Origin: Cellulophaga sp. L1A9 | GTDB taxonomy: Bacteria; Bacteroidota; Bacteroidia; Flavobacteriales; Flavobacteriaceae | Direction of reading: 5' to 3' | Assembly: GCF_009797025.1 (NCBI RefSeq) | Contig: NZ_CP047027.1 | Coordinates: forward strand, 558,001-622,000 | Length of the DNA stretch: 64,000 nt | Shown here: positions 1-64,000 of the stretch, piece after piece | Position numbering within the stretch: position 1 is the first letter of the stretch | How the letters are laid out: every line of letters starts with the position of its first letter | The notes under the pieces: model-generated | The model's database searches: none | What the model was told of the DNA's origin: nothing | The model's input: the letters and a program-made list of their open reading frames with translations, nothing else | Position numbers and translations under genes: made by a program

Positions 1-411
1 TCTTAATAAAAATGATGTGTAAGAATTTTCATCTTTTAACTCAAGAGTTAAAGCATTATGATTATCTGGGTAATTTTGTCGTGTCCCCCACAATGGTTTC
101 CAATTACTACGCAATGAATCTCTTTCTACTTCTGCTATAGAAAAACCTTTCCAGTTCATTTCATTTAATTAGCCACTCAACAATGATTTATCAATCACTG
201 AAATTCCATCCATAAAAAAAGAATAACTAACGGAATCGTTTTTCAATTCTACAATAACATGTTTAGTTTTATTAGATGAAAATAATTCATATTTCTGGGC
301 AAAAGATTTTCCTAAACCAATGAATAAAAACAAAATACAAAGTACCCACTTGAAATTATTCAATTTAATAAAACCCGAAATTTTGAAGTGTTTTTCTTTT
401 TTAACTGTCAT
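1..411 (-). pseudogene. GH97 family glycoside hydrolase, N-terminal part, interrupted by an in-frame stop and cut by the window edge
   Basis: Read from 411 downward, an 80-codon segment with a signal peptide (hydrophobic run ending in SFAQ) is followed by a beta-sandwich start resembling the GH97 N-terminal domain. It ends at a TAA at 169-171. The same frame then stays open for 56 codons to the window edge and contains the GH97-like stretch WKGFSIAEVERDS...NWKPLWGT, which corresponds to the conserved WxPVWGE region. So one nonsense codon interrupts an otherwise continuous reading frame. GH97 enzymes are periplasmic exo-alpha-glucosidases or alpha-galactosidases. The catalytic barrel would lie beyond position 1. 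An alternative is a shorter gene starting at the ATG at 159, but that would lack a signal peptide and half of the N-domain. The family assignment rests on the N-domain only. Confidence 0.7.
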
Positions 412-492
412 TCTCTAATAAAATTCATTTATATAATATCCTAATTCACTTTTTAAATAAATTTACTCTGTTAATCAATCTACATTATTGTA

Positions 493-2994
493 CTAGAACT
501 TAATCTTTATTTGGCTTGTGATTTTATGATCTTTCCAAATTATAGATTCTCCTTTTTTTAATGCAATGACTTCACTTAATAGTCCATCTGAATAAATTCT
601 AAAATTTCCGTCTGTAGTAGCATATACTTTTGCCGCTATCAATTCTTCTTTTTCCCAAGAAAGGTCCACTTCAAAACCACCACGTGCTCTTAGTCCTTTT
701 ATTTTCCCATTATCCCAAGCAGAAGGTAATGCTGGCAATAAGTGTAATATATAGGGTGCATTAACAAGCTTTTGATCGGGAACAACAGGCGTAAAATGAT
801 TTGCATCTTCAAATCTCTTTTCATAGGCAACAAATGCGGCATTTTCAATAGTTTGGGCATTGTTATTTATACTCCTAAGGTGACTTTGCAACAACATTTC
901 GCAGACTCCAGCAGTTCCTCCAAAATTTCCATCTATTTGGAATGGCGGATGAAAATCGAACAAATTTGGATAAGCCCGTTCCGAAGTTAAAAACTGATAA
1001 AACTGATGCGCCTTGTAGCCGTTATGCAGTCGCGCCCAAAAATTAGTTTTCCATGCAGTACTCCATCCTGTTGAGATATCTCCACGATGTTTCATTGTCA
1101 CTAATGCCGCTGCAGTAATTTCTTTGGTGGTAAGCGGTGAAAAATCACGACCAGGATGTAAGGCTATTAAATGTGAAATATGGCGGTGTTGATCTGTTGG
1201 GCTATCCCAATCTTCTGGCCATTCCTGTACTTGGCCATATTGCCCTATTTTTTGAGGACTAAGTTTTGGTATTATTTCTTGAAGTTTTTTTTTAAATTCT
1301 TCATCACGACCTAAAACTGTAGCCGCTTCAATACAATCTGTAAATAAATTCAGCACTAACTGCTGATCCCACGAAGCACCATACGCTTGTTTATTTAATT
1401 TACCTTGTTCTTCTGTTAAGTAACTATTTTCAGGTGACCAAGTTGGATATACTAAAAGTGTTCCATCTTTCCAAGGCGCTAAAAACTCCACATAAAATTC
1501 GGCAGCTCCTTTTAAAATAGGATAAACAGCTTCTAAATAAGATTTATCTTGATTAAATGCATAATGTTCAAACAGGTTCTGACACAACCAAGCTCCTGAT
1601 TGTTGCATACGTCTCCCATGTTCATTGGGAGCTGTGAATCCAAAAATATTTCCATTAAGACCTACACTCCAACCTTTATCGATTCCGTAAGTTTCTTTTG
1701 CCACATACTTTCCAGACTCCGATAAGATTTTCATCCATTCTACATAAGGAGAAAAAGAATTGGGAAGATTTGCCGTTTCCACCATCCAATAATTCATGGC
1801 TACATTAATATCGTTATGATAATCACTATGCCAAGCGGGTTTTAAATGCCCGTTCCAAAGTCCTTGTAAATTTGATGGTACTGGAGCTCTACGCGAACTG
1901 CTTATTTGCAGATAACGGGAGTAATTAAAATAAAGATTTTCTAATTCTATACTTGATCCCCTTTTTACTAATTTATCTGTTGTTAGTTCAGAAGGTTTAT
2001 AATCCAACTCTAATTGACAACGATCCATCAACTCTGAAATATCTTTTACATGCGCTTGCTTTAGTTTTTCGTACCCGAGCCCAACAGCTGATTCTATACT
2101 TAATTTAGAGTCGGACTTATAATCACGACCTTTAAATGATGGATATATAGGAAGATAATCTGAATAACCCGTTAGATATATCTTGACATCTGTTGCGTTT
2201 TTTATCTGTATCGAACCATCTGCTTGAGGGATCAACTTTCCATTACCAGCATCAATATAAATTAATTGTTGAAAAGCCATATTATCCTTCACCATTGGTG
2301 CTTCTCCATTCAAAACAATATAATTTCCTTCAGCCTTTATATCTATTAATTTAAGCAAAGTGCTAACATGGATATTAAGTTGCATTTTAGCATTTTGAGC
2401 TGTATAGCGAACCGAAATAATATCATTTGGAAAACTACAAAAATACTCTCGAGTAAAATGAGCCTCTTTGATATCGTAACTTACCAAGCCCAAACCAGAA
2501 CGAGCATCTAAAGAACGTTTGTAATTGCTTACTACAGAACTATCATGTCCTGTAGCAATGTATAAATCCGCAAAAGGAGCGTAATTTCCCAAAGGCTGGG
2601 TGCTACTTAGGTATTTGGTTGACATGGATTCCATACTATTTTCTGAAGTACCATAAATACCCTGTTCGTAGGATTCTCTTACTTTTTCAAAGTTTTTATA
2701 AGCCCCTATTCTTGAGCCGGATTGTTCATTGGCATCAAGTCCACGTTTAGAGTTCATCCACAACGTAATATCATTTATCATCAAATGCTCCCGATCCACA
2801 CCTCCTGAAAACATGGCACCTAAACGTCCATTACCCAATGGTAGAGCCTCTTGCATATACCCTAAAGTATTCGGATTTCCCCTTTGGTCTACTGTAAATT
2901 TACTTGCTGGCTTATCATATTTTAATACCGTTTGTGACATAGTTTGCATAGGAACCATGGTAAACAGATAAAAAAATATGAGTGCTTTATTCAT
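493..2994 (-). CDS. GH95 family exo-acting alpha-L-fucosidase (or alpha-L-galactosidase), secreted
   Basis: This 833-residue protein has a cleavable signal peptide (to about residue 20, MSQT). It has the full GH95 layout: N-terminal beta-sandwich with LPLGNGRLGAMFSGG near residue 50, an (alpha/alpha)6 barrel and a C-terminal beta domain. Landmarks are QGLWNGHLKPAW, SPEN (general-acid Glu region) and HPPFQIDGNFGG (Asp region). GH95 enzymes invert and remove terminal alpha-1,2-linked L-fucose or L-galactose. At the Asn-x-Asn pair used by the B. bifidum enzyme AfcA, this protein reads HNDIN, so the first Asn is Asp; this may change rate or substrate. It lies only 7 bases after the upstream sulfatase gene, as expected in an operon. 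It is one of three GH95 genes here and the least similar in this motif to the 52-54.5 kb copy. Confidence 0.92.
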   Translation of the reverse strand: MNKALIFFYLFTMVPMQTMSQTVLKYDKPASKFTVDQRGNPNTLGYMQEALPLGNGRLGAMFSGGVDREHLMINDITLWMNSKRGLDANEQSGSRIGAYKNFEKVRESYEQGIYGTSENSMESMSTKYLSSTQPLGNYAPFADLYIATGHDSSVVSNYKRSLDARSGLGLVSYDIKEAHFTREYFCSFPNDIISVRYTAQNAKMQLNIHVSTLLKLIDIKAEGNYIVLNGEAPMVKDNMAFQQLIYIDAGNGKLIPQADGSIQIKNATDVKIYLTGYSDYLPIYPSFKGRDYKSDSKLSIESAVGLGYEKLKQAHVKDISELMDRCQLELDYKPSELTTDKLVKRGSSIELENLYFNYSRYLQISSSRRAPVPSNLQGLWNGHLKPAWHSDYHNDINVAMNYWMVETANLPNSFSPYVEWMKILSESGKYVAKETYGIDKGWSVGLNGNIFGFTAPNEHGRRMQQSGAWLCQNLFEHYAFNQDKSYLEAVYPILKGAAEFYVEFLAPWKDGTLLVYPTWSPENSYLTEEQGKLNKQAYGASWDQQLVLNLFTDCIEAATVLGRDEEFKKKLQEIIPKLSPQKIGQYGQVQEWPEDWDSPTDQHRHISHLIALHPGRDFSPLTTKEITAAALVTMKHRGDISTGWSTAWKTNFWARLHNGYKAHQFYQFLTSERAYPNLFDFHPPFQIDGNFGGTAGVCEMLLQSHLRSINNNAQTIENAAFVAYEKRFEDANHFTPVVPDQKLVNAPYILHLLPALPSAWDNGKIKGLRARGGFEVDLSWEKEELIAAKVYATTDGNFRIYSDGLLSEVIALKKGESIIWKDHKITSQIKIKF

Positions 2995-3001
2995 AATATA
3001 C

Positions 3002-4573
3002 TTAATTCATAATCGGTTCAATCTGCTTCCAACCTTCCATACCATCATTTTTCTGAGTGGCTCCAACAGTACTTCTTCCATCAAGTATTATTTTTTTAAG
3101 AGCTGCTTTTAATTCTGCGGCTTTCTCTGGATATTCGGCAATCAAGTTTTTAGTTTCGCCAATATCATCTTTCAAATTGTATAATTGCATTGCAGGTAAA
3201 TCGAGATTTTCGTTTTTTATATCCTTTAAGGTTGGATAACTCCATCCACCAGAACCTTCACAAACATCTAATTTCCAATCTCCTTGTCTAATAGCGAAAG
3301 CACCATCAATCGAATGATGAACGATATACTCTCTGATAGCAATTTCTTTTTTACCTGTAATCAAAGGCATCATGCTAAAGCTATCTTCTGCCTCAGTATC
3401 TTTAATTTTATAGCCTGTCAATTCTGCACAAGTAGCAAAAAAGTCAGTCGTACAAATGATTTTATCCGAGCTAGCATTTTTTAATCCCATTTTTGGATAT
3501 TCAACGATAAAAGGTACTCGATGTCCACCCTCATAAATATCTGCTTTTGTTCCTCTAAATGTATAACTTGGATTATGATCTACTTTGGCCAATTCTTCAA
3601 AATCAGCTTTTGGAGAACAGCCATTGTCACTGGTAAATACTAATAAAGTGTTTTCTGAAATTCCTTGTTTTTTTAGTTCTTCTCTAATTTGGCGTACCAC
3701 ATCATCTACTTGCATTACAAAATCACCATAAGTATTGGTATTGCTTTTGCCTATAAATTCCGCAGAAGGTAATATCGGGGTATGTGGAGCGGGTAACGGT
3801 AAATACAAAAAGAAAGGTGCTTTATCCTTAGCCTTTTCACCAATATAGCTCACCGCTTTATCTGTAATATCTTGTAAAACAGTTTCATGAACAAAATCAT
3901 CTGAAGTTAATCCTTCTCTCCAAAACTCTTTTTTATCACGTCTGACAGTCGTCTTGGTTGGTACCATAGTTGCTTTGTCATTCTCCACATATACATAAGG
4001 AGCCATATCTAATGAACCGCAAAAACCAAAAGAATAATCAAAACCATGCGTTGATGGTCCATTTTTTATAGGTTGACTAAAATCAACATCAGGTTTTGAG
4101 TAAATACCTTTACCTTTTGCTTTTTCTTCGTTTTTGATTGCCCAGTCCCAACCCAAATGCCATTTACCAATAAAAGCGGTCGAATAACCTTGTTGTTTTA
4201 GCATACTAGCAATGGTAACACGATCAGGTGTAATCAAAGATTTTGAATACCCACCTATTACACTACTCTTCAATGTACTACGCCAATTATACCGTCCAGT
4301 TAATATACTGTAGCGAGTAGGTGTGCACACTGCGGATGAGGTATGTGCATCAGTAAACTTGACACCATTGGCAGCCATTAAATCCATATTAGGCGTTGGA
4401 ATTTTTCCTTCTGGATTAAAACTCTGAACATCTCCATAGCCCAAATCATCAGCCAAAATATAGATGATGTTTAGGTTTTGCGTTTTGTTTTCAGCTATTT
4501 TGGCTGCTTCTTGTTTTTTAGATTGACAAGCCAATAATAAAAATGACAAAATAATAAATAATGTATGTTTCAT
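3002..4573 (-). CDS. S1-family sulfatase, lipoprotein
   Basis: This 523-residue formylglycine-dependent sulfatase removes sulfate esters from a carbohydrate. A lipoprotein signal (LLLAC, Cys16) suggests membrane anchoring. The N-terminal metal site ADDLGYGD is followed by the C-x-P-x-R maturation motif CTPTR with the modified Cys at residue 83, then GKWHLG and FTSDNG. It closely resembles the sulfatase at 61.5-63.1 kb: both carry HTSSAVCTPTRY and GRYNWR, and both end with a DGRST-containing tail. They are therefore paralogs, possibly S1_15-like, though the subfamily is not proven from sequence alone. It sits 12 bases from the next sulfatase upstream and 7 bases before GH95, so desulfation and defucosylation are probably co-expressed. 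It needs FGE or an anaerobic maturase encoded elsewhere. Confidence 0.93.
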   Translation of the reverse strand: MKHTLFIILSFLLLACQSKKQEAAKIAENKTQNLNIIYILADDLGYGDVQSFNPEGKIPTPNMDLMAANGVKFTDAHTSSAVCTPTRYSILTGRYNWRSTLKSSVIGGYSKSLITPDRVTIASMLKQQGYSTAFIGKWHLGWDWAIKNEEKAKGKGIYSKPDVDFSQPIKNGPSTHGFDYSFGFCGSLDMAPYVYVENDKATMVPTKTTVRRDKKEFWREGLTSDDFVHETVLQDITDKAVSYIGEKAKDKAPFFLYLPLPAPHTPILPSAEFIGKSNTNTYGDFVMQVDDVVRQIREELKKQGISENTLLVFTSDNGCSPKADFEELAKVDHNPSYTFRGTKADIYEGGHRVPFIVEYPKMGLKNASSDKIICTTDFFATCAELTGYKIKDTEAEDSFSMMPLITGKKEIAIREYIVHHSIDGAFAIRQGDWKLDVCEGSGGWSYPTLKDIKNENLDLPAMQLYNLKDDIGETKNLIAEYPEKAAELKAALKKIILDGRSTVGATQKNDGMEGWKQIEPIMN

Positions 4574-4585
4574 TTTAATCTTAGT

Positions 4586-6178
4586 TTAGTTTTTAATTTC
4601 ACTTCCCCACCAATCATCATTGGGTTTATAATCTTGACTGAGCATTTCCATACGTTGTGCTTCTAGCTTTGGCATAAGTTTTCTTTTATTATTTTCTAAT
4701 CTTTTTTCCCATGCCGGTTCATCCCATTCAGGATCTTTTTCCGCATATTGGGTATTCATAGATTGTAGCCAAGCCATAAGCTCTTTTTTCATCTCCAAAG
4801 CCTTTTCTCTGTTTAATACAGAAATATCATTAGTTTCTCCTAAATCAGTATTTAGATCGTATAACTCCATGTGTTCGTTCTCCCAATAATGAATAAGTTT
4901 CCAGTTCTCTTTTCTGATGATAGAAACCGGTTCGCCTCCTTGATTTCCATAATGTGGATAATGCCAAAACAAAGAGCGTTTCGCAATTTTATCTCCGTTT
5001 AAAAGTGGTTTTAAACTTACACCATCTGCATGTGCTTTAGGTCTTAAGGGAATATCTGCCAAGTCTAAAAGTGTAGGAAACAAATCTGCTCCAGTTACCA
5101 TTTCTTCAATATTACCTCCACTTTGTTGCATCCATGGCACATAAATGAAATAGGGTACGCGAATTCCACCTTCCCATTGATAGCCTTTTCCACCTCTAAG
5201 TGAAAGCTGATTAGTAGAATAATTATCTCCAGAAGTTACACCGCCATTATCTGATGTAAACACAACAATCGTATTTTTGTCGAGCCCATTTTTTTTGAGT
5301 GTTTCCATCACACTACCTATAGCTTCGTCAACTTGCTCAATTAAACCTGCATAAACGGGGTTGTCCTGCTGTTTTCTTACAGGCAATTCATGTTCCATTT
5401 TAAAACCATATTCGGCAATACCCATCTTGTCTGCCTTATCCCTATATTTTTTCCACTTTGCTTCTGTGGTTTGTATTGGAGAATGCACAGCATAAAAAGA
5501 AAGATATGCCAAAAACAAAGTGTCTTTATTTTGTTCGATAAAGGCAGATGTTTCTTTAGCCAATTTCATAGAAAGTGACATGCCTTTTTCACTTTCACGA
5601 TCTATCAAATAAGGACTATTGAATGGTGAAAAATATCTGGCATTATAAGGAGAACCTTTTTCACCACCCCCTTGATTTATATCAAACCCATGATCTGTTG
5701 GAAGAGAGTGTTCTTTTTCACTGCCTAAATGCCATTTTCCGGCAAAAAAAGTGGTGTATCCATTCTCTTTGAAAACTTCAGGTAATGTTACATCATTAGC
5801 ATCTAAATGATGTTTATATTCAGGTGGCAACAATTTAGTATACCTATTTTTATTTTTCCATTCTTGACCAGATGGCGCACCATCAAATTGTGTAATACCA
5901 TGTTTTGCTGTAAACTGACCGTTTAACAAACTAGCTCTAGATGGACTACATACGGCACACGTGGCATAACCGTTTGTGAAAATAGCACCTGACTTTGCCA
6001 AAGCATCAATGTTGGGCGTTTCATAATAAGAACTTCCCATAACACTTAGGTCTGCATAGCCTAAATCGTCAACAACAATAAAAAGCACATTAGGCTTTGT
6101 AGTCAATGGTTGATTTTTAACTTCACAAGAAACCAAACCCATAGTAATGAAAACTAAAATACATGCTATTCTTCTCAT
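4586..6178 (-). CDS. S1-family sulfatase, lipoprotein
   Basis: I place the start at the ATG ending at 6178, giving MRRIACILVF and a lipobox LVSC (Cys18). A TTG nine bases further out is possible but would overlap the upstream stop codon. The protein is about 530 residues. VDDLGYAD forms the metal site, CSPSR (Cys77) is the formylglycine motif, and GKWHLGSE and FTSDNGG follow. The C-terminal part contains WHYPHYG and a charged amphipathic tail (EKRLENNKRKLMPKLEAQR). It is distinct in sequence from the neighbouring sulfatase at 3.0 kb, which suggests attack on a different sulfate position. It starts 5 bases after the stop of the broken GH97 gene, so both were probably in one transcript. Confidence 0.92.
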   Translation of the reverse strand: MRRIACILVFITMGLVSCEVKNQPLTTKPNVLFIVVDDLGYADLSVMGSSYYETPNIDALAKSGAIFTNGYATCAVCSPSRASLLNGQFTAKHGITQFDGAPSGQEWKNKNRYTKLLPPEYKHHLDANDVTLPEVFKENGYTTFFAGKWHLGSEKEHSLPTDHGFDINQGGGEKGSPYNARYFSPFNSPYLIDRESEKGMSLSMKLAKETSAFIEQNKDTLFLAYLSFYAVHSPIQTTEAKWKKYRDKADKMGIAEYGFKMEHELPVRKQQDNPVYAGLIEQVDEAIGSVMETLKKNGLDKNTIVVFTSDNGGVTSGDNYSTNQLSLRGGKGYQWEGGIRVPYFIYVPWMQQSGGNIEEMVTGADLFPTLLDLADIPLRPKAHADGVSLKPLLNGDKIAKRSLFWHYPHYGNQGGEPVSIIRKENWKLIHYWENEHMELYDLNTDLGETNDISVLNREKALEMKKELMAWLQSMNTQYAEKDPEWDEPAWEKRLENNKRKLMPKLEAQRMEMLSQDYKPNDDWWGSEIKN

Positions 6179-6183
6179 AAATC

Positions 6184-8079
6184 TCAACTTTTATCTGATC
6201 TTATCCACATGCAATGGCCACCACCGGCTACCATTTTAGCTTTTATTATATCTCCTTTTTTCACCGTTGAAGTTCGAACTTGATACGCTTCAGGATTGGT
6301 TTCACTATCTGTTTCTTCTGTATCTTCATAGTAGGTGATTTTGTAGGCTTTATTTTCTTTTAGAAAGTCTAGATTAATATTTAAAGTCCCGCCATCAGCA
6401 TGAACAGAACCAATATACCAATCATCACCATGTCGCCTCGCCGTAGAAATATAAGAGTCCATTTTAGCATGTAATACTCTAGTTTCGTCCCATTTTGCAA
6501 CAGGTATTTGTTTAATAAATTCAAATAAATCTGATTTGGCTGCATAGGCTTCTGGAGCATCAGGAATACACACCAAACCACTAAATATAATTAGCGTACG
6601 TGCAGCCTCAGCTGAAACTGTAGTGAATAACGAATTTAATTTTTTAGGTCCTTTTTCACGGTATCCTGCATTAACTCCTGAGATATCAAAAATCCCATTA
6701 TTCATATCTAATGGGCCTTGAATACCATTAATCAGTGCCATGCGTATAAAAGTTTTTGGAGTAAATGCACGTCTGGAATCTTGTTGCGCATGACAAAATT
6801 CCCGGGAAATAGCATTAGGAAAAGTTCTGGATATTCCAGTAAAAGGCACTGGACCATCATGAAAATTAATTAATAGACTATTTTCTGCACTTCTTTGAAT
6901 AGCCTCTCTTGTAAAAGGCACATCTTCGCCCATAAAACCATATTTAATACCTTTCATACCTAGAGATTTGAAATAAGAGAATAAGTCTTCGTCTCCATAA
7001 TCTCCCCGTTTTCTATCATAATATAAAAGCAATGAAACTCCTTTTTCAGCAGCATAGTTTGTTACTTTATCAAAATTTAAGTTTTCAGACATTTCTATTT
7101 GACCTTGTTTCACATCAGAATACCAACCCGCATCAATCATAAAGTATTCAATATCATTTTCTGAAGCAAAATCTAAAAAGCGATAATAGCTTTCATTATT
7201 TATACCATAAGTAAACCCATCATCTGCAGTATATCCATGAACTCTCCAATCCCATAGGGTTTTACCAGGTTTAATCCATGACGAATTTTTAATCTGGTTA
7301 GGAGCAGCTACATTTAATGGCAACGTATTGGTTAAAAAATTTCCGATTTTTTCCTATAAGAGAATGACACGCCACGGTGTTAACAAACTCTTTTCATTTG
7401 AATCAAATTCATTTTCTGAAATGAGCTTATTTTTTTCTTTATCAAATTTAAAATCGATAAGTTTAAAACCAGGAGCACTCACTAAGTCGGATTCTAATAG
7501 TGATAAGTATTTTTTTTGTTCTCTTTCTACAACCAATGGCATATTAAATCTATATTTAATGGAATCCATTTTTTTCAACGCACCTATTGACAAAGGTCCA
7601 ATGGGTTCACCTTCACCTGCGGGTGCATATAAACTGTCTGTATCTTCCAATCCAAATTCAATAAAAAAAACAGGCTTAGCATCGGATAAAATTTCATCAG
7701 ATTTAAATCGAAAAGCTACTCCATTATTATAAGTTCTTACTAAAAGTGTTACTAGTGTACCTTCATAATTTAGTAATACTTCCAACTCACTATAATGATT
7801 TTGGATTTCACTGAATTGTCCCCAAACGGGATTCCAAGTTTCGTTTATTTGTTTTGTATTCGACTCTAAAACATCAACCTTCAAATTTTGTAGCAATGAA
7901 ATCTCAGAATTTAAAATCACACCTTTATTATAATCATAGAGATTATATTTTAACTTCCCTTCGGTATTGTCTAGTTCAATTTTAACGAATCCGTTAGGAG
8001 AGGTTATTTCTAATTGTTTTGGTTTTGTGCAAGCGAACAAGGTTGTAATAATACCAATTGTAAATACTATTTTTTTCAT
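6184..8079 (-). pseudogene. GH97 family glycoside hydrolase split by a single in-frame TAG stop
   Basis: The reading frame begins with a lipoprotein signal (TLFAC) and a GH97 N-domain containing ETWNPVWGQ. It runs to LLTPWRVILL, hits TAG at 7354-7356, then continues in the same frame as EKIGNFLTNTLPLNVAAPNQ through the catalytic barrel (GKTLWDWRVHGY, FMIDAGWY, GIKYGFMG) to the C-terminal beta domain ending at 6184. The combined length of about 630 codons is normal for GH97, so only the nonsense codon is wrong. Retaining GH97 members have an Asp where this reads IKYGFMG; its absence would fit the inverting group (inference). The substrate would be a terminal alpha-glucoside or alpha-galactoside. 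A TTG at 7321-7323 could in principle restart translation, but without a signal peptide. Confidence 0.88.
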
Positions 8080-8298
8080 CTTAAGAATTAATTGGTTATG
8101 AATAATAAGCTACTTAATCTAGACACTCTAAACATTCAAGGCTTTAGTATTTATATATAGAAAGCCTATCTTTATTTGGAGAAAAACTTTTCATAGGGGC
8201 CTTCTGGCAGCTCCTTTTGTAATTAAAAAATTCTAAACATTATTATTATTTATAAATCATGGTTATTTTTTATGACAATCTATTGTTGCTATTAGTTT
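8080..8298. other. Intergenic region with two small inverted repeats
   Basis: This 219-base gap lies between the FGE remnant and the broken GH97 gene. It has perfect 7-base arms at 8139-8145 (aggcttt) and 8161-8167 (aaagcct). It also has a GC-richer imperfect hairpin around 8196-8217 which, read on the minus strand, is followed by AAAAGTTTTTCT. The second could be a weak terminator after the FGE remnant. I find no convincing Bacteroidota promoter (TTTG / TAnnTTTG) for GH97 here. Confidence 0.3.
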
Positions 8299-8822
8299 TT
8301 AATTTTTCAACATTTCTAGTGTTATCACAGTTCTAAACCCTAAATCTTCTAAAGCAGAATCTGTACTAGTACCCATCCTTGAAGATATTCTGTAGCTAGC
8401 GCAATGAGATTCACTACACAAAAATGAACCTCCTTTTGTAATTTTTTCTTGAACATATGAATTGTTTGGATTATAAGCCTTTAATGCCCCTTTGGGGTTT
8501 ACTATTTGCTGTTCTAACGAAGCCAACTCATTGTAATCGTTAGAATTATACCAATCGATAGTCCCTTCCCCTACGTTTCCTGCCATATCATACAATCCAT
8601 AGCCATTTTATCTTGAGCAACAGCTCCTTGGTTAAAGGTTCCTCCTAGAATCCAAACCATACCTTGTGGTACTCTTTGCGAAGCCTTATCTGACTCAAGA
8701 GGTTTGTCAATTTCGACCATTTTGTTTGGAACCACAGTATTTTCAACTCTTATTTCATTTTTACATGTAACAATAATTAAAAATAATACCATGGCAAGAA
8801 AGAAAACGCTTCTTGAATTCAT
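8299..8822 (-). pseudogene. Formylglycine-generating enzyme (SUMF1/FGE-like) with large internal deletion
   Basis: The 5' part encodes a lipoprotein-like leader (MNSRSVFFLAMVLFLIIVTC) and the FGE entry motif VPQGMVWILGGTF. It then jumps to VAQDK, and in a different frame the 3' part resumes as NGYGLYDMAGNVGEG...KGGSFLCSESHCASYR...LGFRTV. The last block is the FGE C-terminal core with the catalytic Cys pair spaced C-x4-C. Roughly 200 or more residues between these blocks are missing, and the two halves are out of frame (the 5' frame ends at 8571, the 3' frame is 8299-8595). FGE converts the Cys of CxPxR in sulfatases to formylglycine, so its loss in a sulfatase-rich locus is notable. The product is almost certainly inactive. 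A PUL-borne FGE-domain paralog of other function is possible. Confidence 0.85.
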
Positions 8823-9020
8823 TTTAATGTTATTATGTATGAACTTTATTATTAATAAAAGATTTATTTAAAGTTCTAGTCCTATTCTATTTTTCAGAAA
8901 TGCTATTTAATATTTTTTTCAAAACTGTAAAACTTATTGCAATCACTTAGATTCAATTTAAAAAAAATCTATAATCTTCTCAATTAGTCCAGACAAATTT
9001 CTCTTAAATATTGTATTATT

Positions 9021-11213
9021 TTAAGGAATATTATTAACTAATCCAATCTTAGAGAAATCGATAGGGAGAATACCCATTTCTAAAGCAGGAGAACCTGGTT
9101 TGAAAGTAAAATCACCATTTTCAGGATCAACAAATAATGGATCTACTGCTTTACTATGCAAATCCACACCATCTTTTCTGTTTTTTTCTATAAGTTGCTT
9201 CCCTTTGTTCAAATCTGCTTTATTATAATAAATATTATAATCGGTATCTGCATCTTTAGCGCTTGCAATTACACGTCCTCTTCGGTCTTCAGAAGACCCT
9301 TCTTTCCCTGGAGGTAATTCATCTATAAAACTTCCAATAGCTGTTACGCTATATAGGATATTATTTTTAATTATACCACCTGTTAATGGACCTTCACGTA
9401 ATGATAAATAGTACCCACGAGGTGGTGCAATAATATCGGCAACAATATTATTTTCTATTCTATTATCTAGTTTTGTAAGAATTCCCTGTGATGTACATTT
9501 ATAAATCAAATTTTCTGAAATTAATGTACCTGTTTGTCCTCCATCTGTACGAATCGCTGCTTGCATTATCATATCGGCTACCATATGATGGATGTAGTTA
9601 CGACGAATGATATTATCTCTACCAGCACCACGAATATAAATCGCATTACCATCACCCATTCTTTCCATAGCGTGATGAATTTCATTGTTTTCAACAACGT
9701 TATGATGTGTATGTAAATAAGGTAAAACATCTTCAAGAATCACCTTCTCTGGAAGATTTTTAACTTCATTACGACGAATGGTACGTGTTAATTCTCTCCC
9801 ATTTGGATTCTTTACAAAGAAATCGGTCATACAACCTGATAGAATTATAGCTGTATAATCGGTATGATGAATTAAATTATTTGAGATTTTATTTTCGCCA
9901 CTTTGCCAAACAAAAATGCCTGGTGAATGCCAATAAATTTGTCCCACATGGTGGATATTATTATTGTAAACGGTATTCTTTTTATTCACATCTTTTGTGC
10001 CTGGTCCGTAGCCACAAAGTAGAATTCCACCACCGCCCATATGTTCAATATGGTTGCTTGAGATGATATTATTCTTACCATGTAAATCTACACGAATGGC
10101 ACCACTACCACTATCCAAAAAATGGCACTGCTCAATTACACAATTTTCTGTTCCTCGGAACCGAACCAAGGCATTATCCTTGTCGTGCATATCCCAATCG
10201 TGCTGTAAACCGGCATCATCAGGTTTTAAAGTATAGCGTTCGCCATGTTTGAAGGTTAATCCTTTAAAATGAAGGTTACGAACAGGAATATCTGTTGGGC
10301 CTTCTTTATCTATTTTCCCTTCTACCCGGATAAGTTCCATTAATGTAGGTGCTAGGACTGGAGAATTGTTTCTTGGCCAAAGGTATACTTTGCCTTCTTT
10401 TGTATTTAATACCCATTCACCTGGTTTATCCAAAACTTCAATCGTATTTTCAACCCAGCAATTCTCTGTTTCTGGTAAAAAATGGAGCCTATTCATGGCG
10501 TAAGTCGCGTCAATAGATGTGGTAGCTGTATTTTTTTTTTCATCTACAGATGTCAATGGAAGTATATTTGAAATCCAAGCATGATGTGGTCTTACTTTAA
10601 TTTCTACATCGGTAACATTCGACCAATTTTTCAAAAAACCATCAGGAAAATGAAGACGATTTTTACTGCTTTTTTCCAATTCAGTTATGATTCCTTTTGA
10701 TTACGCACGTGGAAGCATGCCTTCATCATCAAACAAAGTCAAAAATTTACCTGAAACATTTGCTACCAAAATATTTCCTTTAGCTTCTTTAGGTAAGTTT
10801 GGAATATCAGTAGTTACTTTTTCCCAACCTTGAATCTCTTTTCCTGAACTAAACACAGGTTTTTCACTAGGATAAGCAGCATACGTAATGGTAGATTTAC
10901 CTTCACCTGAATCCTCTAAACCAAATACAACAGTCTTATTTAACTTATAAATACCATCACGAATTAATACTACAATATCTTGGGATTTGCTTTTTTTCAA
11001 AGTACGAACTGCATTCTTCGCTTGATCCAATGTTGCAAAAGGTCCATCAGTACCTTGTGAATTTGGACGATCCAATGTACCGGACCACGCGTCAGAACCG
11101 CTCGTAGATACATAAAAATCAGCGTTTAAAGTTGATGTTTGTTCTTGGGCACAACTCATTCCTACCACTAGAAGTGCTAATAAAAAACCCCATTTTAATT
11201 TACGTTTAATCAT
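9021..11213 (-). pseudogene. GH141-like right-handed beta-helix glycosidase split by an in-frame TAA stop
   Basis: The 5' segment (170 codons) has a lipoprotein leader (VVGMSC) and the usual FYVSTSGSDAWSGT / GPFATLDQAKNAV start of these enzymes. It ends DDEGMLPRA at TAA 10701-10703. The same frame continues SKGIITELEKSSKNRLHFPDG through the beta-helix (FRGTENCVIEQC, GGGGILLCGYGPGTKDVN, HSPGIFVWQSGENKI) to 9021. The intact homolog at 42.5-44.8 kb reads LNRARAEG where this one reads LPRA-stop-SKG, so the stop replaces a single residue, apparently the Arg. Total length is 730 codons against 749 in the homolog. GH141 includes alpha-L-fucosidase and xylanase activities. A TTG near 10679 gives a second open frame but no export signal. 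Confidence 0.85.
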
Positions 11214-11248
11214 CGTACTTCTCTTTTTTTAATTGATTATTCTAGCAA

Positions 11249-12496
11249 TTAATGCCATGTAATTTTCGCTTCTCTACTTTCAGTATTTAACCAAACACTA
11301 GCGTGTTCAAATTGGCGAGTAAATTCCCAACCTTCTGGTGTTGTTCTTTTGTATGCACCTTTTGGTGCTCCTAGGGGTTTTTGCAGCTCTGGATAATTTA
11401 CCATTGGTCCTGTTGACAACTGCCAACCCCAACTATACATAAAATAGGAATATGGTTGTGCTCCTATTAAGTAACAGGCCAGAGCAAATTCTAATTTTTC
11501 TTGAGAATATTTTGGCATTTCGTCTGCAGGCTTTAGGTTTCCGCGGCCTGCACCTTCAACACCCAAACGAAAAACGGATATTTTACCTTCTTTGGCATTT
11601 TTCAGCATATCCTTCCATTCGTTTAGCAAATTTTCTTTACTCGATCTAATTGTAGCATAGTTTTCAAACATAACAGCGTCGCATACGGTATAAGCAAATT
11701 TTGCATCATCATTATTGGCATTGTTTCCTAATAGTATTTTGTCCGGCCCCATTTTATTTTTAAGGGAGGTCATCATCTCACCCATGGCTTTTTCTATTTC
11801 TGGCTTCTTATCATTACGAAATCTGCTATTACCATGCATTTGGTCAATAAAAACACCATCACAACCAGATTCCCTAACACCTTTGACAACTGTGTCAACC
11901 CACCATTTACGGAAATCGGGATTTAATATGTCAAAACAAAAAGCACCATAATGCTCGTATAGCACACCAGTTTCTGGATTGGTGAGTAAATATTGTTTAA
12001 GTTCAGGATGATCTTCAATACTTTCATTCGTAAAATTCTCGCTGTAAGACGTGTAAGGCCAAGCGTATGCAGAGTTGAAATAAAATAAGACTTTGGCATT
12101 AGGCTTAATTTTTTTAAATGCTTCTGCTTCATGCTTAGCACCTAATTCTGCTGCTCCAAGTTCTTCTTTTCCATGTGATTTCTCAATACAAAGAAAATCT
12201 GTTTGGGCAGCTATAAATTCCACCTCCTCTGGCAATAACAAACGTTTCTTATCTTGAAACATAAAATACAAAGGCGTGGTTTCCCAGCTAAATTTAGGAA
12301 AGAAATCCTTTGGTACAAAGCTGCTTCCGTCACTGATCAATATAGGTTGATTGTCAGTAGTTTTTTTTATCACTTGTGCATTTACCTCGACACCAAAAAG
12401 TGCAACCAAAAGCAGAAAGATTAAAGATGAACTTGAAATCAATCTAATTTTTCTAAAAAAAGTGTTTATAGTATTATTCATAGTATTCCTGTTCAT
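11249..12496 (-). CDS. Putative glycoside hydrolase-like TIM-barrel protein, secreted
   Basis: This 415-residue protein has a signal peptide ending near VEVNAQ. The body looks like a (beta/alpha)8 barrel: FLCIEKSHG, AKVLFYFNSAYAWPYTSY, GAFCFDILNPDFRKWWVDTV, CDGVFIDQMHGNSRF and MFENYA at successive strand ends. The FDIxxPDxRxWW and DGVFIDQ motifs resemble those of hypothetical glycosyl hydrolase families (GHL15-type, Pfam PF14885) in which Asp in the FID motif may be catalytic. No activity can be assigned. Start is at 12496, or 12481 if the second Met is used. It lies 35 bases upstream of the broken GH141-like gene and follows a sulfatase gene by 85 bases. In this setting it is a candidate for a new fucan-active or branch-active enzyme. 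Confidence 0.75.
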   Translation of the reverse strand: MNRNTMNNTINTFFRKIRLISSSSLIFLLLVALFGVEVNAQVIKKTTDNQPILISDGSSFVPKDFFPKFSWETTPLYFMFQDKKRLLLPEEVEFIAAQTDFLCIEKSHGKEELGAAELGAKHEAEAFKKIKPNAKVLFYFNSAYAWPYTSYSENFTNESIEDHPELKQYLLTNPETGVLYEHYGAFCFDILNPDFRKWWVDTVVKGVRESGCDGVFIDQMHGNSRFRNDKKPEIEKAMGEMMTSLKNKMGPDKILLGNNANNDDAKFAYTVCDAVMFENYATIRSSKENLLNEWKDMLKNAKEGKISVFRLGVEGAGRGNLKPADEMPKYSQEKLEFALACYLIGAQPYSYFMYSWGWQLSTGPMVNYPELQKPLGAPKGAYKRTTPEGWEFTRQFEHASVWLNTESREAKITWH

Positions 12497-12581
12497 TGCG
12501 TATCAAATTCAAAAAGTTACATGTTTATTCATCTGAAAATATTCTTAACCATAATAGCTACATAACATTAAGAAAATAAGT

Positions 12582-14105
12582 TTATTTACTTATCTCTCTT
12601 TTAAAAATAGACGTGTATTTATCATAACCATGGTATTGTACACCTTCGTTTTTCCAGTGTTTCAACTGCTCGTCATATAAATTTCTCATAGTGTTTAATT
12701 GATCTTTATGATCATCTTGTTTCGCTAAATTCACCATCTCATAAGGATCATTGACTATATCAAAGAGTTCTTCTGTTGGATGGATTCCTTTCTCTTTATC
12801 TTCATAATACCAAAAGACATATTTATACTGAGCGTCCATAACCGTTAAACAATGTGTTGCTTTAGGACCCCAAACTTGTATGATTGGTAAGGATGCTCTA
12901 ATTCGGGTATTCGGGTTATCTAAAACAGGTCGTAAACTTTTACCATCGTAAATAGAAGGAATGTTAATCCCAGCAAAATCTAGAATTGTTGCCGTAATAT
13001 CTACATTCCCAGTTATAGAAGTTGTGCTACTACCCTTATGTATTTTAGTGTAACGCGGATCAACAATAATTAGTGGTGTTCTAGCACCTTCTTCATATGG
13101 AAGTACTTTTGACCCTAAACCGTGAGAACCATTAAAGTAGCCGTTATCTGATGAAAAAATGATAATGGTATTGTCATCAATATTTAATTTTTTAAGCTGT
13201 TCCAAAACCATTCCAATAGAATAATCAACCCCATAAATTAGCTGATTGTATTTTCGTAGTTCTTCTTGATAGGTCTCGTCTTTATCATAGCCCCAATCTA
13301 CAAATCGTGGATATTGCCTCCCCATCCTAGATTGCTCAGCAAGATGTTTACCTGCTTCTCTTCCGTAATTTGGTAATTTTCTAAACACAGTATTTTTATA
13401 AACTGTATCAAAAACTGGGTCTGGCTCTGCTGGCTTATGTGGTGCTTTAAAAAAAACACTCATGCAAAAAGGTTCATTACTCTTAACTGACTCATTAATA
13501 AAATCGATTGTAGCGGCGCCATAAGAACGGCTACTATGAGGATATTCTTGAGCATATTTAGCCATCGATTTGTTTTCAATAGTTTTGTAAGAGGTTTGCC
13601 CTGGACTTCCTCCCCAAAAATCAAAATCTTTTTTCGCTACTTCCCCTTCTTCTCCCCAACCTTCATCTGTATCTGAAACTGAAAAACCAAACTTACCTGC
13701 AAAACCTACCCGATAACCTGCTTCTTTTAATAATATCGGATATGAAGTTGACCATTGCTTAGTTTTTAGGGGTCCGTGATCAAAATTACAACCTGTTTTG
13801 TATTCGTATAGACCAGTCATGACATTAGCTCTACTTGCCATACAGATTGCAGTTGTATTATAATTTCTTTTAAAAACAACTCCGTTTTGAGCCAAAACAT
13901 CAAGATTAGGTGTTTTTGTATTTGGATTACCATAATCTTTTTGGGTATCGTAAGCTTGATCATCCGTAAAAAAGAAAATAATGTTTGGCTTTTTCTCTTT
14001 ATCTGTTTGGGAATTACAGGACTGTAATCCTAATAAACCAACAATTAATGACATATATAAAACACATAGATAATTCATTTTTCTATTAATTTTATTGAGA
14101 TTCAT
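12582..14105 (-). CDS. S1-family sulfatase with CxAxR maturation motif, lipoprotein
   Basis: This protein is 507 residues. The leader MNLNKINRK plus hydrophobic run ends in a lipobox LQSC (Cys30). TDDQAYD forms the metal site. The formylglycine motif is CMASR (Cys88), a C-x-A-x-R variant seen in some S1 subfamilies instead of CxPxR. GFAGKFGF replaces the common GKWHLG, and FSSDNGYFNGSHGLGSK follows. The first Met overlaps the upstream SGNH gene by 14 bases. A second Met at 14078 avoids the overlap but loses the basic residues expected at a signal peptide start, so I prefer 14105. The tight coupling with the esterase suggests combined removal of acetyl and sulfate from the same sugar (inference). 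Confidence 0.9.
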   Translation of the reverse strand: MNLNKINRKMNYLCVLYMSLIVGLLGLQSCNSQTDKEKKPNIIFFFTDDQAYDTQKDYGNPNTKTPNLDVLAQNGVVFKRNYNTTAICMASRANVMTGLYEYKTGCNFDHGPLKTKQWSTSYPILLKEAGYRVGFAGKFGFSVSDTDEGWGEEGEVAKKDFDFWGGSPGQTSYKTIENKSMAKYAQEYPHSSRSYGAATIDFINESVKSNEPFCMSVFFKAPHKPAEPDPVFDTVYKNTVFRKLPNYGREAGKHLAEQSRMGRQYPRFVDWGYDKDETYQEELRKYNQLIYGVDYSIGMVLEQLKKLNIDDNTIIIFSSDNGYFNGSHGLGSKVLPYEEGARTPLIIVDPRYTKIHKGSSTTSITGNVDITATILDFAGINIPSIYDGKSLRPVLDNPNTRIRASLPIIQVWGPKATHCLTVMDAQYKYVFWYYEDKEKGIHPTEELFDIVNDPYEMVNLAKQDDHKDQLNTMRNLYDEQLKHWKNEGVQYHGYDKYTSIFKREISK

Positions 14106-14949
14106 ATGCTTTAAATTTCGCGTTGATATTTTCTACTGATGGACAAGCTACAGGCTCTATCTCGAGTATTTCCGAAATGATCTTTGCCGTTTGAATACCT
14201 TGTTGTCTTGAACCTTCTGATTGGTAATGTACATTCCCAGGTCCCTCTGCATATGTTTTTTGCAACGGAATTGAAAATGTATACAAATCATTAATAATAA
14301 TATCTGAATGATTTTTTAATACTTTCAATGCAACCTTATTATATTTCTTCGCATCGCCTGCAAACCTACCCTCTGCCCCATCAGGAACTGGTGTGGTTGT
14401 TGCAAAAATTAATTTAGCTTTTGGGTATGTATTTTTCAGATAAGAAATGATGTTGTTCAGATTTGATTCGTACACTTCTAAAGAAGACACCTGAATGCCT
14501 GCCTCTTTATTTAATTTGTTATCTGCCAAATACTTTAAATCATGTAAACCCACATTAAAATGAATGACATCCCATTCAAAATTCCAGCCATCTTTTAAGT
14601 ATGGTTGGAATAAAGCTTTCTTGAAAACTTCCATATTGTTCACCAAATTATGACTTGAGTTGCCATTAACATGCAACCGCATCACATCTGCCTTATTTTC
14701 TAAAGAGGCTCTTACGTACTCCGTATATCCAATAGAAATAGAATCGCCATATAAAAAAACCTTAGGTAAATTAAGCGTAGGCTCTATGTATCTAAATTGA
14801 TAACGGCTAGCATTAAATTTGCTCAGACCAATCCAAGCTTCTTTACAAATTTTACAACCGTTGTATAAAACTGCTCCTGCGATTTTTATAGGTGCAAAAA
14901 ATGATAAACCTAATAACCCAATCCATTTTACAGATTCCCTTCTTTTCAT
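14092..14949 (-). CDS. SGNH/GDSL-family esterase, probable carbohydrate deacetylase
   Basis: This is a 285-residue exported protein. The leader MKRRESVKWIGLLGLSFFAPIKIAGA is followed by a two-Cys segment (NGCKICKEAW). The SGNH blocks are visible: FLYGDSISIGY (nucleophilic Ser), NGNSSHN (Gly/Asn block), HFNVGLHDLK (block III) and GNVHYQSEG near the C terminus (catalytic His). These enzymes commonly remove acetyl groups from polysaccharides. It lies between GH29 (20 bases) and a sulfatase (overlapping), so its substrate is likely an acetylated sulfated fucan. The GLHD form of block III, instead of GxND, resembles uncharacterised SGNH proteins from algal PULs. Exact specificity is unknown. Confidence 0.85.
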   Translation of the reverse strand: MKRRESVKWIGLLGLSFFAPIKIAGAVLYNGCKICKEAWIGLSKFNASRYQFRYIEPTLNLPKVFLYGDSISIGYTEYVRASLENKADVMRLHVNGNSSHNLVNNMEVFKKALFQPYLKDGWNFEWDVIHFNVGLHDLKYLADNKLNKEAGIQVSSLEVYESNLNNIISYLKNTYPKAKLIFATTTPVPDGAEGRFAGDAKKYNKVALKVLKNHSDIIINDLYTFSIPLQKTYAEGPGNVHYQSEGSRQQGIQTAKIISEILEIEPVACPSVENINAKFKAYESQ

Positions 14950-14969
14950 CTTTTCAGTTATTTAAATTT

Positions 14970-16457
14970 TCAAAATAAAATTTCAAGGGCATAACCATTT
15001 GGGTTGGAAACTGATCCATTTAAATCCAACTCAAGTCCTTCTTCTGTTTGTTTCCATGTTAATTCCTTAACACTTCCTAACATCTTTACCGATTTTATTT
15101 CTTCTGCTTTTGAGACAGACAAACTTTCAATCAACAATTGTTTTCCTGATTGTGGATACTCCAAGGCTATAGCATATATTTTATTATCCTTTTGGGTGAA
15201 CCAAAAATCTTGAGGTGTAAACGCAACTTTAAAACCATCTGCTGCTCTAGTATGTGTACCATTCATGTTCAGTTTTGTAGGTCCTTCATGGGTTGTTGTC
15301 CATTTGCGTGTGTTATAAATGGCTTCTCCATTTACATTTAACCACTTACCCACAGTTACTAAATTTTCTATAGATTCTTGTGGGACTTCACCTGAAGCTT
15401 TCGGTCCAATATTTAACATATAGTTGCCACCTTTACTCACAATTTCTGTCAACCAAAACAATAGTTCTTTTGGCGATTTCCAGTCGTGATCGTAAGACTT
15501 ATAACCCCAAGAATTGTTTGTTGTACCAACAGTTTGCCAAGGTTTAGTTATAGCCAGATGATCATCAGGAATTTTATTGTCGCCAGGAATATCAAAATCA
15601 CCTAATCCGTTACCAACCCTTGAATTCACTAACATTTTAGGCTGCAAATCGTAAGCTATTTGATAAAATTTTAAACTTTCTTCAGGGGTTACATAATGCG
15701 GATAATCATACCATAAGGTGGTCATATCAGGAAATTTGGTTAATATTTCCTTTACCTGTGGATACGCTTTATTATCTAAATATTCTGAAAATGTATTAGG
15801 GCTTGGATCCCAAGTATTCACACCTGCTTTACGTTTTACTCTGTCATGTAATTCTCCTCCTGCAGCCAAATATTCAGAAAGACCAGAATCATTACTATCC
15901 ATCCAATCAATATTATGCGAATAATACAGTCCAAAATCAATCCCATACTCTTTACACGCATCATAAAGCTGCTTTACTACATCCATTTTATAAGGCGTTG
16001 CATCCACAATATCATATTTGCTAACGTTAGAATCGTACATAGCAAACCCATCATGATGTTTAGAAGTGATTACTAGATATTTCATTCCTGCATCTTTCGC
16101 TAGTTTTACAATGGCATCTGCGTCAAATTCCATTGGATTAAATTGTGTTGCCAATTGCGCGTATTCATCTCTTGGAATTTCAGCTCCAAATTGAATCCAT
16201 TCAGCTACTCTAGGTCCTTTCAATTCTTCCATTTTTTTTCCTTTCCATATACCTCCTGGAATGGCATATAATCCCCAATGAATGAACATACCATATTTGG
16301 CATCATTAAAGGCTTCCTTAGATTTCTCTTTCGACGCACTCATTTCATCATAGGTAAGCTCTGGATTTTCTTGCTCTTTACTTTTTGCTTGTTGCTGTTT
16401 ACAACTCGTAAAACCAAAAACCAATACAACTAACACTATTTTTATCCTTTGTTTCAT
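14970..16457 (-). CDS. GH29 family alpha-L-fucosidase, lipoprotein
   Basis: This is a 495-residue retaining fucosidase. A lipobox GFTSC precedes a Gln-rich linker. The barrel starts with [15 protein letters not shown], and [15 protein letters not shown] carries the substrate-binding His pair. TLWYDYPHY holds the putative nucleophile Asp, and [17 protein letters not shown] and [11 protein letters not shown] close the barrel. A beta-sandwich occupies the last ~100 residues. The length and the [10 protein letters not shown] motif match broad-specificity GH29 enzymes. It lies between the SGNH esterase (20 bases) and a sulfatase (21 bases). Linkage preference (alpha-1,3 or alpha-1,4) cannot be read from the sequence. 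Confidence 0.93.
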
Positions 16458-16478
16458 ATGTTCTAAACAATTACCTTT

Positions 16479-17894
16479 TTAATCCTTTACCTTCTTTACT
16501 TTTCCCTTTTTAATAGGTGTTTTTGTCTTATTTCTTGCCGCAGTCAAACAGCATTCCGCCGGTTCTTCAGGAAGCGTTTTTTTCCAATCAGTCAATAGGC
16601 TCAAAAGTTCTTCTACTTTTTTAGGATTGCTTTCCGTAAGATTATGTTCTTCCTTCCAATCCTTTTTAATATTGTACAACTCATGTTTCTTACCTTCAAC
16701 ATCTACAACTAATTTCCAACCATGATCTTGAACACCCATAGATGGCCAAGTATATTCTTTACTAGTACCACCTCGCCATTCCCAGAAAATAGGTTTGCTT
16801 CTTTCAAAATTTTCTCCTTTAAAAGCTGACATAATACTCTCGCCATCTGGTTGATACTCTTTTGGCATTTCAATTCCTGCAACTTCAAAAAAAGTAGGCA
16901 ACAAATCTACTGCAGTTACTGACGAAGGTTTATCCACAATACCTTTTGGAATTACACTTGGCCACTTGGCAACAAAAGGAACACGAATACCTCCTGCAAA
17001 CAAAGATCTTTTTTGACCTTTTAAACCTCCTGTTTCTCCTACCGAATAGTATTTTCCAAGTCCCTCTTCATCGTCTTCTTTATGTTGTTTCTCTTCCTCT
17101 GTACCTTCCCATTCTGGACCATTGTCTGTAGAAAAAACAACTAGAGTATTTTCATCAATATCTAATTCCTCCAGCAGCTTCATGATCCTTCCAACGGCTT
17201 CATCGCCTTCTGCAATTATAGAAGCATATACTTGTTTTTTATCGTCCAAATTATCAAACTCTTCCATGAATTTTAGCAACGGATAGTGTGCTGTATGTGC
17301 CTCATGCAACCATAAATTGATTAAGAAAGGCTTTGCTTTATTTCTTTTGATAAAATCTTCCGCATAATCTACACCTACAGATCCTGCTTTAGGAATATTA
17401 ATGTTTTTAGAGCCGTTAAAAGTGGCATACTCATCATATCCATAAGCACTTTCTTTTGGCATATCTGGTGCGGAACCTAAATGCCATTTTCCGAAATGAG
17501 CTGTAACATATCCCGCTTTTTGAAATTCTTTCGGAAATGACATTCCATTTGGATCCATCCAATCTGGCATACCTCTTTTTTCATGTGCTTTCCATCCTTG
17601 AAAATGTTGGTGAATGGATTGCCTTGCTGGAAATTGGCCGGTCATAACAGCCACTCTACTTGGTGAACAAACAGGACTATTTACTGTGAAATCAGCAAAG
17701 TCCATTCCTTCACTAATCATTTTATCAATGTTAGGTGTTTTTACCCAAGAACTGCCATGAGCACTCAAATCGCCATAACCCCAGTCATCTGCAAAAATGA
17801 AAATGATATTAGGTTTTTGCTTATTTGATTCCGTTTGTGCATGTATTCCTATAGGAATCAATAGGTAAAATAGGATTATTATTGTTTTTTTCAT
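16479..17894 (-). CDS. S1-family sulfatase, secreted
   Basis: This 471-residue arylsulfatase-type enzyme has a Sec signal (IPIGIHAQ). FADDWGYGD forms the metal site, CSPSR (Cys76) the formylglycine motif, GKWHLGSAPDMP the substrate/metal Lys-His segment, and FSTDNGPEW the second metal segment. The tail is unusually basic (KNKTKTPIKKGKVKKVKD) and includes a CC pair (PAECCLTAA). The basic tail might bind the polyanionic substrate (inference). It is only 8 bases downstream of the 1137-residue T9SS protein gene, so the two are almost certainly co-transcribed. Confidence 0.92.
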   Translation of the reverse strand: MKKTIIILFYLLIPIGIHAQTESNKQKPNIIFIFADDWGYGDLSAHGSSWVKTPNIDKMISEGMDFADFTVNSPVCSPSRVAVMTGQFPARQSIHQHFQGWKAHEKRGMPDWMDPNGMSFPKEFQKAGYVTAHFGKWHLGSAPDMPKESAYGYDEYATFNGSKNINIPKAGSVGVDYAEDFIKRNKAKPFLINLWLHEAHTAHYPLLKFMEEFDNLDDKKQVYASIIAEGDEAVGRIMKLLEELDIDENTLVVFSTDNGPEWEGTEEEKQHKEDDEEGLGKYYSVGETGGLKGQKRSLFAGGIRVPFVAKWPSVIPKGIVDKPSSVTAVDLLPTFFEVAGIEMPKEYQPDGESIMSAFKGENFERSKPIFWEWRGGTSKEYTWPSMGVQDHGWKLVVDVEGKKHELYNIKKDWKEEHNLTESNPKKVEELLSLLTDWKKTLPEEPAECCLTAARNKTKTPIKKGKVKKVKD

Positions 17895-17902
17895 TTTTTT
17901 AA

Positions 17903-20900
17903 TTATTTTTTTATAATTCGGAACGGCTTACTTTTTTGTCCGTTCGCTGTGATAATTACAAAATAAATTCCACGTCTGAAACCGGATAAACTAAGTGCGT
18001 AATTTGAAGTGCCTTGTTGTAATAAAATTTCATTACTTAATCGAACTCTTCCAAGAATATCAACTACTTGTAATTGTCCATTCCCACTAGTACTACTGCT
18101 AATTTTAATTGTAGTTTCTGAATCCATAGGATTTGGAAATACAGAAATCACTTCAAGTGACGCTGCAGTCCCACCGCCACAACCACCTAGGGTTGCGCCT
18201 ATTCTTAAGAAAGTATTTACAGCAAAGGGTGGTAAACATAAAGATTTTCCTTTATAGCAAACCTGTACCATATATCCTTTATATCCACAGCTTACATCAG
18301 TTACATTTACAATTATCGTACCCGAGGTAGAGCAACCGTTTTCATCTGTAACTGTTAAAGTATACGTAGTTGTCTCCTCCGGAGAAACCGAAATTGTACT
18401 TGTGGTCTCTCCTGTACTCCATACATAGGTGTAATCACCGGTACCACCAATAATTGATTCTGGTTCCAAAGTAGCCATTTCAGTCAAATATCCAACATTA
18501 ATATCTTGATCTTCGATCATGGTAATTACAATAGGTTCTATTGCATTAATGGTGAATTCTTGAGTTAATGTGTTTCCAAGCTGATCCTTAATTTCAACAA
18601 AATAGTCGCCAGCTGCCAAATCTTCAGCAATTTGGTTTTCTTGTCCATCACTCCATAAATAGCTGTAAGGTGGTTGGCCTCCTATACCCTTTACAGTTGC
18701 AGTTGCAGTCTCTTCATCTGCACATAGTAGTGGCGTAGTAATAAGTGATACCAACTCTAAGTCTGGGGTTGGAAAATCGAACTTAACTAGCACATTTATC
18801 CCCTCAACCGACCATTTATTGGTTGCTGATGCATTACCAACTCCAATCGCAAAATCGGTGATGTTTTCAATTCCGGTGGAGGCATCCAAAAATATTTCCT
18901 CTGGTGTTGAAGATAATCTACTTAAATTAGTAATGACTTCATCTACTTTTAGTGAAACACGATCATTTGCAGATTGTGCATTGACAACAATTACAGATTT
19001 AAATACTGCCGTTATGTCTTCTACGCTTAATAGACTTCCATTGGCTGAGAAATCTATAATTTGGATATTATTTATGCTTTTTACCCAATCGTTATCACTT
19101 CCGGTAAAAATGTCATCACTATTTGCATTTGTTCCATCACCTAAACCCCAAGCATATTCTGTAGACACGCCTCCCGAAAGACCTGAAATTACCGCTGCCT
19201 CACTAGGAGGTGTTACATCGATAGCGATTTTATAGGTAGCTAAACCATCTGTTGCTATTTGAGTTTCTGAAATCATTGTAGCTACCTCACCAATTCCATA
19301 ATTAGTTGTTGGAGTTGCCTTAATTTCTACTGGTACACCATCAGAAGTATCCAAAGGATCTACTATTACTTGTAATTGTACGTCAGTTGAATGTGAACCA
19401 TCACTAAGATTAAGAGTAATGATGTTATCGCCAACATGATCTATCTCTGGTGTTCCACTTAAATACCAAATACCTTCAGATAATTTTTCTACAGTAAGCC
19501 AATCTTCACCAGCACCAACAGTTATATTAAGATCATCATCTTCAAAATCATAAAAATCTACACCTTCTTCCAAATAATATTCAAACAACTCTTGAACTGA
19601 TGTATTTTCTAAAACGATAGAACTTACTTTCCAAACAGGAGAACCATCACCAGGATTGGTAAATCCATCAGGATTAGATTTCACCTTCAAGGTCACTTCT
19701 CTATTTCTACCTCCATCTATATCTTCGGCTTTTAATTCGAAAGTATACGCTGTATTTTCGGTTTCCGTAGGTGTTCCTTTTAAAGTCCAAACTCCATCTT
19801 CAGTTTCAGTTATTGTTAACCATGCTGGAGCTTCGTCACCAATTATAGAAAGATTAGTAACTCCAACGTTTTCTGGATCCCAAAAATCTTCACCTTCCAC
19901 TAATATATGCTCATAGTTTTGACCTGGAATTATATCGGACAAAATGGTATATTGTCTCGCCCAATTTGGCGCGCCCGGAAATTGAAATTCGCTAAGGTTA
20001 GCATCTACCAATTCTAATTGCCTCAGCGCATAGGGTTGAAGCGTAAGTTCTGGATTATTATTAAGATTAGTTCTCATCAATGGTGTTCCCCAAGTGATAC
20101 CGCCTCCATTAATCAATCCTACATTATTCCATTCTACAAATTCCTCATCGGTTAAACAAGGTACGCCGCCGTCATTCCAAGATGAAGTACTCTGCTTTGG
20201 AAAGAAATGTGCTACAACATTATCATTCCAACTAATATCATCATTGGTATATGGGAAACCATTTGTATCTCTCATATATTCACAAATACCAAAATTAACC
20301 CTATATAATGGATCTCTTGGTTCAACCATATTTCCAGCACCTCCAAAAGGATGTCCAAATTTATAATCCTCAAAAAGTGAAGGTTTTACATATGGAATAA
20401 ACGGGTCACTATCGCGATCTCCAATACCATTATTAAATGTTACACCTGCTTGTGGATTTCCTGCGTGAACAGCATCCGCAAAAGCTTGAAATACTCTTTG
20501 GTCATCTATATTACCAGTACTATAATCGTCTCCAGCTCCTCCACCAATATTCACATGTGCAGCATCAAAACACCAAGCATCAATCAAATCACCATAACGC
20601 ATAGCATAATCTTTTAGAATAAATTCTGCATAACTGAACATATATGGTCGTCTATCGTCATTAACACCATCTATGTGATATGATTTACTATTAATAAATG
20701 CTTGAACTGTAGGATTGGTATCGCAATATTCCTTCCAGCGATCTGAAAAGTCAGGGAATGCTTCTGGTGCACTACCAAAAGCTTCCCATTGTAACAAATT
20801 AGCAGAATTTACATATACCTCCGTTTTCAGTCCTGCTGCTTTTATAGCCTTAAGCCAACTTAAAAACGGATCTGGTACTGAAGCTCGCGGTACAACCAAA

Positions 20901-21316
20901 TTTATTGGCTGCCCATCTGGACCAAGATCACCTTGCCACAAACTTTCTAAAATAGTGTGTGGTGCTGTATGCACTGGGGAATAGATGTATGGACTTGCTA
21001 AACCTACCTGCACGAAATCTACAGTTTTAAGGTGTTGTATTTGATTTAAGAAACCATCTATTGAAACGCCTTCTATATTTCCATTATAATTGTTTTCAGG
21101 TAACCATAATAAACCTAATGATCCTCGCATCCAATCCACGCGTGTTCCCAGATTTGGGTCTGGCACTTGAGCATAAGTTGACATTGCTGAAAACAAGCAG
21201 ACGCCTAAAAACAACAGGTTCATTTTAATCTGAAGCGATTTTTTTCTAAAGACATCCATAGTAAAATCTATGTTGTAATCCTTTCGAATTGTTTTAAAAG
21301 AGTAGCTTGTTTTCAT
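17903..21316 (-). CDS. Large T9SS-exported multidomain protein, candidate endo-acting fucan hydrolase
   Basis: This protein has 1137 residues. The signal peptide lies late (MNLLFLGVCLFSAMSTYAQ), so the true start may be an inner Met. Residues ~50-480 look like a (beta/alpha)8 barrel with LKTEVYVNSAN, IDAWCFDAAHVNIGGG, GVTFNNGIGDRD, LFEDYKFGHPFGG and GITWGTPL. Next come two dystroglycan-type Ig-like repeats (PAWLTI...LKGTP and DWLTVE...LSGTP, ~480-655), a ~200-residue beta-rich region, an SprB-type repeat (GGQPPYSYLWSDG) and a PKD-like domain (GGTGDYTYVWSTG). A Cys-rich link and a type A T9SS sorting domain (VFPNP, GIYFVIITANG) end the protein. It is the only clear cell-surface enzyme of the locus. 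The barrel could belong to a fucanase family such as GH168, but I cannot confirm this. Asp in WCFDAAH and Glu in LFEDY are candidate catalytic residues (inference). Confidence 0.85.
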   Translation of the reverse strand: MKTSYSFKTIRKDYNIDFTMDVFRKKSLQIKMNLLFLGVCLFSAMSTYAQVPDPNLGTRVDWMRGSLGLLWLPENNYNGNIEGVSIDGFLNQIQHLKTVDFVQVGLASPYIYSPVHTAPHTILESLWQGDLGPDGQPINLVVPRASVPDPFLSWLKAIKAAGLKTEVYVNSANLLQWEAFGSAPEAFPDFSDRWKEYCDTNPTVQAFINSKSYHIDGVNDDRRPYMFSYAEFILKDYAMRYGDLIDAWCFDAAHVNIGGGAGDDYSTGNIDDQRVFQAFADAVHAGNPQAGVTFNNGIGDRDSDPFIPYVKPSLFEDYKFGHPFGGAGNMVEPRDPLYRVNFGICEYMRDTNGFPYTNDDISWNDNVVAHFFPKQSTSSWNDGGVPCLTDEEFVEWNNVGLINGGGITWGTPLMRTNLNNNPELTLQPYALRQLELVDANLSEFQFPGAPNWARQYTILSDIIPGQNYEHILVEGEDFWDPENVGVTNLSIIGDEAPAWLTITETEDGVWTLKGTPTETENTAYTFELKAEDIDGGRNREVTLKVKSNPDGFTNPGDGSPVWKVSSIVLENTSVQELFEYYLEEGVDFYDFEDDDLNITVGAGEDWLTVEKLSEGIWYLSGTPEIDHVGDNIITLNLSDGSHSTDVQLQVIVDPLDTSDGVPVEIKATPTTNYGIGEVATMISETQIATDGLATYKIAIDVTPPSEAAVISGLSGGVSTEYAWGLGDGTNANSDDIFTGSDNDWVKSINNIQIIDFSANGSLLSVEDITAVFKSVIVVNAQSANDRVSLKVDEVITNLSRLSSTPEEIFLDASTGIENITDFAIGVGNASATNKWSVEGINVLVKFDFPTPDLELVSLITTPLLCADEETATATVKGIGGQPPYSYLWSDGQENQIAEDLAAGDYFVEIKDQLGNTLTQEFTINAIEPIVITMIEDQDINVGYLTEMATLEPESIIGGTGDYTYVWSTGETTSTISVSPEETTTYTLTVTDENGCSTSGTIIVNVTDVSCGYKGYMVQVCYKGKSLCLPPFAVNTFLRIGATLGGCGGGTAASLEVISVFPNPMDSETTIKISSSTSGNGQLQVVDILGRVRLSNEILLQQGTSNYALSLSGFRRGIYFVIITANGQKSKPFRIIKK

Positions 21317-21348
21317 AATTGTTGGTTTTAGTAATTAATAAAACTTGG

Positions 21349-22476
21349 TTATTTATATTTCATAAAAAAGTCCACTGTTTTTTCTGTGATTTCTTCTAAT
21401 GTTGGGTCTATTTCTCCTCCTGCTTTTCTCCAATTATGGCCTGCATTTTTTACGATAAACATATCTACATTCGCTTGGATACTATCTGCTTTTTCTTTCA
21501 TATGATATGCATGTCCAACAGGTATAGTCGTATCATTATCCGCTGCCATCATAAATAATGGCGGACTGTTTTCTGTTAAATAAAATATTGGACTCATCTC
21601 TTTATACATTGCCTCTATTTTTTCAGGATTTGACTCTTCTTTTGTAATTCTAGAACCAAACCGATCAGCTTCTTTTGTAGGATCATCAGTTTCAAATAAT
21701 TTTTTAATTGTGAAATCAGAAGGACCATACCATGAAACACCGGCAATTACTTTATAAGAATTTCCGTAAAGGTTTTCATCTCCTTTAAATGCGTCTGGGT
21801 CAGCAAGTGCTAACATTTGAGCAATATGACCTCCAGCCGAATCTCCAAAAACATAAACTTTATCAGTATCAAGGTTTAAAGAATCACTATGTTTTGAAAG
21901 ATATCGTAGTGCATCCATAGCATCAATTACGCAATCACGCATTAGAACAGATTTTTGTTTTGTAAGGCTGTAGTTAACCGAAACTACTGCAAAACCTTGT
22001 TCCACAAGTTCAGCCATTGGGGCTTCCATAGGCGCTTTAACAATGTTTTCTTTACTTCCGTTAAACCAACCACCGCCATGAGTGTATATTATTATTGGGT
22101 ATTTGTTAGCTTCTGCTTTTTTTGATGGATAATAAATATCTAAATACAAATCTTCTTCTTTTGTTGATTTGTACTTTACATTTAAATTAATATCCCCTTT
22201 AGTTTTTAAATAAGGTATTTCAAATTTTGAAAATTCTTCAAAAGAAAGTTTTCCGTCATTATCAGTATCGTATTTGTTTATTTGATTCCATATCTGAAAC
22301 AATTCAGTTCTTTCTAAGAAATCAGTTTTATCACTATCTAATTTTTGAAATTCACTTTTTGAATCAACTTTAGAAGCTTCCAGTTGTGAATGCAAGTCTA
22401 ATGTTCCAAAACATAGAAAGCATATTACAAGTATTACAGATACTCGATGTATTTTATGTGAAAATAATATCCTCAT
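21349..22476 (-). CDS. EF-hand plus alpha/beta-hydrolase esterase, secreted
   Basis: This is a 375-residue protein. A signal peptide is followed by a calcium-binding EF-hand-like stretch (LDSDKTDFLERTE and YDTDNDGKLSFEEF, residues ~45-90) and an esterase domain of the BD-FAE/hormone-sensitive lipase type. THGGGWFNGSK forms the oxyanion hole, VFGDSAGGHIAQ the nucleophilic Ser, AADNDTTIP the Asp and KNAGHNW the His. Such enzymes deacylate carbohydrates. EF-hand fusion to a carbohydrate esterase is common in marine Bacteroidota and Planctomycetota. It lies 32 bases before the T9SS protein gene and 30 bases after a sulfatase. The acyl group removed is unknown; acetate is likely. Confidence 0.88.
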   Translation of the reverse strand: MRILFSHKIHRVSVILVICFLCFGTLDLHSQLEASKVDSKSEFQKLDSDKTDFLERTELFQIWNQINKYDTDNDGKLSFEEFSKFEIPYLKTKGDINLNVKYKSTKEEDLYLDIYYPSKKAEANKYPIIIYTHGGGWFNGSKENIVKAPMEAPMAELVEQGFAVVSVNYSLTKQKSVLMRDCVIDAMDALRYLSKHSDSLNLDTDKVYVFGDSAGGHIAQMLALADPDAFKGDENLYGNSYKVIAGVSWYGPSDFTIKKLFETDDPTKEADRFGSRITKEESNPEKIEAMYKEMSPIFYLTENSPPLFMMAADNDTTIPVGHAYHMKEKADSIQANVDMFIVKNAGHNWRKAGGEIDPTLEEITEKTVDFFMKYK

Positions 22477-22506
22477 TTTTTTTGAATAAAATCAATACTG
22501 AGATAA

Positions 22507-24321
22507 TTAATTGGTTTGTTTTTCAACGTTTACATAAAAAGCATTTGTTAATTCTCCATTTTCCAACTCGAACCATGCTAACAACTCCGTTTTTCCTTTT
22601 CCAACTTCTAATTCTAAATCGGCTGATTGAGCAGCATTGTTTGCATCCACTGAAACTTCTTGATCTCCGATTTTCAAGAAAGCTTTTTTAAACTTCATTG
22701 CCTTTCCTCGAATTCTAGCATCTGTTGTTTCAGTTGCCGGAATTTCATCTGGGATTTCAGCTCCTAAAGACACTTTACTTTCAGCTGGCCAACGTCTTAA
22801 TTTAAACTTGTAGGTTCCTTCATTAATAAAATTCACGAAAAAAGGTGCTGGTTTCATTGGTACGCCCTCCCTAATTAATGTTTGATTCCAAGGTGGAAAA
22901 TAATCTATAGTTCTAGCATCATGACAGGTAATTACCTCGTCTTCATCTACACCTAAATCAATAGTTGAATACTTGGTTTCTTTAATAACACTTTCCCACC
23001 ATGTGTTATAAAATGCATTCATATTATCTACTTTATCAGGATGTTGATCAGCTATATTAGTTATTTGTCCAGGATCGGTTGCAGTATTGTATAATTCAGT
23101 ACCATTTACTAGCCTCCAATCACCATTCATAACACTGCTATTTTTTCCTTTTACAGGCCATGAAATTCGCTGGGTATCTGTAACTAAATAACGGTCCTTA
23201 ATTTTTGATGTACCTAATATATAAGTGCTAATATCTGTACCATCTATTACCTTTTCAGATTTATACTCAATTCCTGCAAGTGAAGTTAGTGTTGGCAATA
23301 TATCAACATGTGCCGTTAAATCTGAAAGTGATTTTCCAGCTTCCAATTTTCCATTTGGCCACCTGATGATAAAAGGAACTCTATGCCCACCATCATATTC
23401 ACTAGCTTTTGTACCACGCATTCCAGCATTATAACCATGTACCTCTCCTGTTTTGTCATCTACTTTATAACCATTTGAAGTTCCATTATCTGTGGTGAAA
23501 ACAACAATGGTATTGTCTGCTATTTTTAATTCGTCTAATTTCTTTAACAGTCTAGAAAAGTTATCATCTATATTGGTTATCATGCCATAAAAACGCTTTT
23601 GTGTTTCTATCAAACTTTCTTCGTTTTTATACATATCATAATATTCTTGCGGAACATTATATGGAGAATGTGGCGCATTTAAGCTCAGATAACATAAAAA
23701 TGGATTTTCCTTTTTAGTTTCAATGAATTTAATAGCTTCATCAAACCAAATATCTGTACAATAACCCTCAACTTTTTCTGGTTTGTCATTTCTAAAATAA
23801 GTATCATCAAAATAGTCATTATTCCAATAATCTGGGGTTTGACCAACACCTCCTCCTCCATGATAAAAAGTTTCTTCAAAACCACGTTCATATGGCGCAA
23901 ATGGATGATTGTCACCTAAATGCCATTTACCGAACATACCTGTTTTATATCCGTTTTCTTTAAAGACATTGGCCATAGTAACTTCTTCTCTATTTAAAAT
24001 AGAAGCCCCCATAATGGTATGCCACACGCCATTTCTATTGCAATTTCTTCCCGTTAGCAATCCTGCTCTTGTAGGAGCACACGTTGTACCTACGTGGTAA
24101 TTTGTTAAACTCACCCCTTGTGTAGCAAACTTATCAATGGTAGGCGTTTTGATAATTGTATTTCCGTTATGACCTAAATCTCCATACCCTTGATCATCCG
24201 TTATTACTATAATTATGTTGGGTTTAGTAGCTGTAACCTCTGCTTCTTCTTTTTTAGATTTGCACGAAATCGTTATAGTAATTAAGGCTAATAAGACTAA
24301 GAATTTGCTAAAATTTGTCAT
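22507..24321 (-). CDS. S1-family sulfatase with extra C-terminal domain, lipoprotein
   Basis: This protein is 604 residues. Lipobox ITISC (Cys20), metal site TDDQGYGD, formylglycine motif CAPTR (Cys81), GMFGKWHLGDN and FTTDNGTSNG are all present. A His/Gly-rich loop HGGGGVGQTPDYW and NDYFDDTY are shared with the sulfatase at 56.3-58.1 kb. Both also carry a ~130-residue C-terminal beta domain with TYKFKLRRWP or LYQITLRQFP, so they are paralogs. The extra domain may extend the active site or bind sugar (inference). It is 30 bases upstream of the EF-hand esterase gene and 56 bases downstream of a GH29. Confidence 0.92.
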   Translation of the reverse strand: MTNFSKFLVLLALITITISCKSKKEEAEVTATKPNIIIVITDDQGYGDLGHNGNTIIKTPTIDKFATQGVSLTNYHVGTTCAPTRAGLLTGRNCNRNGVWHTIMGASILNREEVTMANVFKENGYKTGMFGKWHLGDNHPFAPYERGFEETFYHGGGGVGQTPDYWNNDYFDDTYFRNDKPEKVEGYCTDIWFDEAIKFIETKKENPFLCYLSLNAPHSPYNVPQEYYDMYKNEESLIETQKRFYGMITNIDDNFSRLLKKLDELKIADNTIVVFTTDNGTSNGYKVDDKTGEVHGYNAGMRGTKASEYDGGHRVPFIIRWPNGKLEAGKSLSDLTAHVDILPTLTSLAGIEYKSEKVIDGTDISTYILGTSKIKDRYLVTDTQRISWPVKGKNSSVMNGDWRLVNGTELYNTATDPGQITNIADQHPDKVDNMNAFYNTWWESVIKETKYSTIDLGVDEDEVITCHDARTIDYFPPWNQTLIREGVPMKPAPFFVNFINEGTYKFKLRRWPAESKVSLGAEIPDEIPATETTDARIRGKAMKFKKAFLKIGDQEVSVDANNAAQSADLELEVGKGKTELLAWFELENGELTNAFYVNVEKQTN

Positions 24322-24377
24322 TGATTTTATGTTAGTTTTATTTAATTCAATAGAATTTTAAACACGTTAATGCATAA

Positions 24378-26165
24378 TTATTGAATAGGTTTAATAATGA
24401 TTGCTTTTAAGCTAGATGTTTCAGGGTTACCTTCTACCAATGAAACTTTTATTGTGTGCTTCCCTGCCGTTTTAAATTCTAAAATCCCCATAGGATAAGG
24501 CTGATACTTCTCTGTTGCTGCTTGCTGGTTTTGCACCATAATTCCTTCATCTGTAATTGTTTTCCAAACCAAACGATCTTCTCCCTTATAGATTAATTCT
24601 AAATAATAATAACCTGGTTCTAATACATTTACTTCCCATTCTGCTTCTCCATTTTTATCCCATTTGCTTACTTGAGTAGTTTTTTTCCATTCGCCAAATT
24701 TTTCCATCCATCTAATCGATTTCTTTTCAGCATTGGAAACTTTCGCAAAATCAGTTAAAATTGTATTTTGAATATTTGGATAAATACCATGGGTTTGTAC
24801 TACATCAGCCTTATTTTTTAATTTAACTTCAATAACAGAAACTGGAGAATCTGGAGTTTGGAAAGGAACTTCAAAAATGGTCCAATTGTTTTTCTTTGTG
24901 AATTTAAGATCATTTGAGTCTCCTACTATATTTGCTGATAGCATATTGGTTTCTAAACCTGGTAGATACAATTTTCCATCTTGTGGCCAATCAAACACTG
25001 AAAAAAATAAAGAATTTCCTTGTGTTGTAACATCTCCCCATGGCAAAGCATGCCCCCAAGGGGAACTTCCTGCACCATAAACAACTTGTGGATATTTTTG
25101 AATCCATTGTCCAGCTTGTTCTAAAAATTGCGCACCTATTTCCGGCACACTACCATCTCCTTTAGGTCCAATATTAAATAAATAAGTTCCTCCTCTTCCA
25201 ACTGTGGAAATCAATCTATGTAAAATTTCCTTCGGACTTTTAAAGTTATTATCGTACCATGCATACGACCAAGAATCATTATTGGTATCGCAACTTTCCC
25301 ATAAAATATCTAAATTAACAGGTGGCACTTCCATGTCTCCATGACTAACATAATCCCCTAAACCATAACCAACTCGACTACAAAGCATGGTATTAGGCTG
25401 TAACTCTCTTACCATATCTGCTAATTCAACTACATATTCTTCTGGCATACCTCCCGGAGTATCAAACCATACAAAATCGATATCTCCGTAATTAGAACAA
25501 ATTTCTTTTACCTGTGGTTTGCATTTATTGTAGAAATAGTTTTTAAAAGAAGCTTTAGTTCCATTAGCGTTTTTTTCTGGACCACCAGCAGCCCCAGGTG
25601 TAGTCCAATCTTGATAATGTGAATAATAAAAACCAAAACCTAATCCTATCTCATGACATGCAGCTGATAATTCTTTCATTGGATCGCGCCCAAAAGGGGT
25701 TGCGTCAACAATATTGAAATCGCTTGCTTTAGAATCGAACATTGCAAATCCTTCATGATGCTTACTGGTAATGATGATATATTTCATACCCGCATCTTTT
25801 GCCAATTTCGCAATAGCTTTAGCATCAAACTTTGTTGGATTGAAGTCTTTTGCAACTTCCATATATTCTTGATGAGGAATATTAGCTACTCTTGGATTCA
25901 TTAGCCATTCACCAATACCATAATACGTTTTATCTTTCCATTTCCCACCTAAGTCTGAAAACAAACCCCAATGAATAAACATTCCGAAATTATTTTGATC
26001 AAAAAACTTTCCTCTTCCCTCTCTTATGTTATTATCTACAACTGAATTTTCTCCCCACATTTCATCCATACTCTCCTGATTTTTTACTGGATCTTGAGAG
26101 AACCCGCATAAAGTAAAAAGCACATATGCCAATATTGGTAAAAAATGATTTCTTTTTTTTAACAT
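24378..26165 (-). CDS. GH29 family alpha-L-fucosidase with C-terminal beta-sandwich, secreted
   Basis: This protein is 595 residues with a signal peptide (LCGFSQ). Catalytic domain: [31 protein letters not shown] (substrate His pair), FGFYYSHYQDW, IDFVWFDTPGG (nucleophile Asp) and GGTYLFNIGPKGDGSVP. HHEGF in place of HHDGF is a small deviation. The C-terminal ~120 residues (NGEAEWEVNVLEPGYYYLELIYKG) form a beta-sandwich like that in several other GH29 proteins of this locus. It is the first gene after the 402-base gap at 26.2-26.6 kb, so it may start a transcription unit. No strong promoter was found there. Confidence 0.93.
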   Translation of the reverse strand: MLKKRNHFLPILAYVLFTLCGFSQDPVKNQESMDEMWGENSVVDNNIREGRGKFFDQNNFGMFIHWGLFSDLGGKWKDKTYYGIGEWLMNPRVANIPHQEYMEVAKDFNPTKFDAKAIAKLAKDAGMKYIIITSKHHEGFAMFDSKASDFNIVDATPFGRDPMKELSAACHEIGLGFGFYYSHYQDWTTPGAAGGPEKNANGTKASFKNYFYNKCKPQVKEICSNYGDIDFVWFDTPGGMPEEYVVELADMVRELQPNTMLCSRVGYGLGDYVSHGDMEVPPVNLDILWESCDTNNDSWSYAWYDNNFKSPKEILHRLISTVGRGGTYLFNIGPKGDGSVPEIGAQFLEQAGQWIQKYPQVVYGAGSSPWGHALPWGDVTTQGNSLFFSVFDWPQDGKLYLPGLETNMLSANIVGDSNDLKFTKKNNWTIFEVPFQTPDSPVSVIEVKLKNKADVVQTHGIYPNIQNTILTDFAKVSNAEKKSIRWMEKFGEWKKTTQVSKWDKNGEAEWEVNVLEPGYYYLELIYKGEDRLVWKTITDEGIMVQNQQAATEKYQPYPMGILEFKTAGKHTIKVSLVEGNPETSSLKAIIIKPIQ

Positions 26166-26567
26166 ATATATAATCTTTAAAAAGGATGGGAATAAAATTT
26201 GTTCCTATATTTTGCCTCTGGAAAATTCTAAATATTTTCACATAAAATCCAATCAAAAAAACTCAAATTTAATAATTTTATATATTCACTTTATAGCAAA
26301 AAAATATCATGAAAAATGTAAATTAATCAAAATAACTTTTAATAAAAGTGATGTATTTACGAAAAAACAATTATATAATATAAAATTAATTAATTTGTTC
26401 ACCTACAAATATGCATTCAAAATAAGCAAAACACTTACTCGCGTCGTGCTTTTTTATTGCTGAAATCAACTTGGTTGAATTCAGCAACTATCTGTCCTTA
26501 GTTTTCAATGTATTTATTGTCTTTATTTGCTCAAATCAATCATGTGGTTATTCAAATAAGTGTTTTA
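26166..26567. other. Intergenic gap upstream of GH29, with hairpin and a weak promoter-like box
   Basis: This gap is about 400 bases and very AT-rich, with no credible gene. On the minus strand TAAATTTG (26264-26271) matches the Bacteroidota -7 consensus TAnnTTTG about 100 bases before the GH29 start. The nearest upstream TTTG (26297-26300) is 25 bases away, longer than the usual spacing, so the promoter call is weak. The hairpin at 26457-26487 is listed separately. Confidence 0.35.
26457..26487. repeat. Hairpin: 14-base inverted repeat with 3-base loop
   Basis: Arms 26457-26470 (ttgctgaaatcaac) and 26474-26487 (gttgaattcagcaa) are complementary except for one position, with loop ttg. It lies about 80 bases after the GH36 remnant in the direction of transcription. 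A run of T is not seen after it on the minus strand, so it may act as an RNA-stabilising stem or a terminator of another kind rather than a classical intrinsic terminator. Confidence 0.6.
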
Positions 26568-28079
26568 TTATTCTTCAGTCAATTTAAATACAGTACTTTC
26601 AAGGGTCTTTCTTAAATTAATCCATATGCCTACACTCATGAATACCTCTCCCAATACCAATTGATTATTATTAACTAATATGAGACATTTCGCCTTCCAT
26701 ATTAATTTCGTTTACACGATGGATGGCTTCGGATTTTAATCCCTGCATTTTCACACTATTCCTTTCATATCTGGGATGATTAGTATGACTAAAAACCATT
26801 AACAAGGCTTAATCTTTATTTTTAGAGATATAGTTTATGGTTGCATACCCGTCCTCACAATAATGTGAAAGCAAGGGATATAAATCTCCGAATTGAACTA
26901 TCGGCCGAATAGCTTTATAAAGAGTAATACCATCATTTGCAAATTCAACTTTTTTTCTTCCAAGTCATCAGGACGTAATTCTATTCTCATACGGCCACTC
27001 ATAGCTACATCAAACCTAAACTTTAAAGACGCTTGTCTTCCTGTTTGATGATTTGGTTATTTAGTCGCATGAGCTGCAGTGGCAATTGGCGGTTAAAATG
27101 ATTGGTTCCCATTGGATAAATAACCGTTCATAAGTATCTGAATTGTCGCTTGCCAAAAATTCATGTGTATACTTCATTGAACCTAAATCTACGCGTCCAC
27201 GACCAGAAGCGCAGGCCTGAATAATAGTTGTAGGATGATTTTTCTCAAGTCGTTTTAGTACATTTTCTAAACCTCCCGTATAATCAATGAAAAGATGAGA
27301 TTGTTTTTTCTCTTCTAGAGAAGTAGAATTGAAGTTCTGCAAATACCTATTTGCATCCCTTTAAGCATATGCGATATAGAGAGAGGTGATGTTAAAATAT
27401 TATCTACAATGTTAAATACAAATTCCTGAACTTCAGGATTAGAAAAATCAAGTAAAAGCTGATTACTTTCTAACAATAGCTCTCGCTCATTCTTCCGTTG
27501 TAGAATTCATTCAGGGTGATTTTCTGCCAATTTACTTTTAGGATTTACCAGTTCTTGTTCCACCCAAATACCAAAACGCGTACCTTTTGATTGCGCATAA
27601 TTAATAAGCTGGCCCTGACCTATTGAAAGTTTCTTTTTATTTACCCTCCAATCACCCAATCCTGCCTTGACACTATCTCTTGGATATTCATTTCCAAACC
27701 CACATCATCAAGTACAAAAACCTCAACACCAATTTCTGCAGCTCCATCCATCATCGATTTAAGTTTGTCTGCATCAAAATAAGCACCTTCCCAACTATGT
27801 AGCCTTAGTACCATTGGCATGTGTTACCATTAAAGCGAATTCATTAGAGGCCCCATTCCCAAAACTAGGGTAAGCCATAATAAAAACCACAGTCATGTTT
27901 TCTAAACCTTGAGTATTTGGTATACGCTGACCATCGTGTGGTTGAAATACCTTTTTGTTCTATTTAACTTAAAAAATTATCGAATTATTACTCGTTTGAA
28001 TATGTATAAGTTGTGAATACAGATTAGTGTTAATTAAAAAGCAGGTAGCTACAACCAAAAATATATTTTTGATTTTCAT
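26568..28079 (-). pseudogene. GH36 family alpha-galactosidase, heavily degraded
   Basis: A signal peptide start (MKIKNIFLVVATCFLINTNLYSQ) lies at 28079. GH36 blocks follow in shifting frames: YPSFGNGASNEFALMVTHANGT, then after a large gap WEGAYFDADKLKSMMDGAAEIGVEVFVLDD, FGNEYPRDSVKAGLGDWRVN, RFGIWVEQELVNPKS, and ESNQLLLDFSNPEVQEFVFN. Further on are LFIDYTGGLENVLKRLEKNH, QACASGRGRVDLGS (active-site region), FLASDNSDTYERL, RPIVQFGDLYPLLSHYCEDG, and a C-terminal end at TAA 26568-26570. Stops and frameshifts occur many times, and roughly 200 codons of the N-terminal beta domain are missing (1512 bases against about 2200 expected). One open stretch of 93 codons remains at 27061-27342. The gene once removed alpha-galactose, consistent with a galactofucan. 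Confidence 0.88.
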
Positions 28080-28133
28080 ATTACCATATTGTTTCGTTTA
28101 TAACTCGTATTTCATTGCGTATTTATCAATTTT

Positions 28134-29762
28134 TTATTTTTCTTTTAACACGACATTATCCCAATATCCAATTCCATTAAATTCTGTAGAAGTCGAACAA
28201 CGCAACTGTAATTTGGAAATAGCTCCACTATTAAAAACACCCTTAAACTCGACCCATTCACCTGCTTTTATAGTTGCATCAAGCTCAAATTTGCAGCTCT
28301 CATCAAAGCTCCCATTGGTATCAAAAATCACTTTTCCTTTAGCCTTTGCATCAATTTTAAGTTGAACACTCAACTCGTAATTGGTATTAGCTTTAAGTTC
28401 AACATTTTGAATTAGTTCCTTGGCATCTCCTTTTCCGTTAAATTTTAAGGCATAATACCCTTTTGCAGTCTGATCCAAATATTGATGATAAAATTTAGGT
28501 GAACGGGTGACCCAATATTTTAGTTGATCTTGTGTAGCGAGTTCGAAAGATGGGTTTTTTATAAGATTCTCAACTTCCGTTTTGGAAATTTTTAAAGACG
28601 AAATCATATCATTACAGTCAATAACATTTAAATCAATTCTATCTTCACCAAAACTCCAAGATCTACCTTTAAAATTGTCCCTTTTAAAACCTTCCACAAC
28701 ATAACCTTTTGGAATTTCTAAAGATGATATTTCATTTGGTTGAATGCCTTGTTTTTCCAAATCAGCTTGATTATAATTCCCTACAGACAAACTACCCATC
28801 ATACCATTAAAATTAATATCCTTATGAAAAGTAGGTAATTGTACACCAAGGGTTTGTTTTACCATTTGAATGGTACCATCTTCGTTAAAATAAATAGGAT
28901 CAAAACAAATAGAACGATTTGTTGCAATACCTCCTGATAAATTTCCATTGTGATAAAACACATACCATTGTCCTTTAAATTCTACAACAGAACCATGCAT
29001 AGTAATAACATCTGTACTATCTACAAATACTCCTTTGCATTCAAAAGGTCCATAAGGATTATCACTTATGGCATATCGCATTTTATTACGTTTTGGAAAA
29101 TCGTCAGGATAAATGATGTAATATTTTCCCTTACGTTTAAACATCCATAAACCTTCTCTAAAACCATCTAAACCTTCTATTGAATGTGGTTCTCCATCAA
29201 TCTCCATCATATTTTCTTTCAGTTTATAACCTGTTGGATCTCCTTCACCACCTATAAACAGATAAGACTGACCGTCATCATCAGTAAAAACACAAGGGTC
29301 TATTAACGACTTCAAACCTTTTATATAACCTTGTTCTTTGAAACCTGAATTAGGACTTTTACTGGTTGCAACACCAATTTTCCAAGTATCTCTACCTTGT
29401 CCTGATCTATGCGGAAAATAATAGTAATATATTCCGTTTTTATAGGCAGCATCTGGTGCCCACATAAATCCTCCTTCTTTACGCCCCCATTCTACTTGAC
29501 TGGAATGAAGTATTTGTCCATGATCTTTCCAAGTAATCATGTCATCAGTAGAAAAAACATGATAACCATCCATAGTTTTATATCCTTTGGGAGGTGCCAC
29601 ATCTGAAGATGGATACACATACAAGCGGCCATCCTGCCAAACATGTGCGGAAGGGTCTGCAGTAAACATGTGGCTTATTATAGGGTTTGAACGGCGATTT
29701 TGTGCTTCAATTTTTACAAATGAAACTAGAGATATAACGACTAAAAATATTTTTGTTTTCAT
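28134..29762 (-). CDS. GH43 family glycosidase with beta/gamma-crystallin-like and carbohydrate-binding domains, secreted
   Basis: This protein is 542 residues with a signal peptide ending KIEAQN. The GH43 five-blade propeller spans ~25-310: FTADPSAHVWQDGRLYVYPSSD (base Asp), SLIDPCVFTDDDGQSY (pKa-tuning Asp), GFREGLWMFKRKGKYY (acid Glu) and HGSVVEFKGQWYVFYHNG. A crystallin-like segment follows (VVEGFKRDNFKGRSWSFGEDRIDL, ~330-395), then a CBM4/9/22-like beta-sandwich (NLIKNPSFELA...WVEFKGVFNSG). GH43 enzymes remove xylose, arabinose or galactose. It is a tandem paralog of the next gene upstream, 8 bases away, with the same length and domain order and long near-identical stretches. Confidence 0.93.
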   Translation of the reverse strand: MKTKIFLVVISLVSFVKIEAQNRRSNPIISHMFTADPSAHVWQDGRLYVYPSSDVAPPKGYKTMDGYHVFSTDDMITWKDHGQILHSSQVEWGRKEGGFMWAPDAAYKNGIYYYYFPHRSGQGRDTWKIGVATSKSPNSGFKEQGYIKGLKSLIDPCVFTDDDGQSYLFIGGEGDPTGYKLKENMMEIDGEPHSIEGLDGFREGLWMFKRKGKYYIIYPDDFPKRNKMRYAISDNPYGPFECKGVFVDSTDVITMHGSVVEFKGQWYVFYHNGNLSGGIATNRSICFDPIYFNEDGTIQMVKQTLGVQLPTFHKDINFNGMMGSLSVGNYNQADLEKQGIQPNEISSLEIPKGYVVEGFKRDNFKGRSWSFGEDRIDLNVIDCNDMISSLKISKTEVENLIKNPSFELATQDQLKYWVTRSPKFYHQYLDQTAKGYYALKFNGKGDAKELIQNVELKANTNYELSVQLKIDAKAKGKVIFDTNGSFDESCKFELDATIKAGEWVEFKGVFNSGAISKLQLRCSTSTEFNGIGYWDNVVLKEK

Positions 29763-29770
29763 ATAAGAAG

Positions 29771-31399
29771 TTATTCTTGAATTTTTATAAGTGATACATT
29801 ATCCCAATATCCAACACCATCAAAACCATCAGAAGTAATACAACGCAATTGTAATTTGTTGGTATTTCCGCTATTGAATACGCCATTGTATGTTACCCAT
29901 TCATCTGATTTGTTGTTAGCATCTAACTCAAACTTGCTATTTTCGTCAAAACTACCATTGGTATCAAAAATGACTTTCCCTTTTGTTCCTGAATTTATTT
30001 TCAACTGGACACTTAATTTATAATTAGTATTTGGGGTAATTTCTATTTTTTGAACCAAAGGCTTTGGTTTTCCTTTACCTTTGTATTGAAGTGAGTAATA
30101 TCCTTTTGCTGAATCATCTCTATAACTAACATAAGGTTTTGGGTTTTTATTAAACCAATGCTTTACTAAACCTAGTGTTGCCAATTCAAAAGAAGGATTC
30201 TTTACCAAGTTATCGACGTTTGACTTGGATACTTTTATAGAAGATATTTTGTTTTGAGCTCCTACAGCATCTAAATCAATTCTATCTTCTTCAAATGTCC
30301 AAGATTTTCCTCTAAAATTGTCTTTTTCAAAACAAGTAACCACATATTTTTCAGGGATTTGAATGGAAGAAATCGCATTACTTTGAATTCCTTTTTTATC
30401 TAAATCTGCTTTGGTATATTCTCCAAGATTTAATGTTCCAAACATTTCATTAAAATTAATATCCTTATGAAAAGTTGGTAATTTTACTCCTAAACTTTGC
30501 TTTACCATTTGAATGGTTCCATCTTCATTAAAATAAACAGGATCAAAACAAATAGATCTTTGAGGTCCTATTCCGCCAGATAAATTCCCGTTATGATAAA
30601 ACACGTACCACTGACCTTTAAACTCTACTAAGGATCCATGCATGGTAATTATATCTGTATGATCCAAAAACACTCCTTTAAACTCCCAAGGTCCTAAAGG
30701 TTTTGTACTCATAGCATAACCCATTTTGTTCGTTTTTGGAAAATGATCTGGATAGATTAAATAATACAGATCTTTTCGTTTGATAACAAAAGGGCCTTCT
30801 CTGTGACCTGTAACACCAATTTGTTCGGTCATTTCTCCTTCAATCTCCATCATGTTATCATTTAGTTTTGCCGCATAAGGTTTTGTATTTACTACTGCAT
30901 AAATATAATCTTGCCCATCATCATCTATAAAAACACCAGGATCACAGAAAGTATTCAGTCCTTTTACATATCCTTGGACTTCAAAGTCTGATGCTGGTTT
31001 TTTACTAGTAGCAACTCCAATTTCCCAAACTCCTTTTTTGTTTTTATGAGGAAAATATAAATAATAAGTACCATCTTTAAAAACACAATCTGGTGCCCAC
31101 ATATAACCTCCGCTTTCAATACCCCAACTTACATCTCTTGAATGCAATATTTCTCCATGATCTTTCCAAGTAATCATATCCTCAGTAGAAAACACATGAT
31201 AACCATCCATAGTTTTATACCCTATTGCTGGAGCAACATCTGTTGATGGATATACATATAAGCGACCATCTTCCCATGCGTGTGCAGATGCATCTGCAGT
31301 AAACATGTGGCTTACAATTGGGTTAGACCTTCGATTCTGGGCATTAATTTGAAATACTGCTATTAATAATAAAAATGCTAAAAATTTCTTTGTTTTCAT
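29771..31399 (-). CDS. GH43 family glycosidase, tandem paralog with crystallin-like and carbohydrate-binding domains
   Basis: The start is the ATG at 31397-31399, which overlaps the upstream stop as TAATG. This gives 542 residues, the same as the paralog; an in-frame start at 31429 would invade the upstream gene. The leader MKTKKFLAFLLLIAVFQINAQN matches the neighbour. Catalytic landmarks are FTADASAHAWEDGRLYVYPSTD (Asp kept, the following Pro changed to Ala), TFCDPGVFIDDDGQDY and GHREGPFVIKRKDLYY. Crystallin-like FEKDNFRGKSWTFEEDRIDL and the sandwich NLVKNPSFELA...WVTYNGVFNSG follow. The differences around the Asp and the DP and REG motifs suggest that the two copies have begun to differ in specificity. 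Confidence 0.93.
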   Translation of the reverse strand: MKTKKFLAFLLLIAVFQINAQNRRSNPIVSHMFTADASAHAWEDGRLYVYPSTDVAPAIGYKTMDGYHVFSTEDMITWKDHGEILHSRDVSWGIESGGYMWAPDCVFKDGTYYLYFPHKNKKGVWEIGVATSKKPASDFEVQGYVKGLNTFCDPGVFIDDDGQDYIYAVVNTKPYAAKLNDNMMEIEGEMTEQIGVTGHREGPFVIKRKDLYYLIYPDHFPKTNKMGYAMSTKPLGPWEFKGVFLDHTDIITMHGSLVEFKGQWYVFYHNGNLSGGIGPQRSICFDPVYFNEDGTIQMVKQSLGVKLPTFHKDINFNEMFGTLNLGEYTKADLDKKGIQSNAISSIQIPEKYVVTCFEKDNFRGKSWTFEEDRIDLDAVGAQNKISSIKVSKSNVDNLVKNPSFELATLGLVKHWFNKNPKPYVSYRDDSAKGYYSLQYKGKGKPKPLVQKIEITPNTNYKLSVQLKINSGTKGKVIFDTNGSFDENSKFELDANNKSDEWVTYNGVFNSGNTNKLQLRCITSDGFDGVGYWDNVSLIKIQE

Positions 31400-32252
31400 T
31401 AGTTCTCGTTTATAATATATCGATTCCAAAATGAAGCTATGTTATTAGCATCATTACCTAAATTAAATATGTACCAATTTTCTACGCAATCAGAAAAATC
31501 TACGCCTCCAGCTGCAATCCATTTATTAGTCCATTCTGATTCCCATTCTTCACAAACCTTCTCGGCATACGTCCATATCTCGCGAGCACTTTTATTTGGA
31601 TTATCTGAAGAAGTAGCTCGCTCTAACCATAACTTGTCATTACTTCTATAACCAGGTGTTTCATTATCATCAGTATTGCCATCATCTATTTTAACATAGA
31701 CTGTATTTTTTTTAACCAATTTAGTTCTGATTCCGTGGTGTTTTTTTCATTATACTTACTGTGCTGAACACTAATGACATTGCTTTGTATTTTGGTCAAA
31801 GCAACACTTTCTGCAATTACAGCTTGCAACACATCATATGTAAAATTTGATTGTCCAGCCTCTTGTACAAAAACCTTTCCTCCTGCATTCAATACAGGGA
31901 TAATTTTATTTTTTGCTCTAACAACAGATTCTGACCAATTTGCATGGGCATTCGTCCAGTCTATATTTTCAGTCCCAAACAAAAAATTATAATAATCCGG
32001 TACCCCATTAGTAATAAAAATATGGTTTTGATCGCCGTATGTTCCTATTACTGCAAAATAATCGACGCCAGATAAATCAGGATGTTTGAGCATACTCGCC
32101 AAAGCAGCAGCAGCCATCACATCATCTTCATCTGGTTTAAGGTCAAAATTTGCAAGTAGTAGATCCGTATTCTTATTAAAGGTTTGGGACAAAGCGACAG
32201 GAAGGCCTAATACTAAAAAAAGTATGGTAAAAACGAGAGATTTCAGTTTCAT
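31399..32252 (-). pseudogene. DUF1593 / nucleoside-hydrolase-like protein with a one-base frameshift at an A8 run
   Basis: The 5' part (from 32252, leader ending PVALSQ) reads LLLANFDLKPDEDDVMAAAA, GKVFVQEAGQSNFTYD and VISVQHSKYNEKNTTESELNW. This matches DUF1593-type proteins with an Asp-rich N-terminal motif. At a run of eight A on the minus strand (T run at 31706-31713) the frame goes wrong and stops at 31686. The next frame picks up exactly where expected: KKNTVYVKIDDGNTDDNETPGY, then GGVDFSDCVENWYIFNLGND, to 31399. One extra A would restore a protein of about 283 residues. Possible causes are a true mutation, slippage that is corrected by the polymerase or ribosome, or a base-calling error. 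It overlaps the upstream beta-helix gene by 4 bases. Confidence 0.8.
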
Positions 32253-34621
32253 AAGGTTGTTTTAATTAAGATTTCTTTCTGTTCACGAACTACCTTTAAA
32301 GTGACTGGAGAAGCATTAGCGCTTTCCAAAAGTTGCAAAAACTGCTTTTCATTAGCCACCTTTTTTCCATTGACATTTAAAATAAGATCGCCTTCCAAAA
32401 GCCCAATATTGGCAGCTTGTGAATTTTGAGGTGCTTTTTTTAAAGCTATTCCTCCGTCCTCTTTAGATACGCCATAGGCAGAAAATTCCATACCAGATAA
32501 ACCACTAATAGTAGCGCCCATCCAAATTGTGGCCTTAGGCTTTCTTTTAGTGCGGTCACTTTTTATAAGCTGATCAGAAACACCTAATGCTGGTATTTCA
32601 GGGGTTTTTGCTATTGCTTTTAGTGACGGTTTTTTAACTCCAAATTGATCCATCGGAAAGTTTTTAAAACCTATATCAAATGCAGGTGAGCCTTCTTTCA
32701 CTCTAAAATCTCCATTTTCAGGATCTATGAATTGAGGATTGGCAACTATGGAATGCACATCCCAACCGAATATTTGAGTGAGTTCTGCATCAAATATTAA
32801 ATTGCTATCAACGCGTTTTCCAGCTGTCTCCTGTTTCGGAACATTGACGCCTTGATAGGTAAACATGAAGATATTAGAGTATACTTCATCTTCACTATTT
32901 TCATACCACACATGTGGATGAAAGGTATTGTTCACCGTGATATTGTTCCATGCACGTCTTCTGTAACCTTCGCGAAGTTTTAAACCACCTGCCAACATTA
33001 AATTATTATAAATATCATAATAGGTAGAACCATCATCTAAATCAATGTCCCAACCATGATCACAACGCCAACGACTGTTGCGAATGATGGTAGTTTTTAT
33101 CGCATCTGCAAAAGGCAAATCTGGATCTTTTTCTATATCAAAGTTTTTAAGGCGCCAATACCTATCTCTTCCCCATGAGTTAAAAAATCCGTGATCATGT
33201 GTTTCCAAGACGGTATTAAACACATCACAACGTTCAATTAAATGACCGCCAAAAGCGCCATCTCCAATATTGATCCCTGAACGTGCACAATCATAAATTG
33301 AACAATCCCTTACAGTAATTTCCATCGCCATGGTTATTTCAACTCCTGCTGGCTGTCGTTCCACCATTCCAATATCATGAATCAAACAGTCTTCTACAAT
33401 GCCCAAAGATGGATAATTTTCTGTTTTTGGCCCAGGTGTTCTATCAATTTCTGAAAATTCATTAGTCTCTCCATATTCAAATAATGGATTGCGTAAGGCC
33501 TTTGGATCGCCCACAAAACAGATACCACTTGCCCCTGTATGGTGAATGTAATTGCCTTTTATTAGTGTACGACGGTTATAGGTATTCACAAAGATGGCAT
33601 TTCCACCAACCTGATCAAATTCACAATCTAAAATCTGGATATCTTCCGTACCTGTCAACATAAAGGCACCACCTCTAAAAATTGTCCAATCAGAACGTAC
33701 CATCGGTTCTTTGGTTTCCATAAACGTTCTGGCAGCGTGCCTTACTACAAAACCTTGTAAAGAAATGTGTTTCACTGGATTCTCAATTGAACCTTGAAAG
33801 TCTATCAATTGCTTTAACCGAACAACTTCCAGCTTGGCTGTAGCTAAATCTGTAGTTTCTTCAGGTTTATAGTATAAAGTCTGTGAAAGTTCATCATGAA
33901 ACCACTCGCCTGCGGCATCCAATTCTTCGAAAATATTTTCTGCCATACGGTACTCGGGATGCATTCCTAACTGGCGATTGTTTTGCCAACCACCTTCATA
34001 ATTCACCTCACCATCAGCATTTTTTCCGGTGATTACGTAATGATAACCACCCCAACGTTTTGAATGCATAGCATGAATATAACCCCCTTTAGGATTCTTC
34101 CATCCTTCAGCGCGTTCCTTTGAAAAAGCATCTGCTGCGTAGCCTTGATAGGCTTCCGTTTTTTTACTTGCATCGTAATTAGGATATCGTGCCATACGTT
34201 GGTTTGATCCATCAATAAAAACCTGATCTATGATCATTCCTTTTGGTGTTTTTGCCTGAAATATGCCATCACGATACGGTGTCCATTGAAGTTCTAACTT
34301 TAAACCTCCGCTTAACACCGCACCGCCTTCATTTTGCGCTCGATATACAATCGGGTATTTTTCTGAACCAGAATCTTGCTGAGTGAAAACGATGGTTTCA
34401 GGTAAATAATAAACCCCATCTAAAAAATAGATTGTTACAGTCTCTTTACCTGCATAAGCACGTGCTTTTTTTTGAGCGGCACCGAAGGTCGCCAAAGGAT
34501 TATTTTTCTTACCGCTATTGGCATCCGAACCATTTGGACTTACATAAATATTCAAAGCATATGCTGAAGACAACATGCTTCCACAGAAGAAATAAATTAA
34601 AATAAATAGGTAATTTTTCAT
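32249..34621 (-). CDS. Right-handed beta-helix protein with C-terminal PDZ domain, secreted glycosidase candidate
   Basis: This is a 790-residue protein with a signal peptide ending SSAYA. It starts with NIYVSPNGSDANSGKKNNPLATFGAAQ, the entry of GH141/GH120-like helical enzymes. Parallel beta-helix coils follow (GTEDIQILDCEFDQVGGNAIF, RTLIKGNYIHHTGASGICF, RDCSIYDCARSGINIGDG, HDHGFFNSWGRDRYW, HGWDIDLDDGSTYYDIYNNLML). It ends with a PDZ domain (~697-790: AANIGLLEGDLILNVNGKKV). PDZ domains usually bind peptide C termini, so a sugar-active helix carrying one is unusual to find described. It may tether the enzyme to a periplasmic or outer-membrane partner (inference). It overlaps the DUF1593 gene by 4 bases and lies 18 bases after a GH29. 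Confidence 0.88.
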   Translation of the reverse strand: MKNYLFILIYFFCGSMLSSAYALNIYVSPNGSDANSGKKNNPLATFGAAQKKARAYAGKETVTIYFLDGVYYLPETIVFTQQDSGSEKYPIVYRAQNEGGAVLSGGLKLELQWTPYRDGIFQAKTPKGMIIDQVFIDGSNQRMARYPNYDASKKTEAYQGYAADAFSKERAEGWKNPKGGYIHAMHSKRWGGYHYVITGKNADGEVNYEGGWQNNRQLGMHPEYRMAENIFEELDAAGEWFHDELSQTLYYKPEETTDLATAKLEVVRLKQLIDFQGSIENPVKHISLQGFVVRHAARTFMETKEPMVRSDWTIFRGGAFMLTGTEDIQILDCEFDQVGGNAIFVNTYNRRTLIKGNYIHHTGASGICFVGDPKALRNPLFEYGETNEFSEIDRTPGPKTENYPSLGIVEDCLIHDIGMVERQPAGVEITMAMEITVRDCSIYDCARSGINIGDGAFGGHLIERCDVFNTVLETHDHGFFNSWGRDRYWRLKNFDIEKDPDLPFADAIKTTIIRNSRWRCDHGWDIDLDDGSTYYDIYNNLMLAGGLKLREGYRRRAWNNITVNNTFHPHVWYENSEDEVYSNIFMFTYQGVNVPKQETAGKRVDSNLIFDAELTQIFGWDVHSIVANPQFIDPENGDFRVKEGSPAFDIGFKNFPMDQFGVKKPSLKAIAKTPEIPALGVSDQLIKSDRTKRKPKATIWMGATISGLSGMEFSAYGVSKEDGGIALKKAPQNSQAANIGLLEGDLILNVNGKKVANEKQFLQLLESANASPVTLKVVREQKEILIKTTL

Positions 34622-34639
34622 TTAAATAAAGATTATCAA

Positions 34640-36484
34640 TTAATGATCTACTGGTAATAATTGTACACTTATCACATTTGGTTTGGAGTCCTTAAAATCG
34701 GAGCTTACTTCAAGCGTTAGCGTATGCATGCCTACTTTATTAATTTTAATAGTTCCAAGTATAGTGACAGCACATTTCATTTCGGTTGCCATTCTTTCAT
34801 TATCCCAACGTTCGTGTTCAATCAACTTATTTTCAACCGATTGTTCTCCCAAAGTTACACGCATACTCCCATCGGCCTTCAAATATTCTTCTTCTTTTAC
34901 GCTACAAACTACAGCTACTTTATACCTACCTGGTTTTATCACTCTAAAATCCCAGCTTAGCGCTTGTCCGGCTTCATCAAGCCCAACGGTCATTCCTCGA
35001 GTAGGCATTATTCCTTCATCTTTCTTTAAAACCGTAAATATTCTTTGATCTATTGGACGAAGTGGTTTATTAGCAACAAATTCATTATCGTGGATGGTTG
35101 ATCTAAAGGCGTCTAAAATGACTGTTCCATCCAGTTGTTGCAAAAATGTCTGTTCCATTTTAGCTTTACCTTCTATTTGCAAAGCAACTACAGATACAAA
35201 AGGGTCTGGTGCCGTCTTAGGTATTTTAATGGAAATTATATTTGTGCCTGTGGCTGCATTAAAATCCGAATCATAAGAAAGTGTTTGGCTGCTTGCCAAA
35301 AGAGAAGCTTGAACTACCTTATTGCTAAGTCCGTATAATTTAAAAACGCCATTTTTTGGCCAATCCACCACATTAAGATATAAAGTCATGGTTTTTTCCT
35401 GATGTCGCTGTGTGATTGATCCCCAATTGAATTCATAAGGATAGGGACTTGCTTGAGTTCCATAAATAGCCGCTCCATTTTTTTTAAGCCAATCACCCAT
35501 TATTTTAAGTCGTTCTTGTGATTCTAAAGGGATAACACCTTTACTATCAGGACCCACATTTAACAAATAATTTCCACCGTTACCAGTGATATCTATTAAC
35601 TTTTCGAGCATCGTTGCTGGCGATTTCCAATGATTGTCATCTGCTTTAAAATGCCAGTTATCATTCATTGTTTGCGCCGATTCAAAATCTACACCTATAT
35701 TTCCTGAAGGTGTCATATTATCTCCCATAGACAGGTAATTTACATACTCCAAGGTATCATTATCACCTAAACGACTATTGGAAATTGCACCATAAGAATT
35801 CAATAAATCCGCCATTTCTTGTTGACCTAACAATCGCTTTTTATTTGGGTTTCTAAAACCCGCAGAGCCATCAAACCAAAACAATTTGGGCTGATAATTT
35901 TCGCACAATTCCTTTATCTGTCCATACATATAATCCATATATTTGGTAATATCCGCATCTGGATTAGGGTTAAAATGAAAACCGTTACGGTTGCTGTATG
36001 AAGGATCATATTCTGGATGATGCCAATCGGCAATTGAATAGTAAAAACCAAGTTCAATACCAGCTTCTTTACAAGCTTTTGCCAATTCTCCAACAATATC
36101 TCTTTTAAAAGGGGTTGCATCCATCACATCCCAATCTGTTAATTTAGAATCCCATTTACAAAACCCATCGTGATGCTTGGTGGTAAAAACTATATATTTC
36201 ATACCCGCATCCTTGGCAATACGCACCCATTCATTGGCATCGAAATCAACGGGATTAAAGTTTTTAACAGATGCTTCATACTTTTCTGTTTTATTAAGAC
36301 CTTCTTCCAAAAAATCTTCTGAAGTAGATGCGCCAAAATGAATAAACATACCAAATCTGGCATCTCGAAACCAACTCATCAAGTCTTTATCTGATGGTTT
36401 CACTTCATTTATTTTTTGAGCCTTTAACAAATTGGTTGTGAAAAACAACATTGATAATATTAAATAATAACTACAACTTTTCAT
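34640..36484 (-). CDS. GH29 family alpha-L-fucosidase, secreted
   Basis: This protein is 614 residues with a signal peptide ending LLKAQK. FGMFIHFGASTSEDF, IVFTTKHHDGFCKWD (His pair), GFYYSIADWHHPEY, KLFWFDGSAGF (nucleophile Asp) and GGNYLLNVGPDSKGVIP are all present. The C-terminal ~250 residues form two beta domains, the last with PGRYKVAVVCS and GMHTLTLEVSSDF. It is the canonical member of a pair with the 50.3-52.0 kb gene, with which it shares the C-terminal layout. In that partner the HHDGF motif is replaced. It is transcribed with the beta-helix/PDZ gene 18 bases downstream. Confidence 0.93.
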   Translation of the reverse strand: MKSCSYYLILSMLFFTTNLLKAQKINEVKPSDKDLMSWFRDARFGMFIHFGASTSEDFLEEGLNKTEKYEASVKNFNPVDFDANEWVRIAKDAGMKYIVFTTKHHDGFCKWDSKLTDWDVMDATPFKRDIVGELAKACKEAGIELGFYYSIADWHHPEYDPSYSNRNGFHFNPNPDADITKYMDYMYGQIKELCENYQPKLFWFDGSAGFRNPNKKRLLGQQEMADLLNSYGAISNSRLGDNDTLEYVNYLSMGDNMTPSGNIGVDFESAQTMNDNWHFKADDNHWKSPATMLEKLIDITGNGGNYLLNVGPDSKGVIPLESQERLKIMGDWLKKNGAAIYGTQASPYPYEFNWGSITQRHQEKTMTLYLNVVDWPKNGVFKLYGLSNKVVQASLLASSQTLSYDSDFNAATGTNIISIKIPKTAPDPFVSVVALQIEGKAKMEQTFLQQLDGTVILDAFRSTIHDNEFVANKPLRPIDQRIFTVLKKDEGIMPTRGMTVGLDEAGQALSWDFRVIKPGRYKVAVVCSVKEEEYLKADGSMRVTLGEQSVENKLIEHERWDNERMATEMKCAVTILGTIKINKVGMHTLTLEVSSDFKDSKPNVISVQLLPVDH

Positions 36485-36556
36485 TTTTTTTAATATTTAT
36501 GCTGTTGAAAGGTTTAAAAGCTTTCATTTTATATATTTTATTTTTTTATATAAATA

Positions 36557-38185
36557 TTAAAAATTTGATAAAACACCTTTAGGATCAGGAGTACGGTTGG
36601 ATGTAGTTGTAACATCACCATACCAATAAACTCCAACACCATAAACCATATCACAATCTGTTCCACTCCAAACTTCCATATCTAATTGTAATGAACTTCC
36701 AAATGGCATGACGTCCAGCGAACGGGTACGCGTTTCTGTGCTCAGTCCTTTGGTGTTTCGCTCACCTATTTCTGTTTTTCCGTTTAACTTATTATACTTG
36801 TGGCTGTATGGCTGCGCATGAAAAGGATGTTCATAAAAATCAGTACTCATACCTCCCCAAGAGTACGCATAGTAATCTTCTGTACCTGTACCAAAAATAG
36901 ATGGAAAATCTTCACCATCTACCCATATTTTCTCATCTCCTTCTCCCCACCATTGCTCAACAGGGTTCATAATGGTTAAGGCATCTCCCACATATACACC
37001 ACGTCCTTTAATCGTTACATAATTCCAATCGGAAAAAGGACGTGTAGGCACAGGATTTTGCCCTCTCCATGCAGCATTAAAGTACAAACTGTTTTCATCC
37101 CATACCCAATTTCCAACCGTAGCATCCAATTGAATATTTACAGGTTTATCACCTAGATTGAGAAGAGTTACCTTTCCTGATTTCTGGTAAGGCATTACCC
37201 AACGACATGACATTGTTCCTTCTTCACTTACCGTACGATACCATCCCTGAAACGGATTTAGTCCAATCCCTGATCCAAAGAAATCGCCAATAGGGCACCA
37301 AACTGTTTGTTGTCCATCAAATTCTATTTTAAGAACAACCGAACGTGTCACTAAAGAATCTGAGTAATCACCAAGCTTAATCGAAAGGTTTTTGAGAGCA
37401 GAAGTACCTTCTGGCAATACAACGGACTTTTCTTCATTCTTAGCTAAAACACTCTGTAATTTGACCGCTTTACCAGTTATTGTATATTGAGGATTCAAAA
37501 GCGTTTCACAAACTTCATTTATTTGGGGTTTTGCTTTTTGATAATCTTCCATAGTAAAGGTTTTTATACGTGTTCCTTCTTCATATTCCCTATAAGTGAA
37601 TTGGTAAAAAAAAGGTCTTTTTGTTACTGTGACCTTGCAACTTTTTGCATAAGGAATAGGAAAAAAAGAAACGGCAGATCTTATAGATTTATGTGCCAAA
37701 GGAAAAGGGAAAAGATCCGTACCATCTAAAAGCCCAAGCATATTCCCTTCAAATGTAGGTTGTTCTGCTCCATCCAAATAAAACTTGATGATAATATCTG
37801 TTTTTGGATTTTTCGTGCTTCGAAACGGCATCCAGGTACGTACGATTGCACCAGCACCCTGATGATCCATCAACACCCACTCTTTTTGACCATTATTTTC
37901 TTCAATTCGTAAAAAATTATGATCTTCGTCAGTACGATTAAAATCATGGTTTGTAAACCATCCTACTGAGTCTTGAGGACTTACCGAAGCACGATTATAA
38001 CTGCTTTCCTGTTTTAAACGAAAATTGTTTTGGGGAAATTTTGCCACCATATCGCGATCTATCATTTCATAAAGAAGCGTCTCTATACTAATATTCTTTT
38101 TTGATTGGGAGTAAGAAAACGAGACCGTTGTTATTGTTAAGAGAAGGCTTAAGATTAATATTTTAGTTATTTTTATATTTTTCAT
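36557..38185 (-). CDS. GH172 (DUF2961) family glycosidase, secreted
   Basis: This protein is 542 residues with a signal peptide ending SFSYSQ. The DUF2961 fold is recognised from VLMDHQGAGAIVRTWMP, IKFYLDGAEQPTFEG, FFPIPYAKSCKVTV, WCPIGDFFGSG, WWGEGDEKIWVDGEDFPSIFGTGTEDYYAYSWG and YGVGVYWYG. GH172 enzymes are retaining jelly-roll glycosidases known to act on alpha-D-fructofuranosides or D-arabinofuranosides, usually as trimers. The Glu in GEGDEK and in GTGTEDYY are the likely catalytic pair by family analogy. Its presence hints at a furanose-like or otherwise unusual side residue, or a different activity in fucan PULs. It lies 72 bases after a frameless gap from GH29 and 34 bases downstream of the broken sulfatase. 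Confidence 0.9.
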   Translation of the reverse strand: MKNIKITKILILSLLLTITTVSFSYSQSKKNISIETLLYEMIDRDMVAKFPQNNFRLKQESSYNRASVSPQDSVGWFTNHDFNRTDEDHNFLRIEENNGQKEWVLMDHQGAGAIVRTWMPFRSTKNPKTDIIIKFYLDGAEQPTFEGNMLGLLDGTDLFPFPLAHKSIRSAVSFFPIPYAKSCKVTVTKRPFFYQFTYREYEEGTRIKTFTMEDYQKAKPQINEVCETLLNPQYTITGKAVKLQSVLAKNEEKSVVLPEGTSALKNLSIKLGDYSDSLVTRSVVLKIEFDGQQTVWCPIGDFFGSGIGLNPFQGWYRTVSEEGTMSCRWVMPYQKSGKVTLLNLGDKPVNIQLDATVGNWVWDENSLYFNAAWRGQNPVPTRPFSDWNYVTIKGRGVYVGDALTIMNPVEQWWGEGDEKIWVDGEDFPSIFGTGTEDYYAYSWGGMSTDFYEHPFHAQPYSHKYNKLNGKTEIGERNTKGLSTETRTRSLDVMPFGSSLQLDMEVWSGTDCDMVYGVGVYWYGDVTTTSNRTPDPKGVLSNF

Positions 38186-38219
38186 TTTTTAATTGGTTAA
38201 ATTAATTTATCTGGTTCTT

Positions 38220-39750
38220 TTACTTTTCTACTTGATAAGATTTTAATAATGCTTTCATCTGTTTTACTTTTTCGGGATATAGGTTATACAAATTTTTTGT
38301 TTCATATAAATCCGTTTCCAAATTATAGAGCTGTGCAGGTGGTGCATCTGCTTTTATTTTACCAATTTCAATATCACTATTGACATTTTCAGCGAAAGAT
38401 ATGGCTGCTGGCCCACCAAAAGCATGCGTACCTTGTTTTCCAGAAGCAAACCCACCTCCACCTTGAGCTCCTATATATAACCAGTTACCTTTACGAATAG
38501 CTAAATGAGAGGTTTTTTTTGGCGCTAAAAGCACTTCGTCTCTTATCTGTTTATTGGTTTCGCCAGTAATTGCTCCTAATATGTTTTTACTATCCTGACC
38601 TTGTCCTTGCTCCAATTCCTGTTCTGTAAGTGCTGCGAAAGTGGCAAGCATATCCACATTACAAATCAACTGATCAGACACTTCTCCAGCATTTATTTTA
38701 TTAGGCCAATGCGCAATAAAAGGAATACGATGACCGCCTTCCCAAGCATCAAACTTAAAACCTAGTAAATCACAATTTGTGTCCATCTTTCCAAGCTTTT
38801 TGCCTTGTAGCATTAAACATCCCCCCATTATCACTTGTGAAAATAACCAAGGTATTTTCAGCTACACCCATTTCTTTAAGTGTTTGCATGACCTCACCAA
38901 CAATCCAGTCTAATTCATGAACAAAATCACCATACAAACCACTTTCACTTGTTCCTAAAAATTGTGGTGCTGGAGTAAAAGGATGGTGAATGTTTGTTGT
39001 AGCAAAATATAGAAAGAAAGGCTTCTCTTTTTGCTCTTTCATCCAACCTAAGGCTTTTTCTTTTAAATGAGTTCCTACTTGATCATCAACATATAATGCA
39101 TGGGCATTATCGGCTCCTCCAATATCATCCAAATTCATTTTTTCAAAAACTTCTCTTGTTTTGGCTTTGTTTTCATACACAAATGGGTCGGCTTCCGTCA
39201 GCCCTACCACATCATGATTTTCAACATATACAAAAGGAGGATGACTATTTACCACTGGTACACCGTAGTAATAATCAAAACCAAGTACATTTGGTCCGGG
39301 GTTTAATGGTTTGTTCCAATTAACAGGCTCTGTTGTCCCAAAGCCTAAATGCCATTTTCCAATACAAGCCGTTGCATAACCCGCTTTTTTTAATACGGAT
39401 GCTATAGTCTCTTTTTGGGTATCAATTACTAATTTATTTTTGAGAAAAATAGGATTGTTTAAATTACCATGTCTAATAGGGTACTCTCCTGTAAGTAAGG
39501 CATATCGCGATGGTGTACAAACAGCTGACGCAGAATGCGCATCAGTAAACATTCGTCCTTCTTTGGCCAGTTTGTCGATATTCGGTGTTTGAAGTTTTGT
39601 TGCTCCATAACATCCTAAATCTCCATAGCCTAAATCATCTGCATTTATTAAAACAATATTAGGAAGTTTTTGATTTACTTGTGCAAAGCTTAGTTGACTC
39701 AAAATTGAGATTATGCAAAACGTCAGAATATTTTTCATAAGAGTATTCAT
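38220..39750 (-). pseudogene. S1-family sulfatase interrupted by a frameshift
   Basis: The 5' part (start 39750, or the second Met at 39738, leader ending QLSFAQ) has the NADDLGYGD metal site, CTPSR (Cys78), GKWHLGFG and FTSDNGGMFNA. It runs to WKDGHKL and stops at 38770. The expected continuation NCDLLGFKFDAWEGGHRIPF lies in another frame and runs to 38220. The sequence at the junction (GGACACAAATTGTGATTTA on the minus strand) fits a small deletion just after the Lys codon for HK, for example of four bases. No long homopolymer is present, so a base-calling slip is less likely than at the A8 site of the DUF1593 gene. All metal and Cys residues lie upstream of the break, but about 40 percent of the protein is lost. 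Confidence 0.87.
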
Positions 39751-39762
39751 ATTGTTTTAAAT

Positions 39763-41001
39763 TTATAATTCTATAAGTTGTGAGGATATAATTACTCCTC
39801 GCTCATCCTCTAAATTCACATAATAGGCTTTACAGCCTTTTGGTACCTTTACTTTCACCAATTGATTTTTGGCTTTTAATACTAAAGATTTAGAACACCA
39901 TGGTTCTGGATGTGGATGTTTTTCACTTTCTAATTTAGTATAGGTTAAACTCTTTTTTTGATAATATAAAGTAGCTTTTAAAACAGGAACCTCGGAATTA
40001 TATTTTACAATACTCTTACGTCCAAAAGGTTGCTGAGAAACAGATCCTAATCCTGGTGTTTTCCCTTTTAAAATATGGTCTGCAAATTCATAAATTTCAG
40101 GAACTTCATTAGGTTTCCATCCTGGAGGATGACCATGTTTCATACTTGGATGAATACTCATAAAAGCATGATCTTTTGTAACCTCAAATGAATGCGATGT
40201 AATATTTAAAGAGAAATGTGCATCACTATCTCCATTTACCCAAAGCGTAGGAACTGAACCTTTGGAAAACTGACGTGCAGGATCCCAAAACTTTTTATCC
40301 TCAATAACTTTTAAACTATTATCGCCTTCATCTCCAAAATGTCCTTTGGATTCATACAAAAACCCGGCACCATAGACAGGAATAGCGCACTTTAATCTAT
40401 TATCAACTCCCGATACCAAACTACTTAAAATACCACCCCATGAAATACCCGTTATACCAATGCGGTTAGCATCTACTTCCGGCAACGCTGCTACAAGCGA
40501 ATTTGCTAGTAAAATATCGGAAACGGCATGATACATCCATTGCTCTTTAAGTGGTGCTTCAATATCATCAAAACGTCCTACACGCTGCGGACCACTATAT
40601 GCGTGCAAATATTTCTCTTCGCCTTTCTCATCACTAACATGTCCTTCCAAACTCATCGCTATAGCAGCATATCCTCTATCATTCCAATTTTTTACCCATT
40701 CGTAAAAAGCCCGACCACCACCACCATGAACTAAAACCATTGCAGGTACAGGTTTTTCGCTTTTAGGGATTCCTAAATATGCAAAAGCTCTTGTTGGTTT
40801 TCCTTTATATTCAAGTGTTTCATAAAACAAAGCCTTAATGTTTCCTTGGTCTTTAGACGATTCCCAATACACCTTAGGCGCTTGAAAAACTTTTGGATCT
40901 AACTGTTCAACTAAGCTTTTCTTATTATGCTGTGCTACCATTAAAAAACTAACAGCATACAACAAAACAAATAAAATATATTCTCTATATCTCAATCTCA
41001 T
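39763..41001 (-). CDS. Alpha/beta-hydrolase (acetylxylan-esterase-like), secreted
   Basis: I choose the ATG at 40999-41001 (MRLRYREYILFVLLYAVSF, signal ending MVAQ). A longer frame to 41052 would overlap the upstream sulfatase gene and bury the signal peptide. The protein is about 412 residues. Residues PVPAMVLVHGGGGRAF form the oxyanion strand, GITGISWGGILSS carries the nucleophilic Ser, LWVNGDSDAHFS the Asp and MKHGHPPGW the His. It belongs to the broad prolyl-oligopeptidase/acetylxylan esterase group often found beside sulfatases in algal PULs. The C-terminal ~80 residues form a beta domain. Acyl specificity is unknown. Confidence 0.85.
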   Translation of the reverse strand: MRLRYREYILFVLLYAVSFLMVAQHNKKSLVEQLDPKVFQAPKVYWESSKDQGNIKALFYETLEYKGKPTRAFAYLGIPKSEKPVPAMVLVHGGGGRAFYEWVKNWNDRGYAAIAMSLEGHVSDEKGEEKYLHAYSGPQRVGRFDDIEAPLKEQWMYHAVSDILLANSLVAALPEVDANRIGITGISWGGILSSLVSGVDNRLKCAIPVYGAGFLYESKGHFGDEGDNSLKVIEDKKFWDPARQFSKGSVPTLWVNGDSDAHFSLNITSHSFEVTKDHAFMSIHPSMKHGHPPGWKPNEVPEIYEFADHILKGKTPGLGSVSQQPFGRKSIVKYNSEVPVLKATLYYQKKSLTYTKLESEKHPHPEPWCSKSLVLKAKNQLVKVKVPKGCKAYYVNLEDERGVIISSQLIEL

Positions 41002-41030
41002 AGAAACACAAATTTTAACATTATTATTTA

Positions 41031-42509
41031 CTAAAATTGTTGAGGAGCCCAATCAGGTATTCCAAACTCTTGTAATTGTTTGTTATAGCGTTTGGCAAAA
41101 GGCTGATCTTCCGGTGCCACCATTGGTAAATCTTCATTCACCATTAATGGCTTTACGTTCTCCCACCAAATATCATATGCACTGCGCAACTGAGCAACGA
41201 CCTCAGGATTTTGTACTGCCACGTCATTTTCTTCAGATGGATCTATTGGGATATTATACAATTGACTATTATTATCTAGGCGCCATTGTTCAGTTCTCAC
41301 AGCAGATTTAGCATATTTTGCTTCTTCTCGCTTACCTTCTGGCCATCGTCCACAATGAATAAACAATTCTCTATCAGACCATTGAGCCTTAGGATTCTCT
41401 AATAACGGTACTAAAGATCTACCACTTAATTCTTGCATTTGTTTAGGTAATTCTACGCCAGCTAATTCTGAAAAAGTTTGGTACATATCAATATGAGATG
41501 TTAATCCGTCAACATCAACTCCCTCTCCTAATTTACCTTTCCAATACCAAAAAGCTGGTACATGTGTACCTCCTTCAAAAGGTGAATTTTTTCCACCACG
41601 TAAATTGGCATTAAAATGCGTTACTTTTTCTCCGTTAAGACTACCACTTAAATGCGTTGCGCCATTGTCTGTCATAAAAATTACAAGTGTGTTTTCCAAG
41701 GCATTCCATGCTTTCAATTTTTGCATCATTTCGCCAAAATTATCGTCAATATTTTCAATCATACCATACCTACCTGCGGTGCCATCATCATATCCTAAAT
41801 CTAAGAAGCGTTTTTTATATTCTTCGGGTGCCACCAATGGTGCATGTGGTGCATTTAAAGCTACGTATGCAAAGTATAGTTCATCAGCATCATTTTGCTT
41901 TTTAATCCAAGCAAGAGCCGAATCAAAAAACACATCGGTACAAAAACCTTTAGTTTTAACAATAGTATCATTGTGGAGTAATACATTATCAAAATATAAA
42001 TTTTCTTCATTAGGAGGAAAATCCCCGTATCTAGTTTGTCCGATACCTCCTGCACCGTGCATCAACACCTCATCAAAGCCGCGGTTTGTTGGAAGATATG
42101 CTTCGTCATCCCCCAAATGCCATTTACCAAAAAGACCAGTTTTATAACCTGCGGATTGCAATGCTTGTGGCATCGTAAATACGTTCAACGCCATACGTTC
42201 ACGCTGCAAGATCGTATGTGTTACACCCACTTCAAAAGGACGATTACCGCTCATAATTGCAGATCTTGTAGGTGCACAGGTTGGACTCACCTGAAAATCA
42301 GTAAACCGCGTTGATTTTCCGTAAAAATCATCAATGTTGGGTGTTTTTAAAACTTCATTACCCATACACGCCAAATCGCCCATACCTTGATCATCGGTCA
42401 TTACCAAAATGATATTTGGTCTGGTGTTTTTAAGTGATTTATTTTGAGCTGACATTGAGCATGTCAGTGCGAATAGCATTATTACAATAAATTGTGATTT
42501 ATTTTTCAT
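41031..42509 (-). CDS. S1-family sulfatase, secreted
   Basis: This protein is 492 residues with a signal peptide ending SMSAQN. TDDQGMGDLACMG forms the metal site, CAPTR (Cys78) the maturation motif, GLFGKWHLGDD the Lys/His segment and FMTDNGATHLSG the second metal segment. Residues HGAGGIGQT correspond to the HGGGGVGQT loop of the 22.5 and 56.3 kb sulfatases, so it belongs to the same subfamily. It lacks their extra C-terminal domain and ends with PDWAPQQF. It lies 29 bases before the esterase and 19 bases after the intact GH141-like gene. Confidence 0.92.
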   Translation of the reverse strand: MKNKSQFIVIMLFALTCSMSAQNKSLKNTRPNIILVMTDDQGMGDLACMGNEVLKTPNIDDFYGKSTRFTDFQVSPTCAPTRSAIMSGNRPFEVGVTHTILQRERMALNVFTMPQALQSAGYKTGLFGKWHLGDDEAYLPTNRGFDEVLMHGAGGIGQTRYGDFPPNEENLYFDNVLLHNDTIVKTKGFCTDVFFDSALAWIKKQNDADELYFAYVALNAPHAPLVAPEEYKKRFLDLGYDDGTAGRYGMIENIDDNFGEMMQKLKAWNALENTLVIFMTDNGATHLSGSLNGEKVTHFNANLRGGKNSPFEGGTHVPAFWYWKGKLGEGVDVDGLTSHIDMYQTFSELAGVELPKQMQELSGRSLVPLLENPKAQWSDRELFIHCGRWPEGKREEAKYAKSAVRTEQWRLDNNSQLYNIPIDPSEENDVAVQNPEVVAQLRSAYDIWWENVKPLMVNEDLPMVAPEDQPFAKRYNKQLQEFGIPDWAPQQF

Positions 42510-42528
42510 CTGTTATATTTTTCTATTA

Positions 42529-44778
42529 TTATTTTTTTAATCCCATTTTTGAAACATCCAAGGGTTCTATACCCAATTTAATCGATGGACTTCCTTCTTT
42601 AAAACCAAAATTTCCACCAGCTACATCAATAAACATAGGTTCCGCAAACAAACTTGATTTTTCTTTTCCCGCTGCACGCATTCTATCGAAATGTTCAGCC
42701 ATCCAATTTGGATTTGTTGGATTAAAATACAGGTTGGAATCCATTTCGGTTTGCAACAAATCAGGAAGGTTAGTCGTTTGGTCCTTACGTGGTCTTTCTG
42801 CATACGCATTACCACCATCCGGATGTGAAACGATGATATTATGAAAAACCTTTGAACCTGTTACTGGCACCCATTCAAAACTTATATATCCAAATCTTGG
42901 TGGCACGCGAGGTGCAACTATCACATTGTTTATAATGTCATTAACACCTTTTGATGCAATCCCTGCACTAAAAGCGTAATTATTAGAAAGCACATTGCCA
43001 TAAATCAGTGTTTCATGCTGATCATCATCACAACGGATAGGCGCTGGCATGGAATGTTCTAAATTATCATGCAGATAATTATAACGAACTATATTCCCCG
43101 TTCCTGCGCCAGAGACATAAATGCAATTTCCATCAGAAAGCAATTGTACAGCATGCGTAATTTCATTGTATTCAACAATATTGTGTCTTGAATGGTTGTA
43201 TATTTCACGCGCTTTCCAGCTCTCATAATTTTCTTTAGTATTCGCTATAACCTCCTTAGATATTTCATTGCGCCTTATCGTTCTTCCTCCTTCTCCATTG
43301 AGTTTTCTGTCTGGTTCTACCCGATTAGTTATGAGTATTCCGGCATAACCACTATGATGGATATAATTATTTGCGATGCGGTTATACCCACTTTGCCATG
43401 CCCATATCCCGGGAGAATGCCATGTTATTTCGCTAAAATGATGAATCTCATTATTTATAATATCATTATGATGGTTAACATCTTTTGTACCTGGACCATA
43501 ACCAGCAATTAATATTCCTGCTTCTCCAAGATGGGCAAATTCACAATCTTCCACCTTATTCCGTTGCGCAAATAAATCAAATCGGACTCCTGAACCACCT
43601 GAATTTTCAAATTTACAATTGATGACTTGGCAATTTTCAGCACCACGGAAACGGAGCATAGCCGTTGGTCTATCGAACATATCCCAGTCGTGTTGCATTC
43701 CCCAACCCAATTGATCATCATCATTTGTCCATGCTCTTCGATCAGCATGCGAGAAAGTAATTCCCGAAAATGAAATTCCTCTTACAGGTTGATCCTCAGT
43801 ACCCTCATAATCAGTAGTACCCTCAACGCGAATAAGTTCACTAGTAGTTGGTGCAAGAATCCCTTGCGGAGATCCATCAGATGCTGGATTTTTTGGCCAT
43901 AAATATATTTTTCGTGTTTTAGAATTTATAACCCATTCGCCAGGTGCATCTAAAGCTTCAAGAATATTTTCAATCCAAGCGGAATTGCCATCTTTTGTAT
44001 GCACCCAATGTGCTAATTCACCCATTTCATAAGTTGCAGAAACCTTGGTTCGTGCTATACCATTCTCCTCATCGACAGATTCAAGTGGTAGCATATTGAT
44101 CATCCATGCACGACTTGGTCTAATGTTTAACTCAACATCTTGAAGGTTCTCCCAATTTCTTAATTTTCCATCTGGAAAATATAACGTTTTTTTATCCCCT
44201 ACTTTAATAGGAACGAAACCTTCTGCTCTGGCACGGTTTAAACGTCCTTGACCATCATAAAGCGTATAGAATTTATTGATACCTTCTGGCAAATTAGCTA
44301 CCCATACTTTTCCAGAAGCTATGGTTGGTAACTCAGAAGATGATGCTTCTAATAATGTCCAATCGTTCACCGGTATTCCTGAACTTATAACAGGTTCTTC
44401 CCCAGAATAGGCCGCAAAGGTTAAATGTGCAGGAGGTAATTTTCCAGCGCCTGGTTCTTCAACTATTGGGTTTCCATCGGAAGAAGCTAACCCGTCTTCT
44501 ATACCCAGCACAAGTGTTTCTTTTAATTGATGGCGACCACCCCTAAGATAAATAGTAGCAGGTTGTGTGTTGCCATTTTTTCGTAGCTCACGAACGGCAT
44601 CGACCGCTTTTGTGATAGTTGCAAAAGGCTCTAATAGCGTACCAGTAGCATTATTTTCTCCTTCTACTGAAACGTAAAAATTATTAGCCTCATTTGTTTT
44701 ACATGCTGAGAATGCAACAAGCATAAAAAAATAAATTAAAAAAACCTGGTTGTACTGTTTAAAATTATATCTCAACAT
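42529..44778 (-). CDS. GH141-like right-handed beta-helix glycosidase, lipoprotein
   Basis: This protein is 749 residues with lipobox AFSAC. Entry block: NNFYVSVEGENNATGT and EPFATITKAVDAV. Pre-helix domain: DDGQGRLNRARAEG-like segment and TLYFPDGKLRNWENL. Helix: MLRFRGAENCQVINCKFENSGGSGVRFDLF, GEAGILIAGYGPGTKDVNHHN, HSPGIWAWQSGYNRIANNYIHHSGYAGILI and DGNCIYVSGAGTGNIVRYNYLH. It ends FIDVAGGNFGFKEGSPSIKLGIEPLD. GH141 founders include a fucosidase/xylanase from Bacteroides, and many homologs occur in fucoidan loci, so an exo-fucosidase role is reasonable. It is the intact counterpart of the broken gene at 9.0-11.2 kb. Confidence 0.88.
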   Translation of the reverse strand: MLRYNFKQYNQVFLIYFFMLVAFSACKTNEANNFYVSVEGENNATGTLLEPFATITKAVDAVRELRKNGNTQPATIYLRGGRHQLKETLVLGIEDGLASSDGNPIVEEPGAGKLPPAHLTFAAYSGEEPVISSGIPVNDWTLLEASSSELPTIASGKVWVANLPEGINKFYTLYDGQGRLNRARAEGFVPIKVGDKKTLYFPDGKLRNWENLQDVELNIRPSRAWMINMLPLESVDEENGIARTKVSATYEMGELAHWVHTKDGNSAWIENILEALDAPGEWVINSKTRKIYLWPKNPASDGSPQGILAPTTSELIRVEGTTDYEGTEDQPVRGISFSGITFSHADRRAWTNDDDQLGWGMQHDWDMFDRPTAMLRFRGAENCQVINCKFENSGGSGVRFDLFAQRNKVEDCEFAHLGEAGILIAGYGPGTKDVNHHNDIINNEIHHFSEITWHSPGIWAWQSGYNRIANNYIHHSGYAGILITNRVEPDRKLNGEGGRTIRRNEISKEVIANTKENYESWKAREIYNHSRHNIVEYNEITHAVQLLSDGNCIYVSGAGTGNIVRYNYLHDNLEHSMPAPIRCDDDQHETLIYGNVLSNNYAFSAGIASKGVNDIINNVIVAPRVPPRFGYISFEWVPVTGSKVFHNIIVSHPDGGNAYAERPRKDQTTNLPDLLQTEMDSNLYFNPTNPNWMAEHFDRMRAAGKEKSSLFAEPMFIDVAGGNFGFKEGSPSIKLGIEPLDVSKMGLKK

Positions 44779-44840
44779 AATTCTTTATTAATAATGATTA
44801 ATATTTAAGTCTATTTTAAGTTCACTTTATCTAATTAGTG

Positions 44841-46262
44841 CTACTTTGATTTACTTATTGCTGGTGTCCATTCAAACCAATTCATGTTGCATATATTTTT
44901 AGCACTGCCAGTAAAGCAAAAATAAATCGTTTGTTTTCCTCTAATTCTGTTTAGTGTGGTTGATATGGTTTTATAATTGTCCAAACCACCTGTTGCCGAG
45001 ATAGAGATTTCACCTATAACAGTACCTATAGGACTATTTACACGCAGCACGATAGTACCGCCCTCATTGGGAGTTGAAACCCGTACACGAAGGTTAAATG
45101 GTTCAGCACTTTTTCCGAATTCTATATCCTTAAAACCTACCCAATCGCCGTTTAAAATTTGGCTAAGTCCTTGACCTTTCTCTCCATCTGTTAGGGCTAC
45201 TGTTTTTATGCCAGACTTTTCTATATAGTCTTCCGCTTCAAAACGAAAGCTTCCATCCTCCATGGCTTTTACTTCTTTATCTATAGAAACTGTATTACTC
45301 TCAACTTTTTTTTCTGTGCGCTTGGCATAAATCGGCATTGTTATTTCCACGCCCGCATCTAAAGTATAAACCATTGGTTCTATAGTGCCATCTTCACGAA
45401 AAGTTATTTTATCGAAGCAGACCGAACGTTTATAGCGGTTGCCATTATTTACATCCCCTCGATGATAGAAAAGATACCACTCATCATTAAACTCAATAAT
45501 AGAAGTGTGATTGGGTGATTCAGGAGAATTTGGAGCAAGTTCACCTTTGAAATCTGCGTATTGCGGTAAAGGCGAATCAGCCATCCAGTATTGAGTTACT
45601 GGGCCAACTCGTGCACTAAAATAATAAATCCCGTTGCGCTTAAATACATGAACCGCTTCATTAACAGTTTCTTTAGTCAAGCGAATCCATGGCCCATCTA
45701 ATTCTACCATATTATCTTTTAGCTTGGCACCCAAAATATGCGATCCTTGCTCACCTATATCTACCCAATGATCATTGCCGTAAATATAGGCCTGTCCGTC
45801 ATCATCAACAATCACTGTTGGGTCAAAAATTGTAGTAATCTCGTTGGATACTGCAGATTCCCATGGTCCTACTGGAGTTCGGCTTTTTGCTACACCAACA
45901 TGGGTTATATCACTTGGAAAATACCAATAGTACCAGCCATCTTTATAGGCTGCATCCGGAGCATTCATATTCGATTGAGCATACTCAAACCCTTTGTCAA
46001 GTTGAGGGTCCAGCGCCACACCATGGTTTATCCAATTTTTCATATCCGATGACTCAAGAATCACATAATCTTTCATCGATTCATAATCAACCGCATCGGG
46101 TTGATCGTGGGAACAGTAAACATAAACTTTGCCATTAAAAACCTCAGCGGAAGGATCACACACGTACATAAAACCTTCATCGCTATCTTTAAGAATAGGA
46201 TTTTGGGCATTACTGTAACTGATTATCAGAAGGATAAAAAAACCGAGTATATAATATTTCAT
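44841..46262 (-). CDS. GH43 family glycosidase with C-terminal CBM6, secreted
   Basis: This protein is 473 residues with a signal peptide ending SYSNAQN. Propeller motifs: YVCDPSAEVFNGKVYVYCSHD (base Asp), MNAPDAAYKDGWYYWYFP, TIFDPTVIVDDDGQAY (Asp), TVNEAVHVFKRNGIYY (acid Glu) and HTSIIEFNDEWYLFYHRG. The last ~130 residues are a CBM6-type domain (FRFEAEDYIEKSGIK, GDWVGFKDIEFG, IRGKQTIYFCFTG, NMNWFEWTP). It differs from the 28-31 kb tandem pair by its short length and CBM type. GH43-CBM6 proteins usually release xylose or arabinose, so it may remove xylosyl branches. It lies 19 bases upstream of nothing but the next GH29 and 62 bases before the GH141-like gene. Confidence 0.92.
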   Translation of the reverse strand: MKYYILGFFILLIISYSNAQNPILKDSDEGFMYVCDPSAEVFNGKVYVYCSHDQPDAVDYESMKDYVILESSDMKNWINHGVALDPQLDKGFEYAQSNMNAPDAAYKDGWYYWYFPSDITHVGVAKSRTPVGPWESAVSNEITTIFDPTVIVDDDGQAYIYGNDHWVDIGEQGSHILGAKLKDNMVELDGPWIRLTKETVNEAVHVFKRNGIYYFSARVGPVTQYWMADSPLPQYADFKGELAPNSPESPNHTSIIEFNDEWYLFYHRGDVNNGNRYKRSVCFDKITFREDGTIEPMVYTLDAGVEITMPIYAKRTEKKVESNTVSIDKEVKAMEDGSFRFEAEDYIEKSGIKTVALTDGEKGQGLSQILNGDWVGFKDIEFGKSAEPFNLRVRVSTPNEGGTIVLRVNSPIGTVIGEISISATGGLDNYKTISTTLNRIRGKQTIYFCFTGSAKNICNMNWFEWTPAISKSK

Positions 46263-46281
46263 TTTTGTTAATCAATAAATA

Positions 46282-47406
46282 CTATTCGTTATTTGCTAAT
46301 CGTTTACCCACTTCATGTAAAGTAGTAATATCATCAGGAAAAACAGAGCCATCTGGTAAAGGACCAATATTCAACAATAAATTGGCTTTCATGTTTTTTG
46401 TATCTTCAAGCATTTCCATCACTTCGTCTGGAGTTTTGTGTCCAACATCATTATCGCGGTCGTACCCCCAAGCATAAGGCTGCATGGTATTACAAATTTC
46501 CAACGGTAGATCCGATTCACCAGTAAAATCACGTTCAGGAGCCATAAAATCTTCTGTTCCCAATACCCCTTGTTTATATGAAACAAGGACTTGAGGTTGT
46601 AACGAATGAATATGATCATATAATTCTTGTATTTTCAACTCATCTATTTTTTCGGGACGCGAATTCGGCACAGCTCTTCCATCTAACCATATTCCTGCTA
46701 CTGGTCCATATTTGGTAAGAAGTTCGGTCATTTGATTTTTCATATACTCCACATAAAGCTGCAAATCATGTTCCTCACCATATTTATAAGATTCTACATG
46801 AGGCTTATAATCAGGTTTTGGATTTCCTCCCCATTCCTCCCTATTTGGCGAATGCGGATGTTTCCAATCGCGTCCATGAGAATAATAGAAAAACAGGCCT
46901 AAACCTTTTTTTTGACACTGTTCTGCCAATTCAGCTACCAAATCACGTTTTGCCGCACTGTTTGTGCTTTTAAAATCGGTGTATTCTGAATCGAAAAGAC
47001 AAAAACCATCATGGTGCCTAGTCGTAATGTTGATATATTTCATGCCTGCATCTACAGCCAAATCGGTTATAAAATCGGCATCAAAATTTTCTGCCGTGAA
47101 TTTATCTGCTAGTTTTGCGTATTCATCAGGTCTTACTAGCGCACGAAGTTGTACCCATTCCGCAGGTTTTGAGTGAACATCTCCCCAATAGCCTTCTGTT
47201 AAACTGAACAACCCATAATGGATAAACATGCCAAATTCGGCTTCTTTAAACCACTCTAAAGCTGCCGCTCTTGGGTTTTTCTCATAAAGATCTTCGTATC
47301 CTTTTAAATAGGAAGGCACTTCATTACTTTTTTTGCAACTAATTAAGCTAATAAAGATGATTAGTCCTCCTATGAACACACGACAATTGTTTTTATTTAT
47401 TTTCAT
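46282..47406 (-). CDS. GH29 family alpha-L-fucosidase, catalytic domain only, lipoprotein
   Basis: This 374-residue protein is short for GH29. Lipobox ISLISC (Cys24) is followed directly by the barrel: FGMFIHYGLFSLTEGYW, YINITTRHHDGFCLFD (His pair), LFFYYSHGRDWKHP, VAGIWLDGRAVPNS (nucleophile Asp) and MKANLLLNIGPLPDGSVFP. The protein ends just after the barrel at GKRLANNE, so the usual C-terminal beta-sandwich is absent. There is no sign of a truncated gene: the stop lies 19 bases before the next gene and the barrel is complete. Loss of the C-domain may open the active site to longer or branched chains (inference). Confidence 0.9.
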   Translation of the reverse strand: MKINKNNCRVFIGGLIIFISLISCKKSNEVPSYLKGYEDLYEKNPRAAALEWFKEAEFGMFIHYGLFSLTEGYWGDVHSKPAEWVQLRALVRPDEYAKLADKFTAENFDADFITDLAVDAGMKYINITTRHHDGFCLFDSEYTDFKSTNSAAKRDLVAELAEQCQKKGLGLFFYYSHGRDWKHPHSPNREEWGGNPKPDYKPHVESYKYGEEHDLQLYVEYMKNQMTELLTKYGPVAGIWLDGRAVPNSRPEKIDELKIQELYDHIHSLQPQVLVSYKQGVLGTEDFMAPERDFTGESDLPLEICNTMQPYAWGYDRDNDVGHKTPDEVMEMLEDTKNMKANLLLNIGPLPDGSVFPDDITTLHEVGKRLANNE

Positions 47407-47488
47407 GTTCTATAATTTACTCAATAATCGATATTTAAATATTTATTCCTTCAAATGCCTCGTGGGTTTAACCTGAGGTATCCTATTA

Positions 47489-50161
47489 CTATGGCAACAT
47501 CCATATTTCGGTCGCTCCTTTATCACTTTCACGCCCATCAACCCTTACCGCAGTAACCTTGAATGTCATTTGTCCAAACTGTTTAAGGTTGAGAGCTTTA
47601 TAAACATATTCCGTATCCACCACTTTCGTGGCTACCAACTCATAGGCTGATGCGTTACCCACAGCACGATAAATGCTGTACGATGCAGCATCTGCACTTG
47701 CGCTCCATGAGAGATTAATCTCTTCTTCAGCAGTGTTGGTATTTATTTTCAGCAGCGAAGGTTCAGTTACAGGAACGTATTTAGGAATTGCGTTAATCAC
47801 ATAGGTCTCACCCTTTTTAGTCTGAATACTTACATGGTCAATACCTTTAGGAATTAATTTAACTTTCTGTCCTTTGGATGTTTTAATACTTGCCTTAGCA
47901 ACATTAGGATATCGCAACTCTAGGTTTCCGCCCGATTTGGATAATATTTCAAGCTTGTCAGCATGACCATTAGACCACTTTGCTGAGACCTCAAAATTAC
48001 CACGTGCTAGCATGCCGCTGTAACTGCCCTCTGACCAAGCCTCAGGTAACGCTGTCAACGGTGCCACTACGTAATCCTGACTCTGCACAAGCATCTCGGC
48101 AACTCCAGCTGTTGCACCATAATTGGCATCCGCTTGGAACAATGGATCACCTCGATGGTCGTTGAACAAATTGTGCAAGTAGTTTTCACTTAATAATTCT
48201 TTATAATAGGAATAGGCCTCTTCCCCATCATGCACTCGTGCCCACATAGCTATACGTTCGGCACGCGCCCATCCAATATTGGTTTTATGGTCACGTTTAA
48301 GTAAACTGACTCTGGCAGCATCGAGCCATGCAGGGGTTTTATCATTAATCAATTGTCCAGGGTATAATCCTAACAACATTGAAGCGTGGCGATGATTGGG
48401 ATCACCGATGTCGTCGAAGTACTGTTCCTGACGAAACTCTTTAATTTGTCCCGATTTGCCAACCTGTATTGGATCCAATAAAGGAAGCTGTGATTCAAAT
48501 GTTGACAATCGGTTGTCTGAGCGCCCCAAAATCTCAGCTCCTTTTATTGTGTTGTGATGATTTTCATAAAACATCTGCTGATCAAAAGTAGTCCCTAGAG
48601 TGTCTCGGAGTTTTTGTTCTGGGCTTGATGAAGGTTTGGCCAACAAATCCCCATCGACATTCGTTACGAATCTAGAAACAAAATTGGCTTGATTGTAAAT
48701 TACTGGATAAACTTTATCCGCTAGCAGCGACTCATCACGTATGAAATCATAGTAATCCCAAAATAGAAGTCCAATCCAAGAACCTGTACCAAAGCCAGCA
48801 ACAGGTGACTTACCAGGAACATCATATGGGCTACTCCAGAAAGGACCGGACCAACCATTGTCACCATTCGGGTCGAGTTGAGAACTGTTATACTCTTTAA
48901 TGTACTGCGTAGCATATAAACGTTGTCTGGGCTCAAATGTGTTGAAATAGTCAACGTAAGAATCGAACAGTTCGGACAAATTGGTAGTAAATACTGGCGC
49001 GTAAGCCATCTCTAAGTTAGTATCATGCAAATATTGGGATGACCATGGTGGTTTTTCATAAACATTCCAAATCCCTTGAAGATGTGGTGGAAGCGTTCCT
49101 TTCCTGGAAGAACAAATTAACATATAACGGCCATATTGAAACGCAAGTTCCTCTAGGTAATTACTAAAGACACCATTGGGATACTCATCTACCAACTCAT
49201 TTGTAGGGATAGTTGGTTCAATAGCTCCAAGATTGAAATTAACGCGATTATAAAGTGCTTTATAATCTACTTGATGACTTGCCAACAATTCTTCATAGGT
49301 TCTAGCTAAAGCATCTTCGATATAGCCAGTTACTTTTGCGTGGGGATTGGGGAAGCCTTCCAATTTTTTGGTTGGATTCTCGGTCAAAAATACTTGAGAA
49401 TCTAGACGATAGTTGGTTCCAACTGCTATCAGAATTACTGCGCTATCAGCATCCGAAACGTTGATTGTTCCATTTTTTGTTGCCTTCATCGAGCCTCCAT
49501 TAGGAATAACCTTAAACTGACCTTCAAACTTTATTTTATAATAATTCATAACTCCTGAAAGGGTGATGATATCTCCCACTGCCGATACATAACCTGATTT
49601 TCCTTCTCCCAAGAAGGGAATCGTAGGGCGCAGAGTAAATGATAATTTACTTTTCTTCGATGCATTCAATCGGATTACCATAACCTTATCAGGATAACTA
49701 GTGAAGTACTCTCTGGAATACTTTACACCATCCTGCTCATATTCCAAAAATGAAACACCCTTATTTAAGTTTAACTCGTGTTTGTAATTGCTGGTGTTGT
49801 CGTGGTCAAAATCAATATAAACCTCCGCAAAGTTGTTCAGGCCTCTACGCTTAAGTCCACGATCTTCTCCCCAGTCATACAAACTGTTCTCTGTAATTTG
49901 GATTCGCTCTGTTTCCGTACCACCAAAAACGTTAACACCCATATATCCATTTCCCATTGGAATAGAACGATTAATCCAACCCGTATCACTATTCAGAGCA
50001 GGCTCGTTGTACCAGAGTCTTAATGCTTTTTCGGGTGCATCCAATCTAGTGTCGGTTTCTATGATAGTACTTTTACATCCTGTGAAAATCACACAACATA
50101 TCAGTATTACTAGTGCTTTTATATTTACCATCTTTGTTGTTATCAAAACTGTTTTATCCAA
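47489..50161 (-). CDS. GH95-like glycosidase with C-terminal FnIII-like domain, lipoprotein
   Basis: This protein is 890 residues. The start may instead be the Met at 50131, which places the signal (MVNIKALVILICCVIFTGC) at the N terminus. GH95 layout: SIPMGNGYMGVNVFGG, QGIWNVYEKPPWSSQYLHDTNLEMAY, SPEQ (Glu kept) and FQADANYGATAGVAEML (Asp kept). The Asn pair region reads LHDTN where fucosidases read H-x-N-x-N, and QADANYG replaces QIDGNFG, so this is a divergent subgroup that may use another substrate such as L-galactose or a sulfated fucose. A ~90-residue FnIII-like domain (INLSWSASADAASYSIYRAVG) ends the protein. It lies 82 bases before GH29 and 91 after the atypical GH29. Confidence 0.87.
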   Translation of the reverse strand: MDKTVLITTKMVNIKALVILICCVIFTGCKSTIIETDTRLDAPEKALRLWYNEPALNSDTGWINRSIPMGNGYMGVNVFGGTETERIQITENSLYDWGEDRGLKRRGLNNFAEVYIDFDHDNTSNYKHELNLNKGVSFLEYEQDGVKYSREYFTSYPDKVMVIRLNASKKSKLSFTLRPTIPFLGEGKSGYVSAVGDIITLSGVMNYYKIKFEGQFKVIPNGGSMKATKNGTINVSDADSAVILIAVGTNYRLDSQVFLTENPTKKLEGFPNPHAKVTGYIEDALARTYEELLASHQVDYKALYNRVNFNLGAIEPTIPTNELVDEYPNGVFSNYLEELAFQYGRYMLICSSRKGTLPPHLQGIWNVYEKPPWSSQYLHDTNLEMAYAPVFTTNLSELFDSYVDYFNTFEPRQRLYATQYIKEYNSSQLDPNGDNGWSGPFWSSPYDVPGKSPVAGFGTGSWIGLLFWDYYDFIRDESLLADKVYPVIYNQANFVSRFVTNVDGDLLAKPSSSPEQKLRDTLGTTFDQQMFYENHHNTIKGAEILGRSDNRLSTFESQLPLLDPIQVGKSGQIKEFRQEQYFDDIGDPNHRHASMLLGLYPGQLINDKTPAWLDAARVSLLKRDHKTNIGWARAERIAMWARVHDGEEAYSYYKELLSENYLHNLFNDHRGDPLFQADANYGATAGVAEMLVQSQDYVVAPLTALPEAWSEGSYSGMLARGNFEVSAKWSNGHADKLEILSKSGGNLELRYPNVAKASIKTSKGQKVKLIPKGIDHVSIQTKKGETYVINAIPKYVPVTEPSLLKINTNTAEEEINLSWSASADAASYSIYRAVGNASAYELVATKVVDTEYVYKALNLKQFGQMTFKVTAVRVDGRESDKGATEIWMLP

Positions 50162-50252
50162 TTGATAGCCTATATTATATTTTTATTGTAAGAATTCAAC
50201 TTCTTATTTCACCTCTATTCAGGCTTATTTGTCGGCGCCAATATCACTGCTT

Positions 50253-52046
50253 TTAAATTAAGTGATTGACCTGTAAATCCAAACTTATTTCAAGAGTTAA
50301 TGTATATATACCAGACGAGTCTATATTTACTGAACTTAATACGGCTTGTAATTCCATTTCCTTTGGCATAGTAATCGTTTGCGCCCATTTCTGTTCTATT
50401 AATTTTTTCTCTATTGATTGCCCTGCCAAATTCGCTTGTAGTTTGCCATCCATTTTCCAATCCTCGTTTTCACCCACGATATAGACAGCTATCACATCAT
50501 AACTACCAGGTTCATACATTTTGAAATCCCAACTCAAAGCCTGTCCTTTGGTTTGGCAGCCTGATACGGTGAGTCCTCTCCCTGACATGATTCCCTCTCC
50601 AGCCTTCTTATACATTTGATAATCCCATAGTCCTATATAATTATCCGGCTGATTTGGTCGTCTGTTTGGAACTGTAAACATCTTCATATCTATAGCTTTG
50701 GTTGGCTTGCCTGCTACGTATTCCAAATCATGCTTATTGGCATTGTATGCGTCCATCATTACCCTGTCATCAGTAAGTTGCAGGTAATTATCGCCTATAA
50801 TCGCGTCCCCAGCTACAACCAGTTTAATTACAGAAACATTCTTATCAGGCTGATTTTTAGGTATGTTTAGAGTCATGATATTTTGACCAGAAAAGGCATC
50901 AAATTTTGATGTAAATTCAATTGATTCACCAGTAGGTAAAAGCGTAGCATTTACTATTGTATTTTTCAATCCAAATAGTTTAAATTCTCCATTTTTTGGC
51001 CAATCAATTATATTTAGATAAAGGCTGGTATTAACATTTTCTTTTCGTTGAGTCATCGACCCCCAACTAATTTGATATGGGTAAGGGCCTGGTTTGGTTT
51101 CGTATATTGCTTCCCCATTTATTTTCAGCCAATCTCCGATTTCCTTTAATCGTTCTTCCATGTTTTTGGTAATAACACCCTGTTGGTCTGGACCGACATT
51201 TAATAATAAATTCCCTCCATTTCCCGCAGCATTAATAAGTCTGTATAGAAGGTCTTTGGTTGACCTTAACACTGCATCTTCAGATTCGTAATGCCATGAA
51301 CCATCTGTCGTTATTGTTACAGCAGATTCCCAATGTGCTCCAAGATTAAAATCTGCAGCCATATTATCGTTCATGGTCAAATAGTCAACATACTTCTGTG
51401 CATCATCATCTCCCAATCTACTATTGGAAAGTGTTCCATTAGAATGAAGCATATCAACCATATCTTCCTGACGTAACACTGGTTTTTGATCTGAATCTCT
51501 GAATCTACGAGAAGCATCAAACCAGATTATTAGGGGTTGATAGTTTTGGCAAAACTCCTCTATCACATTATGCAAGTAATCCACATAAGGTCTAATCTCT
51601 CCCCCTACAACTGGTTCGTTGTATAAGGGATTCCCTGGATCTGCAATTGCATAATAAGCTCCCATTCTAAGCCCTTCAGCTTTACAAGACTCTGATAATT
51701 CCTTTAAGTAATTTTGTTTAAATGGTGTTAGGTCAGTCACATCTCTATTAGATACTTTAGAGTCCCACATAATGACATAGGACGACTGGTGCGTGGTTGG
51801 AACAGTGTATTTCATTCCAGCCTGTTTGGCAATACGTAACCATTCATCGGTATTCAAGTTACTCGGGTTAAATTGGTTTTTATCACTACGAATATCGAAG
51901 TGGATAAACATTCCAAATTTTGCCTCTTTATACCAGCTAAGTGTACTATCAGCTTTTGTCATTGGCGATTGGGCATAGCTAAAAGCTATACTACATAGCA
52001 AAAGAATTGAGGTAATATGAATTGTAATTCGTATTCTTTTATCCAT
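50253..52046 (-). CDS. Atypical GH29-type protein with altered substrate-binding motif, secreted
   Basis: This protein is 597 residues with a signal peptide ending FSYAQS. FGMFIHFDIRSDKN, GAYYAIADPGNP, LIIWFDASRRF (nucleophile Asp position kept), GGNLLLNVGPDQQGVI and NGEAIYETKPGP identify GH29. The C-terminal two-domain layout matches the 34.6-36.5 kb gene. However, the near-universal KHHDGF motif, whose two His hold the fucose, is replaced: TTHQSSYVIMWDSK. The protein may bind a modified or different sugar, act as a lectin-like partner, or have lost activity. The rest of the frame is clean, so it is not a decaying gene. Confidence 0.88.
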   Translation of the reverse strand: MDKRIRITIHITSILLLCSIAFSYAQSPMTKADSTLSWYKEAKFGMFIHFDIRSDKNQFNPSNLNTDEWLRIAKQAGMKYTVPTTHQSSYVIMWDSKVSNRDVTDLTPFKQNYLKELSESCKAEGLRMGAYYAIADPGNPLYNEPVVGGEIRPYVDYLHNVIEEFCQNYQPLIIWFDASRRFRDSDQKPVLRQEDMVDMLHSNGTLSNSRLGDDDAQKYVDYLTMNDNMAADFNLGAHWESAVTITTDGSWHYESEDAVLRSTKDLLYRLINAAGNGGNLLLNVGPDQQGVITKNMEERLKEIGDWLKINGEAIYETKPGPYPYQISWGSMTQRKENVNTSLYLNIIDWPKNGEFKLFGLKNTIVNATLLPTGESIEFTSKFDAFSGQNIMTLNIPKNQPDKNVSVIKLVVAGDAIIGDNYLQLTDDRVMMDAYNANKHDLEYVAGKPTKAIDMKMFTVPNRRPNQPDNYIGLWDYQMYKKAGEGIMSGRGLTVSGCQTKGQALSWDFKMYEPGSYDVIAVYIVGENEDWKMDGKLQANLAGQSIEKKLIEQKWAQTITMPKEMELQAVLSSVNIDSSGIYTLTLEISLDLQVNHLI

Positions 52047-52098
52047 AATTTATATTATTTATCTGGAAATTATACCATCTTTTAATGATGTATATGTT

Positions 52099-54507
52099 TT
52101 ACCAATTTATTTCTAATGACTGACCCGCCTCAAGGGCAACTTCTCTTACCTGATCTTTATATTTTATAGTGGTTTTACCACCCTTTTTAGCCCATATTTT
52201 AGTTTTTACCAACTGGCCCTTTTTCCACTCCATTGAAACTTCAAAGCTTCCCCGAGCACATAATCCATTTACAAAACCATCATCCCAAACATCAGGTAAG
52301 GCAGGTAACAAATGAATGTTTCCTTCATGTGACTGCATTAACATTTCTACCACTCCAGCTGCGCCTCCAAAATTTCCATCAATTTGAAAAGGAGGATGAG
52401 CATCTAATAAATTTGGATATGTTCCACCTCCTTTGCTATAATTGGTATATAATCCTGATGGTTCAACATAATGCAGTAAGGTGCGGTACATTTTATAAGC
52501 ATGATTTCCTTCTTGCAATCTTGCCCAAAGATTGATTCTCCAACCTTTTGACCACCCTGTAGATTCATCCCCTTTAATTTCAAGTGATCTTTTACTAGCG
52601 GCAGCTAATTCAGGAGTCAGCTCAGGTGTAATATGATTTCCTGGATACAAACCAAACAAATGCGATTGGTGTCTGTGCTCTGGATCGGAATCTTCCCAAT
52701 CATAATACCATTCTTGCAAATTTCCTTTGTTTCCAATTTGATAGGAATGAATTTTCAACAATGCTTGTTCCAGTTTTGATCTGAATTCGGCATCTATATC
52801 CAATACTTTTGAGGCTTCAATTAGTTGTAAGAAACTCTCTCGAATCATGGCTAAATCAGCTGTTCCTCCATACAGTGTATGTCCCTTATATCCGTTGTTG
52901 GTTACATAGGTGTTCTCTGGCGATGTAGATGGCGAAGTAATCAGATTTCCATTTTTATCTTCTACCATCCAGTTTAAACAAAATTCAGCCGAACCTTTCA
53001 TTAAAGGATAAGCTTTGTTTTTTAGAAATTCTTTGTCTTGTGTAAACTGGTAATGTTCCCAAAGATGGGTTACCAACCAAGTTCCGCTCATGTTCCAGTT
53101 TGCCCACTGCGGACTCCCTTTCCCAAAGTCACCGACTGGATTGCTCATAGCCCAAATATCGGAAGTATGACAAGCTGTCCATCCTTCATTAACACCATAA
53201 AAGGTTTTAGCGGTAACCGCACCTGTCTTAGAAAGATTTTCAATATAGGTGAGCAATGGCATATGCAATTCTGAAAGATTAGCAGTTTCTGCCATCCAGT
53301 AGTTTTCCTCTAGATTAATGTTCATGGTATAATTGCTACACCATGGTGGTTGAATATAAGGATTCCAAATTCCCTGAAGCGTAGTAGGAACGCCCTTAGT
53401 ACGTGAACTAGAAATCAATAAATAACGACCATACTGAAAATACAATACTTCTAAATTTTTATCCTCAGCGCCATGATAGTATCTTTTTAAGCGTTCATCG
53501 GTTGGTAAGTTCGGTGCACTTGTTTTTCCTAAATTCAATTCTAACCGGCTAAAAAAATGCTGATAATCTACAAGATGCTGCGTTTTGATTTCTTCAAAAT
53601 CCTTTTTAAATGCTAAAGAAAGTTGTTCTTCTGCAATTGCTTTATTATCCAAGCCCTCTTTTGCAGGATCTTTATCGAAACCATTAAAACTAGTAGCAAT
53701 GGAAAGATAAAGCGTAGCTTCTGTAGCTCCTCTTACAGTCAAAGTACTATCTGTATAAGTTAACTTTCCGTCTTTATTTTTAATTTTTAAATAAGAAGAA
53801 AAACGAGTACCGCGATTCTCATCGAAACGTACAGGGTCTTTTATATAATCTTGAATATTATGGGCAACATAATACGGGGCGTACCCATCTACTTTCAATG
53901 AATTGTTTTCAACTTGTGTTTTGTATTTAAGTAAACTGTTAAAATTAACGCTAAAGTTGAGCGATGCTTTTTTATTCGCTGTAAGCTTCACTACCATAAT
54001 TTGATCGGGGTTTGATGTAATGTACTCACGTGAAAAATTTACATCATCTACCTGATAGGTTACTTTTGAAATAGCTTTACTAATATCCAATTCTCGGTAA
54101 TAATTTTGGACTTTGCCTTTATGTTCAAAATTGATAAATAAAGTTCCTAATGGCGCATACGATTCCGTATATTTCCCTTGGATATTTCTATTTAATTCAT
54201 CTGCCAATTTGTAATCTTCATTTGCCAATGCCTCTCTAACCTGCGGGATAAAATTATAAGCCTCAGGATTCATATTTGGATCTACCGGTTCACCTGACCA
54301 AAGTGTGGCATCGTTTAAATAAATTTGATCCGTTGCAACACCACCAAAAACTGAAGCCCCCATTTTTCCATTTCCAAGTACAAGGCTTTCCTCAAAATAT
54401 GTTGCTGGTTTATCAAACCAAAGTTTTGTCTTGGATTGTGCTGTAGTCATTTGTACAAGCCCCAATAAGAGAACTAAAATAAAAAAGATGTCTTTTTGCT
54501 TCTTCAT
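52099..54507 (-). CDS. GH95 family alpha-L-fucosidase, secreted
   Basis: This protein is 802 residues with a signal peptide ending QMTTAQS. It is the most canonical GH95 of the three: ESLVLGNGKMGASVFGG, QGIWNPYIQPPWCSNYTMNINLEENYW (both Asn of the N-x-N pair kept, preceding His replaced by Thr), SPEN (Glu) and HPPFQIDGNFGGAAGVVEML (Asp). GH95 enzymes release terminal alpha-L-fucose by inversion. It overlaps nothing but ends 52 bases before the atypical GH29 gene and begins 1 base after the GH29-like remnant. The clean motifs suggest that this copy carries the main alpha-1,2-fucosidase activity. Confidence 0.93.
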   Translation of the reverse strand: MKKQKDIFFILVLLLGLVQMTTAQSKTKLWFDKPATYFEESLVLGNGKMGASVFGGVATDQIYLNDATLWSGEPVDPNMNPEAYNFIPQVREALANEDYKLADELNRNIQGKYTESYAPLGTLFINFEHKGKVQNYYRELDISKAISKVTYQVDDVNFSREYITSNPDQIMVVKLTANKKASLNFSVNFNSLLKYKTQVENNSLKVDGYAPYYVAHNIQDYIKDPVRFDENRGTRFSSYLKIKNKDGKLTYTDSTLTVRGATEATLYLSIATSFNGFDKDPAKEGLDNKAIAEEQLSLAFKKDFEEIKTQHLVDYQHFFSRLELNLGKTSAPNLPTDERLKRYYHGAEDKNLEVLYFQYGRYLLISSSRTKGVPTTLQGIWNPYIQPPWCSNYTMNINLEENYWMAETANLSELHMPLLTYIENLSKTGAVTAKTFYGVNEGWTACHTSDIWAMSNPVGDFGKGSPQWANWNMSGTWLVTHLWEHYQFTQDKEFLKNKAYPLMKGSAEFCLNWMVEDKNGNLITSPSTSPENTYVTNNGYKGHTLYGGTADLAMIRESFLQLIEASKVLDIDAEFRSKLEQALLKIHSYQIGNKGNLQEWYYDWEDSDPEHRHQSHLFGLYPGNHITPELTPELAAASKRSLEIKGDESTGWSKGWRINLWARLQEGNHAYKMYRTLLHYVEPSGLYTNYSKGGGTYPNLLDAHPPFQIDGNFGGAAGVVEMLMQSHEGNIHLLPALPDVWDDGFVNGLCARGSFEVSMEWKKGQLVKTKIWAKKGGKTTIKYKDQVREVALEAGQSLEINW

Positions 54508-54508
54508 T

Positions 54509-54739
54509 TTAATATTCTTTTACAGCTTTACGTACTTGTTCCATAATAGCAATACACTCTGGATTAAAAAATGGAAGCTCAGTAGTCACATCAGGGGTCA
54601 TTGCCAGATTGATGGTATTAGGCATATTTGCTCCATCAGCGTTTTTAAATATCTCTATGTATTTGGCTGCAGAAAACATAGGTTTTTGCGTAAACACGCC
54701 ATTTCCGTTTTTGCTTGACCTACTATCTCGTATTGTCAT
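54509..54739 (-). pseudogene. 3' remnant of a GH29-like gene
   Basis: The 76-codon frame ends NGVFTQKPMFSAAKYIEIF and continues NADGANMPNTINLAMTPDVTTELPFFNPECIAIMEQVRKAVKEY. This is nearly the same as the C terminus of the 541-residue protein at 59.9-61.5 kb (NGVFTQKPKFSADKYIEIF...NPECIAIMKEVRKAVKGY), and the DNA is also very similar over about 200 bases. There is no signal peptide and the first ~20 residues match nothing, so it is a leftover of a duplicated gene whose 5' end was replaced by the sulfatase region. It lies 1 base after GH95 and 8 bases from the next sulfatase gene, so it is still transcribed with them. A functional small protein is unlikely. Confidence 0.8.
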
Positions 54740-54747
54740 AATTAATT

Positions 54748-56280
54748 TTATTTATTCCTAAGAGATGGAGCTGGTACACCACTTATAAAATTATTGAAAG
54801 CATCAGTGATGTCAACAGGGTCATCCATTTGCTTTTGCAATTGCCCATATTGTTTAAAAAGTTCTTTAAGCAATTTTATAGGCTTGGGTTCGCTCTCTGC
54901 AAGATCATGTTGTTCAAGTGGATCGTTGATTATGTCATATAGACGAACTTTATTGGCCGCAGGGTAAACAATCATTTTATAGTTATCTGTACGGATCATG
55001 CGTTGTGAACCAAAGTATGCACCATAAATTCCATTGTAGACGCTGCTATCAGTTTCACCTGTTGCTAAAGGCAATAGACTATTAAAATCAATTTGTTCAG
55101 GTTTTTTAATCTCTGCCAAATCTAATGTAGTGGCCATAATATCTTGCAAATACACTGGAGCATCAACAATTTTACCAGGTTCAAGACCAGCACCTTTCAT
55201 TATCAATGGTACACGCATACTGCAATCGTACATATTTTGCTTGCCCATAAATCCATGTTCACCAACTGCCAGACCATGATCGGCCGTAAAAAAAACATAG
55301 GTGTTATCCGCTTTTCCTGTAGCTTCGAGGGCATCCATTATACGACCAATTTGCTCATCCATGTGGGTAATAATGGCATAATATTCTTGTCTATTCACCT
55401 TAACTGAATACTCTGTTCTTGGAAATGGTGCCAGTTTTTCGTCACGAAGGGTACGTCCTGAACCTGCATATTCGTTATAAGGATACTCTGGGAGGAAATT
55501 TTCAGGAACCTCAATTTCATCAATAGGATACATATCCACAAAACGTTTGGGCGACTGGCGAGGATCATGAGGTGCATTAAATGCCAGATACATAAAAAAG
55601 GGATTTTCGCTTTCCTTCGCTTGGTGTAAAAAATCTATGGCATCATCGCCAAGTACTTCGCTCCAATGTTTATCGCCTTCCCAAAAACCTCCCATATTTT
55701 TATCGTAGGGTGACCATATATCTGCTTTTCCCTCTTCAAAATCACGTTCGTAACGTTGTTTACTTTGCTTTGGCATTCCACCCCGCACATTAGTGGTGTG
55801 GTCAAAAATTTTGGCTGCATCAGTATTGATATGCCATTTACCTGTCATGTAAGTTTCGTAACCAGCTTGTTTTAAGTATTCTGGCCAATAAGCCTCCGGT
55901 GTTTTTTCCGCAATGGTGTAGTCCTGTTGAATTCTTGGAGCGTTAGGATCGGAATGGTTAGAACCTTTACCAGAATATGCGGCCGCTTTCCAAAGAAAAC
56001 TGCCTGTAATGAGCATCGCCCTACTAGCAACACAAACTGCAGGGGCAAAGGAACCCATGTTATAAGTTTGTGAAAATCGCACGCCCTGCTTTGCCAATCG
56101 GTCAAGGTTCGGTGTTTTAACCGGACTAGACTCTATTGCTCCTATTGTATTATAGGTTTGGTCGTCGGCGAATATAAAAAGTATGTTGGGCTTTTCTTGC
56201 TGAGACTTTTCTGATTGAGCAAAAGCAACAATGCAAAACAAACTTAAAGCTAGAAATAATTTAAATTTTATCATTTTCAT
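54748..56280 (-). CDS. S1-family sulfatase with CxAxR maturation motif, secreted
   Basis: This protein is 510 residues with a signal peptide ending IVAFAQS. FADDQTYNT forms the metal site and CVASR (Cys83) the formylglycine motif, a C-x-A-x-R type. MTGKWHIN replaces GKWHLG, and the later metal segment reads FTADHGLAVGEHGFMGKQNMYD (His in place of Asn, common in several S1 subfamilies). Its KLAPFPRTEYSVKVNRQEYYA segment and overall length fit a subfamily separate from the CxPxR members. It follows the next sulfatase by 14 bases. This makes at least four distinct sulfatase types in the locus, suggesting different sulfate positions. Confidence 0.91.
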   Translation of the reverse strand: MKMIKFKLFLALSLFCIVAFAQSEKSQQEKPNILFIFADDQTYNTIGAIESSPVKTPNLDRLAKQGVRFSQTYNMGSFAPAVCVASRAMLITGSFLWKAAAYSGKGSNHSDPNAPRIQQDYTIAEKTPEAYWPEYLKQAGYETYMTGKWHINTDAAKIFDHTTNVRGGMPKQSKQRYERDFEEGKADIWSPYDKNMGGFWEGDKHWSEVLGDDAIDFLHQAKESENPFFMYLAFNAPHDPRQSPKRFVDMYPIDEIEVPENFLPEYPYNEYAGSGRTLRDEKLAPFPRTEYSVKVNRQEYYAIITHMDEQIGRIMDALEATGKADNTYVFFTADHGLAVGEHGFMGKQNMYDCSMRVPLIMKGAGLEPGKIVDAPVYLQDIMATTLDLAEIKKPEQIDFNSLLPLATGETDSSVYNGIYGAYFGSQRMIRTDNYKMIVYPAANKVRLYDIINDPLEQHDLAESEPKPIKLLKELFKQYGQLQKQMDDPVDITDAFNNFISGVPAPSLRNK

Positions 56281-56294
56281 ATGTATTTAAAGTC

Positions 56295-58094
56295 CTAAAA
56301 TGCTTCTACTTCTGTAAAATAAGCTCCTCCAATTTTTCCCTCATTTGTATAGAGATATGTCACAAGTTCCGTTTTACCGGCTGGGAGCTCCAACTCAAAA
56401 ACGACCTCCTTACTTCCCTGCTTAACCATCATTTCCTGATCATTTCCTGCTATCTGAATTCTAGCTCGTACAGCCTTGATTACTTTATCTGCTTCTTTCG
56501 GAAATTGGCGAAGTGTAATTTGATATAAACCTGCTTTTTTCACATTGATCATCCATGGTCCAGTAACTGGTGGAAGCTTACTAATGGAATTAAAATTCCA
56601 TGGGGGGTTTCCCTCTGGCATGTACCAATCTTGTGAACACAGGGTTGTAGGTTTCTCATCCGGATTACCAATATCGATCGAAACAGGTGTCATACGTGGT
56701 GAAACCGATTCCCAAAATGGTGGGTATAGTTTCCGCAACTCTGCTAACTTTTGGGGATTTAAGGAAGACAGGTCATTTCTTTGACTTGGATCTTTTTGTA
56801 TGTCGTAAAGCTCTACTCCGTTAATGAGTCGCCAATTGTCCTTAAGCACACAGGTATATTCCCACTCTTTTGGAGGTCCTTTGAAATAAGCTCCTCCTTG
56901 AAATTGTACGATAAGATGTTCTCTTTTTTCAGCATTGTTTAATCCGTTTAAAATTGGCTTGAACGATATTCCATCTGGATTATGGGAATCTGGAATTGGT
57001 ATTCCACATAAATCAGCCAGCGTTGGCAGCACATCGATATGGGCTGTAAGTGCATCAACATCCTGCCCTCCCAGCAAGCCCCCGGAAGGCCAGTGAATAA
57101 AAAACGGTACGCGATGACCTCCTTCGTATACCGAAGATTTCTTACCCCGCATACCGGCATTATAGCCCTTTAATGCTTCTGAATCCAGCCCTTCAAAATT
57201 TCCTCCTTTTGCAGTACCATTATCCGTCATAAATACCAAAATCGCGTTTTCAGCAATTCCCAAATCTTCAAGCTTGTTCCTCAAAATACCCAAATTGTAG
57301 TCAAAGTTGGCAATCATGCCATAGAATTCGGGGCCAAATTTCCAATCAGCCTTGTCCTTGTAAGGCTCGCTCCATTCCTTACCGACAATGTATGGTCCAT
57401 GCGGTGCATTTGTGGCCAAATAGAGTAGAAATGCTTCTTCTTTATTCTGTTCTACAAAGTCAATTGCCTCATTAAACCACACATCGGTGCAATAACCCTC
57501 AAATTTTTCAAACTTTCCATTTCGCTCATAGGTATCGTCAAAATAATCATTGCCCCAATAGTCTGAAGCTTGTCCAACTCCTCCGCATCTGTGCCAGGTA
57601 ACATCTTGAAATCCTCTGTCTTGTGGACGATGTGGGGCGTTATCTCCAAGATGCCATTTTCCGACCATTCCCGTGGCATACCCGTTTTCTGAAAATACAT
57701 TGGCTATTGTTTTTTCATCGGTATGAAGCATGGTTCGTCCACTACTGGTACGGTATGCCCCTGATCGAGCTGGGTAGCGTCCCGTCATAAGTGCCGCCCT
57801 TGATGGTGTGCAAAATGGACTTACATGAAAGTTGGTGAGTCTTACCGACTCGCTATGCAATTTATCCAAATTGGGTGTTTTTAAAACTGGATTTCCTAGA
57901 CATGCCAAATCACCATAACCCTGATCATCGGTCATGATAATAATTACATTAGGCTTCTGTGGCTTTGATTGAAAACCATGAACTTTTCCAAAAACAAAAA
58001 CTAAGCAAAATGCTAGAAGTAATTTGAAATTAGTGCTCTTCAATAAACATTTTTTAACTTTTTGCATACTCCTACAATTATTTATGATTCCCAT
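56295..58094 (-). CDS. S1-family sulfatase with extra C-terminal domain, secreted
   Basis: This protein is 599 residues from the first Met. The start overlaps the upstream GH29 by 17 bases; the second Met at 58067 would avoid overlap and still leave a signal peptide ending GKVHGFQ. TDDQGYGD forms the metal site, CTPSR (Cys95) the maturation motif, GMVGKWHLGDN and FMTDNGTAKG the other metal segments. WHRCGGVGQASDYW and NDYFDDTYERNG match the 22.5 kb sulfatase, as does the C-terminal beta domain (LYQITLRQFPKEADK). In place of HGGGG the loop has HRCGG. The two are paralogs that have moved apart, perhaps for differing positions on the sugar. Confidence 0.91.
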   Translation of the reverse strand: MGIINNCRSMQKVKKCLLKSTNFKLLLAFCLVFVFGKVHGFQSKPQKPNVIIIMTDDQGYGDLACLGNPVLKTPNLDKLHSESVRLTNFHVSPFCTPSRAALMTGRYPARSGAYRTSSGRTMLHTDEKTIANVFSENGYATGMVGKWHLGDNAPHRPQDRGFQDVTWHRCGGVGQASDYWGNDYFDDTYERNGKFEKFEGYCTDVWFNEAIDFVEQNKEEAFLLYLATNAPHGPYIVGKEWSEPYKDKADWKFGPEFYGMIANFDYNLGILRNKLEDLGIAENAILVFMTDNGTAKGGNFEGLDSEALKGYNAGMRGKKSSVYEGGHRVPFFIHWPSGGLLGGQDVDALTAHIDVLPTLADLCGIPIPDSHNPDGISFKPILNGLNNAEKREHLIVQFQGGAYFKGPPKEWEYTCVLKDNWRLINGVELYDIQKDPSQRNDLSSLNPQKLAELRKLYPPFWESVSPRMTPVSIDIGNPDEKPTTLCSQDWYMPEGNPPWNFNSISKLPPVTGPWMINVKKAGLYQITLRQFPKEADKVIKAVRARIQIAGNDQEMMVKQGSKEVVFELELPAGKTELVTYLYTNEGKIGGAYFTEVEAF

Positions 58095-59712
58095 CTAGAT
58101 CCACTTTCTTTGTCCCTTCAAAAGCTTTGTCCGCATCTATCTGTATAGCATTGGGGATATGTTGTTCTATAGCAGTAACAATAGCAAATGTCCATGCATA
58201 TTTACTGTCACCAAAGTCTTTTGGCGGTGTTATTTTCAAACCATTAGAAGTCATTTCCCATATCACAGGTTCTTCTGAACCAAGCAAGCTTACAGATTTA
58301 ACCTGATCAACTTTCCACTCAGAGGTGCCTTCAATTATAAAAGCATCAACTGGTTTCTTCTTTGCAATCGCATAAAGATTATTGCCCTTAGTGGTAAATG
58401 AAAGGTTTGCAACTTCTTGAGAATTGATTTTCCAATACCGGGTACCATAGATAGCATTACCATTTATTTTTAGCCATTCTCCCATTGCTTTTAAACGATC
58501 CACCTGCTCAGCAACTAATGTTCCGTCCGCTTTTGGACCAATATTGATGAGGAAATTACCATTACGACTCACAACTTCGATCATTTCATGAATTACGCCT
58601 TCCACACTTTTATAGGTATCCTCTTCTAAATAACCAAACGATGTTCCAAATGTGGTACAGCTCTGCCACTTTGGACCAACGACTTCCAACTTAAGGTTAT
58701 CTTTTTCCAAACAACCCACCCCATCAGGCCAATTTCTGTTTTTTCCTTTATTGTTTACATAAACAGCTTGTCCATTTGCAGCTCCCTGATTCATAAAATC
58801 GGTAATCATACCGCGCACCTTGTCATCGAAATATTTGATAACCGGCTTGGCCTTGCCGTTTCGCACATCGTTACCATCACGAGTATAAATGGGAAAGTCG
58901 TCCATCCAGAGCATATCGGGTTGGTATTTTTCCTGTATTTCTTTCCAGCGTGCCACATAGTCGTCCACATACGCTTCTGAAAATCCAAAAGGACCATAAA
59001 GAGAGGCGGCTTCTGGAACACGTTTGATCTCTTCTACAATTTCCGGTAATGGCGTAGCATTAACTACGTAAAGTTCTTCGGCAAAGAATGAACTGTGTCG
59101 TTCGCGGTGATAAGAGGGAGCATATTTTAAGCCCTGCTTACGCACTGCCTTTCCTAAATCTCCAACAATATCGCGTTTGGGTCCCTTGTCAACTGCATTC
59201 CATGGTGTTAAATCCGAATCCCAGTTGGCCCAACCATCGTGGTGCTCGGCAGTAAGTACTACATATTTTGCACCTACATCGGCAAACAGTTGTGCCCATT
59301 CGTCTGGATTCCAATTTTCTGCGGTGAATTCAGGAATGATATCTTTATAACCGAACTCTGGCGGATTAGCTCCCCAACGCTCTTTCATATAAGGATAATA
59401 GTGTTCAGGATCTCTATAAATCATTTTGGGCACATGCTCAGCATATCCTTTACCACCCTTGCGATAGCCAATTGCACTATAGGGACCCCAATGAATAAAA
59501 ATTCCTATTTTACCATCATCAAACCATTCAGGAACGGGCATCTTTTGCAAAGACTCCCAACTACCATCATAAGGCACTTTCGGGTCATTAACTACCTTTT
59601 TTTCTTTTTCGGGATTACAAGATTGAAAAATTACCAAGAATACCAAGAATACCAAGAATAATAGTTGTACTCCAGGTCGTCGGTCGTAGAAATATTTTTT
59701 AACAATTTTCAT
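58078..59712 (-). CDS. GH29 family alpha-L-fucosidase, lipoprotein
   Basis: This protein is 544 residues. The leader has three repeats of FLV in its hydrophobic core (FLVFLVFLVIFQSC) with lipobox IFQSC. Catalytic landmarks: KIGIFIHWGPYSAIGYRKGGKGYAEH, YVVLTAEHHDGWANWD (His pair), SYHRERHSSFF, DMLWMDDFPIYT (nucleophile Asp) and GNFLINIGPKADGTL. AEHHDGW with YHRERH is the pattern of the stricter GH29 group that resembles eukaryotic-type fucosidases. It is coupled to the sulfatase downstream by overlap and is separated by 156 bases from the gene upstream, so a promoter may lie there; I could not identify one. Confidence 0.92.
   Translation of the reverse strand: MKIVKKYFYDRRPGVQLLFLVFLVFLVIFQSCNPEKEKKVVNDPKVPYDGSWESLQKMPVPEWFDDGKIGIFIHWGPYSAIGYRKGGKGYAEHVPKMIYRDPEHYYPYMKERWGANPPEFGYKDIIPEFTAENWNPDEWAQLFADVGAKYVVLTAEHHDGWANWDSDLTPWNAVDKGPKRDIVGDLGKAVRKQGLKYAPSYHRERHSSFFAEELYVVNATPLPEIVEEIKRVPEAASLYGPFGFSEAYVDDYVARWKEIQEKYQPDMLWMDDFPIYTRDGNDVRNGKAKPVIKYFDDKVRGMITDFMNQGAANGQAVYVNNKGKNRNWPDGVGCLEKDNLKLEVVGPKWQSCTTFGTSFGYLEEDTYKSVEGVIHEMIEVVSRNGNFLINIGPKADGTLVAEQVDRLKAMGEWLKINGNAIYGTRYWKINSQEVANLSFTTKGNNLYAIAKKKPVDAFIIEGTSEWKVDQVKSVSLLGSEEPVIWEMTSNGLKITPPKDFGDSKYAWTFAIVTAIEQHIPNAIQIDADKAFEGTKKVDLDGNHK
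59632..59658 (-). repeat. Three tandem copies of a 9-base unit inside a signal peptide
   Basis: The unit taccaagaa occurs three times in a row on the plus strand (59632-59640, 59641-59649, 59650-59658). On the coding strand it gives Phe-Leu-Val three times in the hydrophobic core of the GH29 leader. Copy-number change would alter core length without a frameshift. Confidence 0.9.
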
Positions 59713-59868
59713 AATCTTAGTTTTCTTTTCTCGTTTTTTTATTCATTATCTGAAGGGTACTACCGTAGAGAAAAATTCTCAACAGCGTTTATATTTAGAT
59801 GTTTTCAGATTAGTAGATTCCTAAAATAATGGTGACCATAAAATAGGAAGTCCTTTTTCTATTTCATA

Positions 59869-61494
59869 TCAATACCCTTTTACAGCTTTACGCACTTCTT
59901 TCATAATAGCAATACACTCCGGATTAAAAAATGGGTGTTCGGTGGTCACATCTGGGGTCATAGCAAGATTGATAGTAATAGGCATATTTGCTTCATCAGC
60001 GTTTTTAAATATCTCTATGTATTTGTCTGCAGAGAACTTAGGTTTTTGCGTAAAAACGCCATTTGCTGTTTTACTAGACCAACCATCCATATAAAACCAG
60101 CTAGCAGGAGATTGCCCTTCTAATTGTCCTCCTTCTTGAAATAAAAAATCGGGTTGAATTTCTGGTACTCTTCCTGACCCATCAGACACCACTAAATCGC
60201 TAAAAGGTGTTAGGTTTGGGAATAAATTTTGGCTAAAACCTATTGGTGCGTTTGGATTTCCAGCCTTAATAGCTTTGGCTAATTTTTCCCAAGGTGGGTC
60301 CAATTGATATACTTTCCAACCACCATCATCTATATAACCTGCAGCAGTAGCTAAATCTTCACCATATCGAAGACTCACTTCACGTAAATGCGCTTCTAAA
60401 AAATTGAAATAGCCTGACGGATCAGGGGTTTCGCCACTTCCGTAAGTATTGCCATATAAATCCTCCATACCACTATTTGGATTATAGTAAAGCATCAAGC
60501 GAATGTTGTGCTTACCTAATCCATCTATGAGTTCCCTGATTAAATCACGCTCACATGTAAATCCGAGTTTTATATTATCGATTGTTTTGCTAGGTCCTGG
60601 CCAATGTTGTGTACCATGCGCACAAGTAAAAGTGACCCAAGAAGCTCCTGTCGCTACAACTTTTTCAACAAATGCATCCACATCAAAAACGTCCACTAAT
60701 TTCTGATACTGATCTCCTAACTTTGGTCCTCCATTAAATGGCGATGAACCTGATGAAAAGTGTACAAACAAACCATATTTGCCATCAACCATCCATTGTA
60801 CATCGGCTTTCACTGCTTTAGCACATTCTTTTATTGCTACCTGAGCTTCAGGTCGTACTAGTTCAATAGACCAAAAAGCAAAAGGATTGGGTTTTATGTT
60901 TGCATTGGCTTGGATTTCTGCGTTCTCTTCTTCCTTTTTTTCCTTTCCAAAAGTCACCAGACGAAAGCTAATTTTATTGATACCCTTTTTGAGTGATAAA
61001 TTTTGATTTAAATAATGACGTTGTACAATAGGTCTGGTCTCCCAATTTTTAATATTGGCTTTTTCGATTATTTTAGAAGTTCCTGAGGTTATTTCAAAAG
61101 TTGATTGTGAAAGGATATCATTGCCACCTGTGTACAAAAGCGCTACAGTATATTCTGCTTCGTAAGGTGCTTCTACCTCCCAAGTCATGACATCATCTTT
61201 GGTCAAAAACCCACGTATAAATGCATTGTTAACTACGGTGGGTGTTGGACGTTCTAGGTGATTGAGGTTTCCTGAAAGTTCAGCGCGAAAACCCATAATT
61301 GTGGTGATATCATCTGGTCTTAGTTCCCAAGTTTTGGGTGCCCAATAGGGATGAATAACCCTTGTTGCTGCATTGACATTGTCATGGGCATTGAAAGCAT
61401 TGGCATCTCCTTTTTTAAGAATAGGGTTTTGTGCAATACTCAGCTGCACTAAGATTAAAGAAAGGATGATTATTATGGTTTTAATTTTATTCAT
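59869..61494 (-). CDS. Divergent GH29-like glycosidase with N-terminal beta-sandwich, secreted
   Basis: This protein is 541 residues with a signal peptide ending LSIAQN. Residues ~25-220 form a beta-sandwich (VMTWEVEAPYEAEYTVALLYTGG and LKKGINKISFRLVTFG). The rest resembles a GH29-type barrel: KYGLFVHFSSGSSPFNGG, WVTFTCAHGTQHWPG, IRLMLYYNPNSGM, AAGYIDDGGW (candidate nucleophile Asp) and a C-terminal NLAMTPDVTTEHPFF. The KHHDGF motif is replaced by CAHGTQHW, and the domain order is reversed relative to normal GH29 (sandwich first). It could be a distinct subfamily or a neighbouring family with the same fold. A partial copy of its last 70 residues is at 54.5 kb. Confidence 0.75.
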   Translation of the reverse strand: MNKIKTIIIILSLILVQLSIAQNPILKKGDANAFNAHDNVNAATRVIHPYWAPKTWELRPDDITTIMGFRAELSGNLNHLERPTPTVVNNAFIRGFLTKDDVMTWEVEAPYEAEYTVALLYTGGNDILSQSTFEITSGTSKIIEKANIKNWETRPIVQRHYLNQNLSLKKGINKISFRLVTFGKEKKEEENAEIQANANIKPNPFAFWSIELVRPEAQVAIKECAKAVKADVQWMVDGKYGLFVHFSSGSSPFNGGPKLGDQYQKLVDVFDVDAFVEKVVATGASWVTFTCAHGTQHWPGPSKTIDNIKLGFTCERDLIRELIDGLGKHNIRLMLYYNPNSGMEDLYGNTYGSGETPDPSGYFNFLEAHLREVSLRYGEDLATAAGYIDDGGWKVYQLDPPWEKLAKAIKAGNPNAPIGFSQNLFPNLTPFSDLVVSDGSGRVPEIQPDFLFQEGGQLEGQSPASWFYMDGWSSKTANGVFTQKPKFSADKYIEIFKNADEANMPITINLAMTPDVTTEHPFFNPECIAIMKEVRKAVKGY

Positions 61495-61517
61495 AACACT
61501 TATACCTTATCAGATTA

Positions 61518-63089
61518 TTATTCATTTAAAAATGCCGTTTGTACCCAAGGTGTGGTAATGGGATCGTTTTCCTGCACTTTACCTGGAGTGCTTCTACCAT
61601 CTTTTATTTGCTTAGCAAGTAATTGTTTTAATTCTTCAACTTTTTTAGGATACTTGTCTGCAATATTCTCTTTCTCCGCTATATCTGTTTTCAAATTATA
61701 AAGGATATATTCTGGAAGATTTTCGTCTATTTTTTCTGGCTTTCCAGCGGCTGACACACCCGAATTTGGCGATATAATTAATTTCCAATTTCCTTTTCTT
61801 ACAGCAAAAATGCCTGTTTTACTGTGATGAATTGTAGCCTCTCTTTTATATCCTTTTTTTTGATTAAACAAGGGCAACATACTATAACTGTCTTCTGCTT
61901 CATTATCATTTAACTTGTAATCCAATAAATCGGCGCATGTAGCCATAAAATCTGTAGTACAAATGGTTTCATCAGAAACTGTATTGGCTTTAATTTTTTC
62001 AGGCCATTTTACCAAAAATGGCACACGATGTCCGCCTTCCAAATAACTTCCTTTATTACCACTATAAATATAACTGGGGTTATGTCCTTTGGATAATAAC
62101 ACTGGAAAATTTGCATTGGCTGCACAGCCATTATCACTGGTAAAAATGACCATTGTGTTTTCTTCTATTCCGCTCTCTTTAATGGTTTTAAAAATTTGAC
62201 CCATCAAATCATCTATCATTAAAACAAAATCGGCATACGGATTGATGTCACTTTTTCCCTTCCAAGGTTCAGTAGGTAAAATAGGATTATGAGGCGCAGC
62301 TAAAGGCAGATAGATAAAAAATGGCGTATCACCACCTGCATTTTCTTTTATAAATGAAATAGACTTTTCTACAAATACTGGCAATACCTGTTCGTGATCA
62401 AAATCTTCTGAAATATCACCTTTAATCCAAAAGGCATAAGGGTTTTCTGATCTTTTTTGTTCTGAAATTCCGGTAGGAACTTTTACCACTTTATTGTTCT
62501 CTACATATACAAATGGTGGCATATTCAAAGATGCTGGAAGTAAATAGGAATAATCAAAACCTAATTCTGCGGCTCCTTTGTCTAATGGTTTGGTATAAGC
62601 TATACGATCGAAATCGTATTTATCTTCTATTCCCGTATAATGGTCATAATCTTTAATACCATCTTTAGTAGCCCAATTAAGTCCTAGATGCCATTTCCCG
62701 ATGCTTGCCGTCTTATATCCATTCTGCTTCAACAAATCGGCAACTGTAAATCGGTCTTCTTTAATTAACATGGGTGATGTTCCCCATGTTACAAATTGTT
62801 TAAGCGGGGTTCTCCAATTGTATCGTCCCGTTAATATTCCATAGCGCGTTGGTGTACACACCGCAGAGGAAGTATGGGCATCTGTAAACTTCATGCCTTC
62901 GGCGCCCATTGCATCTAAATTGGGTGTGTGTATTTTGCTATTCTCGTTATAGCTACTTAAATCTCCTATTCCTAAATCATCTGCCAAAATATAAATAATA
63001 TTTGGTCGTTTATTTTTAGTGGTTTTCGATTGTGCTAATCCATTAAATACTAAGATGTTTAGCAGGGCTAAAATGATTATATTTTTCAT
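61518..63089 (-). CDS. S1-family sulfatase, secreted
   Basis: This protein is 523 residues with a signal peptide ending FNGLAQSK. LADDLGIGD forms the metal site, CTPTR (Cys78) the maturation motif, IGKWHLGLNW the Lys/His segment and FTSDNGCAANANF the second metal segment. HTSSAVCTPTRYGILTGRYNWR, SLNMPPFVYVENN and the ending KDGRSTPGKVQEND are shared with the 3.0-4.6 kb sulfatase, which is the same length, making them paralogs about 57 kb apart. It is not a lipoprotein, unlike that paralog, so the two may work in different compartments. It follows the partial GH29 gene by 16 bases. Confidence 0.93.
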   Translation of the reverse strand: MKNIIILALLNILVFNGLAQSKTTKNKRPNIIYILADDLGIGDLSSYNENSKIHTPNLDAMGAEGMKFTDAHTSSAVCTPTRYGILTGRYNWRTPLKQFVTWGTSPMLIKEDRFTVADLLKQNGYKTASIGKWHLGLNWATKDGIKDYDHYTGIEDKYDFDRIAYTKPLDKGAAELGFDYSYLLPASLNMPPFVYVENNKVVKVPTGISEQKRSENPYAFWIKGDISEDFDHEQVLPVFVEKSISFIKENAGGDTPFFIYLPLAAPHNPILPTEPWKGKSDINPYADFVLMIDDLMGQIFKTIKESGIEENTMVIFTSDNGCAANANFPVLLSKGHNPSYIYSGNKGSYLEGGHRVPFLVKWPEKIKANTVSDETICTTDFMATCADLLDYKLNDNEAEDSYSMLPLFNQKKGYKREATIHHSKTGIFAVRKGNWKLIISPNSGVSAAGKPEKIDENLPEYILYNLKTDIAEKENIADKYPKKVEELKQLLAKQIKDGRSTPGKVQENDPITTPWVQTAFLNE

Positions 63090-63105
63090 TGGATTTATTT
63101 AATAA

Positions 63106-64000
63106 TTATTCTACGGGCACAAGCTCCAACCCTTTAAATTTATAGCTTCCTTTGGTTGCTTTGGAGGCAGGTACTTTTGGATAAACTGTAAATTTATGAA
63201 CTCCAGCTTCCTCAATTTTTATAGTTCCTGTTTGTTGTTTTTTAGTTAATTTACCAATAACACCTTTTGAATTCAGTGTAATTGTATCATTAGAGGTACT
63301 CAAATAATAAACAAACCCATCATTACCACTATCTTCACTAATAACTTTATAAGTGCCTGGTTTTTTTACATTCACTGTCCATAGTAAACCTTGTTTCGTA
63401 TTTTCGCCCCAACGGTGTGTAACCTGTTCGTCATAATCATAGCTTATTCGTCTTATGGAAAATTCGCATTTTGAAACTGGTAATTTTATGGTTCCATCTG
63501 CTTCTTGTTGAATCGTTTCATCAACTATTTTAGCTTCATTATCTTCAATTTCCAAAACAATTACCGTTACTCGTGGTTGCTGAAGTTCTTCAGGAATTGT
63601 AACACTAATCTTTTCATTTTCCTGACTAAAAGTTAACGGTTGTTTTGAGGTATCAGCCAGAACATACGCCTTATTAACTTTGGATAAAATGCCTTTTAAT
63701 TCAACCTGATTCTCTTTTAAATTCTGTATATGTAGATATACTTTACCAGGCTTACTTGTTATGGCAAATGGAGGGAATTTTAGCGGACTTGGATCAGCTC
63801 CATATATTGCTTCACCATTTACTTTCAGCCATTCTCCAATAGCATTAATACTGTTTACCTGAGATTCTGGAATAGTTCCATCGGGTCGTGGACCTACATT
63901 AAGCAGATAAACCCCGCCATTGCCAACTATTCTGCATAAACTATAAATGAAATCTGAATAATCTCCGGACCGGTCAAGTTCTGCACCCCTAGTTGTATAA
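63106..64000 (-). CDS. GH29 family alpha-L-fucosidase, 3' part (gene starts beyond the window)
   Basis: The frame is open from the window edge to the stop at 63106, about 297 codons. The visible part begins YTTRGAELDRSGDYSDFIYS and continues RIVGNGGVYLLNVGPRPDGTIPES and INAIGEWLKVNGEAIYGADP. These are the closing motifs of the GH29 barrel (GGxxLLNxGPxxDGxIP). A beta-sandwich region follows (PFAITSKPGKVYLHIQNLKEN) and a final domain of ~140 residues (TKQGLLWTVNVKKPGTYKVISED). The catalytic Asp and the His pair lie beyond 64000. A TTG near 63555 offers a shorter frame, but the upstream coding continuity shows that it is internal. It lies 16 bases before the S1 sulfatase gene. Confidence 0.88.
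   Translation of the reverse strand, partial: YTTRGAELDRSGDYSDFIYSLCRIVGNGGVYLLNVGPRPDGTIPESQVNSINAIGEWLKVNGEAIYGADPSPLKFPPFAITSKPGKVYLHIQNLKENQVELKGILSKVNKAYVLADTSKQPLTFSQENEKISVTIPEELQQPRVTVIVLEIEDNEAKIVDETIQQEADGTIKLPVSKCEFSIRRISYDYDEQVTHRWGENTKQGLLWTVNVKKPGTYKVISEDSGNDGFVYYLSTSNDTITLNSKGVIGKLTKKQQTGTIKIEEAGVHKFTVYPKVPASKATKGSYKFKGLELVPVE

Follow-up and report, generated by a model that had tools for sequence, protein, structure and literature searches.

Brown algae contain fucoidan, a sulfated sugar polymer. The 64,000-nucleotide stretch of the Cellulophaga sp. L1A9 chromosome analysed here (hereafter the window) encodes a 1137-residue protein at 17903..21316 on the minus strand, and the question that it raises is what this protein does in an apparent fucoidan locus. 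The best explanation as a whole, to which we give very high confidence, is a T9SS-exported GH107 endo-alpha-1,4-L-fucanase of the FFA2/Fhf2 clade. The evidence for this assignment comes from comparison with characterised enzymes, while the less ordinary part of the protein appears to be a module behind the catalytic barrel.

Domain layout and family

The open reading frame begins with ATG and its translation contains both the WCFDAAH and the LFEDY motif; the coordinates and the domain layout proposed by the sequence-only reading were borne out by the translation and by Pfam and NCBIfam scans. Residues 1-49 (21170..21316) look by eye like a probable signal peptide with cleavage before Gln50. 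Since this peptide seems by eye to end at Ala49, the actual start may be Met20 or Met32. The following domains, all on the minus strand, are the GH107 catalytic barrel D1 (residues 50-448, 19973..21169), delimited by identity to FFA2/Fhf2 and MfFcnA; the Ig/cadherin-like domain C1 (residues 449-550, 19667..19972), recognised by BLAST identity and a He_PIG match below cut-off; the Ig-like domain C2 (residues 551-654, 19355..19666), recognised by BLAST identity; the modelled beta-sandwich module C3 (residues 655-853, 18758..19354); a stretch with SprB and PKD-like repeats (residues 854-1057, 18146..18757), placed by Pfam SprB and by identity to Fhf1; and a T9SS type A C-terminal sorting domain (residues 1058-1137, 17903..18145).

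The sorting domain was matched by Pfam at residues 1059-1137 (E 1.3e-13) and clearly exceeded both model cut-offs (PF18962, 50 bits against 27; TIGR04183, 50.7 against 23). The SprB repeat at residues 859-892 also exceeded the Pfam cut-off, while two Ig-like matches fell below it, and two larger NCBIfam models matched solely at the T9SS tail, far under their cut-offs. The protein carries the single T9SS sorting domain among 39 of the 42 window ORFs of at least 130 aa, the other three being small plus-strand ORFs outside the scan, in agreement with the earlier description of it as the only clear T9SS-sorted enzyme of the window. The window Pfam scans used an E cut-off of 1e-3 in one scan and 1e-5 in the others.

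The barrel had been described as unassigned, which is understandable because neither a Pfam nor an NCBIfam model scored there, but it is a GH107 domain by sequence comparison. A PDB sequence search up to E 1 returned three matches in all, each an Alpha-1,4-endofucoidanase, namely the MfFcnA structures 6dlh, 6dms and 6dns from Mariniflexile fucanivorans, with E-values of 7e-263 to 6e-244 over residues 25-654. GH107 was among the families against which a check had been proposed, and alignment to the solved 6dlh over these residues predicts a (beta/alpha)8 barrel. This single-sequence search (to E 1) did not return the P5AFcnA and Mef1 structures, which are also GH107; the family is therefore broad, with the query on the MfFcnA side. 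Similarity to characterised members spans the whole catalytic domain: the barrel is 86.0% identical to FFA2 of Formosa algae over 399 aa and to Fhf2 of Formosa haliotis over 400, both GH107 endo-alpha-1,4-fucoidanases, 63% identical to Fhf1 over 415 aa and 61% to MfFcnA over 404. Among 120 of 197 matches, a 918-residue protein of Formosa algae, Fhf2 and Fhf1 stand out as the best named relatives. We take the first of these to be FFA2, since its putative nucleophile Asp237 is numbered as in the published table, although its histidine is numbered one position away from the published one. A tree of 73 of 138 barrels, in which row P0130 forms an extreme branch, placed the query with FFA2 and Fhf2 in a 15-row group (support 100/99); its nearest neighbours inside this group are weakly supported (88/60).

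That the protein is instead a GH168 enzyme or founds a new fucanase family, as its barrel without a Pfam or NCBIfam model might suggest, deserves practically no credence: the match to GH107 structures reaches E 7e-263 and the tree agrees, the GH168-like gene of the window is another ORF (11249-12496), and no GH168 structure was matched to E 1 although the library held several (8ya6, 9jos and others), a silence of a single-sequence search with limited sensitivity that is weak alone because the search also missed P5AFcnA and Mef1, whose GH107 structures are distant. A check against GH29 likewise gave no match to Alpha_L_fucos (PF01120) at E up to 1e-3. The GH107 enzyme itself is ordinary, a close relative of characterised fucoidanases to which it adds one more.

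The domain comparison with these relatives is more uneven. C1 is 62-75% and C2 46-71% identical to the corresponding domains of MfFcnA, FFA2, Fhf1 and Fhf2. With FFA2 and Fhf2 alone, the identities of C1, C2 and C3 are 67-77% and the catalytic motifs are alike, but neither enzyme has a BLAST match to the query's extra SprB/PKD-like stretch of ~200 residues or to its T9SS tail. In contrast, Fhf1 of Formosa haliotis, also in GH107, has a like domain order including SprB and T9SS (60% identity over 96% of the query), and its SprB/PKD stretch is 61% identical, the only match to this stretch among 11 relatives compared, whereas its barrel reaches just 63%. The front of the protein is therefore Fhf2-like and its back Fhf1-like. 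MfFcnA (6DLH/6DMS/6DNS) shares the catalytic Asp/His, the Ig-like domains and, in its gene, C3, but has three Ig-like repeats against two in the query. Open frames of ~1700-2000 residues within the same genus contain the SprB/PKD/T9SS tail (window 17903-18757) again, at 34-42% identity, for instance at G000:C1:4078507-4079388 (G000 being the query genome), so that the tail was perhaps gained by domain exchange.

GH107 barrels are sparsely distributed. Family-wide, a barrel match was found in 5 of 397 genomes, one of them marginal (E 9e-4), and a same-genus search located a barrel in at least two of 17 other genomes at 60-61% identity. The 86% likeness to Formosa, Tamlana and Flavobacterium enzymes, set against 60-61% within the genus, points to horizontal transfer. 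A second GH107 barrel of the same genome (G000:C1:554036-555424), ~3 kb outside the window and 42% identical, has a stop codon inside the barrel; its long open relatives occur in Tamlana agarivorans, Mariniflexile sp. AS56 and a Maribacter MAG.

Active site and linkage

The active-site positions of the query follow those described for Fhf1, in which Asp225 is given as nucleophile, His293 as acid/base, and Tyr144, Asn146, Asn268 and Trp366 as the -1 subsite (PMC7698502, PMC10619423). By alignment, the subsite counterparts are Tyr168, Asn170, Asn295 and Trp380, the nucleophile position is Asp251 in WCFD (20564..20566, minus strand) and the acid/base position is His322 in FGHPFG (20351..20353, minus strand). 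All six residues are invariant in 25 of 25 aligned GH107 proteins, a set of hand-chosen relatives, and in the table of PMC10619423 FFA2 and Fhf2 have these catalytic motifs too. In the structure 6DMS, MfFcnA carries the H294Q replacement.

Of the two residues earlier put forward for catalysis, the Asp of WCFDAAH was correctly chosen, as it is Asp251. The Glu of LFEDY, Glu316, is not the acid/base and not catalytic, because the table in PMC10619423 shows Asp, Glu, Val, Met or Gln at this position. Looking for a catalytic carboxylate pair, as had been proposed, is likewise the wrong test for this family, because GH107 is described as using Asp/His (PMC7698502, PMC10619423).

The linkage is suggested mainly by relatedness. 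GH107 includes alpha-1,3 enzymes according to PMC9147238 and PMC7698502, so that an endo-fucanase cutting alpha-1,3 bonds, like Mef2, Fda1 and Fda2, has to be considered; it is very unlikely, as the barrel is 86% identical to the alpha-1,4 enzymes FFA2 and Fhf2, whereas Fda1 and Fda2 are reported as just 24% identical to Fhf1 over D1 (PMC7698502). Residue 170 agrees with this. In the published comparisons, its column is Asn in the alpha-1,4 enzymes MfFcnA, FFA2 and Fhf1, as in the query, whereas Fda1 and Fda2 have Ala there and Mef2 has Ser. Mef1 is described as cleaving alpha-1,4 bonds despite Ala at this position (PMC10619423), and Asn170 is therefore an imperfect linkage marker, supporting evidence at most. 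For the query we thus infer alpha-1,4 cleavage. According to a review, FFA2 and Fhf2 cut alpha-1,4 bonds between 2-O-sulfated fucoses, and disulfated products are also reported for Fhf2 (PMC10619423). The preferred sulfation is not readable from sequence.

Structure, occurrence and possible role of module C3

The less ordinary part of the protein is C3, for which neither Pfam nor NCBIfam nor PDB sequence searches returned a match. Predicted alone, C3 gave a confident beta-sandwich model (pLDDT 92.5); on this model it would be a discrete, independently folding module in carbohydrate-active enzymes, as is expected of a CBM. Its structural neighbours include many CBMs, but at background scores.

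C3 is not confined to GH107 proteins. It was found in 121 of 141 fetched relatives (21 of the 141 having entered solely via a search with C3 itself), in two to four copies in 17 of them and twice without a GH107 barrel. A search with the C3 of a Tamlana protein gave 31 matches, its own query protein counted in, of which 11 had an AXE1 esterase domain and no GH107 barrel. In 45 loci, C3 was present in 47 open frames (the window's own gene counted twice), 12 of which were without the barrel. When ten of these 12 were scanned with Pfam, three proved to be AXE1 esterases, one had cadherin-like repeats and one an Ig-like domain, two otherwise carried a T9SS tail alone (one below cut-off), two had just weak matches below cut-off, PEP-CTERM among them, and one had none. 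AXE1-type esterases with C3 lie near GH107 genes at L009:15835-17958, L013:18245-20377 and L022:6126-9284, and small C3 proteins of ~305-318 residues lie beside GH107 genes at L025:9830-10783, with a T9SS tail above cut-off, and at L024:9004-9954. The placement of C3 also varies, being N-terminal to the barrel in P0134 and just before the T9SS sorting domain in several proteins.

Across the family, C3 is rare and accompanies GH107. It occurred in five of 397 genomes. Four of these are the complete set of genomes with a strong GH107 barrel; the fifth, G714, encodes a 305-residue C3 protein (locus L050) which by eye lies between the end of an apparent TonB-dependent receptor and a fucosidase-like ORF. 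Small C3 frames of 316-319 residues were also located within ~1.5 kb of a barrel in three of the four GH107 genomes. The chance of such an overlap is ~4e-7 with the query's own genome left out, or 1.6e-6 counting the genome with the marginal barrel; these values ignore relatedness and profile bias and are indicative only. The C3 profile used (A2) derives from copies whose loci were fetched through GH107, so that C3 away from GH107 may be under-detected. Three of the four genomes with both (G000, G649 with locus L015, and G671 with L025, the last two paired with their loci by equal coordinates) contributed rows to it, and only G708, with GH107, and G714, without the barrel, are independent of it. 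Among 15 genomes, 44 of 46 C3 copies lie within 15 kb of GH107, a figure that is partly built in, because carriage of GH107 was the criterion for choosing these genomes and GH107 genes themselves contain many of the C3 copies.

Two readings of C3 have to be weighed. In the first, to which we give nearly an even chance, it binds no sugar and acts as a spacer or as a part for attachment to the cell surface. All 47 aligned copies are acidic, with net charges of -6 to -23 (-19 in the query), which is odd for a polyanion binder and speaks against simple polyanion binding. Moreover, Fhf2 trimmed to its D1 barrel, and so lacking the C-terminal half and with it C3, is described as active on fucoidan in vitro (PMC8847386), and the position of C3 directly ahead of the sorting domain in several proteins would suit an attachment part. 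This reading fits less well with a module that is also N-terminal to the barrel in P0134, repeated, and present on esterases and barrel-free proteins, that is confined to the four strong-GH107 genomes and one other in the 397-genome sample, and that has many CBMs among its structural neighbours, though at background scores.

In the second reading, C3 may be a fucoidan-binding module that helps proteins to hold the polymer. We suggest tentatively, at somewhat below even chances and slightly lower odds once the profile and sampling bias is taken into account, that C3 founds an undescribed fucoidan-targeting module family shared by GH107 enzymes, AXE1-type esterases and small stand-alone surface proteins. 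Given the negative charge, binding would then go via Ca2+ or via less sulfated or acetylated stretches. If so, the AXE1-type esterases with C3 would strip acetyl groups from the same polymer, the stand-alone surface proteins would hold fucoidan at the cell, and C3 could serve as a probe for tracing fucoidan in the sea, where this polymer is difficult to follow.

Locus content and proposed degradation route

The 1137-residue protein had been thought to stand in a window with no other obvious endo-acting enzyme. This does not hold, because GH168 and GH141 homologues share the window. The first, at 11249..12496 on the minus strand (415 aa, Pfam GHL15), is a second endo-fucanase candidate: in a PDB sequence search of its own it matched the endo-1,3-fucanase 8ya6 at E 9.3e-145 and 9jos at E 2.1e-162, both given as GH168 (PMC11943901). 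The second, at 42529..44778 on the minus strand (749 aa, GH141_M PF21231), matched 9rx2 at E 5.8e-152 and BT_1002 at E 7e-13; it is a candidate endo-acting enzyme, as a paper of December 2025 describes four endo-fucanases from GH141 (PMC12786026).

Among the 39 of 42 ORFs scanned, Pfam domains identified seven GH29, three GH95 and three GH43 proteins and ten PF00884 sulfatases, one of them broken. For the ORF at 59869-61494, where the GH29 domain covers only part of the protein, the match to the alpha-L-fucosidase 9pnj reached 1027 bits. Esterases of the BD-FAE, GDSL and AXE1 types, a broken GH97, a DUF2961 protein and two further beta-helix proteins are also present. Genes for SusD, a SusC-like receptor and a hybrid two-component regulator follow on the same strand, 7-16 kb past the right edge of the window (L057, genome 628769-637786). 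Taken together, the enzyme and SusC/SusD content looks like a fucoidan utilisation locus. The earlier proposal of an endo-fucanase with T9SS sorting in a fucoidan-type locus is thus supported by GH107 relatedness, the sorting domain and the locus content.

In the proposed route, the fucanase would be exported, carried across the outer membrane and then sorted by the T9SS. It would cut alpha-1,4 bonds between 2-O-sulfated fucoses in the alternating alpha-1,3/alpha-1,4 fucoidan of the Fucus type, with Asp251 attacking the anomeric carbon and His322 serving as acid/base. C1 and C2 would act as spacers, and C3 may help to fix the enzyme or the cell to the substrate. The oligosaccharides would then pass through SusC/SusD and be trimmed by the GH29 and GH95 fucosidases, sulfatases and esterases of the locus. 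On the basis of its T9SS domain, the GH107 protein is a plausible candidate for the first cut of the polysaccharide.

Several genes of the locus are broken, which may reflect real decay or assembly error. The GH97 gene (window 6184-8079, minus strand) has an in-frame stop separating an N-terminal part at 7354-8079 from a C-terminal part at 6184-7323, and the sulfatase at 38220-39750 (minus strand) is split by a frame shift. The region 26166-28133 (minus strand) has no ORF of at least 130 aa and, read in its three frames, appears to be a decayed coding sequence, by eye like a GH36-type alpha-galactosidase. An unusual pairing was seen at 32249-34621 (minus strand), where a beta-helix protein akin to GH141 structures carries a C-terminal PDZ domain.
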